A DNA stretch of 64,000 nt from Mycoplasmataceae bacterium (GTDB lineage: Bacteria > Bacillota_I > Bacilli_A > Mycoplasmatales > Mycoplasmoidaceae). Shown piece after piece: positions 1-64,000 of this stretch (positions are counted from its first letter, which is position 1; every line of letters begins with the position of its first letter). The notes below the pieces were generated by a model, which saw nothing but the letters and a program-made list of their open reading frames with translations, was not told the origin of the DNA and did not search any database. The position numbers and the translations under genes were made by a program. The DNA is taken from the NCBI GenBank assembly GCA_029009155.1, contig JAQXJX010000019.1, positions 1 through 64,000 of the forward strand. Reading direction: 5' to 3'.

Positions 1-2027
1 TTTTGTTCACATGTAGCAGTTAATCTAAATGAATAAACTCCTGGTTTATTATCTTTAGATATTTTAATAGTTGTACTAAATTGATCTTTAACACCATCAT
101 CATCAGTATCTACATAACTATTAGTTAATGATAATCAAGTAGGTAAACTGTTATCATTTTCCATAGTTTCTAGTTTATAGTTTATACCTTTTTTATAAAT
201 ACTATGTTTAGATGTTTGTCTAATACTATAAGTAATATTTTTTTCTTCACCTGTTATTAATTCTATTGTATTTGGTGACTTAATAAATTTAAAGTCAACA
301 ATTTCATCATATTTAATAACAACAGTGATCTTTTTAATTATTTCAATAGGTTTACCAGTTGTTTCATCTAAAGCATTAGAAGTTACTTTTACTAAACAAC
401 TATAAACTCCAATTCCCATTTCTAAAGGATTGTATCTTATAGAACAAGAATATAATCCTTTAGAAATTTTATCAAGGTCTTCTTTTACATAGAATTTACC
501 ACCATCATTACCTGGAATGATAGTTACTTTTCCACCTTGTTTATATGTTGTTTCATCGTATTTACTGTCTTCAATAACATTTAATACAACTTGGTCTAAT
601 TGATTGAAGATATATGATTGTTGTTCTATATCTTCACTATTTTCTCATTCAAACTTATTAATGCCTGCATAATCAGTTGAAATTAAACATGTTGAAGATA
701 AAGAATCTTCATGATTATCAATAACTGTAGCAGTAATTGATTCTTTATCTATAACTGATGATGATTTTACTTTTATATCATAATGAGTTTTGAATGAAGT
801 TTGAATAGATTGCTTTCAAGTGTTATCTGTTTCATCTAAAAACAATATATCACTATTGCTACTTGTTCAAGTAACAATGTTATTTTCAATATTTGGATCA
901 ATAGCACCCATGTCAGCAGATAATGAAATTTCATTGTTTACAAATCCATTAACTGATTCTGGTAATACAGGAGCTTTTATTTTTGCTCCATTTTTCATAT
1001 CTTTGTATTTAAAACCAAAGTTATTAGCATCATGGTATGCTTTCATTAAGTCTGTAACTTGATATGAAACACCATCTTCAACTATAGTTTGTGTTTCTTG
1101 TTGATATGGAATTCAAACATATCCTCTATTACTTTCACTTACATATAGTAATTCTGGTTTTCATGTTGGTTTACTAAATGTAATATTATTAACTTTTGAA
1201 ATATCATTTTGATCAAAATTAATATCGTAAAAGCTACAACCACCAAATGCATAGTTTCCTAATCAATTAATATTTTTAGGAAGATTTAAAGTTGAACTAC
1301 CTGTTGGTTTAGCATTATAAAATGCATAATTACCAATAATGCAACATGTTTCTGGTAAGGAAATTTCTCCATCAATTTTATTTCCTAAGTTAGCATTAAA
1401 AGCAGACATTCTTTCTAAATTAGGCATATTAAATTTATCACCTATTGCATAGATGTAATAATATAAACCTTTTTCTACATTATGATGTTGTCTTATTGAA
1501 GTATTATAGTTTCCTTCTCAACCATAGCTACCATCACCATCCATGTCTTTAAAAACACCTGGATGTGCTTTAGTTTTTTCATCAGCATTTAAAATAGCTT
1601 GAAAGTTTAAATTAGAGGTTTGAATTCCATCACATCTATTAATAACAACTGGAATTCCTAAATCTGATTGATCTCCTTTAGCTCCACCTTTACCAGGAAA
1701 ATCATTAGGATTTGAACTAAATCATGCATTTTCATATGAGAACATGAAAGTTTCAGTACCATCTTGTCCTCTCATATTATTTCCACCTTTTCTATGGTTT
1801 AAACTTTGATTAGAATTAAATTTTTGTGCATTACATGCATCTTTTCCATCACTTCCAATTAAACCACTTGCAAAGTTGTATCTTTGATATCTAGTATTAT
1901 CTCCACTTGTATGATGTTCACTATTTAATTTTGAAATACTTTTTGTATTTGCATTAAAGTTTAAACATAGTAAAGCAGATATAGATAATGGCGAAATTAT
2001 CAATAAAATTTTTTTAATCTTTTTCAT
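1..2027 (-). CDS. BspA-like LRR and Ig-like surface protein, C-terminus beyond window
   Basis: The frame is open from an ATG at 2027 to the window edge (at least 675 residues) when TGA is read as Trp. Residues 1-26 form a basic plus hydrophobic signal segment (MKKIKKILLIISPLSISALL); no standard lipobox follows. Around residues 200-280 there are BspA/LRR_5-type repeats, with phrases such as 'ISLPETCCIIGNYAFYNA' and 'LNLPKNINWLGNYAFGGC'. After about residue 360 the protein resembles bacterial Ig-like modules ('VTWTSSNSDI', 'SITATVIDN'). Proteins of this type are displayed on the surface and used in adhesion by other bacteria; the role here is inferred. The gene diverges from guaB across 157 bases. 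The 3' end is not seen. Confidence 0.8.
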
Positions 2028-2152
2028 TTAAAAATCCTTAATAACAAAAAAGTCTTATAGGTAAATAATGCTTTGATTATATAAAAACATTTTAAAAAAA
2101 CAAAAATAGGCAATAATGTTTTATAAACATAAAATATTTTATTTTATATATG

Positions 2153-2158
2153 TATAAT
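2153..2158 (+). promoter_or_regulatory. Likely -10 element of guaB promoter
   Basis: A perfect TATAAT lies 27 bases before the guaB start in the divergent intergenic region. An AGGAG ribosome-binding site follows at about 2174-2178. No convincing -35 hexamer is visible, which is usual in mollicutes. Confidence 0.45.
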
Positions 2159-2184
2159 TTATACTTAAAATAAAAGGAGCTGAA

Positions 2185-3321
2185 ATGATTATGAATAAAA
2201 AAATACTAGAAGGAAGAACTTTTGGGGATGTTTTATTAGTTCCTCAATATTCTGAAGTTATTCCACGTGATGTTAATATTGAATCAAAATTAACAAAAAA
2301 CATTAAATTAAAACTTCCTATTTTATCTGCTGCTATGGATACAGTAACAGAAGATAAAATGGCAATTGCAATGGCATTAAATGGTGGTATTGGAATTATT
2401 CATAAAAATCTAACCATTGAAAAACAAGCGTCTATGGTTAAAGCTGTAAAAACTTTTAAAGTTGATAAAAGTAAATATCCTGATGCAAGTTTAGATGCTA
2501 ATGGTAAATTAGTAGTTGGTGCTGCAATATCAATTGCTGATAATGTATTAGACCGTGTTGATGCAGTATTTAAAGCAGGTGCTGATGTTGTATCCTTAGA
2601 TAGTGCTCATGGTGATTCTTACAATGTTATTTCTAAAGTAAAAATCATTAAGCAAAAATACCCAGATTTGGATTTAATTGCCGGAAATATTGCTACAACT
2701 GCTGCTGCTAAACATTTAATTAAAGCAGGTGCTGATGCACTAAAAGTTGGTATAGGACCTGGTTCTATTTGTACAACAAGAATTGTTTCAGGTGTTGGAG
2801 TTCCTCAATTAACTGCTATTAAACAAGTTTGTAAGTATGCTAAAAGAAAAAACATCCCTGTAATTGCAGACGGTGGTATCAAATATTCTGGTGATATTGT
2901 AAAAGCTTTAGCAGTTGGAGCTGATTGTGTTATGTTAGGTGGTATGTTAGCTGCTACTGAACAAGCTCCTGGTAAAATCATCACTATTGATGGTAAAAAA
3001 TTTAAAGCATATGTTGGTATGGGATCATTAATTGCTATGAACCGTGGTAGTAGTGATCGTTATTTCCAAAACAACCAAGATTCTAAAAAGTTTGTTCCTG
3101 AAGGTGTTGAAGCATGTTTAGCTTATAAAGGCGACGTTAGCAATATACTTTACCAATTAGCTGGTGGTATTAGATCTGGAATGGGATATTGTGGAGCTAA
3201 ATACATTCCTCAACTTCAAAGAAAAGCTAAATTTGTTTCTATTAGTATATCTGGATATAATGAATCTCATGTTCATGACTTAGATATAGTTAAAGAAGCT
3301 CCTAACTACAAAGGTAAATAA
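2185..3321 (+). CDS. guaB: IMP dehydrogenase lacking CBS domains
   Basis: This enzyme oxidises IMP to XMP with NAD+, the committed step to GMP; guaA at 60868 completes the pathway. The 378 residues form a TIM barrel. The active-site loop [11 protein letters not shown] has the catalytic Cys near residue 196, and the mobile flap DRYFQ with '[14 protein letters not shown]' (from about residue 290) is typical of IMPDH rather than GMP reductase. Usual IMPDHs have about 490 residues with a tandem CBS insert; here the chain runs from 'VKTFKV' (about residue 93) to 'GKLVVGAA' with only a short linker, so the regulatory CBS pair is absent. The start has a good AGGAG site; ATG at 2191 is an alternative. 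A terminator follows directly. Confidence 0.95.
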
Positions 3322-3330
3322 AAAAAATAT

Positions 3331-3365
3331 AAATGCACTCTAATAAATGGAGTGCATTTTTTATT
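3331..3365 (+). terminator. Rho-independent terminator after guaB
   Basis: The inverted repeat AAATGCACTC / GAGTGCATTT, separated by a short loop, is followed by a T run, 10 bases after the guaB stop codon. Confidence 0.85.
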
Positions 3366-3608
3366 AAAATTTTAAATTGCTTCAAAAGGTTTTTTATAGT
3401 GTATTACTAATACTATTTTTATAAAAATGATCAAGGAAACATAATTTGTGTTGAATGTCAAACCATTTATTGGTGAAGACAATTGCAAGGCTGCTGGTTA
3501 ATCAACTATTTTTCAATCTCTAACTAAGAAAGTTTAATTACATTCCATATATAACTAAAAATGTATTGTGCCATAAAAAACAAGTACATTTTTGTTGTTA
3601 TAAAATAT
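3366..3608. other. Gene-free stretch between guaB and ftsY
   Basis: No convincing gene is visible between the two terminators. One plus-strand frame around 3427-3510 gives a short peptide with a CVEC motif followed by several Trp codons and could be the relic of a Cys-containing protein, but it has no start and breaks after about 35 codons. A weak AAAATGTA / TACATTTT inverted repeat lies at about 3557-3593. Confidence 0.3.
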
Positions 3609-3609
3609 T

Positions 3610-3648
3610 AAAAAAACCACAAAAGGGTATATAACTAATCCTATGTGG
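3610..3648 (-). terminator. Terminator of the plsX-rnc-smc-ftsY run
   Basis: On the minus strand the stem CCACATAGG / CCCTTTTGTGG is followed by seven T residues, about 35 bases downstream of the ftsY stop codon. Confidence 0.7.
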
Positions 3649-3683
3649 TAAATATCGTTTTAAGTAATATTAAATTTATGTAT

Positions 3684-4706
3684 TTACAAATTAATGTTTT
3701 CAGTTAATCCTTTAATAAATTGTTCTAGGTTGAATTCTTCTATATCTTCTAATGATTCACCTAAACCAATGAATTTAACTGGTAAATTCAATGCATCCTT
3801 TATTGCTAGAATAATTCCACCTTTAGAAGTGCTATCCATTTTAGTTAAAACTATTCCTGTAATTTTAGTTACTTCATTAAAAGCTTTAGCTTGGTTAATT
3901 CCACTTTGGCCTGTAGTTGCATCAATTACTAAAAGTGATTCACAAGGTTGAGATGGATCAAACTTTTTAATAACTGTATCTATCTTTTTAAGTTCATTCA
4001 TTAAATTAACTTTATTTTGTAATCTTCCTGATGTGTCACATATTACTATGTCTATACCATTTTCTTTAGCATGAGAAACACCATTATAAATTACACTTGC
4101 TGGATCTTGACCAGGTTTAGAAGGAGTGAATATAGGTAGTTCTAATTTATTAGCTCAAACCTTTAATTGTTCAATTGCTCCTGCTCTAAAAGTATCACCA
4201 GCTACTAAAGAGATTTTATAACCTTCATTCTTATATTTTGCTGCAAGCTTAGCAATTGATGTTGTTTTACCAACACCATTAGCTCCTGTTACTAATACAA
4301 CATTAGTTGTATTAGGTTTAATGTTAATATCAACATTTATGTCAGTATTTTGAATGTAGTAAACAAATAATTTATCTACTATAATTTGTTTTACTAAATT
4401 AGGATCTTCAACTCTTTGAAATTTAATTTCTTCAATGATTGAATCCATGATCTTACTACAAGCTTTAGGTCCTAGATCATATTGAAGAAGAGTTTCCTCA
4501 ATTTCTTCAATCATTTCATCATTAACTTTATGATACTTTTTAGCAATATTGTTTACAAAAGTATCTAAAGAACCACTAGACTTACGTAATCCTGCATCAA
4601 ATTTTTCTTGTGTAATTAATGAATTAGATTCATTCTTCTTTTGAATTTCTTTAACAACTTTATTTTTACCACTAAAAATACTTTTAACACGATTTCAAAT
4701 TCCCAT
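3684..4706 (-). CDS. ftsY: Signal recognition particle receptor FtsY
   Basis: This SRP-type GTPase docks SRP-ribosome complexes at the membrane for co-translational insertion. It has 340 residues. A four-helix N domain is followed by the NG GTPase with P-loop GANGVGKTT, '[13 protein letters not shown]' (G2), a DTSGR switch (G3), '[11 protein letters not shown]' (G4) and a C-terminal '[12 protein letters not shown]', which is the FtsY/Ffh closing motif. The acidic N-terminal A domain is short, as in other mollicutes. The ATG at 4706 has an AAGGAG site and overlaps the smc stop by one base, so the two genes are translationally coupled. One internal TGA is read as Trp. Confidence 0.95.
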
Positions 4707-7675
4707 TAATTAGCTCCTTGTTCAGGTTTATCTGATGAATAATTGTTTTGTGCTTCTGATAATTCAACATGATATACACTTGTTACACCTTTAGTTTGCA
4801 TTGTAGCACCATATAATACATCACATTTTTCCATAGTACCAGGACGGTGAGTAATAACTATAAATTGAGTTTTGTCACTTGCTTTACGAATAATATTTGC
4901 AAATCTTTCAACGTTAGCTGGGTCAAGTGCTGATTCAGCTTCATCTAAGATAATTAGTGGGAAACTCTTAATTCTTAAGATAGCAAATAAAATTGATAAT
5001 GCTACTAATGATTTTTCACCACCAGATAACAAACTTAAACGAGTAACATTTTTACCAAATGGTGCAACTGTTACATCAATTCCAGAAGTTAAAATGTTTT
5101 CTGGATCAGTATATTCAACTCTACAAGTTCCACCACCAAATAAGTATTTAAATACATCAGGTAGCATTTCATTAACTTTATCAATTGTTCTACCAAAATC
5201 TTCTTTTGCTTTTTTATCTAATTCAGCAATAGCGGCTTCAATATCAGATTTTGCTGACTCAAGTTCTTGTTGTTGTTTATACATTTCATCATAACGCTCT
5301 TGGTTAGCATCTAATTCTTTTAATGCTTCCATGTTAATTGGACCAAGTCTTGTTATTTCAGCTTGTAATCTCATAATAGCATCTCTTGCTTGTTGATCAC
5401 TCATAGGAAGTTCATCTTTGTAATTTTCCATTGCAAATTCAATAGTCATTTGGTAGGTTTGATTGATCTTATTTTTTGCATTTTCAATTACAGTCTCACA
5501 CTTAACACGTTCACCTTCATGTTTTGCCACCATATCTCTTGCAGCATCAACTTGGAAACGTAATTCATTAAGTTTTGCTTCTTGGTCTTCAATTTGGCTA
5601 CGGAATAAACTTCTTGATTGACGATTAACACTTAAATCTTCATTAATCTTATTCTTTCTTGCAGATAACTTAGATAATTCTTTTTCAATAGTGTTTTCAT
5701 TTCAATCAGAAGAAGATACTTGCATATCATTATTCTTCAATAATTGTTCATAATCACTTTGATATTTAAGTAATTGGTTTTCTGCAACTCTTGATGTTTC
5801 TTCATAACGAGATAAAAGAATTTTTCTTTCACTTAATTTAGCAGAATTTTCGTTTAGATCTGCTAAACATTTTTCTAATTCTTTTTTAGTTTGAAGATAT
5901 TGCTCATTTAATTTTGGATATTCTTTATTTAAGATATCTAAAGTTTTTTGTGGATTCATTTCATTTTGAGTAGCTACTTTTGAATTATAACCACCTGTAA
6001 CACTACCACCTGGTGCAACAATATCACCATCTAATGTAATAACACGATACATTTGGTAAGTTAATTTTGATAATAGGAAAGCACTATTCATATCTTCACT
6101 AATAATTACATTTCCCAATAGATAGCTAAATACAGGAGTATATTTTTTATCAAATTTTATTAATTCATTAGCTATTCCAATAAATCCTTCTTTATTAGAA
6201 ATTACTTCTAAATGTTCAGGACGAAGTGATTTTGGTTTGATTGATTCTAATGGTAAGAATGTTGCTTTACCAGCACGATTTTGTTTTAAAAATTCTACAC
6301 CGTTTTGAGCATCAACATTTTTATCAACTACAACATTTTGAGTAGCTCTACCTAAAGCAGTAGCAATTGCTTGTTGATATTCATCATCTACCATTAAAAA
6401 ATCTTTAACTAGTCCATGAATACCAGTTAATGCTGCTTTATTTTCAATTATTGTTCTTGGACCAAGATCCATTCCGTTTTTAGAGCTTAAATATTCAACT
6501 AATTGTTTAATCTTTGTCCGAGTTTCAATTAGTTTACCTGATTGTTCATTAGCTTTATTATTTAATTCATTTCTTCTAATTGTTAAACTACCAACAATTT
6601 CATTGTATGTGTCAACACTTTCTTTTAATTTTTGAATATTAGCTTTTGCATCATCAATTGTAAAAGTAGTAGAAGATATTAAGTTTTTATATGCTTCAAT
6701 TTTCTTTTGTAAATTATCACTAGATAAATCAGTTTCCATTTTAGATTGAATTGAAGATTTACGAATTTCAAGTTTATTGATTTTTTCAATTATTTCATTA
6801 AATTCATTTGTCAACATTTCAATGTTCTTATCAGCTTGAGCAGCTTTTTCTTTTGCAAATTCTAAAGATTGAATTAATTCTTTAGTATTTGGTTCAAAAA
6901 CTTGTAATTTATCTTTTGCATCTTCAACATCTTTACTAATAACTTTAAGTCTTTCAGTAAAGTATTTAAGATCCTTAACCATGATAGTAATATCTAGTTG
7001 TTTAAGTTCTTTTTGTTTTTCAACATAAATCTTTGCTTTGTCAGCTTGCTTTTGTAATTTAATTAATGAGTTGTGTAATTCATTAGTTATATCAGATATA
7101 CGGTTTAAGTTTTCTTGTGTATGTTGTAATTGTTTATTAGCGTCATCACGTTTCTTTGTATATAAACCAATTCCTGAAGCATCTTCAAAAATAGTTCTTC
7201 TTTCTTCAGGTTTAGCATCAACAAATCATTGAACAGTACCTTGGGAAATAATACCTAAAGATCCTTTTGATAAACCTGTGTCTAAAAAGATATCTTGAAT
7301 ATCTTTTAATCTACATTGTTCACCATTTAAAAAATATTCATTTACTCCTGTTCCTCTAGTTAATCTACGAGTAATTATTACATCTTTTGAATCAATGTGT
7401 AATGCATGATTAGAATTATCAAATTCAAGAGTAATCTCAGCAAATTTAGATGCTGCGTGTTCTTTACTTCCATGAAAAATAACATCTTCACTTACTTTAC
7501 CACGAAGCATCTTATTAGATTTTTCACCCATTACTCATTTAATAGCATCAATAATGTTAGATTTACCACTACCATTAGGACCAACTATTCCTGACATTGT
7601 ATTCTTAAATTCAACATCTATCTTTGATGCAAATGACTTAAAACCATTTGCTATAAATTTCTTTAAAAAAATCAT
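4706..7675 (-). CDS. smc: Chromosome segregation ATPase SMC
   Basis: SMC organises and segregates the chromosome as an ATP-driven clamp (condensin core). The 989-residue protein has a head half with Walker A GPNGSGKSN near residues 33-41, a long coiled coil, a hinge around residues 410-520 (HGLVKDFLMVDDEYQQAIAT), a returning coil, and the C-terminal head with ABC signature LSGGEKS (about 888) and Walker B PLIILDEAESALDP. It follows rnc with no gap (the rnc stop abuts the ATG) and overlaps ftsY by one base. It is shorter than the roughly 1190-residue norm, mainly in the coils. Several TGA codons are read as Trp. Confidence 0.96.
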
Positions 7676-8350
7676 TTACCTTCCTCCTGTAAACTTATTG
7701 CAAGCTTCTTTAGCTGCCAATTGCTCAGCATCCTTAATTTTTTTTCCTATTCCTGTACCGTACTTAATATTATTACACCATAATTCTGCATGATAATTAT
7801 CATGGGAATTTTTAAATACTTTGTATTTAATACTTTTTTTACCATATTTCATCATTAATTCTTGGAATTTACTCTTAAAATCTACAAGACTATTTAATTT
7901 ACTTTTTTCATATGGTATGCATAATGTTTCAATAACTACTCTTCTTGCTACTTCTAATCCTAAGTCTAAAAAAATTGCACCTATTAAAGATTCATAAACA
8001 TCTTCAAATATCTTTTCATGATTCTTATCATGTGCTAATGAATTACCTAATAAAATATATTCTTTTAAATTTAATTGTTTAGCAGCCATAATTTCTGATT
8101 TTGACTGAACAATCATGATTTTAGTTTTAGTGATATCACCTACTGACATCTTAGGAATTTTGTCAAATAAATATTGAACAACTACTAAGCTTATTATTGT
8201 ATCACCTAATAATTCTAAACGTTCATAGTTATATGATAAATGATTATCATTAGAAAAAGATATATGTGTCATTGCCTCCATATAAAAGGAATAACATTTA
8301 GGTTTAATCTTTAGTTTTTTAAATAACTCAGAAAAAGTATTATTTATCAT
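7676..8350 (-). CDS. rnc: Ribonuclease III
   Basis: This dsRNA endonuclease processes rRNA precursors and other structured RNAs. The 224 residues contain the catalytic signature NYERLELLGD near residues 42-51, a second acidic motif 'DVYESLIGAIFLDLG' (about 117-131), and a C-terminal dsRNA-binding domain ending 'AEQLAAKEACNKF'. The gene overlaps the end of plsX by 11 bases and directly abuts smc. The cluster plsX-rnc-smc-ftsY is the classical Firmicutes order with the fab genes lost. Confidence 0.95.
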   Translation of the reverse strand: MINNTFSELFKKLKIKPKCYSFYMEAMTHISFSNDNHLSYNYERLELLGDTIISLVVVQYLFDKIPKMSVGDITKTKIMIVQSKSEIMAAKQLNLKEYILLGNSLAHDKNHEKIFEDVYESLIGAIFLDLGLEVARRVVIETLCIPYEKSKLNSLVDFKSKFQELMMKYGKKSIKYKVFKNSHDNYHAELWCNNIKYGTGIGKKIKDAEQLAAKEACNKFTGGR

Positions 8351-9323
8351 ATTTATTTATATTTTCTTTTATCTTTTTAACAAGGTTAACATCAATAACT
8401 TTTTTTAGCATTTCTAAAGATGAATAAAATTGTTTCATATCAGCAGAACCATGAGTTTTAACTGCTGGTTTATTTAAACCAATAACAATTGCACCAGCAT
8501 TATTACGATAATCAAAAGTTTTTTTCAATGATAAAATTGAACCAATTGAGAATAAAGCTCCTAATCAATTTCAAGGTTTCTTAAATGATTGTTTTAATGA
8601 TGAAGTTAGTGATTTTAATCCACCTTCTATTGCTTTTAAAACTAAATTACCTGTATAACCATCTGAAACACATATATCAACTACACCTTGTAAAATATAT
8701 CTTGGTTCTACAAATCCTTGATAATTTAATTTATCATTCTTCTTTAATAATTCATTTGCTACATGATGATATTCAAAGCCCTTTTGTGCTTCAGTACCAA
8801 TATTAATTACACCAATTTTAGGTGACTCAATTCCTCGGACAGTTTTACAATAAATGTCTGCCATAATAGCAAATTGATGCAAATCTTCTCCTGTACAAGT
8901 TTTATTAGCTCCAACATCAATTAGCATCACGCCTTTTTTATTTACTGTTGGCATATAAGGCATAAAAGCTGGTTTAGAAATTCCAGGGATAGATTTTAAA
9001 ATAAAGTAACTTAAAGAAATAAAACCTACAGTTGAACCAGCTGATAAAACACCATCTGCTTTATTATCTGCAACAAGTTTAATTGCTTGGAACATACTTG
9101 TGTTAGTTCTTCTTAAAGCAGTTAAGGCAGATTCTTCCATAGTTAGTACTTCAGAAGCGTGGAACACTTCAAATTCACCTTCTTGGATTAATGGATTAAT
9201 TTTATCTTTATCACCTACTAAAATAATTTTTACATCATGGTATTTTTTAACAAATTTCCTAGCAGCTATAATAGCTTCAGAGATATCATTTTCATATCCC
9301 ATTACATCTAATGCAATTTTCAT
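8340..9323 (-). CDS. plsX: Phosphate acyltransferase PlsX
   Basis: PlsX converts acyl-ACP to acyl-phosphate, the donor for glycerol-3-phosphate acylation in phospholipid synthesis. The 327-residue protein starts MKIALDVMGYEN, a variant of the family start 'MKIALDAMGGD', and contains 'GVLSAGSTVGFISLS', 'LIDVGANKTCTGEDL' and 'ISEDG'-like 'ICVSDGYTGNLVLKAIEG'. It is the first gene of the plsX-ftsY run. One TGA (about residue 250) is read as Trp. No fatty acid synthesis gene is seen in the window, so acyl groups probably come from exogenous lipid; fakA at 45770 fits that. Confidence 0.93.
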
Positions 9324-9384
9324 AGTCTCAATTTAAATATGTAAATTAATTATATATAAGTAAATTGACTATTAAATTAACTGA

Positions 9385-10218
9385 TTATGCATCGTATTTT
9401 AAAAAATTACTTAAGAAAAAATCAAAATCTTTAAAATGTTCAATAATTGCAGAGTTTGGTACATCTGCTACTATTTTCCCTTTTTTAATAATTATTGTTC
9501 TATTAGTGTGAAATAAAATTTCTTTAATGTTATGAGATGATAAGATTAAAGTTGATTTGTTGTAATTAATATAATCTCTAACGATTTTATTTACATAGAA
9601 TTGTTTATCAACATCTAAGGCTGTAGATAATTCATCAAGTAAAATTATGTTAGGATTACTCATAAAAGCTAAAGCAATATTTAGAATTTGTTGTTGTCCG
9701 CCTGATAAACGATTTGCTTTTTGAGTTAATATTTTATCTAAGGTAAAATATTCAATAAATTTAACAATTTCATTATCTGTTAGTGGTTTAGAAATAACAT
9801 AATTTTGAATATTAATTAAATCATATACAGTTAACCCTGCTGGACATGAAGCATCTTGAAATTGGATACCTATTTTTTCATATGGTGTTTCTAAATAATC
9901 ATAGTTATAATTTATAGTCCCGTTACTTTGTTTGTTAACACCACAAATTATTTCAAGCAATGTAGTTTTACCTGCACCGTTTGCTCCTAATAAAGCAATC
10001 TTATCTTCTTTATAAATTTTTAAATTGATACCATTTAAAGCATGAACATACTTTCTTGGAAATACATAAAATTTTTTGGTTAAATTTTTGATTTCTAGAA
10101 TTACTTCATTTTTATGAGGTGTTTCTTGAAATAAATCAAAAGTTTTAAGTAAATCTAAAAATTTTCGATCTACTTTTGTTGATGCTGTGATTTTTTTATT
10201 TTCCATTTGCTTCACCAT
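9385..10218 (-). CDS. ABC transporter ATP-binding protein (LRR-ABC cluster, 1)
   Basis: The 277-residue nucleotide-binding subunit has Walker A GANGAGKTT (residues 78-86), signature LSGGQQQ (171-177), Walker B NIILLDELSTALD (190-202) and a switch His in 'LILSSHNIKE'. It carries about 40 extra N-terminal residues before the ABC fold. It resembles the ATPases of ABC-2 exporters and is paralogous to the protein at 12080-12922 (both share 'ETPYEKIGIQFQ'). It overlaps the preceding membrane protein gene by 23 bases; an in-frame ATG at 10206 would shorten the overlap. No permease adjoins it directly, so it may pair with the single ABC-2 permease at 12927-13787. The substrate is unknown. Confidence 0.88.
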   Translation of the reverse strand: MVKQMENKKITASTKVDRKFLDLLKTFDLFQETPHKNEVILEIKNLTKKFYVFPRKYVHALNGINLKIYKEDKIALLGANGAGKTTLLEIICGVNKQSNGTINYNYDYLETPYEKIGIQFQDASCPAGLTVYDLINIQNYVISKPLTDNEIVKFIEYFTLDKILTQKANRLSGGQQQILNIALAFMSNPNIILLDELSTALDVDKQFYVNKIVRDYINYNKSTLILSSHNIKEILFHTNRTIIIKKGKIVADVPNSAIIEHFKDFDFFLSNFLKYDA

Positions 10219-12070
10219 TTTGCTTATTAATTAAATTAATTTTTTTCTTGCGTTTAAGATAAATATATAGTCTTCAAGAAACTAAACCAATAATCCCTAA
10301 AGATAAAGGTATAAAAGTACAACAATAAACTGGTATTAAAAACTTGTTTTCTTTAAAATCAGAAATACTAATTAAATATTCTTTATTTAATGACCCGTAA
10401 GATAATATTGCTGTCAATAATTCATTAAATGTATACTTATCAACTTCAATATCAATGTTAGATGGTAAATATTTGATAATACTTATTCCAAATTTTATAC
10501 TAAGATAAAAGATTCCATCATAATCATTGCTTGATGTTGCACTAATACTTGGTAAAACTGACATTAAATCTATTAAAGAAACTTTTTTATTAATACCAAC
10601 TGACATCATATGTAAATTATTAATTGTTGTACACATTTTGTCATTTATTTCATTAGCTGTTTCTAATTGACTAGGAAGTTTATTTTCTATTAATGAAGCA
10701 ATTTCATTATTTGATTTGAAATAATTAGCGATTTCATTTGGAGTGACAGTAATTGCATCTGTTTGATATTGACCAAATGGAGCAATAAGCATTAATAATA
10801 GTGTTAATATTGAGTTATCAAATTCTGAACCCCAAACAGTATATGTTAAATATGAATATTTTATATGACTAGCTAATTCAATTGATTGAATTATAGGAGG
10901 GATATCAGTTCCTAAAAGACCTTTTATAAGCATAGAAATTAAGGCTTCATTTCCAATTGTTACTGCCTTTCATGTATCTAAGGCTTTAGCTGATCATGTT
11001 GCCTCATTAGGAATAAATTTAGATGTTTGATTAAAAAACAAGTAAGGCATGTGATTATAATCTAGCATTAACCCATTAGTTAATTGTGCTTTAGTTTTTT
11101 CATCAACTTTAATTTTATTGATTAATGTAGGCAATCCAGGATAATATCCTGATGATTGAACTAAATATCTTTTAATGTATGCTGATAATTCTACATATGT
11201 TAATTCATTATGTCTTAAATCAATGTTATCAAAATAAGCATCAATAACTTCATCTCTTGCAGTAACACCTTGATATTTATGATTCATATATTTTCTACCA
11301 TTTTTCTCAAATAGCCATTCTGAATCAGAATTATCTGAAACAATTGATGCAAAATTAGGGACAATTCTTAAATTGTTATATGACAAATCAATATTTTTGA
11401 TTTTCATATCAGGGTGTTGTTCACCATAATCTAAAATAAGTGCTCAAAGAGTAGGATTTAACAACGCTAATACGCTGTTGTCTCTATCTAAGTCATTGCT
11501 AAACATTCTAGAAAAATTTAATGTTTTATTATCAATAATTGATGGTTCAACTTTTAAAAAAACTTTTAAAGCATCTAAAGTACATTTTTTATTGTAATCG
11601 CCTAAACTAAAATAATTTGCAACAGCTTTATTTCCTGCAAATACATCAAGAAAAGTATTAGCTTTAGGATCATAGTCATGTTCAGCAATATAAGCAAAAC
11701 CACTTTCAGATTTTCAGTTTGTATTAATACTTACATTTTTATATTCACTTGATGATTGTTCATATAAATGGAAACAATTTACTATTGTATTTGGTGAATA
11801 ATAAACATAATTAAAACGATCTAATGATGAATCATTTGTATGTATTCTATTTGGTTCAACATTTTCTTTTTTGATATCAGGATAAAACAAAGATGAAAAT
11901 CTTTGATCCATTGAATGATAACTAGGTTCATTTGAATAGTTACTTACTAAATGATTATCATTATTTAAAACACTATTATGATAATTGCCACAACAAATAG
12001 GAAGGACAGTTCCAACTATTGAAGATGATATTAAGAATGATTTCAATAAATTTATTTTATGTTTTCTCAT
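10196..12070 (-). CDS. LRR-like ectodomain membrane protein, paralogue of 13795-15432
   Basis: I do not recognise a named family. The 624 residues start with a signal or anchor segment (residues 8-27, ending VLPICCGN, not a canonical lipobox). A large extracellular-type region follows. It contains leucine-rich-repeat-like text 'IKNIDLSYNNLRIVPNF' and 'NIDLRHNELTYVELSAYI'. A single C-terminal membrane helix (IPVYCCTFIPLSLGIIGLVS) precedes a short basic tail. The middle aligns with the protein at 13795-15432 ('NPTLWALI...IKNIDLSYNNL' against 'NNPFFYQL...IKSINLSNNKL'). It lies between two ABC ATPase genes with 9-base spacing and a 23-base overlap, so it is probably a partner of the transporter. 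Several TGA codons are Trp. Confidence 0.75.
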
Positions 12071-12079
12071 AATATTTAC

Positions 12080-12922
12080 CTACTTAATATATTTAATTAA
12101 AAATTGCTCAACAGATCCAAATTCTTTTTTAACTTTATTTATATCTGCATCACAAAATATTTCACCATTTTTTAATAATACCAATCTATTACAAAGACCT
12201 TCAATTTCAATAATATTATGACTAACACACATAAATGGGATTTTAGATTTTTTTAAGAATTTATCTAAATAACTAATAACTGTTCTTTGTGAATTTACAT
12301 CTAGTCCTGTTGTTAATTCATCAAGTAACAATAATTTTGGTTTATTAATTAAAGCCAATAAAATATTCAAACGTTGTTTTTGGCCACCAGATAAACTATT
12401 AGCTTCTTTGTTTAATAGTGGTCTTAAACCAAACATATCAATAGCTTGTTCAACATCATCTTTTTTAATTTGAATCTTTTTATTTATATGTGATAAAAAA
12501 ATAATTAAATCTTTAACAGTTAATCCATGTGGATAATGTGATATTTGAAATTGAATACCAATTTTTTCATATGGTGTTTCATTATAATCATATCCATAAC
12601 TAATATATCCAGATGTTTTTGATTGCACACCAGAAATTATTTCTAAAAATGTAGTTTTACCAGCACCATTAACACCTAACAAAGCTATTTTGTCATTTTG
12701 ACGAATAGTTAAATTTATATTACTTAAAACAGTTTTAACTTTATTTTTAATTTTAAACTCTTTTGACAAATTTTCTATTTTAACTAAAATAGGGCTTTTT
12801 AAATCTTCTTCAAAAGCAATTTTTTGATTTAAAACTTTAGTTTGTTCATTAATATCAGCATTTGCTGCTTGAACAACTTTATTTTTATTAATAATTTCAA
12901 TAATTTTCTTTGCTTTAATCAT
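12080..12922 (-). CDS. ABC transporter ATP-binding protein (LRR-ABC cluster, 2)
   Basis: The 280-residue ABC ATPase has Walker A GVNGAGKTT (83-91), signature LSGGQKQR (about 187), Walker B 'KLLLLDELTTGLD' and switch region 'PFMCVSHNIIEI'. It is paralogous to the ATPase at 9385-10218. It follows the ABC-2 permease gene by four bases (12927-12922), the usual layout of a drug- or peptide-type ABC-2 exporter pair. The N-terminal ~45 residues form an extra charged helix not needed for the ABC fold. The substrate cannot be read from sequence. Confidence 0.9.
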   Translation of the reverse strand: MIKAKKIIEIINKNKVVQAANADINEQTKVLNQKIAFEEDLKSPILVKIENLSKEFKIKNKVKTVLSNINLTIRQNDKIALLGVNGAGKTTFLEIISGVQSKTSGYISYGYDYNETPYEKIGIQFQISHYPHGLTVKDLIIFLSHINKKIQIKKDDVEQAIDMFGLRPLLNKEANSLSGGQKQRLNILLALINKPKLLLLDELTTGLDVNSQRTVISYLDKFLKKSKIPFMCVSHNIIEIEGLCNRLVLLKNGEIFCDADINKVKKEFGSVEQFLIKYIK

Positions 12923-12926
12923 ATTT

Positions 12927-13787
12927 TTAAATTTTAAATGTTTTTACTGACACTAATGTAAATACTATTGTTGATAGATAAGGAATTGACAAGTTTAGAA
13001 TTTTATCATGTTCCCTTAAAATTGTAAATTTAATTGGAACTAAATCTGTTGCAAATGCTTCATAAGGAGTTGAAACATCAAACATATTAGAACCAAAAAC
13101 ATTAAATTTTGAAGGAACTGAATATAGAGCTTCATATGCTTGTGTTGTACCATATCTAATGAAATCAAAATATGAAGCATATCATACTACTGGCAATTGT
13201 TCTGATGCAATCATTATTGGTACCATTAAACCACCTAACAATAATGATAAGAATATAACACTTACTCCAATCATATTAATTGTTGATGAACGTTTTAATA
13301 CTGATGCTATCATTGTTCCAAATGATCCACCCATACAAATATTTAAGAATAAAACAAAGAGTAATATTCATCAATTAGTTTGGCTATACATTTTTAATGT
13401 TTGTTCAATAACAAATTTTTCTGGTGTAATTATGGATGATATGATTGATAAGAAAAAAGCAATTACAGCCATACATGAATAGTAGATTCATCCTACCAAT
13501 AACACATGTCATAATTTAATTGAAGATGTTTTTAATTGCTTAATTAAAATAGAATCCTTAATTTCAAAAATTGCTTGTGGCAACAATATCAATAAAATAA
13601 TGTATGAACAAGTAAAAATTACAGTTGGAATTGTTGCAGAACTTAATGATATAGGATTGTAGTTGTAAGTAAAAGTATATATTGAAACAATTAATCAAAT
13701 AAAAGTAATTGGTAATAAAAAAGTGATTAATGGACCAAATATTGATTTTCAAAAGTTTTTATTATAAATTCTTAGTAAGTGAATCAT
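12927..13787 (-). CDS. ABC-2 type permease
   Basis: This 286-residue integral membrane protein is only open if at least six TGA codons are read as Trp. It begins MIHLLRIYNKNFWKSIFGPL, typical of ABC-2 permeases that start with a short amphipathic helix. About six hydrophobic segments follow, including 'LITFLLPITFIWLIVSIY', 'TVIFTCSYIILLILLPQ', 'SCMAVIAFFLSIISSII', 'ILLFVLFLNICMGGSFGTMI', 'IGVSVIFLSLLLGGLMVP' and a C-terminal helix. The phrase 'GGLMVPIMIASEQLPVVWYASYFDFIRYG' region matches the conserved last periplasmic loop of ABC-2 exporters. It is the only permease in the five-gene cluster and probably serves both ATPases. Confidence 0.85.
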
Positions 13788-13794
13788 AGTGTTA

Positions 13795-15432
13795 TTATTT
13801 TGTATTATTAATATTTTCCAAATCTTTATTTTTACGTTTTTTAATTTTATATTTTTTAAATCATGAATAATAGAATACTATTCAGCCAATTACTAACAAT
13901 AAGCATACAATTGAAATAATAACTACATTCAGAGTAACATTTCTACCATTTGTAAATCTGTATGACAAAAAAGCAAATTGATGAAATTCATCATTATTTA
14001 TTGTGACATTAAAATCAGTTTTATCTTCATTGTAATAACATGTTTGAGATGATATAAGACGAATAGAAATATCTACTTTACCTTTTGATCTGTTTGTATT
14101 ACAATATGCATACATGTATTTTCCATATTCAATTTGACTAACAAGCATTTCAGATAATCAACTACCTGTATAAATATAATCAGATGATAAGTGATTTTTA
14201 TTAATATAAGTTAAAATCATTTGTTCTATTTCTGTATTAGATAATGATGATATATCTATCTTATTTTTTTTAGAATAATCAGATAAATAATTAGCTACAT
14301 ATTCTTCATTAGTCATTAAACATGAAGTTTGAAATATGCGATCAGATTCACCAATTTTCTTTTTTGAAAGTATAAGAGTTTTAGTATTTTCATAAGACAC
14401 ATCAAAAGAAATAGCATGTAATGGGTGATCACCAATAGTTCATGTTGGATCAACACCAATATAATTATCATCTAATGAAATCTTAAAGTCTGAACTAGCT
14501 TGATATGTTAAATCATGTTTAGTGATATCACTATCAGATTTATAAATATTAACCATAGGTAGAGCTGTTATATGGTTACTAATTAAATTTAAATTTTTAA
14601 TTTTATTACATTTTATAAATTTAACTACTTTAGATTCAGATTTTAATGAAACTGAAATTGAAGATGATGTTAAAAATAAAGAGTCAAATCTTTTAGGATC
14701 TTGATTATTAATTTTTAATACTTCATCATAAGGTAAATCTAAAAAATTAAATAATGGAATGTTCCATAATTTATTATTTGACAAGTTAATACTTTTTATT
14801 TGTGAAAGAACAGATGAATTACTAGATACCAATTGATAAAAAAATGGATTATTTAAACATTTAACTGTATCATCCGCATATGGATCATCTAAATAAAAAT
14901 TTAAATCTCTCTTTAAAAATTCATCATAGTGGGGAGATAAATCTCAATCTGGAGTATTTGTAGTAAATGTAAATAATGAATTTATATTAAATAAATCCTT
15001 TGCAGGATCACCTTCAGGGTCAAAATAAGTTGCAACATCTCAATTTAAAAATAATTGCAAATATGTCATTTTATTACAAGAAGAAAGAGTAGGTCAACCA
15101 TTTGATAAAAATTCCACATCTGGACTAATTGAAATATATGAAGGAAATTTAGCTTCATATATTTCTTTAAAATTTGGAGCTTGACTATTTCTTTTTTCTT
15201 TATCATCCACATTAATAATAATGTTTGAAAATTTTGGATAATTAAATTCATTATTTTTTGAATAGTAAAGTCTTGGTTCCAAATTAGTTATTGGTTCATC
15301 AGAACTACTTTTTAAAGTTGTATTAATTGATTGTTTTAAGTTAGTCGTACTATTTTTTGAACATAGAGACAAAAAAGGTAAAGCAATCAATGCTAATACA
15401 ATGGATGAGATTTTTTTACTAATGGTTTTCAT
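13795..15432 (-). CDS. LRR-like ectodomain membrane protein, first gene of cluster
   Basis: Unrecognised family; 545 residues. A signal-type N-terminus (ISSIVLALIALPFLSLCS) is followed by an exported region with leucine-rich text 'IKSINLSNNKLWNIPLF' and 'IKNLNLISNHITALPMV'. A single C-terminal membrane helix (NVVIISIVCLLLVIGW) and a basic tail 'KKYKIKKRKNKD' complete it. Topology and part of the sequence match the protein at 10196-12070, so the two arose by duplication. The stop codon is seven bases before the permease start, indicating one operon of five genes. A function as substrate-capture or sensing ectodomain for the exporter is an inference. Confidence 0.75.
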
Positions 15433-15449
15433 TTTTATAGAAATCTTGA

Positions 15450-16331
15450 TTAATAATTATTTTTTATAAACTCTTTTATTCTATCTTTAATTTCATCATC
15501 TTTAGAAGCTTGATATAAAATAGCATCAATAAAACCAACCTTTGATCCTATATCAAAACGTCTTCCATTAAAGCAACATGCATAAACACCATTTTTGCTA
15601 TTTTTAGCTAAATCCATTAATGCGTCAGTGATTTGTATTTCACCAGATTTATCAGGTTTAACACGATCAATAGCATCAAAAATATCTGGAGTTAATACAT
15701 ATCTTCCTAGTATTGCTTGATTGCTTGGAGCAATACTTGCATCAGGTTTTTCTAACATTCCTTTTAATTTAAATACACCATTTTTAACTTCATTTGGATC
15801 TGTTGGATCTACAATACCATATTTATGAATGTCTTCTTTTTTAACAGGCTGAGTACCAACTATTGAACTTAATGTTTTATTATAAGCCTCAATACATTGT
15901 AATAGTGCTGGTTTTTGGTTTTCTTCAGCAAATACTAAATCATCTCCTAAAATTACAGCAAATGGTTCATTACCAATAAAAGTTTTAGCACATCTAATGG
16001 CATGACCAAGTCCTTTTGGTTCTTTTTGACGAATGAAATGAATATTTGCCATATTAGAAATATGATTAATCATGTCATATTCTTTCTTTTTATTTTTTTC
16101 TAATAAACGATGTTCTAATTCATATGAATGATCAAAGTAATCAATTATTGAATTCTTTTGTGAAGATACAATAATAAGTATTTCTTCTATACCACTTTTA
16201 ATAGCCTCTTCTACTATAAAATGAATTGTTGGTACATTAATAATAGGAATCATTTCCTTAGCTAATGATTTTGTTGCAGGCAAAAATCTTGTCCCTAAAC
16301 CTGCTGCAGGTATAACTAATTTTTTAATCAT
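15450..16331 (-). CDS. galU: UTP-glucose-1-phosphate uridylyltransferase
   Basis: This enzyme makes UDP-glucose from UTP and glucose-1-phosphate, supplying glycolipid or capsule synthesis. The 293 residues start 'MIKKLVIPAAGLGTRFLPAT', containing the nucleotide-binding GxGTRxxP motif, and include 'AKEMIPIINVPTIHFIVEEA', 'FAVILGDDLVF' and 'RFDIGSKVGFIDA'. Length and motifs match GalU (about 290 residues). It has its own promoter region, divergent from the small plus-strand gene at 16421. It lies 17 bases upstream of the LRR-ABC cluster on the same strand, so read-through into that cluster is possible. Confidence 0.94.
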   Translation of the reverse strand: MIKKLVIPAAGLGTRFLPATKSLAKEMIPIINVPTIHFIVEEAIKSGIEEILIIVSSQKNSIIDYFDHSYELEHRLLEKNKKKEYDMINHISNMANIHFIRQKEPKGLGHAIRCAKTFIGNEPFAVILGDDLVFAEENQKPALLQCIEAYNKTLSSIVGTQPVKKEDIHKYGIVDPTDPNEVKNGVFKLKGMLEKPDASIAPSNQAILGRYVLTPDIFDAIDRVKPDKSGEIQITDALMDLAKNSKNGVYACCFNGRRFDIGSKVGFIDAILYQASKDDEIKDRIKEFIKNNY

Positions 16332-16420
16332 ATTACTCCTAATTTAAATTCCATGATGATTTTACATTGTAAAACATATTATATATAATTAGAATTGTAC
16401 AAAATACAAGGAGTATAAAA

Positions 16421-16630
16421 ATGAGTTTAAAGCAACTTGCAGGAATTTTAATGATGATTTTAGGTTTCTGATTATTTTTGATTCCTATTTATGTAGGATG
16501 AAAAACTTTTAAAGATGAAAACATTTTATCTTTTGATAAAAGTACTTCAGATTTAATAAAATTAATTTTTGCTTGATTATCAGGAATCATTCCAGGAATT
16601 ATTTTATTAGTAGCTGATTTAAAAAAATAA
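16421..16630 (+). CDS. Small two-helix membrane protein
   Basis: This 69-residue protein is preceded by an AAGGAG site at 16408-16413, with eight bases before the ATG. It has two hydrophobic helices ('LAGILMMILGFWLFLIPIYV' and 'LIFAWLSGIIPGIILLVA') separated by a short polar loop. Three TGA codons are Trp. No family is recognised. It is divergent from galU and convergent, five bases away, with the gene at 16636. Confidence 0.65.
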
Positions 16631-16635
16631 TTAAC

Positions 16636-17982
16636 CTATTTTTTAATTTCAAAATTATCATTAGTAAAAATACTGATGATAATTTTTTTTATACTCTTCT
16701 TATCAATTTGAATATTTGAAAATAAGGTTGGGTAATCATAAAGTGTATACTTTAAAATCTTTTTAACAGAAGATCTTGAAAAAGAAACATCTGGTGGTAA
16801 AATAATTTTTGGTTGAATATTTAATCTTTTGTAAAAAGAAATTATTTCATTTAAAAATAAAATAACAGTTTGTTCATCGTTTTCACAATTATAACCAATT
16901 CCTTTTGCACATTTAACTAATGTTGTAAAAATGGTAGGATTATTAAATTGAAATTTCAATATCGACATTAATACTATTGGTTTAATGTTGTTAATTGGTA
17001 AATTGTATACTTTTCTAATTGCAACACATAAAGCATTAATAATTCCGAATTGAGTATGATTAATTGCCATCCCTGACATCATTGAAGCTTGATTTAATTG
17101 TTCATAATCAAATTCATTATTGTAGATTCATGAATTCAAATTATTTAAACAAATGGTCATTGAATCTAAAGCAAAAGCTTGAGTTATCAAATCATCAGTA
17201 CGAGATAAAAAGCATTCAAATGAATTATTAAAAATTGATAAGATGTCTCTTACAAGATCTTTTTTATCTTGCATTTGAATAAATTTGGTATCTTTTATAA
17301 TGTGATTTATTTGAATGTTTTTGTCTAATAAAGTAGCTTGCCTTTTTTGAATATATACAGTTGTTGTTTTGACAAATTCACTACCATCACATAATGATGT
17401 TGGAATTGCTACTTGTATTGGTAAAGGTTTATTAATATGGTTTCATATTTCAAATGTTAATAATGGTTTATTTGTACCTATTTGTGAGCGTACTGCTTTA
17501 CCAATATTATGTGTTTGATAATTACCAACAGTTACAACCATATTTAAATTAGCTGCAAAATATTCAATTTCAATTCTGTTAATTAAATGTCATGTAATGT
17601 AATCTTCATATTCTTTGGATACAACATATTGAAAACGATTGTTTGTAAAAATTTCACCTAGAAATTTTATATCAGATTCATTACTAGAAACTAAAGCCCT
17701 AGGAATATCACTATTGATTCTTAAATGAGATATTAAATTATTGAAATATTTAACACTGTTTTCCCCTATTACAATATCACGTGTATATCCTGTAATGTAA
17801 GATAATTGATACACCTCTCTTAAGAAAGGTATAAATCATTGTAAGAACTTTATATTTTTACTAACAGATATTAATTCTCTTGATGTTTGAAAACGCATCA
17901 AAAAATGCAATATATGTTTTAAAACAATTGCATTGTTTCTTAAGAATCAAGATAAAACAGTATTAAATATGAATGTTGGCAT
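16636..17982 (-). CDS. Degenerate iron-alcohol-dehydrogenase-like protein (448 aa)
   Basis: This is a distant member of the Fe-ADH / dehydroquinate-synthase-like fold. The Rossmann-type N-terminus has 'NMVVTVGNYQTHNIGKAV', matching the family's 'IIAVGGGSVIDAAKAI'. 'VAIPTSLCDGSEFV' matches 'VAIPTTAGTGSEVT', and 'ASMMSGMAINHTQFGIINAL' matches the helix that normally carries the metal-binding His pair. The ligands appear lost: the Asp/His of 'DAFSH' correspond to Ser/Asn in 'SIFNNSFECF', and the HxxxH equivalents are Asn. It is therefore probably a non-catalytic relative. The ATG at 17982 lies 20 bases inside the preceding gene. Many TGA codons are Trp. Confidence 0.7.
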
Positions 17983-18868
17983 AAAAATCCTTTACTGTTT
18001 TTTCAAGTTTATCTCAATCATATACATCACATTTATTAAAACGTCATTTTGATGATTCTTGTTTTCTTTTTTTCATTTCAGCTATTAATTTATCAAACTC
18101 AGTTTTAAAATTTTTAGCTAACTCTTTTTCAAAAATTTCATAGTTTAAACATTTTTTAATGTTCTTTTCAATAAGTTCATTATCATCACAATTGTTAACT
18201 ATTGTAAAAATTATTTGGTCTAATTGTGATAATACTAATCTAATTTTACGCCTTTGAGAAAAATTCATTTTTTTATATTTATCTAATTTATAAAAATTAA
18301 TTAAAGAATTCAATGTTCTAATTGCTTTAAAAGATAAAGCATTTAATACTTCATTTTCATTTAATAAATATGTTGAAATTGCAATTGATAAATTAGCAAA
18401 TAAATGAACATAAGTATCAACAGACATTTTTAATTTTCTTCGATAATTATCATAAGCAATTTCTGGAATAAATTTATTATTCTTAATTAAGCATTGATTA
18501 ACAGGATCATAAACTATTGATGATAAACCATATAATGTTCCAGATGTTTCTTCAATTGTAACTAAATGTGGTGTATATCTTGTAACTTTAATTTCATCAA
18601 TAAATCTTTTGTCACCCATACAAACAATTGCATCATATTTTTTATTATTAAATTGATCAATTTGTTTTTGCTTAGAAAAATTAATCATTTTAGCTCTTTT
18701 TAATCTAAAACTTAAACTAAATCATAAGCAAAACATTTTTCATGGAAAAAATTTTTTCTTATAAACTATTGCTATTTTTTTATGTTTATTCCCAGTAAGA
18801 AACTTAACTATAGGAATGATAGAACTTAGCCCAATTATTACTTCACTCGGAAAATTAAATTTGATCAT
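17963..18868 (-). CDS. Degenerate iron-alcohol-dehydrogenase-like protein (301 aa)
   Basis: The frame stays open upstream to an ATG at 18868 when TGA is Trp, giving a family-like N-terminus 'MIKFNFPSEVIIGLSSI'; a start at 18688 would remove part of the fold. 'YDAIVCMGDKRFIDEIKV' replaces the NAD-binding 'GGGS.IDAAK' motif, and 'VTIEETSGTLYGLSSIVYD' aligns with 'IPTTAGTGSEVTPFAIITD'. 'SVDTYVH' keeps the Asp and first His of the metal site (AdhE has 'GADAFSH'). The C-terminal half lacks the second His pair and is replaced by a lysine-rich helical tail. It overlaps the next gene by 20 bases, so the two products may form a complex. Function unknown. Confidence 0.7.
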
Positions 18869-18918
18869 CTTTAATTAAATTATAAACTATATTGACTATA
18901 GAAATAATCATTAAATGT

Positions 18919-19440
18919 ATGAATAAAAAAATATTAATTGTTGTAGACTATCAAAATGACTTTATAAACGGTGTTTTAGGTTTTAAAGAAGCTGTTGAAA
19001 TAAAACCATTTATCATTAACAAAATAAAAGAATATCAAAAAAGCAATAGTGAAATTATTTTTCTAAAAGATACACATGATGAAAATTACTTAAATACTAT
19101 TGAAGGTAAAAAATTACCAATTGTTCATACTATTAAAAATACTCATGGTTGAGACTTGCCTAAAGAGGTTGTTGATCTGATAGGTAATAATAAGATTTTT
19201 GAAAAGAATACTTTTGGTTCTACTTTATTATTTGAATATCTAAAGAATAAAGAATATGATTCTATTGAATTATGTGGTTTATTATCTAATATGTGTGTAT
19301 TAGCTAATGCAATCATAGCTAAAACTTGTTGTCCTAATGCAAAAATTATCATTGATAAAAAATGTACTACTACTATTTCAAAAGATTTAAATAATAAAAC
19401 TTTAGAAATAATGAAAAATTTACATTTTGATATTATTTAG
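18919..19440 (+). CDS. pncA: Nicotinamidase / isochorismatase-family hydrolase
   Basis: Nicotinamidase hydrolyses nicotinamide to nicotinate for NAD salvage. The 173 residues start 'MNKKILIVVDYQNDFINGVL' with the first catalytic Asp in VVDYQNDF. The catalytic Lys lies in 'IIFLKDTHDENY', and the nucleophile Cys in 'ELCGLLSNMCVLANAI' follows a cis-peptide-like Ser. 'THGWDLP' matches the family's substrate-site region; its Trp is a TGA. An upstream in-frame TTG at 18892 is a less likely start. The 3' end overlaps the convergent whiA gene by eight bases. Confidence 0.85.
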
Positions 19441-20368
19441 CAGATTTTTCTAATAAATTTCGATAAATTTGTTTTAGTTTAATAATGTGGTGGTTAATTC
19501 CAGTACGAGAAATTTTTATATTGTATTTTTTAAAATAAAGTTCTGATAATTCCTGTAGCGAGCTTGTTGGATTAGTTAATCTTAATTCACAAAAGAATTT
19601 GAACTTATTTTTTTGTTCATTATATTCTTTTGAATTTTTAATAGCATTAATCATTTTAACTTGTTCATTAGCTGAATTAACAGTCTTAGTCATATTACTA
19701 ATGTCAAGGTTATTTAATCTATGAATTTGGTTATTAAAATCTCGAGATATAATTACATCTTCTAATTTTTGCATGCTATTTGTTGCACCTATAATTTTTA
19801 AAAAATCAGAAATATCATTAGCTTTTTTAATGTACAGAACATTAGTGTATCTTCTTTTTAATAAAGTTATTGAAATAGAAAAATCAGACAAAAGTGTTTG
19901 AATAAATCGTAAATAAGTTATCTTGCTACTTCTGATCTCTAAATGATAGATACTTTTATTAATATCACTAATACTACCACCACTAAGAAATGCACCAACT
20001 AAAAAAGCTCTTTTAGTTTCATTTGAATTTACTACATTCCTATGTGTTTCATCAAAAACACTTAGTTCCTCTAAAATCTTTTCAAATCTTTGATCTTTTA
20101 TAATTAATCGGTAAGTTCTTTTCTTATAAAAATTATTTAATTCTGAATATGATAATTCATGTTCTAAATGATAAATTTCATTTAGAATTGTTGTAATAAA
20201 TCTTGATATAGAAGAAAAATGTGAATCAATGTATCAAACAACATTATTATTCACAATAGACATTTGTAATACATTACTTAAAAAAGCAGAAAGAATAGCT
20301 TTTTTACAATCAGTATTAAATTCCAAATGTGTTACTTCTTCTTTTACAGTTTCACTATAAGTTAACAT
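19433..20368 (-). CDS. whiA: WhiA-family DNA-binding regulator
   Basis: WhiA proteins fuse a degenerate LAGLIDADG homing-endonuclease fold to a C-terminal helix-turn-helix. In mycoplasmas they have been linked to control of ribosomal protein genes. The 311 residues contain 'FLVGAFLSGGSISDINKSIY', 'VLYIKKANDISDFLKIIGA', 'NQIHRLNNLDISNMTKTVN', and the C-terminal 'NPTSSLQELSELYFKKYNIK' with 'ISRTGINHHIIKLKQI' as the DNA-binding part. The start at 20368 is one base after the trxB stop, so the gene is cotranscribed with trxB, as in Firmicutes (trxB-rapZ-yvcK-whiA). One TGA is Trp. Confidence 0.9.
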
Positions 20369-20369
20369 T

Positions 20370-21305
20370 TTATTTTTTATTACTCATATACTTCATTGCT
20401 TCCATAGCAGCAATAGTACCTTGTGCAACAGCTATAGTTATTAATTTATATTCTTGGTTAGTAACATCACCTATTGCATATAAACCAGGTATTGATGTTT
20501 CCATCTTTTCATTTACAACTACATATCCTTTTTTATCTAATACATCATAACTTGATAATAATGAAGTATTTGGTTTTACACCTGTATAAACAAAAAGGAA
20601 ACTAACATCAATTTTTTGGTTATTATCTAACTTAATACTTTCTAATAAATCATTACCATTTAATTCAGTTACTTTTGCATTATTAATAATTTCAATATTA
20701 GTTAATTTATTTAATGAACTCATTAATTTTTCATTTACATCTAAACTACTTTGTTCATTTAATAAATAAACTTTTTTACAAATATTAGCTAAATATATAG
20801 CATTAGCTACAATTGCAGCAGATGAACCAATAATTGCTACATCTTTTCCTTTAGTTAATGCACCATCACATGTTGCACAATGTGATATACCTTTATTTAA
20901 AAATTTTTGATAATTTGTTACACTTAGTTCATTCATTGAAGTACCAGTAGCAATAATTAAAACTTTAGTATATCTTGTTTTTCCATCATTAGTATAAATG
21001 ACATGATAATCATTGTATTTACTAATTTGAATAACTTCTCCATAAATAGAGTCAACACCTAAAGCATCAACTTGTTCATACATGTTTAAAGCAAGATCAG
21101 CACCATTAATTGATTTATATCCAGGATAATTTTCAATATTGTTTATATTGACTAATTTTCCACCAGGAATGTTTTTTTCAATATACCCAACTTTATAATT
21201 TCCATTTCTTAAAAAAATAGCTGCGGAAAAAGCTGCAGGTCCTCCACCTGTGATAATAACATCATAAGTATTGCCGTCGTTCATTATTATTGCTTGTAAT
21301 GCCAT
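20370..21305 (-). CDS. trxB: Thioredoxin reductase
   Basis: This flavoprotein uses NADPH to reduce thioredoxin. The 311 residues have an FAD-binding 'DVIITGGGPAAFSAAIFLRN' near the N-terminus, the redox-active CATC in 'GISHCATCDGA', a second nucleotide site 'DVAIIGSSAAIVANA', and the closing FAD motif 'IPGLYAIGDVTNQEYKLI'. The NADPH site has GSSAA rather than the common GGGDSA, a mild divergence. A conserved 'MNDGNTYDVII' suggests that ATG at 21281 (MNDG) could also start. It lies between lgt and whiA with almost no spacing. Confidence 0.93.
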   Translation of the reverse strand: MALQAIIMNDGNTYDVIITGGGPAAFSAAIFLRNGNYKVGYIEKNIPGGKLVNINNIENYPGYKSINGADLALNMYEQVDALGVDSIYGEVIQISKYNDYHVIYTNDGKTRYTKVLIIATGTSMNELSVTNYQKFLNKGISHCATCDGALTKGKDVAIIGSSAAIVANAIYLANICKKVYLLNEQSSLDVNEKLMSSLNKLTNIEIINNAKVTELNGNDLLESIKLDNNQKIDVSFLFVYTGVKPNTSLLSSYDVLDKKGYVVVNEKMETSIPGLYAIGDVTNQEYKLITIAVAQGTIAAMEAMKYMSNKK

Positions 21306-21307
21306 AT

Positions 21308-22435
21308 TTATCTCCCTAAATAGTATAAGTAGTTTTCTGGTTTTCTAACAAATTGTTTTTTTAATAATTCAAACTCTTTGTTTTCATTAATTTGTTTTTC
21401 TTTATAGAATTTTAATTTTGCTTGTTTTTGCTGTTGTTCTTGGTTTTGTGGTTTAATAGTTTCATATTTTTTCAAAGAAAATAAAACTATTTTATTAATT
21501 CATATTTTAAATCAATGTTTAATTGTTTTAATAATTGCAAATTTACAATTGTATTTTCTTGTTTTAGAAATAATATTTAATTGATTTAAAATGATTAATG
21601 TAATTCCAATAGCTATTCATAATCCTGTCATTATATAAGTTGATCCAAATGAGTATTTATTATCTCTTAATGGTTCTAGTATTATTCTAACAATTCCATA
21701 TCATAATATATAACTTGAACTAATAGTACCACTATTAATTGCTGGGATAAATTCTAATCCAACATAAAGAATTATTAAACCAACTAAATTGATTGATGAT
21801 TCATACAAGAATAATGGATGAGCATAATATCCTTTATCAACTATATACATGAATGGCAAATGCTTTGCTAAAAACTCTATGTATCCTATATTATCAGCAG
21901 ATATTTCTGAACCATATAATTCTTGATTAAAGTAATTACCTCAACGTCCAATTACTTGTCCAATTAAAATACAAGGAATAATAGCATCTGCATATGTTCA
22001 CATTGAAACTTGACGAACTACAGGAGTATCAGAAGTAAGAGTATCTCTAATACAATATTTTGGTTTTTTTAGAATAAAAGGAAATCATCATAAAGCTAAT
22101 AAAATAGTTAAGACAACTCCACCTTCTATTGCTAGTCCACCTGTTTTAAAATTAAAAAAATTAGACCAGCTAGCATCACCTATACAACATGATCAAATTC
22201 TTGCACCTAAAATAGCAGTTGGTATTCCCATTAAACAAAAATAATAAAATGGGTCAATAGGGATTTTATATCAATAACGTAGTTTAACTATTGCTAGTGT
22301 AATTGATGCAATAAAACCTATCATTATAAAAATGCCATATCATGCCACTTCTAATGAGCCTATTTTAAAAGCAATTTTATATGAATCATTTCATAACGTA
22401 GATGGATCAGGGATAAATAATAAATTTGAAAACAT
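21308..22435 (-). CDS. lgt: Prolipoprotein diacylglyceryl transferase
   Basis: Lgt transfers diacylglycerol from phosphatidylglycerol to the lipobox Cys of prolipoproteins in the membrane. The frame needs many TGA-Trp readings. The 375-residue protein has about seven membrane helices and the signature 'GQVIGRWGNYFNQELYG' with the essential Arg, Asn and Gly residues, plus 'AHPLFLYES' and 'GIVRIILEPLRDNKY'. A charged C-terminal tail of roughly 80 residues (about 300-375, rich in Lys, Gln and Glu) extends beyond the usual end. It is followed by trxB after two bases. hprK lies immediately upstream, an order common in Firmicutes (hprK-lgt). Confidence 0.92.
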
Positions 22436-22458
22436 ATTATATTTTAGAATGTAAAAAC

Positions 22459-23412
22459 TTATTTTTTTGATTGAATTTGTTTAACGTGTTGAATAAATTC
22501 ATTAGCTGAATTATAACCTTCTTGTTTAAGTTTAAAGTCACCAACAACAGCTTCAATCATATCACTAATGTCTCGTCCAATAGTTACAGGAATGTTATAA
22601 AAAGGAATATTAACATTTGATAATGTTATAAATGTTTGTTTTTGACCAACACGTTCAAAATATTTTTGACTTAATTTCTCTACTTTAGATAAATTAATAA
22701 CAATATCAATGATGCATTGCTTTCTAATTTTTAACACACCAAACATACGAGCTACATTAATAATACCAATACCTCTAACTTCCATAAATGTTTTAGCTAT
22801 TTGGTTTGGTTTAGCTAATAATTGACTATTGATGTTTGTAATATCTACTGCATCGTCTGCAACAAATACAGCACCTCTTTTTAATAATTGCAAAGCAATT
22901 TCTGATTTACCAATACCAGAATCTCCTTGAATTAAAATTCCTACACCATTCATATATACAGCAGTACCGTGAATAGTTTGATAATTAGCTAGTTGTTCAT
23001 TAATTCATCCAGATAAAGAGAAATATAATTGATGTGAATTAAATTTAGAAGAAACAACAGTTGTTTTGTATTTTGCTGCAATTTCAGTAACTAAACTTGC
23101 ATAATTAAAACCATCACAAAGAATAATTAATGGTGGGCATAATTTAAATACACGTTCAATAGCTTTAGTTCTTTTTGCATTACTGCCTAATAAATTTAGA
23201 AAAAAACATTCATCAGTTCCTCAGAATATAATGGATCTAATAAAAGTAAAACATGATAAAGGAGAATTACTAGCTAATTCCAAACCTGCTCTATTCCATG
23301 ATGGAGAAAAAATTTTATTAGAAGAAATATCACCCAAATAAAGTATTTCATTGGGAAACTTTTTCAACAATGATTGAACTGTAATATTTTTGTCTTTTTC
23401 AATGCTAGGCAT
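22459..23412 (-). CDS. hprK: HPr kinase/phosphorylase
   Basis: This bifunctional enzyme phosphorylates and dephosphorylates Ser46 of HPr, linking sugar transport to metabolic state. The 317 residues have a variable N-terminal domain and a kinase domain with Walker A GDSGIGKSE (about 160-168), catalytic 'FVADDAVDI', and the family signature 'EVRGIGIINVARMFG'. The C-terminal 'IPVTIGRDISDMIEAV' matches the allosteric helix region. It is upstream of lgt in the same direction, 23 bases apart. Two TGA codons are Trp. Confidence 0.94.
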
Positions 23413-23518
23413 ACTATCAATATTTTACCATTATAGATAAAATTAATAAATCATTGAGTGTTAGTTATTGATTTGATACTTCTTATATCTTTATATTATT
23501 CTAATCATATTAAATACT

Positions 23519-23541
23519 AAATTTACTATCAAAGTAAATTT
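23519..23541 (-). terminator. AT-rich perfect hairpin
   Basis: AAATTTACT and AGTAAATTT form a nine-pair stem with a short loop, about 60 bases downstream of the frameshifted membrane-protein gene (minus). The following T run is weak, so termination is only likely, not certain. Confidence 0.35.
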
Positions 23542-23597
23542 TAACTAATGTGATTATCTATTCATATAAAATATTTGTTGTATATACAAGGTTATTT

Positions 23598-24292
23598 CTA
23601 TTGTTTATTGATACAATCAGAAAATTCTTTGTTAATATTTAACCATAATTGAGCAATATGTTGTTGTTCTTGTGTTGAAAAATTTTCTTGTTCAAAATTA
23701 TCCATATATTTAATTAATAAATAAAGAACCTTTTGGAATGATTTAATAGTATTTGTTTGAGATAAAATTGATAAATCTTTATTTTTTAATTTTATTACTT
23801 GGTTTTCTAATTTGATTCAATTTGTCATTGCTTTTTTGTTATTACAGTTTAATTGAAAATAATTAATATTATTTAATAATTGGCCATATAAAGTTTTATT
23901 AATTACACAGTGTTTTTTTAATTGATTACTGTTTTGGTATATTGTAATCAATACATAAAGTGTAGATATAAATGTTACTACAAACATAATAACACTTAAT
24001 ACTCAGTCAAAAATTTGACTTTTACTTTTTCAATCTATTGAGACACCTTCTCAAATAGCTAATGAAAAAATTACGATTGTTAAACAAGAAAAAGGTAATA
24101 ATTGAATTTTTCAATATAATAGTTTAAAATTTTTCTTGTTAAAAAAAGTATTGTAAAGCTCTAGTGATAAATTATTTTTTGATGTTGCCTCTTGATAGGA
24201 GATAATACATTATTAGTAATATATTCAACACTAAAAAGTTGAATCAAAAAGAAGAACGCAAAAGTTATAGATAGATAAAAATAAAATGACAT
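23598..24292 (-). pseudogene. Frameshifted three-helix membrane protein
   Basis: One protein appears split over two frames. The first frame starts at ATG 24292 with a membrane helix (YFYLSITFAFFFLIQLF) and runs to a TAG at 24161. The second is open from about 24209 to a TAG at 23598 and holds two more helices ('LLPFSCLTIVIFSLAIW' and 'VLSVIMFVVTFISTLYVLI') and a soluble tail rich in Asn, Gln and Lys. A one-base shift in the overlap, for instance at the A6 run near 24175-24180, would join them into about 230 residues. Topology resembles the unknown proteins at 59193 and 60124. It may be a decayed gene, a phase-variable gene or a sequencing error. Confidence 0.5.
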
Positions 24293-24337
24293 ATAAAATT
24301 ATATTTCTTTCAAAAAGAATACAATAAAATCAATAAT

Positions 24338-24363
24338 TGTTAGTTGTACCCGCATTTTGCACC
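24338..24363. repeat. Solo copy of the IS left terminal repeat
   Basis: These 26 bases, beginning TGTTAGTTGTACCCGC, are identical to the left terminus of the IS at 57890. No transposase sequence follows. It is a relic of excision or deletion, or a terminal fragment, between the ABC transporter operon and the frameshifted gene. Confidence 0.75.
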
Positions 24364-24439
24364 TTATCCTATATTTATTTTTATTGTTATTATATAACAA
24401 TGAATCACTATTGGTTATATCCACATAATGATAAATATT

Positions 24440-25819
24440 TTATTCAGCAGTTTTTTTAGAATCAAAAGTCATACTTCAATTTAGATCATTTACTGTTTTA
24501 GGGTGTTCATTCTTAACAACACTCTTAACTGTTCCATCGCCTACATTAATTACTAATGATGCTAATTCAGCTAAAACTGGGTTGTGAGTTACAATTACTA
24601 TTGTTGTTTTATATTTTTGATTAATTGTTAAAAATAAATCCATTATTTGTTTAGAAGTTTCTTGGTCAATGGCACCTGTTGGTTCATCACCAAATAAAAT
24701 ATTAGGGTTTTTAACAACACTACGGGCAATTGAAACTCTTTGTTGTTGACCACCTGATAATTCATTTGGATACTTCTTAATTTGTTGGTACAATCCAATG
24801 GATCTTAATACCTGTTCAACATCTATTGATTTTGATTCATCTGTTTGTAAGTTTTTACCAATTTCAACATTTTCTTTTACATTCAAATTTGGTAATAAAC
24901 CATATTGTTGAAATACATATCCAATATTTTTTCTTCTGAATGAAGTTAATTGATTTTGATTATAATTGATTAAATTTTCACCTGCAACAATAGTTTCACC
25001 ATATGTAGCATTATCCATGCCAGAAATAATATTTAGTAAAGTAGTTTTACCACTACCACTTGGTCCTAAAATAACAACAAATTCACCTTTTTTAATAGTT
25101 AAATTAACATTATCTAAAACTTTTGTTGCTAAAGATTTAGTGTGGTAATATTTAACTACATTTTTTAATTCAATAACATTATTATTTGCAGTTTGATTAT
25201 TATTTGAATTAGAACTAGAAACTTTTTTCATTGCATCTAGTTTATTTACTAATTTAGCATGATATGAAGTATAAAACAATGAAAAAAGACTATTCAAAAA
25301 GTTATTAGATTCTTCAATTTTTTTGCTTATCTTATCAATTTGCTTTTTAATTTTAGATTGATTGGATGAATCAGATAGTGGTAATTTAACATTTTGTAAA
25401 TAAACTCTTTTATTAGAAAAATGTAATATTTTTCAATAAAGATAATTAACTTTTCAAACATATGAAAATTTAAATGGATAAATTTCTTTTTCATTTAATT
25501 GTTCAATCTTTTTAATGTATTGGTACAATTCATCACTATTTAATTTAGAACGTGATTCACTTTCAGGGATTGATTGTAATTGTTCAATTAAAAATTTGTT
25601 TTTACATAATTTTCCCTTTAGACAATTAGTTTTTTTATTTAATTTGTGAAGCACTTTTTTGCTTTTTACATATTCTTTATATGTTTCTTTATTTTTAACA
25701 CTAATGTCATTAAATTGTTCTTGAGTAGAATTGATTAATTCTGTTAGTGTTTTAATTGCATTTTCATGCATTTGATTTTTAGTATTTAATTTTTGAATAA
25801 CTTCAGTTTTATTTTTCAT
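24440..25819 (-). CDS. MacB/LolD-type ABC ATPase with N-terminal coiled-coil domain
   Basis: The 459-residue protein has an N-terminal domain of about 170 residues, strongly helical and rich in Lys, Gln and Asn, that looks like a coiled coil. The ABC domain follows with Walker A GPSGSGKTT (about 252-260), 'NIGYVFQQYGLLPNL' Q-loop, signature LSGGQQQR (about 354), Walker B 'NILFGDEPTGAID' and switch His in 'VIVTHNPVLAEL'. The motifs are those of the MacB/LolD/FtsE class, which drive FtsX-type permeases. The start lies 12 bases after the huge permease gene (25832-30748), its evident partner. The N-terminal domain is unusual for the class. Substrate unknown. Confidence 0.88.
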
Positions 25820-25831
25820 ACTTCACCTCTA

Positions 25832-28800
25832 TTATTTAATTGCATTTGTTAATTTATTCTTCTTAATTGAATAAATAGCACCTGTTGCTGATACTCCAAA
25901 TATAGTAAGAATAAATACAACACCAATAATGTAATATCATCACTGAATTGATGAATTTAATCATATTCCTATTCCATTAAAGACAATAGAATTATATGCT
26001 ACAACAAATCCTCATGATAGTAATAGCGATAATAATAAACCAATGAAAATAACTGGTACATAAATTGATAAGAATGAATATGCATTTTCAATATCTGTAT
26101 AACCTATTGCTTTTAGTAATGAAGCTAATCGTTTAGAATCATTAATTATCATGTTAGTAATTAATGCTGTGATAATCATTACCATGAATAACATTACTAC
26201 TAATACAGCAAATGTAATACTTGAAATAGTTTGTGACATAGTTTCATAAACTGTTTTATTGGAATCAAAATCAATTACACTTGTTGTTAATCCAGTATAA
26301 GCTGTTTCACCATAGTAGTAACGAATTTTTTCAATTAATTCATTACTATATTTAATAAATTCATCATGCATAGCTTCTTTTTCTGATACAGGAGCATTAA
26401 TGAAATCAAGATATGCTTGATTAATTTTTTTACCCAATTCTGTTTCTGCGTCATATGCCATTTGACATGCAATTTGTGTATTTGAACCATATCTAAACAC
26501 AGTGTGACTTGTAGTTGAAGTTATCTTATCATTTGCAGGATATAGTCCTGATGATGAATAAAGATATGTTGACTTAGATAATTCAGGACCACCATCTTCA
26601 CTCTCAGTGAATACACCATTAAAACCATATGGGGTAATGTTGTAATTTCTTAATGAAGAATTTTGTGGACTTTGATAATTTTTTAAATTAATCAAACTTG
26701 CTTTTGTATTAAGTCCCTCTGATTGGAAGTCGATCTTCATCATTGTATCAGTACCAATGGTGTCATACATAAAAGGGTAATAGTTGTTTGGCTGATTTCT
26801 CATTTGTAAGAAAGGATCAGCATCTAGTAAGTGACTCTTTAAACCTAAAACATAATTTGCTACATCTTGATCAACGAAATATTCTTGTCCTTCATATGTA
26901 TTACAAATTCCTACAACTTCAAAAGTAACTTGATCATTATAGTTTGGATCAGTTAAATTGTTATCTAATCTTATTTGGTGGTGAATTCGATTTGCTAAAT
27001 TGTTAATTGTAAAACTAATCTTATCACCTTTATGAAGATTATATTTGTGTTGAGCATAAGCATTAGCTACAATAGGTAATGATTTATTAGTTTTTAAATC
27101 ATCATAAGAATATGCTATTAATGGTAATAAATTATTACCTTTGTTGTCAACAAGATCAACATATTTAGTTTCATATCCTTTAGTGGCTTTAATACCTAAA
27201 ATTTTTACATTTTCTTTATCTTTATTTACAGAAGCATCAATTCATGTATATGTTTCATCATTCTTTCCAATTGGAACACTATTATAAAGAATTGAAAAAT
27301 CATTTTCTGCAACTTTTTCATATGTATAAATAATCTTTAAAAGCTTAACAAATTGTGGTTTTAAAGAAACAGACATTTTTTCATACATTGCTTTATTTCT
27401 ATCAATATGGTATGAAGATTCATTATTATCTAAAGCTGGAATGAAAGTTTTATACAAATCATAATATGGATCAGTAGATAATATTTTGTACAATTCTTCA
27501 TATTTTGGATTACTTTTACCTTCTACATAATATAAAGCATTACCAACAAAATCAATTGTATTTTGTGTTTTAGTTTCACATAAATTCTTTTGATTATCTG
27601 GCATTAATGAAACTGCTATATCTCATGGGTTAGCTCTAATAGCACTACCTACACCAACATTGTAATCTAGTGATGATTTAGTCATTGCACGATCTTTTAA
27701 GTAAAAGATATCTAATGATTGACCTAAAGTATCTCCAGCATATGGCATAAATAGGTTACTTAACATATTATTAGTATTTTCACCAACACGTTCATTTAAT
27801 CAAAATAAATTAATTGCATCTTGAATAGATGTTTCTTTATTTTGTTGGGCAGCTAAAGCTCAAGATGAATAGTAATATGGTTTATTAATATATTGATTTA
27901 AAGCACTATTTTCTCATCCGTATGCAGAGATTTTTGGTAATAAATTACCATAATCTAAACCTGGTACACTAAAATTTAAAGAATATTGTGTCATTGCTTT
28001 ACCACTTCATGATAATGGCAAACCATAGTAAATTGATTGAGTATAGTCATTATCTCGTGGATCATTACCAGCTTGATTAAAACCGCTCATTCCTATACCG
28101 TTAAAATTTCCAAGTTTATCACTTGAATATGCCACTGGTGTATATTGACCACCTTCTATTGTTGGTGTATATAAGGAAACTGCATATTTGTATTTTCTAC
28201 TTTCATTAGTTGCATTTATTGATGTTTCCAGCTTACCATGAATAGACATCGCAAATACTAATGAAGAAAGAGTTAAGGAAGTAGTAATAATTAAAATAAT
28301 TAATTTTCAAAATGAACTAAAAGCAACTGAAATTCTAAATTTAGTTATTACATTTGTTTTAAAGAAAATTGCTTTAAAAAATTTTGATAGGAATGAAGGG
28401 TTATCTTGGCTATTTGTCTTCATTAAATCAACAGTGTTCTTTTTTAAAATCAATAATGAAGTAATATAAATTACTGACATCAATAAAACAAAGGCAGCAA
28501 TAACACAAATGACTAGCGATAATCAACTAAATCCTACTGTAGGTGTTGGCAATGTCCAATAATTTTTAAATAGTGATAATGTTGGAACTTCCAATACAAC
28601 ACCAATTAAAATACCAGCAATACCGCCAATTAATGAAGTTATTATTGCAAATGGCATTAAAGAAGTTGCAATAGCAAATTTTGAATAACCATTTGCTCTC
28701 ATAATCCCTAAAGTTGTTTGATTGTTTACAATATAACGGTGGATTGTAATTGAACTAATGATAAAAGTTAATATTGCAATAAAGATAGTTAATGAAAGTG

Positions 28801-30748
28801 CAACAGAATTTATTGCATCAATAAATTTAGGTATATAAGAAATTCTAAAAGCAGATGTATTTAAAAGATTTGAGGTATCAGAAGCAAAGTATGCTGCTTT
28901 CATTCCTTTTGGGAATACCATATTATTAATTGCAAATTGGTTAATTTCATCAATAATTTGTTGTTGTTTTTGTTTATTAGATGTTTTAAATTTACCAACT
29001 ACAAAGTTTTCAGTTTGACTACCACGGTATGCATCATAAATTCTTGCATAAGCACCACTACTTGCAAAAAATACACATTCCTTGTTTGAGTCTGGAGTAA
29101 ATTTATCTAAAGAAACAATTGGATAAATGTAATCTGGAGTTAAACCTGAACCAGTAATAATGTATGAAGTTGAACCACCTGGTTTTATGATTGATTTATC
29201 AAATTTTCCACTATTTGTTGTTCTAACAAATCAATCTTCAATTTCTGGAAATGTTAATGTATTTAATCAACCAATAAATTTTGATTTTTCATCAAATATT
29301 CGTGGATTATTCTTTACATATTCTTGATAAGATTCTTCATTAACATACATTGCATCATCAATTGTATGTTTGTTGTTAGCTTGCATAAATTGAGAACCAA
29401 CAACAGTAAAATATGATGTTCAATTTTGTAATTCTCAAGAAGCAGGATCTCCTGCTCCACCAATTCATTGAATTACAGCTTTTGAATCTTTCAAATAAAT
29501 TTCTTCATTATAATTTTTTTCTGCAGTTAAAAAATTAACAAGTTTTTGTTTATTCTCTGTTCATCATTTTTGGCATTCTTCTTTTGATTTGTTGGGAACA
29601 GGCAATAATTTTCCATCTTTTTCAGTTAAGGCTTTTAATGCAGTATCAATTGGTGCTGGTAATGGAGTACTACCATGTGATCCTTTAGGTATCAAAAAAA
29701 TTTTTTCTACATAATGAATATCAGCTTCATCAGTAATATCCTTAGGAAGTGTTTTAATTGTATCGTTGATAGAATAATTATCATCTATAGCATGATTTAA
29801 GATTCCATATGTGCAATCTTGAATACTAAAATTTCCTCATTGTTTATCTTCGCTATTTACAGATAAAGTACACATTTTATCTATAGTGTCTTCTGGGTTA
29901 GATAAAACCGCTTTATAATACTTTAGCTCACCTGTTTTATCATCTGCAGTATTACCAATATTTACAGATGAAAAATAACGGAAATCTACATAATCTTTTT
30001 GTTGTCTTGATAAGTAATCATTTAATAAAGTACTTTGTTCACTTACAACTTGAATTAATTCTTTTGTTTTTTGTTCAATTTGTTTAGAGATAAGTCCATA
30101 ACTGATTTTATTGATTGTTCTGTTAATTTCTTCACCTGATAATGATGTTATTTCAGATGAATTTTTACCATAAGGTTTTTGAACATTAGTGCAATAATTA
30201 TAAACCTCATTCATGTCAGCAATAACTGCTGAAGTATCAGCTATTACATCAACAGAAAATAATGGTTCAAAATATTGTTGATATTTTGCTCACAATTCTG
30301 GGTCAGATTTACAAGTTAAATAAAATTTCTTAATTGATGTAACATTATCTAATTTATCAACATCTAATAAATAATGATATTCAAAATGGTATTTATTATT
30401 ATTTCTTGTAGGTAGTAATGTTGCTTTAATATAAGGGTATATTTGAGCAACAGCATCATTTGATTTAACTAAGAAATCATTATCAAATAAATAAGTCGCA
30501 GATTGATCAGATCATTTTTCTTTATTATTAACATAATTAGGAATACCAACATCATATAATTCTGATACAGTAAAATCATGTAATTTACCTTCAGATGCAA
30601 TGTCATTATATTTGTTGTTAATCGAAGTTACAGATGAATTTAATGTAGTAAAAACAGTTGTAGCTAAAAATGTTAAAAAAGTTAATCCAATTACTGATAA
30701 CTTATTGCTTTTGATAGATCTTAAAGTATTCTTAAAAAGGTCTAACAT
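25832..30748 (-). CDS. Giant FtsX/MacB-type ABC permease
   Basis: A single frame of 1638 residues is open with TGA as Trp. The N-terminal helix 'LSVIGLTFLTFLATTVFTTL' is followed by an extracellular-type domain of about 550 residues. A first FtsX core lies around residues 615-780 (helices 'LSLTIFIAILTFIISSITIH', 'MPFAIITSLIGGIAGILIGV' and another). A helix near residue 820 leads to a second large outer domain, and a C-terminal FtsX core follows ('ITFAVLVVMLFMVMIITALI', 'LSIYVPVIFIGLLLSLLLSW', 'YIIGVVFILTIFGVSATG'). It belongs to the family of large mycoplasma putative ABC permeases with paired FtsX units. It is cotranscribed with its ATPase (24440-25819). Confidence 0.85.
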
Positions 30749-30783
30749 AGTTGATTAAAACATTTTTTATTATACCAATTCAA

Positions 30784-31236
30784 TTAATCAACAAGAATTA
30801 CAGAATGACAACCTATCATCATACAATCTGGTTGTTCAAATCTTGTTGCTTTAATATTAATGTTTTCACATTTAGTTAATACTTTTAATGATTCTTTAAT
30901 ATGATTTTTAATATCTTTTAAAATAATCTTTTCACAAATGATAGTTAAATCAATATTAACAATTTTTCTTCCATTCAATTTTTCTAAGCAAAAATCTAAA
31001 ATTTTTTTTGAGTCAATATTTTTGTTTTTTATATCGGTATCCTTAAAATATTCACCAATATCTCCACAACATAAAGCACCTAATATAGCATTACTAATAG
31101 AATGCAATACAAGGTCACCATCAGAATGAGCAACTATGGTATAGTTTGAATTAAAACTATACCCTCCTAGTTTAATTTGATTATTCTTTTTTTCTATTAT
31201 TTTATGGTAATCAATACCTTGTCCTATTGTAATCAT
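30784..31236 (-). CDS. ispF: 2-C-methyl-D-erythritol 2,4-cyclodiphosphate synthase
   Basis: This enzyme cyclises CDP-methylerythritol 2-phosphate in the non-mevalonate isoprenoid pathway. At 150 residues it is family-sized. 'GQGIDYHKI' holds the metal-binding Asp-x-His, 'VAHSDGDLVLHSISNAILGA' is the conserved substrate and metal loop, and 'GEYFKDTD' follows. It is on the opposite strand from folD-ispD but adjoins ispD and ispE on the chromosome, so three steps of the pathway lie within 9 kb. Confidence 0.93.
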   Translation of the reverse strand: MITIGQGIDYHKIIEKKNNQIKLGGYSFNSNYTIVAHSDGDLVLHSISNAILGALCCGDIGEYFKDTDIKNKNIDSKKILDFCLEKLNGRKIVNIDLTIICEKIILKDIKNHIKESLKVLTKCENINIKATRFEQPDCMMIGCHSVILVD

Positions 31237-31290
31237 ATTTCTATGTTTTATATGTTATATTTATTATAAGTAATAAAAAGATTAAAAATT

Positions 31291-32157
31291 ATGACACTAA
31301 TTGATGGCAAAAAAATAGCAAATGATATTAAACAAGAAGTTAAATTAGAAGTAGAAGATATAAATAAGAAATATAATGTAGTTCCTAAAATGGTTATCTT
31401 TTTAGTTGGTAATAACCCAAGTAGTGAAATATATGTAAGAAATAAAGTAAAATTAAGTCAAGAAATTAATACAATCACTGAAATAATTAAATTACCAACT
31501 GAAACTACAGAAGATGAATTATTAGCCAAAATTAAAGAAGCTAATGAAGATAATAAAGTTCATGGTATTTTAGTACAATTACCACTTCCTAAACACATAA
31601 GTGAACAAGTTGTTCTAAATTATATTTCACCAAATAAGGATGTTGATTGTTTTAACCCTTATAATGTTGGAAAATTATGAACCTCATCAAAAAAAGATGT
31701 TTTCTTAAAAAATTGCACACCAATGGCTGTTATTGAACTATTAAAAAGATCTAATATATCAATTGAAGGCAAACATGCAGTTGTTATTGGTAGAAGTAAT
31801 ATTGTGGGAAAACCAGTAGCTGGTTTGTTACTTAACGAAAATGCAACTGTAACTATTTGTCATTCAAAAACAACTAACATAAAAGAAATTTGTAAAACTG
31901 CTGATATTTTAGTTGTTGCTATTGGAAAAGCAAAATTTATTGACAAATCTTTTGTTAAAAATAATGCTGTAGTAATTGATGTTGGTATCAATTATTTAGA
32001 AAATAAAAAAATTTGTGGTGATGTTAATTTCGAAGATGTTAAAGATGTAGTAAGTGCAATAACTCCAGTTCCTGGAGGTGTTGGCCCAATGACAGTTATG
32101 ATGTTATTGAAAAATTTAATACAATTAACAAATTTATGAATAGAAAGAAATAAATAA
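31291..32157 (+). CDS. folD: Bifunctional methylenetetrahydrofolate dehydrogenase/cyclohydrolase
   Basis: FolD interconverts 5,10-methylene-THF, methenyl-THF and 10-formyl-THF. The 288 residues include '[18 protein letters not shown]' (substrate Tyr and Lys), '[12 protein letters not shown]', '[13 protein letters not shown]', the NADP motif '[16 protein letters not shown]' and the terminal '[15 protein letters not shown]'. The stop overlaps the ispD ATG by one base. fhs at 42378 makes 10-formyl-THF, so the two enzymes connect in one-carbon metabolism. Two TGA codons are Trp. Confidence 0.95.
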
Positions 32158-32834
32158 TGGTTTATGCATTAATTTTAATAGCTGGTTCTGGTAAAAGATT
32201 TGATGAAAAAGTTTCTAAAAATTTGTTATTAGTAAATAACAAACCATTATTCATTTATCCTGTAGAAACTTGCTTTAAAAACTCTAATATTGACAAAATT
32301 ATCTTAGTCGTTAACAAAAATGAAAAAGTATTAATAAAGTCATTTTTAAAACAATATGAAATTAAAAAAACAGCAATAGTTTTAGGAAGTAATATTTCAA
32401 GATATGAATCATTAAAAAAGGGAATTAGTTTTATAGAAAAAAAATATAACCCAAGTCTAGATGATATTATTATCACATTAGATGGGGATCGACCACTAGT
32501 TTCGAATGATTTAATTAATAAAAGTATTGAAGTTACATCAATCCATAATGCTTGCAATACTTCTTTAAAAGTGTACGATTCTGTAATTAATAATAAAAGA
32601 AATAATTTTACATATGTAGATAGAACTAATTTATTTACAGTTCAAACACCACAAACATTTAAGTATTCAATTTGAAAAAATGACACAAAACAAGAAGGAA
32701 CTGATTTGTTTAGTTCTTTAAATTTTAAATTAAGAAAAGAAAATTTTATTGAAGGCGATTACTTCAACATCAAGATTACTACAAAAAAAGATATTGAAGT
32801 ATTAGCTAAATTAATTGATTGTTTAAAAATTTAA
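32157..32834 (+). CDS. ispD: 2-C-methyl-D-erythritol 4-phosphate cytidylyltransferase
   Basis: IspD attaches CMP to methylerythritol 4-phosphate. The 225 residues start '[20 protein letters not shown]', with the nucleotide-binding AGSGKRF and a following Lys. The core 'DIIITLDGDRPLVSNDLI' has the Asp and Arg of the family ('HDAARP' is replaced by 'LDGDRP', an atypical variant). 'FTVQTPQTFKYS' is the conserved CTP-side motif. It is coupled to folD by a one-base overlap. Its 3' end overlaps the convergent hydrolase gene by 29 bases. Confidence 0.85.
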
Positions 32835-33627
32835 AAATTAAATCAATTGTTTCATTTTTTTGTTCAATATGTGGGAAATGTCCTGAATGTTCTAATATTT
32901 GAACTTTCCCACATTTTAAATTGTTGGAAAAGTATCTTTGGTTCTTTTTATAGTTTAATAATGTGTCAAATTTACCTAAAATAACCAACGTTGGTATTGT
33001 ATTTTTCCTTATAGCATCATGATATGATAACATGTTGCTTATTTTTTTCATTTGTTTATATAAAAATCAAAAACGATCATAATTTTCAATAGTGAACTCA
33101 AATCTTTTTTTACTTTCAATTCATCATGATGGTGTGGTTGAACAATAGCTGATGTTTTTGTATAAACATATTTGATATTCATTGTGTTTATCAATATTTT
33201 TAGAAAAATAAATTTTCTTAAATAGTTTGTTATGAAATAATATTGTTCAGTTATATGGAGATATAAGTATTAATTTTTTAACTAAATTTGGTTCTTTAGT
33301 TTGTACTAAAGTAGCTAAAGCAGCTCCAAAAGAATGGCCTAATATTATTAAATCTTTCAAGTCATTATTTTTAATAAAAGCAATAATAAAATTAACTATA
33401 CTTTCAACATTTAATTGATCTTGAAATTCTTTTTTAGTTAATAAATTCTTTTCTTGTATTGAGTGTCCTGGTAAATTTAAAGAATAATAATCATATTCTT
33501 CACTTATTGAGTTAATAATTCCATTAAAAGTGTTTTGATTTGATTGAAAATCATGCAAACACAAGAATGTTCCTTTTTTATCATTCTTACATTTAACATA
33601 ATTAAAATAGTAATTCAATACTAACAC
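32806..33627 (-). CDS. Alpha/beta-fold hydrolase
   Basis: The 273-residue serine hydrolase has an oxyanion-region 'FLCLHDFQSN', the nucleophile elbow 'LIILGHSFGAALATL', a likely acid Asp in 'LVILGKFDTLLNY', and the catalytic His in 'LEHSGHFPHIEQ'. This triad and order match the small lipase/esterase-like hydrolases common in mycoplasmas. The substrate is unknown. It lies downstream of dnaN on the same strand, nine bases away, so it may be transcribed from the dnaA promoter. Three or more TGA codons are Trp. Confidence 0.82.
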
Positions 33628-33636
33628 ATTTGTACC

Positions 33637-34764
33637 TTAAAATGATGCAATTATTGGTAATAATAGTGTTTTAAAATTATTAGAGTTACATTCTTTAATT
33701 ACCACTTGTTTTCCTTCAGCGATAAAATTAAATGAAATAGATGTATCATCTAAAGTTTTAATCACATTATTTAAAAACTTGATATTAAAGTAGAATTCAT
33801 AAGTTTTATCAATTGTTTCTGATTCAATTAAAATAGTTTCATCACTAGTTCCTTTTTCTGCACTTCTAGCAAATAAAGTTAAGCTATTGCGGTTTATAGT
33901 GAATTTAATCATTGGTGATTTATCACCTTGAGCAATTACAGTAGCTCTACTTATAGCACTACTTAACATTTTTTTATCTGCTACAAAGCTGTAAGGATAG
34001 TTAGTTTCAATAGCACGATATACTGAAGGATAGTTAGTTTCAATTAATTTGAATAAAAATAAGTTATTCTTAGTTTCCAACATTAATTTTGAATCTTTTA
34101 AATAAAATAAAATGTCACTATTATCATCTTTTGTAATTGATGAAATAAACTTAATATTACTAGGATTAATTACGATTTTGAATTTAGGTCCTTCGTATTC
34201 ACATTCTAAATAACCTAATTGTGAGCCATTAGTTGCAATAGATTCAATTTTATTATCTTTTCTTGTAGTATCAACTAAAACACCTGTTACATTATGATTT
34301 AAAGATTCATTTGATACATCAATGAAATTTGTTAATTTAGTATTGATATTATCAAAAAATGATTTTTTTAAAACTACTCTTGTTCAATCTTGGTGATCAA
34401 AAGAAATATTAGGGTATGAATTAGTATCTAATAAAATATAGTCACTATGATAATTCTTAGTTGTTAGTCTTAGTATTCCATTATCAATAATCTCAAATTT
34501 AACTTCATCATCACTAATGTTATTAATTATTTCATATAGTGTTTTTGATTTTATTAAGAATTTTCCTTCTTTTTCAACATTTAAATTTTCATTGATAAAA
34601 ATTTTACTAGAGCATGATGAATTAGAACTTGTTAGTATAATCCCATTTTCATTAACTTCTACTAATACACCTGATAGAATAGGATTAAGACTTAAATTAT
34701 CAACAGTTTGATTAGCTAAAGATAACTTACTAAGTAGTGTTTTTGTTTGTATTGTAAACTTCAT
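33637..34764 (-). CDS. dnaN: DNA polymerase III beta subunit (sliding clamp)
   Basis: The clamp encircles DNA and tethers the polymerase. The 375 residues start 'MKFTIQTKTLLSKLSLANQT', followed by 'ILSGVLVEVNENGIILTSSN', both typical of the first clamp domain. The C-terminal domain has 'SFVADKKMLSSAISRATVIA' and ends with 'LLLPIIASF', the variant of the family's terminal 'MPMRL' motif. It follows dnaA in the standard dnaA-dnaN order, with a 96-base AT-rich gap. One TGA is Trp. Confidence 0.94.
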
Positions 34765-34860
34765 AATGCCCTTTTAAATTTAATTATTTATATTTATATT
34801 AATTTATTATTATTTTATATTTATTTAATATTATTATATGCAATGTTGGTTTGTTGGTAA

Positions 34861-36273
34861 CTATATATTTTTATAAATTTTTTCAATAAAACTTTTTAAA
34901 TTTGAATCTTTTTCAATCATTGAATTAATTTTGTTATAAGAATCAATAATTGTTGAATGGTTTCTATTTGCAAAGAACTTACCTATTTGTTCATATGGCA
35001 TGTTAAATTTTTTTCTTAAAACATAAATACAAACATTCCGAGTATTTACTATTTCTTTTTTTCTTAATTTTGATTTAACACTTTTTGGATCCACACCATA
35101 AGCAATACAAATATTTTCAATTACAATGTTAGGGTCAACATCATAACCAAATTCTTTAATTTCTTGGTTTGCTGATGTTTTAGTAGCATTTTCAACAACA
35201 TCTACTGTAATAATTGAATTTGGAGCCAAATTATTAATTGCATAGAAAATTATTTGGTGTAAAAAGCCTTCTAATTTTCTAATATCATTTTGATTTCTTC
35301 TAGCAATGTAGTTTATAGCTTCTTTGTTGAAAATATATCCTTCATTAAGGGAACTTATTTTATTTTCTAAAATGTTAACAATTGAATCTAAGCTTGGTTT
35401 ATTGATTTCTACTGTTAATCCTGAACTAAAACGTGATTGCATTCTTGATTCAAAATTTTCTAATTCTTCTGGTCTTTTATCAGAAGTCATGATAATAAAC
35501 AAATCTTTAGCAATATTGTTATTAAAAATGTTAAAAAAGATTTCATTTATTTTTTCTTTCTTCGAAAGAAATTGAATATCATCAAATAATAATAAGTCAC
35601 AACTTTGATATTTATTTTTTAAATTTTCAATTTCTAAATGATTATTTGAAGCTAAAGCATTATAAACTTCACGAATAAATGTATCACTAGTTACATAAAG
35701 AACCTTTGCATTAGGGTTGTATTTAATAAATTCATTACCAGCAGCATGAAGTAAATGAGTTTTACCTAATCCAACACCACCATTGATAAAAATAGGGTTC
35801 CATAGTTTTTTATCAAAAATACTTTTTATTGCTGTGTACGCAGATTTATTAAAATTACTAATAATTAAATTTTCAAATGTGTATTTTGGATTTGTATTAG
35901 TATTTGGTTCAAATAACACACTTTCTTTTTCGATTTGTTTAACTTCTTTAGGTTTATTTTGTGTATTTGTTGTTAATTTAGATGCTTCTGTAGTATCAAC
36001 AGTTTCATTTTTTGTTATTAACTTAATGTTAAAATTTGCCAACAATATCTTGTTGATAACTGATTGGATTAATTTTAAATAGTTGTATTCTAATGTTTTT
36101 TTAATAAATTCATTATTTACCAACAAATATAATGTATTCTCTTTTAGAGAATACAAAGTAATAGTTTTTATAAAATTGTTGTAAACTTGTTGATTACTAA
36201 TAGTAGATTTTAATTCTTGTTTTATTTCAGGAAATTTGCTTTTAATAATTTCAAAATCGTAATTTATGCTCAT
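34861..36273 (-). CDS. dnaA: Chromosomal replication initiator DnaA
   Basis: DnaA binds and melts the origin. The 470 residues show an N-terminal interaction domain, a variable linker, and the AAA+ core with 'NPIFINGGVGLGKTHLLHAA' (Walker A), 'LLLFDDIQFLSKKEK' (Walker B) and 'RMQSRFSSGLTVEI' (sensor and Arg finger). The C-terminal DNA-binding domain has 'QIGKFFANRNHSTIIDSY'. No TGA codon is used. The gene diverges from rpmH across 93 AT-rich bases, the usual arrangement near oriC. Confidence 0.97.
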   Translation of the reverse strand: MSINYDFEIIKSKFPEIKQELKSTISNQQVYNNFIKTITLYSLKENTLYLLVNNEFIKKTLEYNYLKLIQSVINKILLANFNIKLITKNETVDTTEASKLTTNTQNKPKEVKQIEKESVLFEPNTNTNPKYTFENLIISNFNKSAYTAIKSIFDKKLWNPIFINGGVGLGKTHLLHAAGNEFIKYNPNAKVLYVTSDTFIREVYNALASNNHLEIENLKNKYQSCDLLLFDDIQFLSKKEKINEIFFNIFNNNIAKDLFIIMTSDKRPEELENFESRMQSRFSSGLTVEINKPSLDSIVNILENKISSLNEGYIFNKEAINYIARRNQNDIRKLEGFLHQIIFYAINNLAPNSIITVDVVENATKTSANQEIKEFGYDVDPNIVIENICIAYGVDPKSVKSKLRKKEIVNTRNVCIYVLRKKFNMPYEQIGKFFANRNHSTIIDSYNKINSMIEKDSNLKSFIEKIYKNI

Positions 36274-36366
36274 TTTATTTTTTATTTTTATGTATTATAT
36301 TTTTTAATGTTAATTTTAATTTATATAATATCACTTACAAATTAAAAAACATATATATAAAAAATT
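36274..36366. other. Probable origin-proximal dnaA-rpmH intergenic region
   Basis: This region is nearly all A and T and separates divergent dnaA (minus) and rpmH (plus). The dominant gene direction switches here from minus to plus, as expected at a replication origin. No clear TTATCCACA-type DnaA box is visible in it or in the 34765-34860 dnaA-dnaN gap, so the exact origin is not proven. Confidence 0.45.
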
Positions 36367-36513
36367 ATGAAACGTACATTTCAACCTAATAAAAAGAAAA
36401 GAGCAAAAGTATCTGGATTCAGAGCTCGTAACGCATCAACAAACGGAAAAAAAGTTTTAGCAAGAAGAAGATTAAAGGGTAGAGCTAAATTATCAAGTTC
36501 TGATGAAAAGTAG
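36367..36513 (+). CDS. rpmH: Ribosomal protein L34
   Basis: The 48-residue basic protein starts '[20 protein letters not shown]' and continues '[17 protein letters not shown]', the invariant L34 pattern. It is the first gene of the plus-strand run rpmH-rnpA-yidC-rsmA. Its stop lies 11 bases inside the rnpA start region. Confidence 0.97.
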
Positions 36514-36838
36514 TATTAAATTCACTACATTAAAAAAGAATAGTGAAATTAAGAACTTAGTAGTTAGAGGTAGTTCTTTATTGTGTAAAGAATTTAGATT
36601 TAAATTTTTAAAAACTCATAGTAACACAATAAGGTATGCAATATCAGTAAATAAAAAAGTTTTTCGCACAGCTGTTTTACGAAATAAGATAAAGCGTCAA
36701 ATTCGTGCGATTATTAGGAATATTAATAATATATCAGTAACTTTTGATATCCTTATTATTGTTAATCAAAAATATTTGGATAATGATTTTGCAACAAATA
36801 ATCGAATATTTGTTAAACTATTAAATAAGATAAGATAA
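36503..36838 (+). CDS. rnpA: Ribonuclease P protein component
   Basis: The protein subunit of RNase P supports 5' maturation of tRNAs by the catalytic RNA. The 111 residues are highly basic and contain the RNR motif region '[19 protein letters not shown]'. The ATG overlaps rpmH by 11 bases, the usual coupling. The N-terminal part is divergent, as usual in the family. Confidence 0.92.
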
Positions 36839-36842
36839 ATTT

Positions 36843-37985
36843 ATGGCTAAAAAAAGTGCTTTTACTTACAACGCATTTGGAAACAACGGGACTTCAGACA
36901 TCTCTAGTCCTTTTTGAGTTAAGCCAAAAAGCAATATTTCAAAAGCTAAATCTTTGCTAAAAGTAATTTGAAAATGAGCAAAAATTTTCATCCTATTATT
37001 CTTTTTTGTAATGGGATTATGAGGATGTTTTCAATCAAGTTTTGATTCATCAATTGCATCAAGTTCAAATATTGGTTCAGGTTTAGAATTTGGTTTTAAT
37101 TTTGGCGAAACAGGGGATTGGAGATATGATCTTTGTGGTTCTTCAATGCAACAATATCACACCTTTAATGAATGAACTATGGCATATGGTCCTTTCTATG
37201 CATGGTTTATTTGGCCAGGTGCTTGGTTAACTATGCAAATATGTTGAGCATCAAGCAATGCATGAGGTGGATTAAATGCCTTATTATCTATTTTTGTTTT
37301 AATTTTAATCATTCGTTTATTAACAATTGCTGTTACTATTAAATCAACAATTCAAAATGAAAAGATGAGTGAAATTAATGGAAAATTGAGTGAAATTAAT
37401 GCTAAATATAAAGGCTTAAAAGATGCTCAATCAAAGCAAATGAAACAACAAGAAACAATGGAACTTTACCGAAAAAACCATGTTCATCCTTTCTCTGCAT
37501 TTGAACAAATATTAATTACACTACCAATTTTCTTAATTGTTTATCGTGTTGTAATTATTTTAAGACCTTTAAAAGCAACAGTTTTATTTAATATTTGAAA
37601 CTTCTCTTTATCACCATCTAGTGAAGTTGTAAATAACTTTGTAAATGGCGGATGAACATATATGTTCTTCGTATTAATCGTTGTTCCTGTTCAATTCTTA
37701 TCAACATTCTTACCTCAATTCTGAGCAAAACGAAGAAACCGTAATGCTACAGCTATTTCATTAAAAGGTAATAAAGAAACTAAAAAGAAAATGTTAATCC
37801 AATATGGTATTACTGGTGTAATGGCATTAGTTGTTATATTCCTACCTACTGGTGTTGGTATTTATTGATTCTTTAATGCTTGCTTCTCAATTCTACAATC
37901 TTACTGCATGCATTTATTAATCATTCACCAACGTAAGAAGAAAAATGAAATTTCATACCGTATTGGTGACATTAAGATTGAATAA
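36843..37985 (+). CDS. yidC: Membrane protein insertase YidC
   Basis: YidC/Oxa1 inserts and folds membrane proteins. The 380-residue frame needs about 18 TGA-Trp readings. A first helix (about residues 45-60) is followed by a Ser/Gly-rich outer loop, then the conserved core: '[20 protein letters not shown]', a cytoplasmic Lys/Gln-rich coiled hairpin ('[17 protein letters not shown]'), '[20 protein letters not shown]', '[19 protein letters not shown]' and '[19 protein letters not shown]'. It is located after rnpA by four bases and before rsmA by three. Confidence 0.9.
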
Positions 37986-37988
37986 TTC

Positions 37989-38798
37989 ATGATTCAAATA
38001 GATGCTAAAGAATATGTAAAAAGTAAAAATTTTAATCCATCAAAAAAGATGGGTCAAAATTTTTTAGTTAATGAAAACATAATTACAAAAATTATTGAAT
38101 CTATTTCTTTCGATAATGTTGATACTATTATTGAAATTGGCCCTGGTTTAGGTGCACTAACTAAACACTTAGTTAATACTAACAAGCCTGTCATTTGTAT
38201 AGAATTAGATAAAAGATTATATAGTGAATTAAAAGTTAAATTTAAAGAAGTGAAAAATTTAACTTTAATTAATAATGATGTTTTGAGAGAAGATTTTGAT
38301 CTTCTAACACAAAATACTGGTAAAACTATGATAGTTAGTAATTTACCTTATTCAATAAGTTCATTAGTTATTGTCAAGTTTTTAAAGTGTAAAAATATAG
38401 ATTCTATGTATTGTATGCTTCAAAAAGAAATGGCACAAAGATTAATAGCAAAGCCTAGACAAAAAGAATACAATTCTTTTTCTGTACTTGCTCAATATCA
38501 ATCATCTGTAAAATTTTTAGTAGATGTTAATAAGAATAATTTTTATCCTATGCCTGAAGTAGATTCTTCTTTTATTTCTATTTCTAAAAATAAACAATAT
38601 GAAGAACAATTTGATAAGTTTTTAAAAATTATTTTTTCTTCAAAAAGAAAAACATTGAATAATAACCTTAAAGCACGTTTTAATTCTAATGAGATTAATA
38701 GTATTTTTGAACAATTTAATTTATTACCAACAATAAGATCAGAAGAATTAAATCCTCAACAAATTCATGATATTTTTAAATTTTTAAATAAAGGATAA
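37989..38798 (+). CDS. rsmA: 16S rRNA dimethyladenosine transferase
   Basis: RsmA (KsgA) dimethylates two adjacent adenines in the 3' end of 16S rRNA. The 269 residues have 'KKMGQNFLVNENIITKII', the SAM site 'IIEIGPGLGALTKHLV', 'CIELDKRLYSEL' and the catalytic 'VSNLPYSISSLVIVKFL' (NLPY). The C-terminal 'FSSKRKTLNNNLKA' is also typical. It forms a close pair with ispE, two bases apart. Confidence 0.95.
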   Translation: MIQIDAKEYVKSKNFNPSKKMGQNFLVNENIITKIIESISFDNVDTIIEIGPGLGALTKHLVNTNKPVICIELDKRLYSELKVKFKEVKNLTLINNDVLREDFDLLTQNTGKTMIVSNLPYSISSLVIVKFLKCKNIDSMYCMLQKEMAQRLIAKPRQKEYNSFSVLAQYQSSVKFLVDVNKNNFYPMPEVDSSFISISKNKQYEEQFDKFLKIIFSSKRKTLNNNLKARFNSNEINSIFEQFNLLPTIRSEELNPQQIHDIFKFLNKG

Positions 38799-38800
38799 AC

Positions 38801-39577
38801 ATGTTTCATAAAGCATTTAGTAAAGTTAATTTAGTTTTGAAAATATTTAAGAAAGATATTGATCATAAAAAACATAAAGTTGATGCTGTTACAATGATTT
38901 ATAAAAAAATTTATGACAAAATTAAAATTAATAAATCAACTAACTTTTCAGTAATTTATTTAAATCAAGCAAAACAAAAAATTAACATAGAGAATTGTTC
39001 AATTACAAGAACAATTAATTGATTAAAAAAGACTTTTAATCAAATTAATTTAAATTACAAAATAACTGTTATAAAAAATATTCCAATTGGATCAGGATTA
39101 GGCGGTGAATCATCAGATGCTGGATATGTTTTATATTACATTCTAAAAAAGAACAGAATAGTTCTTAATCAAATTCAATTGAAAAGTTTAGCAATTGATG
39201 TTGGTAGTGATATTCCATTTTTTTATAAACGTTACATTATTGCTCATGTTTCTAATTATGGAGATGTAGTTACTCCAATTAAAATTCCTCAAGTATTTAT
39301 TGATGTTTATTTAACTAATATTAATTGTTCTACTCAAAAAGTTTTTTATGCCTTAGATAATGATAAAAAGTATGAATCTCATGTGAATACTAAAGAGCTA
39401 TATGAAAAACTAAAAGATGGTCAATTTGATAATAATCTGATTTATAACGATTTGCAACAATATGTATTTGAAAATTATTCTAAGATTTTAGATGATTATC
39501 GCAAATTAAACAGAAATAACACAAACAATATTATTGTCAATGGCGCAGGTAGTAGTTTGTTAATATTAAAGTTTTAA
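38801..39577 (+). CDS. ispE: 4-diphosphocytidyl-2-C-methyl-D-erythritol kinase
   Basis: IspE phosphorylates CDP-methylerythritol, the step between IspD and IspF. This GHMP kinase of 258 residues starts 'MFHKAFSKVNLVLKIFKKD' (Lys of the substrate site) and has the ATP loop 'NIPIGSGLGGESSDAGYVL'. 'AIDVGSDIPFFYK' is the conserved motif with catalytic Asp, and the C-terminus has 'IIVNGAGSSLLIL'. It is placed after rsmA, an order also found in Firmicutes. One TGA is Trp. Confidence 0.92.
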
Positions 39578-39622
39578 AAAAATCCTTTATTACTAATTAA
39601 TATAATTAATGTAATAAATAGT

Positions 39623-40849
39623 ATGCCTACAGCAAAAGAAAAAAGTTGTATTAAAACATCAAATTTAGAATTACAAAAAATTGATAATGTAAATAATTCT
39701 AATCCAAATAATAAAAGTTTTTTAAACACTAAAAACATTATTTTAATAACTTTAGGAATTATATTATCTATTGTTTTTATTTCTTTAACTTTTATATTTG
39801 TTTTAGATATTAAATGGGATGCATTGTTTGTGCAAATAAAGAATGCATTTACAGGTGGAAGATTTGCTGGATTGTGGCTAATCTCACTATTATTGTTTTT
39901 GGTATGTAGATACTTTTTTACTTATATTGTTTTTACTACAAGACTAAAAAAGATTGGAATTAAAGTTAGTTTTTCTCAAAAACTTTTATACACATTAACA
40001 ATATGATTTTTACAAGGTGTAACACCTGCAAACTTTGTAACGGACCCTTATACTGTATTTTGATTAAAAACTCAAGGTCTTCCAACTCATAAAGCTTCAG
40101 CATTAGTTTTAAGTACAGTAAGTATTTGACAATTAGTACAAATCATAGTTACTTTACCTTCTTTTGTTTTCATTTGTATGGAATATTCATCTTTAATCGA
40201 AAGTAAAGGAGGTATTTATACCTTTTGAATAATGGTTGTTGGCTTATTGTTTGATTTTATTTCTCTTGGTTTTTTAATTTTGTGTATGATTAACAAACAT
40301 ATTCATATGTATGTATCGATGTTTTTTAACAAAATTAAAAAAATATTGCATTTAAAATATTCAACTAAAGAAGAAATTAGAGAAAAATATTTAGTTAAAG
40401 CCACACTATTTAATGATTTAAAAGTTTTAATTAAAGATTGAAAAATAACATTGTATTTAATTTTTTGATTTTTAATTTATGAAATCTATATTTACTTACT
40501 AATGTTCTTTTCATTAAAATTTATTGGTTATGATTACGAAATGCGTCTTTGAAATATATTTAATTGTGCTAACGTTTCTATTACTGCAAATAAAATGCTC
40601 CCTATTCCAGGTGGTGAACTTACAATTGAGGCATTTTTAAAGCTTACTATTTCAAGTGTTGGAGGTATTGAACCAAAACCAACATGTCATAATCCTGATA
40701 CAGGAAGTTTAATTAATAATGGTGTATTAATTTGAAGAACATTCTCTTCTTATATCCCTATGATATTTGGTATTTTTGGGTTTGCAATACTAACAGTTAA
40801 ACAATTCTTACAAATTAAAAATAAAAATATTTTTTCAAAAAAGATTTAA
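39623..40849 (+). CDS. UPF0104 / LPG-synthase-TM-like membrane protein
   Basis: A 408-residue polytopic protein has about eight membrane helices after a polar 35-residue N-terminus. The phrase 'MLPIPGGELTIEAFLKL' near residue 330 matches the conserved PxPGGxGxxE motif of UPF0104 proteins, the membrane part of lysylphosphatidylglycerol synthases and relatives. 'LQGVTPANFVTDPYTVFWLK' is the other conserved region. No soluble acyl- or aminoacyl-transferase domain follows, so lipid flipping or transport is possible but unproven. Many TGA codons are Trp. Confidence 0.75.
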
Positions 40850-40887
40850 CTATATAAAAACTTAACTCTTAATTGATATTAATATAA

Positions 40888-42363
<1,476 letters not shown>

Positions 42364-42377
42364 CTATAGGATTATCA

Positions 42378-43943
42378 ATGAGTATAGATATTAAAAAAAT
42401 AATTGAAAAATATTCAATTCCAAGTAATGAATATGAAATGTTTGGAAATGACTCAATTAAGATTAAACCTAATATTGAATCATTCTCTAAACCTAATGGA
42501 AAAAAACTTATTCTAATCACAGCAATGAACGCAACACCATCAGGTGAAGGTAAAACTACTATTGCTATTGCTTTAAATGATGCAATGAATTTGTTGAATG
42601 ATGCATCAACAATTTTATGCTTAAGACAACCATCAATTGGCCCAACACTTGGTTTTAAAGGTGGTGCTAATGGTGGAGGTAAAGTTCAAATAGTACCTAA
42701 AGATTTAATAGATTTAGGATTAAATGGTGATGCTTTCATTATTGAAACAATTAACAATTTAATATCAAGTATGATTGATAACTCAATTTATTGAGGAAAT
42801 GAATACAATATTGATTTGAATAAAATTGTATGAAAAAGAGTTATTGATATTAGTGACCGTTCTTTAAGAGATATCAAAATTAATATTGATGCTAAAAAAG
42901 GACTATCTTACAATGGTGGTTTTGACATAACTGCAGCTAGTGAGATTATGACAATCTTTTGTTTATCAAAAACAATTGATGAAATGATTGAAAGAATAAA
43001 CAATATTATTGTTGCATATACAAAAGACAATCAACCAGTTTATGCTAGAGTATTTCATTTAGAAAACTCAATCCGCAAATTAATGGAAAGAGTATTTAAA
43101 CCCAATGGTGTATTTAGTCTAAATAATAATCTTTGTTTAATGCATGGAGGACCTTTTGCAAACATTGCTCATGGTTGCAATACAATAATTGCTTTAAACA
43201 CTGCATTAAAATATGGTAAATATGTTATTACTGAAGCAGGATTTGGTAGTGATTTAGGAATGGAAAAATTCATTGATATTGTTGGACAACAATATATGTA
43301 TCCTGATTGTGTTGTTATTGCATGTAGTTTAAGATCTATTATCCAACATAGTAATAAAACAGGAAATGAAATTGAAGACATTAAACTAGGATTAACAAAT
43401 TTACAACAACATATTAACAATATTAAAGCTTTTGGTGTAAATTTTGTTGTTGCAATTAATAAATTCACAAACGACAGTGAAGAATCAATTAATTTCTTAT
43501 CTAATTGATTAAATGAACAAAATATTCCATTTGCACTATGTGATGGATTTAATTTAGGTGCTGCAGGTGCAGTTGATTTAGCCAAAAAAGTTATTGATGA
43601 ATCTAATAAACCTTGTACAATTAAACCAATTTATAAAGTTACAGATACATTAGAAAATAAGATTAAATCTATTGTTAATCGTGCATATGGTTTACACAAT
43701 ATTGTTTACCTAGATCAAGCAAAAGAAAAACTAGTAAAATTTAATAATTTACCATACTATGTATGTATGGCAAAAACTCCATTATCTTTATCAACAGATC
43801 CAAAAAACTTAATTTATAACCCTGAAGATGAGATAGTAATTCAAGATATTATTATTGCAAATGGTGCTCAATTAATAATCCCTATTTGTCAAGGTATTTT
43901 TAGAATGCCAGGTTTACCAAAACAACCAAATGCTTCAAAATAA
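42378..43943 (+). CDS. fhs: Formate-tetrahydrofolate ligase
   Basis: The enzyme makes 10-formyl-THF from formate, ATP and THF, supplying initiator Met-tRNA formylation. The 521 residues (family about 555) have the P-loop-like 'NATPSGEGKTTIAIALNDAM', 'QPSIGPTLGFKGGANGGGKV', 'NGGFDITAASEIMTIFCLS', 'HGGPFANIAHGCNTI' and 'TEAGFGSDLGMEKFID'. It connects to FolD at 31291 in one-carbon metabolism. The 3' end overlaps tilS by 14 bases. Confidence 0.95.
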
Positions 43944-44811
43944 AAAATATTTAATTGCTGTTTCAGGTGGTCCTGATTCGATGGCTTTGATGAATTCATA
44001 TAAAGAACAAATATATGGAGTTTGTCATGTAAACTACCATTATCGTGATTCATCAAACAGAGATGAGGAAATTGTAAAAAGGTATTGTAAAAACAACAAT
44101 ATTCCTTTTTTTTGTTTATCCATAGATCCAAAAATCTACCAAAATAAAACTATTAAAAATTTCGAATCATGAGCTAGAAAAACTAGATATGACTTTTTTG
44201 TCACAATTGCTAATAAAGCCAACATTCATGACATATTAATCGGACATAATTTAAATGATTGATTGGAAACAGCAATAATGCAAGAAAATAAAAAAGTCAA
44301 AACTTTTTATTATGGTATTAAACAATCCAATAACATTAATGGATTAAATATTTTTCGTCCTTTTATTAATAAAACCAAAAAAGAATTACAACAATATTGT
44401 GATCAAAACAATATAGAGTATGGTATAGATGAAACTAATTTTGATTTAACTTACCAAAGAAATAAAATAAGAAATGAAATTTCCAAATGACCTAGTGAAA
44501 AAATTAAGACCAAAATTAATTATTTTGAAAAACTTAACTTACAACTTAAAGAAATACAAAAACAAGTTTTGTATTTAAATGATAAATGAGTTAAATCAAA
44601 TTATTCTCTTAAACTATTTAAAACATTTGATTTAAACACTCAACAGAGTTTAATTTTTATGTTATTAACTAATAAGGGAATAAATCGTGTATCAATTAAT
44701 AAGATTAATAGCATTATTGATTTTTTAAAAGCAAAGACTCAGAACAATAAATACAGAATAGGTAATAATAAATTTATTTTTAGAGAAAAAGACAATCTAT
44801 TGATTAAATAG
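43930..44811 (+). CDS. tilS: tRNA(Ile)-lysidine synthase
   Basis: TilS converts C34 of the CAU-anticodon tRNA-Ile to lysidine so it reads AUA codons. The 293 residues begin 'MLQNKKYLIAVSGGPDSMAL', with the PP-loop ATP motif SGGPDS at residues 12-17, followed by 'GVCHVNYHYRDSSNRDEEIV' and 'DILIGHNLNDWLET' (HNxxD). 'NIFRPFINKTKKELQQYCD' is the next conserved block. It is a short version without a long C-terminal domain. Several TGA codons are Trp. Confidence 0.92.
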
Positions 44812-44847
44812 CAGTAAATTTAAAATTTTGATAATCTAACTAAATAA

Positions 44848-44876
44848 AAAAAGACAGAATCTTATTCTGTCTTTTA
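44848..44876. terminator. Bidirectional terminator between tilS and tRNA-Cys
   Basis: AAAAGACAGAA and TTCTGTCTTTT form a long stem with A and T runs on either side. It can end tilS transcripts on plus and tRNA-Cys transcripts on minus. Confidence 0.8.
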
Positions 44877-44881
44877 TGATA

Positions 44882-44956
44882 TGGAGGTATCTGTCAGATT
44901 CGAACTGACGAATACGAAGGTTGCAGCTTCGGACCTTACCGCTTGGCTAAGATACC
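44882..44956 (-). tRNA. trnC: tRNA-Cys (GCA)
   Basis: The 75-base minus-strand cloverleaf has acceptor stem GGTATCT paired with AGATACC, a D arm with AGCCAAGCGGTAAGGT, and anticodon stem CGAAG/CTTCG with loop CTGCAAC (anticodon GCA). The T arm is GTCAG-TTCGAAT-CTGAC. The discriminator is T/U and CCA is encoded. Overall it resembles other bacterial tRNA-Cys. Confidence 0.95.
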
Positions 44957-44987
44957 ATATAACATCTATGTATTTTCATTATACAAA

Positions 44988-45203
44988 TTAACAAAAGACA
45001 TAGATAAGGTAACAAACAATTACCCCTACTGATATAGCACTTATTAAAGACAACATTGTTACAACAATATTGTATAAGTGACTATGATCAATCTTGTTAT
45101 CACTAGTTAAACCTTGATTATAAAGAGTAGAAAGCTTAGCAATATTTTCTTCTTCTACTTTTTGATTTGCTTTTTGTTTAACTAAATTTGAATCATTAAT
45201 CAT
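44988..45203 (-). CDS. Small single-helix membrane protein downstream of rpmF
   Basis: The 71-residue product has a charged, helical N-terminus ('LVKQKANQKVEEENIAKLST') and a C-terminal membrane helix ('MLSLISAISVGVIVCYLIYV'). The ATG overlaps the rpmF stop by one base, which supports real translation. It does not match a family I can name. It is followed by the tRNA-Cys on the same strand. Confidence 0.6.
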   Translation of the reverse strand: MINDSNLVKQKANQKVEEENIAKLSTLYNQGLTSDNKIDHSHLYNIVVTMLSLISAISVGVIVCYLIYVFC

Positions 45204-45379
45204 TATTCAACATCAATAATTTTTTTGTTGTCGTAATGTCCGCAATGTGGGCAAACATGGTGAGGTTTAACGGGTTTACCACATTTTCTACAAACACCAG
45301 TTGTTGGTTTTTCTAAAGCTAAGTGGCTTTTACGCATTCCCTTACGAGACTTACTTACACGTCTTTGTTGTACAGCCAT
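45203..45379 (-). CDS. rpmF: Ribosomal protein L32
   Basis: The 58-residue basic protein starts 'MAVQQRRVSKSRKGMRKSH' and carries the zinc-type pairs CRKCGK and CPHCGHY in its C-terminal half, as in the Cys-containing form of L32. The start has a strong AGGAGG ribosome-binding site. It is absent from simple long-ORF lists because of its size. It is divergent from the Asp23-family gene at 45448. Confidence 0.95.
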   Translation of the reverse strand: MAVQQRRVSKSRKGMRKSHLALEKPTTGVCRKCGKPVKPHHVCPHCGHYDNKKIIDVE

Positions 45380-45447
45380 ATTTCCTCCTATGATATTTAT
45401 TCATTAGTTTAACAATTATATATTAAAAAATATAAAGTATAATTTTA

Positions 45448-45729
45448 ATGAGTATGCAAAAGGTAAAAAAAATTAGTTTTGGTGAAGAAATTATCAAAGA
45501 AATTATAAATGACATCTTGTACAGCACTCCTGGTGTTGCTACAGATTTCAATGCTATTATTGAAGTTTGTAAAAAAGATCCATGTATCAATGTACAATAT
45601 GCACCAAAGCCTTTTTTAACTAACATTTATGATTTATCATTGAAAATTCAAGATAACATTTATCATAAAATCATGAGTGAGTTTGATTTAGCAAAACTTA
45701 TTGTAAATGTAAAAGCAATTAAAATATAA
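45448..45729 (+). CDS. Asp23/Gls24-family protein (YloU-like)
   Basis: The 93-residue protein fits the DUF322/Asp23 family: 'GEEIIKEIINDILYSTPGV' and 'IYDLSLKIQDNIYHKIM' correspond to the helix and amphipathic strand region of YloU. The gene directly precedes fakA, the conserved yloU-yloV order of Firmicutes. Family members are associated with the envelope; the exact role is unclear. ATG at 45454 (MQKVKK) is an alternative start. Confidence 0.75.
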   Translation: MSMQKVKKISFGEEIIKEIINDILYSTPGVATDFNAIIEVCKKDPCINVQYAPKPFLTNIYDLSLKIQDNIYHKIMSEFDLAKLIVNVKAIKI

Positions 45730-45769
45730 TTATTACTCTATTATCAATCAATGTAGTTAGGCAACAAAA

Positions 45770-47491
45770 ATGATTAAAATTGATATTGAAAAATTTCAAC
45801 AAATGCTTATCGGTGGTGCAGAATGTATTTCTAAAAACTTTGAATACATTGACCAATTAAATGTTTTTCCTGTTCCAGATGGTGATACAGGAAGTAATAT
45901 GAAAGTTACTTCTGAAGGTGGAGCAACTGCTATTAAAGGTAAGAAATTTTCTGATTTATTAGAACTAGGTAAAGTTTATTCTAGAGCATTACTAATGAAT
46001 GCGCGTGGAAACTCAGGAGTTATTTTTTCACAAATTTTTAAAGGATTTGTTAGTGGCTTTGCTGCAGGAGCAACTGAGTTATCAATAGCAGATTTAGTTT
46101 TAGCTTTTGAGAATGCTAAAAATCGTGCTTATAAAGCTTTAACATCACCTATTGAAGGTACAATTTTAACAGTAATTAGAGTAACTTCAGAAAAAATTAA
46201 TGAAAAAAAGAATACTTTTAAGAGTATTGAAGAATTATTTGAATTTGCATTAAAAGAATCAAATAACATTTTATTAAAAACACCTGACTTTTTACCTGAT
46301 TTAAAAAATGCTGGAGTTGTAGACTCTGGAGGATGTGGTCTTTGTAAATTCCTTGAAGGAATGAATGATGTTTTATTAGGAAAATCGGTTGATGCTTTAT
46401 CTAATGAATATTCTCTTCCTAAAATTCAAAAGAAAAACATTGTTGAAAATTTTGAAGATAATAATGAAGGATTTGGATATTGCTGTGAATTTATAATGTC
46501 ATTAGGTTCTAAAGTTGCTTTATCTCAACCTGATAAACAAGAATTTGTTGAATCAACTTTTAAAAAACAATTTTTAGAATTTGGTGAATGTTTAGTAGTA
46601 GTTGTTGATGACAATATTGTTAAGGTTCATGTTCATACATTAGATCCATATAAAGTACTTCAATTAGGTGCTAAATATGGCGAATTTATAAAAGTAAAAA
46701 TCGAAAACATGACTTTACAATTTTTGGAAAATAATCCAGGAACTGTTTTAGAAGAACAATTTAAAAATGCAACTAAAAAATCTAATTCATCTTCAACTAA
46801 AACAATTATATTGGATACACCAAAAATTATTGCAACTGTTCCAACTCAAACATTAAGCGAAATATATCAAAAACAAATTAAAGTTGATCATGTTATTAAT
46901 TATGAAATTAATGGTAATCCATCAATACAAGAATTCTTAAATGCTTTTAGAGCAGTTAAATCTAGTAAGATAATTGTTGTAGTTGATGACTCAAATGCTA
47001 TGTTAGCAGCTAAAGAAGCAGCTGATCTAGTTAAAAAAACAATTAGTGTTACATTAATTAATGCAAAAGATATTTCATTAAGTTATGTTGCTTGTTTGGC
47101 ATATAACCCAATTGATAGCTTTGACAATAATGTAAATTTAATAAAGAAAATAGTTGAAAAATCTTATGTTAAAATTGCTCGAGGAAGCAAAGAAGTTAAA
47201 TTTGGTAAAGTAGATATTCACTTAAATGACTACATTGGTATAGTTAACAAAAATGTTATTTGTGCTAACAAATGTGCAATAGATACTATGAAAGCTGCTG
47301 CAAAACAAATACTAAATACATGATCATTACGTCGTAGACATAACTTAAAAATGATAGTTCTTTTTGGTAGTGATGCTACAGTTAAAGATATGAGAGACTT
47401 TGAAAAGTTTTTAAATGAAGAACAAGGAATAAAAGTTTCATTTATTGAAACAAAAGAATCAATTTATAGTTATCATTTTGTAATAGGTTAA
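45770..47491 (+). CDS. fakA: Fatty acid kinase catalytic subunit FakA (DAK2 family)
   Basis: FakA phosphorylates fatty acids bound to FakB, giving acyl-phosphate that feeds phospholipid synthesis without acyl-ACP. The 573 residues begin with the Dak-L ATP domain containing 'NVFPVPDGDTGSNMKVTSEG', 'ARGNSGVIFSQIFKGF' and 'PIEGTILTVIR'. 'AGVVDSGGCGLCKFLEGM' follows, then the C-terminal domain 'GEFIKVKIENM' and a DegV-like end. With plsX in the window and no fatty acid synthase, this suggests scavenging of host fatty acids. One TGA near the end is Trp. Confidence 0.9.
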
Positions 47492-47498
47492 AAATAAT

Positions 47499-48506
47499 AT
47501 GAGAAAGATGAGTAAGAGAGCTAAATTATTTTCGTTATCAACAATAGGAATATTAACTATTCCTCCTATTTTGATGCAAGCATCATGTTCAAATAGCAAT
47601 TATGATGAATGAGATAAGAGAAATCTTATACCAACCGATGGATTTGATCAAAATTTTAAAGGAAATCTATTGTATTTTCAATTATTTGATGTTGAAGCAC
47701 AAAAATCAGTTAATAGTGTTAGTGGACTTACATTTAATAGTTTAACTGGTCAAATAAGTGGAACACCAACAGAAGAAATGAATGCAAAAAAATTTATTAT
47801 TAAGGCATTTCATTCATCTATTGATAAAGAGTTATTATGCTCATCAAATGAATTTACAATTACCATTTCTTCTTCAACTAATGTTTCTGATAATCATGTT
47901 ATTTATGAAGATACTATTTTATTTAAGAATTCTAAAAATAGTGATTCATCAATTAAATTTAAAGATAATGTTGCTATTCCTAATATATTAGCAACTATTA
48001 ATCAAGAAATCAAAACATCAGATGATCTTACTACATTAATTGTTGATAGCGACAATAAAGAAATTAAACCAGCATTTTATAAAGTTAAAGATGAACAAGA
48101 AGCTACAAATTTATTGTTAGATCCTACTAAGTATAGCGATAACAAGATGAAATGAGATTTGGCTTACTATATGTCTCAAATGATAGTTCCTTTTATGAAT
48201 ATAAATACTTATAGTATTGCATTCATAACATTTGATCGAACTAATGATGGTAGAATTAAATTACTACTTGAATGTGATTTCAAATTACCAACTGGTAAAC
48301 AATTAATTTTTTATTTACAAACATCAAAAGATAAAGATCATTTATCAGAAAATGATTATTCTAAAATTGCTTATGTTCAACCAGTTGAACAAACAAAAGA
48401 ATTTTCTTATGGTTTAGAATGTGCTTGTAGCCATGTTGTTACTACAGAAAAATATGAACCATGCCAAAACTTCTTATTTTGATCTAGTTTTATCACTCTT
48501 AAATAA
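47499..48506 (+). CDS. Lipoprotein with putative Ig (He_PIG-like) domain
   Basis: The 335-residue frame starts with a basic and hydrophobic leader ending in the lipobox 'LMQASC' (Cys near residue 29), followed by 'SNSNYDEW'. Soon after comes 'SVSGLTFNSLTGQISGTPTE', which matches the repeat core of the He_PIG Ig-like domain found in surface proteins. The rest is unrecognised and mostly polar. It starts seven bases after fakA, without a clear ribosome-binding site; ATG at 47508 is an alternative. It ends next to a decayed IS. Three TGA codons are Trp. Confidence 0.75.
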
Positions 48507-48559
48507 AGGTGTTTTTCTATTAACATACTTGTTTTGCAAATGTTGTTCTAATTATTTTG

Positions 48560-49347
48560 TGTTAGCTGTACCTACACTTTGAATCAGGTACAGTAAGCTG
48601 TCGATGTGCTATTAAAAAACCAGATGGATGGCAAGATCTTATGTAGTAAATAGTATAACCAATCATTAATAAACAATGTGCACATGAGTTATTTAAATTC
48701 ATGCCAAGCAAAAGTGTAAAGGATTATGAAAGTTTAACTAAAAATCTAAATATTCCAGATTAATTCAAGGAATTAATGATTTATATCAAAATTTTTCTAA
48801 CCTTTTATGACAAAAAATACAAGTGTGTTAAGAAATACGATTTTTCAAAATTTAAAGATGAATAAAATTTAAATGTTTAGAAGAATTAGATAAATCAAAC
48901 AAGACAGTTCTTTCAGTTTTAAAGATTAATTTTTAAAAACCACCGAATTAACATAACCAATATTCAAACTAACAATATAATGATGTTTAAAGGAACTAAT
49001 TTCATTTTAGAGATTTAAATTTTAGTAAACAATGTATTGATCACAATATTAGCACATCTCTAATTCTTTTAATGGAGATAGAAAAGCTAATGGATGTATT
49101 GAATGTTTTCATAGAAGTACGAACAATGATTTATTGTAAAAATTAAAAATCGTAATAATTTAGATGATATTCAAGAAGAACTAAAAAGATTTAGTTACTA
49201 CTACAATGAAAAACGTTATCTACACTATGGTGAACTAAATAAGATTGATTACATGAATAGATATATGAAACCAATTGATTCAATAAAGTATTTTAAATCT
49301 TGTACAATATAGTTATTGGGTGGTGCAAAATGCTAGTCATCCTTACA
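48560..49347 (+). mobile_element. Decayed, internally deleted copy of the IS at 57890
   Basis: The left end begins TGTTAGCTGTACC and the right end finishes TGCTAGTCATCCTTACA, both matching the termini of the copy at 57890-59144. The body is 70-85% similar by eye but lacks about 470 bases in the centre (the region around the first catalytic Asp). The transposase is split by many stops and shifts. C-terminal text 'DDIQEELKRFSYYYNEKRY' remains readable. No target duplication is seen. Confidence 0.8.
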
Positions 49348-49427
49348 ATTATAAATAAATCACAAACACCAACTATTTAACAAAATATAATATAATTAGC
49401 ATCTAATAAGAGAAAAAGGCGATAAGT

Positions 49428-50051
49428 ATGAAAATTTTAAAAAAATGTTTATTACCTATATCTATAGCAATTACTGTTTTGCCATTTTGTACAAATGATT
49501 CAATATTAAAAATTAATGATGTAAAAAATAATAGTGAATGAGAAAATCTATTATCAAATGAGAATATTGAAAATATTGGTCATAATGTTTTTAACGGTAT
49601 TGGTAAAGAAACAATTTCTTTAAAAGAGAATGATAAAAAACAAATAGAAGAAAACATCATTTTTTTACTAAATAATGATTTATCATTTTATTTTAATGAA
49701 AATAATAATATCAATAAAACTAATTTGTCAAAGGGAATTTCTTTAAAAATTTTTGAATTATATGATCATGAAAGAGAAGAAATAGAAGAACAAAATTGTG
49801 GATGATTTTGAACAAGCCATTTTTGAATTGCAACAGGGTGAGAAACTGCAGTTTTTTGTTCATGAGTAGTTGTTATAAGTTTATTTGGAATATCATTTGC
49901 TAGTGATATTTACAGTTGATATACTGGCTCAGGTTGTGATTTCGATGTAATCTCAACATGAAATACATATGATGGAATTCATAAAAAAACAATTGATGGT
50001 GCATTAAATTTTAAAAAAGAAACAAATTGTGATTGAAATTATCATTGATAA
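49428..50051 (+). CDS. Secreted Trp- and Cys-rich protein of unknown function
   Basis: The 207-residue frame has a signal segment (MKILKKCLLPISIAITVLPFC), a polar Asn/Glu/Lys-rich region to about residue 120, then a compact Trp/Cys-rich hydrophobic part: 'NCGWFWTSHFWIATGWETAV', 'FCSWVVVISLFGISFASDIY', 'SWYTGSGCDFDVISTW' and 'TNCDWNYHW' at the end. Nearly all Trp are TGA codons. The pattern of a leader, a polar propeptide and a Cys/Trp-rich hydrophobic end is reminiscent of some bacteriocin-like precursors, but no family is recognised. It is paired, nine bases apart, with a polytopic membrane protein and lies between two IS remnants. Confidence 0.6.
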
Positions 50052-50060
50052 GGTGGAGTA

Positions 50061-50711
50061 ATGTTTTTATTAAAATACAAAAATAAAGCTTTATTTTGAA
50101 GCATAATTACATTATTTACAATATTAGGATGCTTTATTCCAATCTGTGGATTTATGCTTGCTAAAAACTATAGTGAGCAATTAATATTTTCAATTATAGG
50201 GATAGCTTTTGTTTTATATCTTATTCTTCTAGTTTTATTAAATTTTTATCACTGAAGTGTTAGAAATGAAACAACATTATCATTACTTATTGTTAGTTCA
50301 ATATTCTGTTTATTATCTGTATTTACTTCATTTATTTGTGTAATTGTATTATTTTGTTGCAGAAAAAAACTTAAAGAAAATGAACAAATTCAATTTAAAT
50401 TAATTTATGAGAAAAGTGAAAAAAATAAATTAAATGCAGTTTCTTGATTCATTTTATTTTCTTTATTAATTCTTATGTTGTTAAATGCTATTCCATATAC
50501 AAATAAAATAATTTTCTCTTCTGGTTTGGGTTTTATTCCATCATTCTTCTTGATTCAATTAGTAACATTAGTTATAGTTAAATTAATTGTTCATATTGCT
50601 TATTTAATTATGTGTTCTAAAACATATAAAGTTAAAAATGTATTGAAATGAAAACTATTAGACCTAATAACATTAGGATATGTTTGATCAAGTAAATACA
50701 TTAAACAATAA
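50061..50711 (+). CDS. Polytopic membrane protein paired with the Trp/Cys-rich protein
   Basis: The 216-residue protein has about six membrane helices, including 'ITLFTILGCFIPICGFMLA', 'IIGIAFVLYLILLVLLNFY', 'LLIVSSIFCLLSVFTSFIC' and 'FFLIQLVTLVIVKLIVHIA', with short Lys/Glu-rich loops. A GGTGGAG-like ribosome-binding site precedes the ATG, nine bases after the 49428 gene. No family is recognised. Its position suggests export of, or self-protection against, the upstream product; this is an inference. Confidence 0.6.
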
Positions 50712-50792
50712 CAAATTTAACCATAAGGCTTTTATTAGTAGTAAAAGTAGAAAACTAATTTGCATCCTTTTTTATATATAAAAAAATCATTT

Positions 50793-50829
50793 GGAGTGAG
50801 TCAATTAAGGTTTGATCCACTCCTTTTTT
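50793..50829 (+). terminator. Terminator after the two-gene cassette
   Basis: GGAGTG...CACTCC with additional inner pairs (GTCAA/TTGAT) is followed by six T residues, about 80 bases after the 50711 stop. Confidence 0.6.
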
Positions 50830-50839
50830 GTTCCATAAT

Positions 50840-51370
50840 TCTCTATATTCATCAATCAGTCTTTCAATGTGTAAATTGATATTTTGAATAAATTATGACA
50901 ATTTAAACATTTACATCTTAATTTCTTCCAAAATCATTCAATTCAATCATCATTATTGATTTACCACATGAATGTTTAATATTATTTGCTGATAAATAAT
51001 TTTGACCTGATTTTTTCAAAATATTGAGTGCGATAATCATCATTAATTACTTTAGCTGTTTTTGGTAATTCTTTTAATAAAACAATTCGATTAGAAACTA
51101 CACCAATTACCCCATGTCATATCTATTCCCATAGCTTTTTTGAATATACATAAAATCAGCTGAAAACAAATCTTTTATTCAAATTGATACAATTGTTCTA
51201 TGTTAAAATCTTGTTTTTTTCAATTAGTCATGTTACTTGTCAAGGCTTGTGTATTCTTCCCATATTTCCTTCTAGTGGCGTAAAATAACTCATATACACT
51301 TTCACATATAGGTATTAGGTGCAATATTTACCATATAGGATCTAGCAGTCCTTGTTAGTTTTTAATAACA
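50840..51370 (-). mobile_element. Decayed IS-like remnant
   Basis: On the minus strand, 51290-51365 resembles 57950-58020 of the IS copy ('CCTAATACCTATATGTGA' next to 'GAGTTATTTTA'), so both share a transposase 5' region. Downstream, readable pieces such as 'FYATRRKYGKNTQALTSNMT' and 'LLKELPKTAKVINDDYRT' are split by stops and shifts. I cannot assign an IS family. No intact gene is present in 50712-51522. Confidence 0.45.
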
Positions 51371-51454
51371 TATTAATATCTTGTCATACATGGCATAGAA
51401 TGAGGGTATAACTAACAAAACAAATATATTTTTTTCTATTAACATAAAAATATG

Positions 51455-51460
51455 TATAAT
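51455..51460 (+). promoter_or_regulatory. Likely -10 element of rpsB promoter
   Basis: TATAAT within TATGTATAATTG lies about 63 bases upstream of the rpsB ATG. A weak AAAGGA ribosome-binding site at about 51511-51516 follows. Confidence 0.4.
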
Positions 51461-51522
51461 TGTAAAAGCTTATCTCTATGAAATGATTTAAGCGTTTTTT
51501 TAAATAAAAATAAAGGATAATA

Positions 51523-52584
51523 ATGAAAGTTACTAATAAAGATGAATCAGTAGTAAATACTGAAAAAGCAGTTAAATCTTCAACTCAAAGCACTGAATCT
51601 AGTGCTTCTAAGAATAGCCCAAAAGCTATGGATGCAACTAAGAAAAATTATAAAAAAGCAAATTCATCTACTAAACATTCTCCAATTGATGTAAAGAAAA
51701 ACATTGAAGCTAAAATTGATATGTTTTTTGAAGCAAATAAAGAATTTGGTATTAGAAAATTAATTTCTGCAACTAAATTAATGGAAGTTGGAGCTAATAT
51801 TGGATCTCAACCTAAATATTGAAATCCAAAGATGAAACCTTATATCTATGCAAAGAAAACTGGTAAAAATCAAACAATTGATTTACTAAAATGCATGGTT
51901 TATTTAGATAGAGCTTATAATTTCTTAAGAGATCTTACAAAAGAAGGTGGAAGAATCTTAATTGTAGGTACTCGTGGTGAAATAATTAAAAATCACGTTA
52001 AAGAAGAATGTAAACGTGCTAAATGTTTCTATGTTAACCAACGTTGATTAGGTGGTACATTAACAAACTTTAGAACTATTAACAAATCAATTGCTAAATT
52101 AAACAACTTAATTATGATGCAATTGAATGATGAAATTAAGAAATTCACTAAAAAAGAACAATTACAAAAGATTAAAGAAACTGAACGTTTAGGAAAATTC
52201 TTTGGTGGTATTCGTACTATGAAAGGTTTACCTCAAGCAATTGTTGTTTTAGACCCAGTAGTTGAACACAACGCTGTTGAAGAAGCACACAAATTACACA
52301 TCCCTGTAGTTGCTTTAGCTAACACAAATGCTGATCCAACAAACATTGATTTCTTAATCCCATGTAATACAATGTCTATTAAGACAGTTTACTTATTAAC
52401 TTCAATTCTTTGTGATGCAATTTGCGAAGGATTAGGAGAACCATTAGCAGTTATTGGTAAAAAAGATGAAGAAATCGTTTTACCAGAAACAACTAAACGT
52501 GTTCAAAACCAAGAATTCATTAATAGAACAAGCTATACAAAAGCAGCAACAGCTCCTGTTGAAAAACCAGCTGAAACTAAATAA
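51523..52584 (+). CDS. rpsB: Ribosomal protein S2 with long N-terminal extension
   Basis: The S2 core begins near residue 80 with 'LISATKLMEVGANIGSQPKY' and continues 'NFLRDLTKEGGRILIVGTRG', 'YVNQRWLGGTLTNFRTI', 'GGIRTMKGLPQAIVVLDPVV' and 'ALANTNADPTNIDFLIPCN'. The 353 residues exceed the usual 230-260: about 75 Ser/Thr/Lys-rich residues precede the core, and a short tail follows. The ATG at 51523 is preceded by AAAGGATAATA. The extension is low-complexity and of unknown role. Two TGA codons are Trp. Confidence 0.95.
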
Positions 52585-52608
52585 TTAATTAGTTCTTGTA
52601 TTGTAATT

Positions 52609-52651
52609 AAAAGCGTAATACCATTTACATTTACTGGTATACGCTTTTTTT
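52609..52651 (+). terminator. Terminator after rpsB
   Basis: AAAGCGTAATACCA and TGGTATACGCTTT form a long stem with a ten-base loop, followed by a T run. Confidence 0.85.
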
Positions 52652-53152
52652 AATGTAATAGATAAAAAAAGAGTTTATGCTGTAATAAAAGACAAAACCC
52701 TATGTATTAAACATACATAGGGTAGAGTAAAATTTTAATTTTAAAATGAAATATTTATATTTATGTAGTTTAAAAAATAAATTGAACAATCAACACTACT
52801 GTCTCATTAATAAAAATTAACAAGCGCTAAATATATTACAGCTTGTATCACTATCCATTACAAGCCATAAATATTATATATATTTAGAAATATTTTTGAC
52901 AAAATTGTTAATTATATGTTAGTTGTACCCGCATTTTGCACTAGGTATAGGCGTTTTAAGCCTATTTTATTGCGTAAATTTTGCTTATTTTATATTTTAT
53001 CTATGTACATGCACTATAGAACACACAATATAAAGCATAATTATATTTAATTTATCTAAAATATGTGTTAAAAAATGCTAAAAAAATAGTATATTTAAGG
53101 CGTATATTTTTATTTTTATACCCAAATTAATATTTTAAAAGGAGAATAAAAT
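52652..53152. other. Gene-free region upstream of adhE
   Basis: About 500 bases hold no gene. A perfect ten-pair hairpin (CCCTATGTAT/ATACATAGGG) lies at 52698-52722; on the minus strand it is followed by TTTTGTCTTTT. A six-pair ACAAGC/GCTTGT repeat lies at about 52809-52835. A solo IS end is at 52917-52950. The last 60 bases are AT-rich and carry AAAAGGAG just before adhE. A long leader for adhE is possible. Confidence 0.5.
52917..52950. repeat. Solo copy of the IS left terminal repeat
   Basis: The first 25 bases, beginning TGTTAGTTGTACCCGC, match the left end of the IS at 57890, and similarity with one mismatch continues through 'AGGTATAG'. No transposase or right end follows. It lies in the adhE upstream region. 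Confidence 0.75.
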
Positions 53153-55780
53153 ATGAGTAATGTTGAAAAAATTGTGCAAGATGTAAGAAAAGCACAAGAA
53201 GAATTTGCTCACTTTACACAAGAACAAGTAGATAAAATTTTCTACGAAGCTGCTAAAGCTGCTAATACACAAAGAATTCCATTAGCACAAATGGCAGTAA
53301 AAGAAACAGGCATGGGTGTTGTTGAAGATAAGATCATTAAAAATAACTATGCTGCTGAATATATTTACAACAAATATAAAGATATGAAGACTTGTGGTGT
53401 TTTCGAAGAAGATGCTGCAGCTGGTTATCAAAAATTATATGCACCAAAAGGTGTTTTAGCTGCAATTATCCCTACAACTAACCCAACTTCTACAGCTATT
53501 TACAAATGTTTATTAGCTTTAAAAACTAGAAATGGTATTGTTATTTCTGCTCACCCAAGAGCTTATGAATGTACAACTAAAGCTGCTGAAATCGTTTTAA
53601 AAGCTGCTGAAGCTGCAGGAGCTCCAAAAGGAATTATTGCATGATTACCTCCAAAATCAAGTATGGAAGATACTGATATTTTAATGAAAACATGTAACTT
53701 AATCCTTGCAACTGGTGGTGGTGGATTAGTTAAAGCTGCTTATTCTTCAGGAAAACCAGCAGTAGGTGTTGGTCCTGGTAACTGTCCAGCAATTATTGAT
53801 GAAACTGCAGATATTAGAATGGCTGTTGCTTCAATTATCCAATCTAACACATTTGATAATGGTGTTATTTGTGCAACTGAAAACTCTGTAGTAGTTGTTT
53901 CATCAATTTATGACAAAGTTGTTGAAGAATTCAAAAATCAACAAGCATATGTAGTAACTAGTGAATCTGATGTTAAGAAAATCGGTGCTGGTATGTTCCG
54001 TGAAGGAAAAATTGGTATGTTAAACCCAGCAATGGTTGGTCAAAATGCTCAAGGTTTAGCTAAATTATTTGGTATTAAAGTACCTTCATGAGCAAAAATG
54101 TTAGTAGTTCCTACTCAATCAACTGATCCATCAAATCCATTAGCACATGAAAAATTAGCTGACTTTGTTTCACTATACAAAGCTAAAAACTTTGAAGATG
54201 CAATTAAAATTCAAAGTGAATTACTAAAACTAGGTGAAGGTCATACAGCTTCAATCTTCTGTGATGAATTAGTTGGTGCTGACCACATTAAAACATTCAG
54301 AGATACTGCAAAAGCTGGTAGATTAATTGTTAACTCTCCATCTTCTTTAGGTGGTGTTGGTGACTTCTATAACTTTAAACTTGAACCATCATTCACATTA
54401 GGTTGTGGTTCATATGGTGGAAATAGTTTTAGTGAAAACATTGGCCCAAAACATTTATTAGACGTAAGACAGGTAGCTATGAGAAGAGAAAACATGTTAT
54501 GATTAAGAATTCCAAGCCGTGTTTACTTTAAATTCGGTTGTGTTGAAGAAGGTTTAAAAGACTTAAAAGATGATGGTGTTAAAAAAGTATTCATCGTTTC
54601 AGATAACTTCATTTGAGGAATGTTTGGTAAAAAAATTACAAGTATTTTAGAAAACTATGGTATGACAACTAAGGTATTTACTGAAGTTGAACCAAACCCT
54701 TCAAAAGCAACTACATTTAAAGGTGCTGAATTAATTAAATCATTCAACCCAGAAGCTATTATTGCTTTCGGTGGTGGTTCATCATTAGATGCTGCTAAGA
54801 TGATGTGATTCTACAATGAATATCCAGATGTAAAATTCGAAGATTTAGCAATTCGTTTCATCGATATTCGTAAACGTGTAGTTAAATTCCCTACACCTAA
54901 AAAAGTACAATTAGTTTGTATTCCTACTACAGCAGGTACAGGTTCAGAAGTTACACCATTTGCAATTATTACTGATGAAAAAACTCATGTTAAATATTCA
55001 TTAGCTGATTATGCATTAATTCCAAATGTAGCAATTATCGATGCACAATTCATGATGTCATTACCTCCAAGAATGACTGCAGTTACAGGAGCAGATGCTT
55101 TCAGTCACTGTTTTGAATCTTATGTATCAATTTTAGCTACAGACTTCTCAAAACCATATTCATTACAAGGTATTAAGTTAATTTACAAATACTTAAAACG
55201 TGCAGTTGATAATGGAACTACTGATAAAGAAGCAAGAGAAGCTATTGCACATGCAGCTACAATTGCTGGTATCGCATTTGGTAATGCATATTTAGGTGTT
55301 GTTCACTCATTATCACACAAAATTGGTGGTCACTTCGGTGTAATGCATGGTGCTGCAAATGCTATCTACTTACCATATGTAATGCGTTACAATGCTGCTA
55401 AGTTTGAATGTGAAAAACAAATGTACTGACCTCAAAACCAATACAATGCAGTTAGAGAAAGATACTGTGAAATTGCAGATGCTATTGGTATTAAAGGTAA
55501 AACAGATGCTGAAAAAGTTGATAATTTAATTAAAGAAGTTCAAAAATTATTTGCTTCTGTTGGATTATGAAAATCAACTAAAGAATACGGTGTTAAGGAT
55601 GATGAATTCTACAAAATTCTTGACCAAATGGCAGTTGAAGCATTTGATGACCAATGTACAGGTGCTAACCCAAGATTACCTCGTATTGAAGAATTAAAAC
55701 AATTATTCATTGATGCTCACGAAGGTAATGAAATTAAAAGTCTTGCAAAGCAAGATGCTGAAGGAAGCAAAAATAAATAA
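53153..55780 (+). CDS. adhE: Bifunctional acetaldehyde-CoA/alcohol dehydrogenase
   Basis: AdhE reduces acetyl-CoA to ethanol via acetaldehyde, regenerating NAD+ in fermentation. The 875 residues comprise an N-terminal aldehyde dehydrogenase ('IIPTTNPTSTAIYKCLLALK', active-site Cys in 'NTFDNGVICATENSVVV') and a C-terminal iron alcohol dehydrogenase ('IIAFGGGSSLDAAKMM', 'IPTTAGTGSEVTPFAII', metal ligands in 'GADAFSHCFES' and 'VVHSLSHKIGGHFGVMHG'). Length and both active sites appear intact. The start has AAAAGGAG. Codon use is richer in GCT/CCA-type codons, as for a highly expressed gene. About nine TGA codons are Trp. Confidence 0.97.
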
Positions 55781-55814
55781 TATTTTCTAATTTATTTTGG
55801 ATAATATAAGTAAT

Positions 55815-56477
55815 ATGGAAAATAACAATAGCACACCTACTCAACACATGGAAGTAAAAGTTCCTAGTGCTGAAAACAACAATCAACCTAAAGTAGAAAA
55901 AGTTTATTTTACTAAGAAACAAATTTTCTTTAGAAATTGAGCTTATGCCTTTTTAGGATTTGGTATCTTAACATTCTTTATGAATTTCCTTGTTTTGTTT
56001 ATGATTCCAAGCATGTCTAAACAAGATGAAGTTTGAATGGGATTTTATCAATTTAAGTCAGGTGAACAATATTCTATGTCAGGTGCAGGTGGTTGTTGCA
56101 TTGCCTTTAATGTTATTTGAATGATTGGAATGATTGTTCAATTAATAGGAATGCGTTTAAATGGTGTTAAATTATTTGCTCCATATGTTAAGAAATATTC
56201 AATAATCCTTTTACTTACATCATGGTTTATCATGATTTTAGGATTAACAGCAAGTCCAATGTCACAAAGTTCAAGTAGTTGAATGTTTAATGAAAGTGAT
56301 GGACATTACTCATTCACTGGTGGTGGATTAGTAATCTTATTTGAAGGAATTATCTTTATCGTAGTAATGGTTACAAAAATCATTTGATTCCATGTTCCAA
56401 GCGAAAATAAAGAATGATTCTTAAACACTAAAATTGTTAAGAGAATGACTCCTACTAAAAAGTCAGATAAGGAATAG
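55815..56477 (+). CDS. Four-helix membrane protein of unknown function
   Basis: The 220-residue protein has a polar N-terminus rich in Asn and Pro and about four hydrophobic helices, including '[20 protein letters not shown]', '[17 protein letters not shown]', '[17 protein letters not shown]' and '[19 protein letters not shown]'. Outer loops are Ser/Gly-rich. A charged tail follows. No family is recognised. It lies 34 bases after adhE and four bases before pth. Several TGA codons are Trp. Confidence 0.65.
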
Positions 56478-56481
56478 TATT

Positions 56482-57045
56482 TTGAAACTAATAGTTGGTT
56501 TAGGTAATTATCCAAGAGAATATACAAATACTCGGCACAATGCTGGGTTTTTTGTTGTTGATGAATGATTAAAGAAGCATAATCTTGAATTAAATAAAAA
56601 TGATTTTAATGGTTGATATTGTTGCTTTAAAAATAACAATGATGAACAAATTATTGTAGCTAAACCATATACTTATATGAATCTTTCAGGTCAATTTGTT
56701 CAACCATTATCACATTTTTACAAAATTCCAATAGATAACATCTTGGTTATTTGTGATGATGTTGACACAACTGTTGGAAAAATCAGAGTTAAAAAATCTG
56801 GTAGCAGTGGCGGTCAAAACGGTTTAAAAAATATCATTCAATTAATGGGTAGTGAAAACATTAAAAGAGTCAGAATAGGCATTGGTAGACCTACACACGG
56901 AGATATGATTAGTCATGTAATTGGGAAATTTACTCCTAATGAATTAGTATCTATGTTCTCTGTTAGCGATCAAGTTTGTAATTTAATTGATGATTTTATC
57001 AATGACGTTCCTTTTGAAAAAATCATGAGTAAATATAACAAATAA
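56482..57045 (+). CDS. pth: Peptidyl-tRNA hydrolase
   Basis: Pth recycles peptidyl-tRNAs released from stalled ribosomes. Reading from a TTG start gives 187 residues beginning '[20 protein letters not shown]', with the catalytic His in TRHNAG. '[16 protein letters not shown]', '[20 protein letters not shown]' and '[12 protein letters not shown]' are family blocks. The first in-frame ATG is far inside the conserved region, so TTG at 56482 is the likely start. The gene comes four bases after the membrane protein. A terminator follows. Confidence 0.92.
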
Positions 57046-57055
57046 CAAAAATTTT

Positions 57056-57100
57056 TAAAAGCATCCCATTCCTTTAAATTGAAGGTTAGGGATGTTTTTA
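57056..57100 (+). terminator. Terminator after pth
   Basis: GCATCCC and GGGATG(T), with CCTT/AAGG inner pairs, are followed by five T residues. Confidence 0.75.
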
Positions 57101-57157
57101 TTAGTTACTATTTGCTTATGAACTCAAGACAAGAAATAAAACAATGTATATTTAGAA

Positions 57158-57772
57158 TTACTTTGAATGATTAATTTTTTTGTCTTTTGATTTAACTTGA
57201 GAACTTTGCTTTTCTAACTCAATTAATTCTTGATATCTAATTGAATTCTTGTAGGATAAATCATAATCAACTCTATATTTCATAACACTAGATGGCTGAT
57301 TGTCAATACACATTCATAATTTATGCTGAATCTTATCATAGATATCACTTCTGTTCAAAAATTTAATTTCATTATCGCACAAAATAAGATATTTCTTATT
57401 AATAGAGTTAAAGTTATTAAACATAAATTGTTTATATGAATTTTTTGGAACAATAATTGCTTTACATAGTAATAGCGAACCAGTATATTCATTCTTGCGA
57501 TTGTATATTTTTTCAATATCACAAGTATCATCACGATTAAATCATTTTCGATCACCATCATGTGTTATTGGAGCAAACATTTTAATATTATCAAATTCAA
57601 TTATTACACCAATATATTTATCAGTATTTTCTTTGTCAAGACCAAAATGAGAATAGACCTGTTTATCTGTTTCATTTTTTAATCGATAAGCAAATCTTCC
57701 TTCTCCTTTTAAAAAGTTAATATAATCCTGATCAACTTCGTACATACGAAATCGCTTTTTGTTAGTTTTCAT
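57158..57772 (-). CDS. ToxN/AbiQ-like endoribonuclease, toxin of a candidate type III TA system
   Basis: The 204-residue frame contains one internal TGA-Trp. After a basic start it reads 'RMYEVDQDYINFLKGE', matching the ToxN/AbiQ N-terminus (K/R-x-Y-x-V/I-x-x-x-Y-I-x-F/Y-L). 'KYIGVIIEFDNIKMFAPITH' follows, equivalent to the family's '(F/Y)IGIVLEINGxKYFAPLTSPK' core. 'LLLCKAIIVPKNSYKQF' then stands in the position of the 'INLNNMIPV' block. The C-terminal 'YKNSIRYQELIELEKQ' matches the family's 'YKRLLxKQLxFI' helix. ToxN proteins are sequence-specific RNases held inactive by a repeat RNA encoded just upstream. No close ribosome-binding site is visible, as is usual when the toxin is read through from the RNA gene. 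Function here is inferred from motif similarity. Confidence 0.7.
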
Positions 57773-57789
57773 TAAAATTTACATCGTAT

Positions 57790-57840
57790 TTAGGTAGCCT
57801 CGAAGGGCAGGTATACGTAGACCTTGTAGTTAAACCTACA
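57790..57840 (-). ncRNA. Candidate structured antitoxin RNA upstream of the ToxN-like gene
   Basis: On the minus strand a TATAAT (57851-57846) would start an RNA near 57839. The following 50 bases hold three small inverted repeats: GTAG/CTAC (57839-57826), AGGT/ACCT around the palindrome TACGTA (57824-57809) and GCC/GGC (57808-57797). GC content is clearly higher than the surroundings. Only one unit is visible, whereas known type III antitoxins usually have tandem repeats. An IS lies directly upstream (57890) and may have removed others. Confidence 0.4.
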
Positions 57841-57889
57841 CAAATATTATATATTACAATTTTTTTAAAAAAATGACTATGTGTAGGGT

Positions 57890-59144
57890 TGTTAGTTGTA
57901 CCCGCATTTTGCACCAGGTATAGTAAGATATCAATGTACTATTAAAAAACCACAAGGATGACAAGATCCATGTGGCAATAGTACACCCAATACCTATATG
58001 TGAGGTGTACACGAGTTATTTTAAATTAATACAAGCAAAAGTGCAAAAGCTTATAAAAATTTAACTAAAAATCTAAATATTTCAGATCAATTCAAGAAAA
58101 TTAATGATTTATACCGGGATTTTCTAACCTTTTATGACAAGAAATATGAATTTGTTAAAGAATATGGTTTTGAAAATCTGAAAGATGAACAAAAATTTAA
58201 AGGTTTAGAAAAACTAGATAAATCAATTAAAACAGCTCTTTCAGTTTTAAAGTTTTGTTATTTGAACAATATTATTATTTACATATTTTGAAAATCTAAA
58301 AGAAATAAAACCATTAAATACATTTATGATGAAGGAACTAGATTAAAAATTCATAACTACTATTTTGAAACTATTGACAATGAATTTGAATATTTTAATA
58401 AAACAAATATCTGATTAAAAATTAGAAAAGAAATATATTGAATTTGGATGATAAATTCACTAATTTATCATAAAAGATTTTTATCAAAATTTTAAAGAAT
58501 GACCCAAGATGAAGAAGCATACCTTTAAAGAAATATGAAAACACTCATTTATTTAGAAAATGGATAATTCCAATTGGTAAAATCCAATTAGATCTTAAGG
58601 TTACAAATAATAAAGATACCAAAATGAATAAACACATTTACATCTTTAATATGATAGATACATCAACTCAAGTTACTTTTTCTAAAGTGCTTTATAAAGC
58701 TGATAAATTTCATGTAATGCAAGCTTTGAATGAAGGTTATTTATTCTTTAAAAAACATGGAATTAACATAATTAACATCCAAACTGATAATGCAATGATG
58801 TTTAAAGGAACAAATTTTATTAGAGATTTAGATTTTAGTAAATGATGTATAGATCATAATATTAGCAGATCTTTAATTCCTTTAATGGAACCAGAAGCTA
58901 ATGGATGCATTGAACGTTTTCATAGAAGTATGGACAATGAATTTAATTATGACAATTTAGATGATATTCAAGAAGAACTAGAAAGATTTAGTTATTACTA
59001 CAATGAACAACGTTATTTACACTATGGTGAACTAAATAAGATTGACCCCAAGAACAGATATATGAAACCAATTGATTCAATAAAATATTTTAAATCTTGT
59101 GCAATATAGTTATTGGGTGGTGCAAAATGCTAGTCATCCTTACA
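57890..59144 (+). mobile_element. Insertion sequence with DDE (rve-type) transposase, inactivated
   Basis: The 1255-base element is bounded by 27-base imperfect inverted repeats: left TGTTAGTTGTACCCGCATTT, right (reversed) TGTAAGGATGACTAGCATTT, both continuing TGCACCA. The transposase is interrupted by several stops and shifts in the 5' half (about 57925-58560). The 3' half keeps the integrase core: Asp in 'GKIQLDLKV', Asp in 'IQTDNAMMF' and Glu in 'EANGCIERFHRSMDNEF'. No obvious target duplication is present. Related copies or ends are at 24338, 48560 and 52917. The IS family is not certain. Confidence 0.85.
58567..59109 (+). pseudogene. Transposase catalytic domain, 5' part broken
   Basis: This open stretch of about 180 codons contains all three acidic catalytic residues. 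Readable blocks are 'WIIPIGKIQLDLKV', 'QTDNAMMFKGTNF' and 'DDIQEELERFSYYYNEQRYL'. One TGA is Trp. The upstream DNA-binding part is in other frames with stops, so an active enzyme is unlikely. Confidence 0.75.
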
Positions 59145-59192
59145 CTTCAACATTTATGTGATGTTATTAATATTATTTTATAATGTAGGTAT

Positions 59193-59906
59193 ATGTTTGG
59201 TAGCAATACAAGAATTACAATTGCTTTATTTGTTTTATTTGTTATATTACCTATAGTGATAGCATATCCAATAAACTATGGCATTTTTCAACCTATGGGA
59301 GAAAAACAATATAAAAAAAATTTGGCAAATATAAAAACAAGTCCAACAATTAAAAAAACATTAGAAAACAAATTATTTGTATTTTGCATTAAAGGCTTTA
59401 TTTATTTTAATCAAAATAAAATAGTGGATTTGGTTGTTTTTATTATTTTTACTATTGCATATTGAATATACATTCTTGTTTCAAAGCTTGAATTTAGTTG
59501 ATTCAATTATGTATCATTAAGTTTTCAAATTTTATTCTTAATTTGATTTATAGTTAGAATATTTTCGATAAAACTCAAGTATTTTTTTGTTAAGTTTGGA
59601 AATAATAAATTAGTAGAACTTCAACCAATGAATACAAAAGGGATAAAAGATAGTTTATTAAAATTAAAGTTAATTAACTTTAACCCTATTTCAAAAAAAG
59701 ATAGAAAACAAGTTAAGAAAATTTATAAATTGATTTATGAGACACAATATTTAATTCGTGTCAATGATCAAATTTCATTATCATATTCTTGCATACTGTT
59801 ATACTACAATATGTTTATTTATCAAGATAACAAAAATGATGAAGTTTGTAATTTTATTAATGATAGTTTTAACAAAAACATCATTAAAAACAAAGAACTA
59901 TTATAG
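59193..59906 (+). CDS. Membrane protein of unknown function (three helices)
   Basis: The 237-residue protein has hydrophobic segments 'ITIALFVLFVILPIVIAYPI' near the start, then 'IVDLVVFIIFTIAYWIYILV' and 'YVSLSFQILFLIWFIVRIF', with a Lys/Asn-rich soluble C-terminal half. The topology (one N-terminal helix, two middle helices, cytoplasmic-type helical tail) resembles the proteins at 60124 and 23598-24292. No named family. It lies directly downstream of the IS right end. Several TGA codons are Trp. Confidence 0.6.
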
Positions 59907-60123
59907 ATAAACAAATGTTTTGTTTCATGAGGGGGCAAAAATAAAGATCTTACATTTAAATATACTGAATTATCTTTTTCATTTTGATTTTTAATTTAAA
60001 TACACAACGTGTACAAAATAAACTTAAAAAAATAGAATAAAATAATTCATAAAGTATACTAACAGTTTTTAGTTAGAATAAAATCGACATTTAATTATTA
60101 TTAAGGAGTATCACATAATTTGC

Positions 60124-60813
60124 ATGACTACCATAATTGTTTATTCGATTATTTTTGTATTAAGTTTATGTTTAGGACTTTGACTTTTAAGCAAAACTAG
60201 AGCTAATTCTTGTTTAAAATATTCATTTTTATTTAAAACTTTTTCTAATAAAATATTAGACATATTAATTATTAAAAATAGATACATTATCCTTTTATGA
60301 CAATGTTTATTTGGTTTTGTAATTTTCTTAATTTTAAGTATGCCAGATATGACTAATGTAGAGGAATGATTAAAAAACAACAATCTTCATCTTAATAAAG
60401 TTATTTTTCCAGCAGTCATGTTATCATTTGGTGTGATTTCATTAATTGCATTTTTTATTATTGTTACTTATATTAATCTAAAGCAAAATAAAAAGTGTAG
60501 AGCATTACAAATTAATAATGAAGCCTTAGTGATTCTAGTTGAATTTGTTAAAAATATTAAGGTTTATTCTGATTCAAATACTCAAGTTGCTAATTTATAT
60601 AACAATAAAATTTTTAAAGATATTTCAAAAATTCAAAATTCAAAAGGTAAGATGAATTTAAAAATAATTATTCTTATTAAAGATATTATTTGTATTACCC
60701 ATGATAGCTTTTTGTATGATGCTACTTTTTTAAGTGAATCAACAAAAATTGACATAAAAGATTTAACTGATCAATTAAATGACAAAATAATAAATGTGTT
60801 TTTTAACCATTAA
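60124..60813 (+). CDS. Membrane protein of unknown function (three helices)
   Basis: The 229-residue protein starts at ATG 60124; an AAGGAG site lies about 15 bases upstream, slightly far. Helices are 'IIVYSIIFVLSLCLGLWLL', 'YIILLWQCLFGFVIFLILSM' and 'VMLSFGVISLIAFFIIVTYI'; the C-terminal 100 residues are soluble and Lys/Asn/Ile-rich. Three TGA codons are Trp. It resembles the 59193 and 23598-24292 proteins in layout. It precedes guaA by 54 bases. Function unknown. Confidence 0.6.
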
Positions 60814-60867
60814 TCAAATAAACATAATTAGTAGTAAACCAAGTTTATTATTTATAATAAACTAATT

Positions 60868-62400
60868 ATGGAAAATAAAATTATAGTTTTAGACTTTGGA
60901 AGTCAATATAATCAACTAATCACTAGACGAATTAGAAATCTTGGTGTCTACAGTGAATTAGTAAGTAATGAAATTACAGCAGAAAAAATTAAAGCAGATA
61001 AAAGTATTATAGGTATAGTTTTTTCTGGTGGACCAAATTCAGTTTATGAAAATGGGTCACCTCAAGTTGACACTAAAATTTTTGAATTAGGATTACCTAT
61101 TTTAGGTATTTGCTATGGTGCTCAATTAATAGCACATAAGAACAATGGAAAAGTAGTATCATGTGATAAAAAAGAATATGGTAATACTGAAATTGTAATC
61201 ACAAATCCATGCAAATTAACTAAAGGCTTAAACCAAAATGAAATTGTATGAATGAGTCATGGAGATCAAGTAGAAATTTTACCTACTGGTTTTATTAATA
61301 ATGCTAGTTCAACAACTTGCAAAAATGCAATCTTTTCAAATGAATCATCTAACATTTATGCATTACAATTTCATCCAGAAGTTGTTCATACAAAAAATGG
61401 TATGCAAATTTTAAAAAACTTTTTATTTGAAATTTGCAAAGCTGAACCTACATGAAAAGTTGAAAATTTTTTAAAAGAAAAAATTGCTGAAATTAAAGCA
61501 AAAGTAGGTGATGATCAAGTTTTATGTGCATTAAGTGGTGGTGTTGACAGTTCTGTAACTGCAGCTATCATTGATAAAGCTATTGGAAGTCAATTAACAT
61601 GTTTCTTTGTTGATCATGGTTTATTAAGAAAAAATGAATCACAAATGGTTGTAAACATGTTTAAGAAAAACTTCAAAGCTAATTTTGTTTTTAAAGATGC
61701 AAAAGATAAATTTTTATCTGAACTTAAAGGTGTTACAGACCCTGAAAAGAAACGAAAAATTATAGGTAAATTATTCATTGATACATTTGATGAATATGCT
61801 TCTAAACAAAATAACATTAAATACTTAGCACAAGGAACACTTTATACTGATATTATTGAAAGTGGAACAAAAACAGCTCAAACAATTAAATCACACCATA
61901 ATGTTGGTGGTTTACCTAAAGACATGAAATTTAAATTGATTGAGCCATTAAACAATTTATACAAAGATGAAGTTCGTGAATTAGGTAGACAACTTGGCTT
62001 ACCAGAAGAAGTAGTTTCAAGACAACCATTCCCAGGCCCAGGACTTGGTATTAGAATTATTGGTGAAGTAAATGAAGAAGCAATTAAACTAGTTCAAGAC
62101 TCTGATGCAATCTTAAGAGAAGAAATTGCAAAGCATGGTTTAGACAAAGAAATTTGACAATACTTTACTGTTTTACCTAATGTAAAAGTAGTTGGAGTAA
62201 AAGGTGATCAACGTTCTTATGAGAATGTAATAGTAATTCGTGCAGTATCATCAGTTGATGGAATGACTGCAGATTATGCAAAAATTCCTTATGAAGTTTT
62301 AGATAAAATTTCTAACAGAATCACTAATGAAGTAAAAGGAATAAACAGAGTAGTATACGATATTACAAGTAAACCTCCTGGAACAATTGAATGAGAATAA
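60868..62400 (+). CDS. guaA: GMP synthase (glutamine-hydrolysing)
   Basis: GuaA aminates XMP to GMP using glutamine, completing the route from IMP begun by guaB. The 510 residues have a class I amidotransferase domain ('[17 protein letters not shown]' with the nucleophile Cys; '[13 protein letters not shown]' with the His) and an ATP pyrophosphatase domain with '[19 protein letters not shown]' (SGGVDS). The dimerisation domain ends '[13 protein letters not shown]'. Four TGA codons are Trp. Confidence 0.96.
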
Positions 62401-62431
62401 TATTTCTTTATAATATTTATGGAGGCATAAT

Positions 62432-62587
62432 ATGAGCAAATACATATGTAATATTTGTGGATATGTCTATGATGAAGAAAAAGGCGATGCATCACATGAC
62501 ATTAAACCAAACACAAAATGGGATTCACTAAAAGACTTTCATTGCCCAGTTTGCGGCGTAGATAAAACAAACTTTACAAAGCAATAA
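62432..62587 (+). CDS. Rubredoxin
   Basis: This 51-residue iron protein has the two Cys knuckles of rubredoxin, 'YICNICGYVYDEEKGD' and 'FHCPVCGVDKTNF', and the intervening 'PNTKWDSL' where the family has 'GTxWExLP'. It transfers single electrons, often in oxygen or peroxide defence of anaerobes. A GGAGG site precedes the ATG. It follows guaA by 31 bases and has its own terminator. Rubredoxin is not a typical mollicute protein. Confidence 0.92.
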   Translation: MSKYICNICGYVYDEEKGDASHDIKPNTKWDSLKDFHCPVCGVDKTNFTKQ

Positions 62588-62590
62588 ATT

Positions 62591-62626
62591 CAAAAGCACT
62601 TATCTTTATTAGATGGTGCTTTTTAT
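62591..62626 (+). terminator. Terminator after rubredoxin gene
   Basis: AAAAGCACTTATCT and AGATGGTGCTTTTT form a stem with a short loop ending in a T run. Confidence 0.8.
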
Positions 62627-62757
62627 GTAAATAAAAGATTATTATTTTAAAAATACTAATTAAATATAGTTAAAACATACATTGTCATTTTCCACTTAAA
62701 TGATAATAAACTAATAATATTAAAGTAAAATATAGATATATAAGTAGGTAAATCACT

Positions 62758-62979
62758 ATGTCAAGAAAACATATGAAAACAGAAGAGTTCAATCGTATTA
62801 AAGTTGAAGATACAAAGATTATTAATACAGAAGCTATGCAAGATGTACAAAATAGCGATTATGATGAACAAGAGCTAGAAAAATTATCAATTGATGAATT
62901 AAAATACATTCTTGAATATGAACAATGTGATAAGAAAAGAACTGCTCTTATTAAGAAATTAATTAAGCAAAAAAGATAA
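62758..62979 (+). CDS. Small charged protein of unknown function
   Basis: The 73-residue product is highly charged with a helical C-terminus ('LEKLSIDELKYILEYEQCDK' and 'ALIKKLIKQKR'). It ends two bases before the dnaE start, so translation is probably coupled. No family recognised; a role near the replicase is only suggested by position. Confidence 0.55.
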   Translation: MSRKHMKTEEFNRIKVEDTKIINTEAMQDVQNSDYDEQELEKLSIDELKYILEYEQCDKKRTALIKKLIKQKR

Positions 62980-62981
62980 TA

Positions 62982-64000
62982 ATGTTTATTAATCTTTTTA
63001 ATCATTCTTATTTTTCTTTGTTAATGTCATCAATCAAAATTGATGACATTATTAATTTTGCAAAAGCTAACAATCAAACTCATGTCTGTTTAACTGATAC
63101 AAACCTATATGGTGCTATAGAATTTTATAACAAAGCAAAAGCAAATAATTTAAAACCTATTATTGGATTAAATATTAAATATAACAATCAAGATGTTTAT
63201 TTAATAGCTAAAAATAATAATGGTTATAAAAATTTAATTAAAATATCTAGCCATTCACTAAGTAATGAACAATTTGATTTAAATGTATACTCATCAGATT
63301 TATTTATTTTTTCAGAAAATATAGATGCATTAAATTTGAATAAAACAACTGATTTATTCTCTTTTTCAACAGTAGCTGTAAATCCTGTTTTTTTTGAAAA
63401 AAAAGAAGATGTGATTTATTTTAAATCATTATTAGCTATTGCAAATTCTAAACAATTAAGTGAATATGTCAATGATCATTCTTATGATGAATATTACATG
63501 TTAACTCCATCACAAGCACAAAATAAATATAGCGATTCATTACTTAATAAACTTGATGAAATCATTAATCAATGTGAATGATCAATTGAATTTAATACCC
63601 AAAGACACATGATTAAATTTCCAACTAAACAAAACACTAAAGTTTTGTTACAAACATTATGTGTAGATGGATTAAATTTAAAATTAAAAAATAGAAAAAT
63701 AGATGTTAACAAATATATTGAACGATTAAAATATGAATTAAATGTTGTTGATCAAATGGGATTCAATGATTATTTTTTAGTTGTTCAAGATTATGTATCA
63801 GAAGCTAAGAATCGTGGAATATTAGTAGGACCTGGAAGAGGTAGTGCTGCAGGTAGTTTAATTGCTTATTCATTAGGAATAACAGAAATTGATCCTATTG
63901 AACATGATTTAATTTTCGAAAGATTTTTAAATCCAGAAAGATCAACCATGCCTGATATTGATGTTGATTTCATGGATGATCGAAGAAATGAAGTTATTGA
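62982..64000 (+). CDS. dnaE: DNA polymerase III alpha subunit, 5' part
   Basis: The frame runs off the window after about 340 codons. The start has a PHP domain ('[20 protein letters not shown]', '[18 protein letters not shown]', with the His and Asp of DnaE-type PHP partly altered). The palm follows with '[19 protein letters not shown]' and '[11 protein letters not shown]' holding catalytic Asp residues, typical of DnaE-class replicases. One TGA is Trp. Mollicutes carry both DnaE and PolC; this is the DnaE type by the PDIDVDF order and N-terminal PHP. Confidence 0.92.

Follow-up and report, generated by a model that had tools for sequence, protein, structure and literature searches.

A five-gene cluster in the window (the whole stretch of 64,000 nucleotides of Mycoplasmataceae DNA that we analysed) appears, from gene order and sequence relationships, to belong to a duplicated three-gene unit, ectodomain–permease–ATPase, one gene of which has been relocated. 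We read the system in this way because a complete cluster of six genes is found in a related genome (G005), and the orthologue of its second permease lies at an unlinked site in the genome of the window (G000). That the cluster has two ATPases but a single permease follows from this relocation and is not a property of the machine itself.

Genes and products of the cluster

The open reading frames of the window were read under genetic code 4. All five frames of the cluster (Table 1) are open under this code and lie on the minus strand; in the order ecto1 to ATPase2, the junctions measure 7, 4 and 9 bases, followed by one overlap of 23 bases. The run of five genes and its reading as one operon, both proposed by a first-pass annotation made from the sequence alone, were thus confirmed. 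The overlap extends from the first ATG of ATPase2 to the stop of ecto2, a junction that in G005 is occupied by the second permease gene.

Table 1. Genes of the cluster and its immediate neighbours in the window
Gene	Positions	Strand	Product and features
ecto1	13795..15432	-	545 aa; signal segment, D..D..V..L.NP block 182-196, LRR-like motifs 215/281/318, C-terminal TM helix ~503-525, K/R-rich cytoplasmic tail
perm1	12927..13787	-	286 aa ABC-2 permease; N-terminal N..xWKSxxGP elbow motif; Pfam ABC2_membrane (PF01061) 5.5e-6
ATPase1	12080..12922	-	280 aa; Walker A GVNGAGKT, signature LSGGQKQ, Walker B LLLLDE, H-loop
ecto2	10196..12070	-	624 aa; layout as ecto1: block 193-206, LRR-like motifs 227/283/334, C-terminal TM helix, basic tail
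ATPase2	9385..10218	-	277 aa; full set of catalytic motifs
galU	15450..16331	-	UDP-glucose pyrophosphorylase; Pfam NTP_transferase 3.1e-30; upstream, 17 bases from ecto1; context, not component
plsX	8340..9323	-	Pfam FA_synthesis 7.7e-77; downstream neighbour; context, not component

Domain matches agreed with the earlier assignment of two ABC ATPases and an ABC-2 permease. ABC_tran (Pfam) was matched at 2.3e-27 by ATPase1 and at 5.5e-26 by ATPase2, and the Walker A, Q-loop, LSGGQ signature, Walker B glutamate and H-loop are all present in both ATPases of the window and in both of G005. The PF01061 score of perm1 (26.5 bits) is marginally below the 26.9-bit cut-off, and that of the second permease (perm2, 27.9 bits) is above it; six hydrophobic segments were seen in perm2 and in the G005 orthologue of perm1. 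With both the ATPase motifs and a six-TM permease homologous to PF01061, the products are predicted to form an ABC-2 (type V) transporter. The PDB sequences nearest to ATPase1 are those of ABCA3, ABCA4 and ABCA1. Searches of the PDB returned only LRIG1 for ecto1 (E 0.011) and no sequence relative for ecto2 or for the permease profile.

Each ectodomain protein consists of an N-terminal signal segment, an outer region and a single TM helix near the C-terminus, followed by a tail rich in Lys and Arg. The two do not match each other significantly in direct BLAST; when profiles were compared, each built with the respective G005 orthologue, hhalign returned a probability of 95 (E 2.5e-8), and it is this comparison, not direct BLAST, that establishes their paralogy. 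The orthologues (L030:9250-10794 for ecto1 and L030:5698-7533 for ecto2) are 23% and 26% identical to the window proteins, respectively, or 28% and 30% on MAFFT alignments.

The four known ectodomain proteins have in common a D..D..V..L.NP block, followed by three LxLxxNxL motifs, and this order is kept throughout. Shuffling gave P values from 0.0035 to <0.0005 for the LxLxxNxL motif, a pattern that was chosen after seeing the four proteins. The motifs are spaced 36–69 residues apart, versus the ~24 expected of LRR; therefore any LRR core must be short and interrupted. The Pfam model LRR_8 was matched by ecto1 of the window at E 0.11 (12.7 bits, below the gathering score) and, at best, at 4e-4 by ecto1 of G005 (20.5 bits versus a gathering score of 27), while ecto2 had no Pfam match at all, LRR domains included. 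Neither protein belongs to a curated family of Pfam or NCBIfam. The description of the ectodomains as LRR-like is thus supported by conserved, ordered motifs in all four proteins, but not by any curated LRR hit above the gathering score, and for each protein taken singly the LRR reading is weak.

With regard to anchoring, the lipobox is strict in ecto1 of G005 (ISGC) and relaxed in ecto2 of G005 (GSSC). Both window proteins have a correctly placed cysteine within a non-canonical lipobox, so that their lipidation is uncertain. AlphaFold2 models of the two ectodomains, built from two-sequence alignments, had a mean pLDDT of 29.9 and 32.5, values too low to speak for or against an LRR fold.

Some other loci of the window may be mentioned here. 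An ABC ATPase (24440-25819, 459 aa) stands beside a 1638-aa protein that matches PF02687 (8.9e-18) in two stretches; judging from these matches to an FtsX-like permease domain, the pair (24440-30748) appears to be type VII-like, with a very large additional portion. A 448-aa protein (16636-17982) bears a weak similarity to iron-dependent alcohol dehydrogenases (C-terminal domain, 5e-9) and its gene is adjoined by that of a 301-aa protein devoid of Pfam matches (17963-18868), while a normal adhE-type protein is encoded at 53153-55780.

The second permease and the history of the cluster

When 40 related genomes were searched with the permease of the cluster, the best relative was found in G005 (contig C10), where the gene order is ecto1–perm1–ATPase1–ecto2–perm2–ATPase2. 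The orthologue of perm2 in the window genome is located on another contig (G000:C18:4307-5179), and it is more similar to G005 perm2 (36% identity) than to perm1 of its own genome (28%). All six G000 genes pair with their positional counterparts in G005, at identities of 33% (perm1), 36% (perm2), 43% (ATPase1) and 46% (ATPase2) for the transporter subunits. Trees placed the two perm1 sequences together with support 99/96, the perm2 pair with 100/98 and the ATPase2 pair with 100/97; the ATPase1 pair was not resolved. The earlier remark that only one ABC-2 permease is present hence applies to the cluster but not to the system.

In G000, perm2 sits in a hisS-aspS operon, between a gene for a four-TM protein and hisS. 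The three genomes whose hisS is most similar (G014, G016 and G019) have a four-TM gene directly followed by hisS, and no permease intervenes. The regular order of the units in G005 points to a move from the cluster to the hisS site. As a caution, the relocated permease illustrates how subunit counts taken from one operon can mislead.

The cluster stands between galU and plsX in the window genome, and these two genes abut in G016, G019, G040 and G041. In G014 they are 173 bases apart, and the gap holds a remnant of the C-terminal part of ATPase2 with a broken reading frame (L121:2475-2649), which reads ILLKDGEIVMDVPTKAIVDHFK and then, in another frame, FDFFLTNFIK; its alignment score is 75, whereas none of 1000 shuffles scored above 54. 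Because this remnant was kept at the G014 galU–plsX site, at least part of the cluster was already there in a common ancestor of G000 and G014, and it was deleted in G014. For G016 and G019, a complete and traceless deletion is the natural reading. The GC content of the cluster (22.5–25.3%) is only slightly lower than that of its flanks (25.2–28.5%) and does not suggest a recent import. Given the G014 remnant and this small difference, we rejected as the main story a recent horizontal insertion into a clean galU–plsX junction. Nor do we favour a functional connection with galU, through UDP-glucose and the export of polysaccharide, as the G005 cluster has no adjoining galU.

Both ectodomain families were found in just 2 of the 320 genomes of the order, each time inside the cluster with the ABC genes; their routine occurrence without such genes, which had been named beforehand as the outcome that would speak against a dedicated coupling, was not seen. 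With the system present in no more than two genomes, co-occurrence statistics are weak. Among 395 sampled genomes of the class, ectodomain homologues turned up in the own genome only (G005, not among the matches, was presumably outside the draw); GTDB r220 contigs yielded none besides the G005 contig, and viral contigs none. Two borderline matches, in G272 (E 3.6e-4) and G557 (E 9.4e-4), were dismissed as chance: they cover C-terminal parts only, and the G557 frame contains TAA/TAG stops.

These data bear on the idea that ecto1 and ecto2 are simply common surface antigens or adhesins whose genes happen to share an operon with a transporter. A signal segment and fast divergence (23–30% identity between orthologues) are indeed typical of surface proteins. 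Nevertheless, both genomes have an ectodomain gene at the head of each unit, and the 320 genomes hold no further member of either family, so we consider this explanation very improbable.

The permease, for its part, has relatives in 54 of the 320 genomes (E<=1e-20), and the loci that were read usually hold a two-gene permease–ATPase pair without ectodomain genes. The cluster accordingly elaborates a common transporter in a rare and lineage-specific way. G000 itself has a separate ABC-2 pair of this type (G000:C8:4074-5796, i.e., L009:4074-5796), whose closest counterparts are in G022, G015, G002 and G011. In other genera of the order, permease and ATPase are fused in single proteins of 569–579 aa (L137, L145, L150, L151).

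Sister clusters in the genus (L032, L033, L034, L035, L037 and L089) have the arrangement permA–ATPase–permB, followed by lipoprotein-like and signal-bearing small proteins. Their permA is ~417 aa long, with a long loop before the last helix, and the clusters are often found beside tuf or fusA/rpsG. The permeases of these clusters branch apart from perm1 and perm2; by analogy, the arrangement supports, without proving, the occurrence of heterodimeric permeases in the clade.

Possible assembly and function

We tentatively favour, at somewhat less than an even chance, a heteromeric exporter of the DrrAB/ABCA-like kind (type V, ABC-2), whose outer mouth would be capped by two dedicated ectodomains and whose cargo would be amphipathic. 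Duplication of the ectodomain–permease–ATPase unit would have yielded two copies of each component, and the transfer of the second permease into the hisS-aspS operon would have left five genes in the cluster of the window genome. The two permeases and two ATPases may then form a heteromeric pump, over whose outer mouth the two type I ectodomains could receive or guide the exported substrate, possibly a lipid, a glycolipid or a peptide. The LRR-like core might provide a recognition surface, and the C-terminal helix might dock beside the permease. The gene content, the orthology, the unlinked perm2 and the ancestral presence at galU–plsX are established by the comparisons above, while physical assembly, direction of transport and cargo are what we infer here.

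The more specific proposal of a six-subunit machine, in which paired paralogous outer receptors gate a heterodimeric exporter and which is retained as a unit despite the permease relocation, seems to us possible though not likely. To our knowledge, no receptor-capped exporter architecture is known in Mollicutes. If the ectodomains do cap the pump, the system would show in an accessible way how extracellular subunits are added to a plain ABC-2 exporter of two genes.

The gene order in G005, consisting of two consecutive complete units, fits almost equally well with two independent homodimeric ABC-2 pumps (ecto1–perm1–ATPase1 and ecto2–perm2–ATPase2) that diverged after the duplication and handle different substrates. 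Such pumps would agree with the full catalytic motifs of both ATPases, and the order has many two-gene permease–ATPase relatives that are presumably homodimeric. However, in the genomes seen, the two units have been retained or lost jointly, and the sister clade pairs two different permeases with one ATPase. On balance we find separate pumps rather unlikely.

Alternatively, the ABC engine could drive conformational changes of the ectodomains without any substrate crossing the membrane, in the manner of type VII ABC systems and of one reading of NosDFY-like assemblies. The ectodomains appear to be permanently anchored in the membrane, each by a helix with the potential to couple to the permease, and were never found without the ABC engine. 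The permease, on the other hand, is ABC-2/DrrB-like and not of the FtsX/MacB mechanotransmission type (perm1 gave no match to the FtsX-like permease domain PF02687), which makes a purely mechanical machine improbable.

Reduced-genome bacteria normally shed genes. Despite this background, a transporter unit was here duplicated, endowed with two surface proteins, kept in divergent species and deleted by close relatives.

Comparison with known systems

No curated NCBIfam model reaches its cut-off with the ATPases of the cluster. DrrA is among the best-scoring models for both (TIGR01188, 120 and 114 bits versus a cut-off of 312), so they are DrrA-like rather than DrrA. The lantibiotic-protection model TIGR03740, indicative of LanF, scores 105 bits versus a cut-off of 310. 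Matches in PADLOC reflect generic ATPase similarity only, and the cluster was rejected as a defence system on this ground.

In LanFEG–LanI, as in our system, an ATPase and two ABC-2 permeases are found together with a membrane-anchored outer protein; LanI, however, is a small lipoprotein, and no lantibiotic locus was recognized near the cluster. This analogy raises the possibility of self-protection, i.e., an immunity or detoxification pump directed against the membrane-active peptides of neighbours, with the ectodomains acting as traps. The high scores of the ATPases against DrrA and their match to the lantibiotic-protection model would be in line with such a role, although all are below cut-off, as would a patchy presence and loss that resembles that of conditional defence genes. 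Still, the adjacent genes are the housekeeping galU and plsX, no bacteriocin gene was recognized nearby, and the PADLOC matches lend no specific weight; self-protection therefore strikes us as quite improbable.

NosD is a beta-helix solenoid, a fold for which neither ecto1 nor ecto2 gave a Pfam match, and the cluster is flanked by galU and plsX rather than by nosZ or nosL. The NosFY ATPase and permease are encoded with NosD as a dedicated extracytoplasmic partner (PMC7558416), and the likeness to our cluster lies in an ABC ATPase and permease having their own extracytoplasmic protein. NosD, however, is soluble, periplasmic and concerned with copper-site assembly, whereas the partner in the cluster is membrane-anchored, LRR-like and duplicated.

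The two-gene ABC-2 pairs of the order, such as that at G000:C8:4074-5796, share the permease family with its N..xWKSxxGP-type motif, but their loci, as far as read, lack ectodomain genes and in some the two proteins are fused.

Accessory surface proteins on ABC-2 systems thus have precedents in NosD–NosFY and LanI–LanFEG. The first-pass annotation was fair in regarding the coupling of ectodomains to an ABC-2 exporter as a non-standard arrangement, and the coupling itself holds, but in view of these generally known cases the statement should not be taken categorically.

The closest parallels to the transporter proper are DrrABC and other type V ABC-2 exporters, with which the system shares DrrA-like ATPases (in the case of ATPase1, with ABCA proteins as the nearest PDB sequences), permeases of ~290 aa and the use of two distinct permeases. 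A precedent for the latter is the DrrB/DrrC heterodimer, which has type V topology (PMC11539658). Unlike DrrABC, the cluster has two ATPases instead of one, plus two single-pass ectodomain subunits that have no equivalent there.
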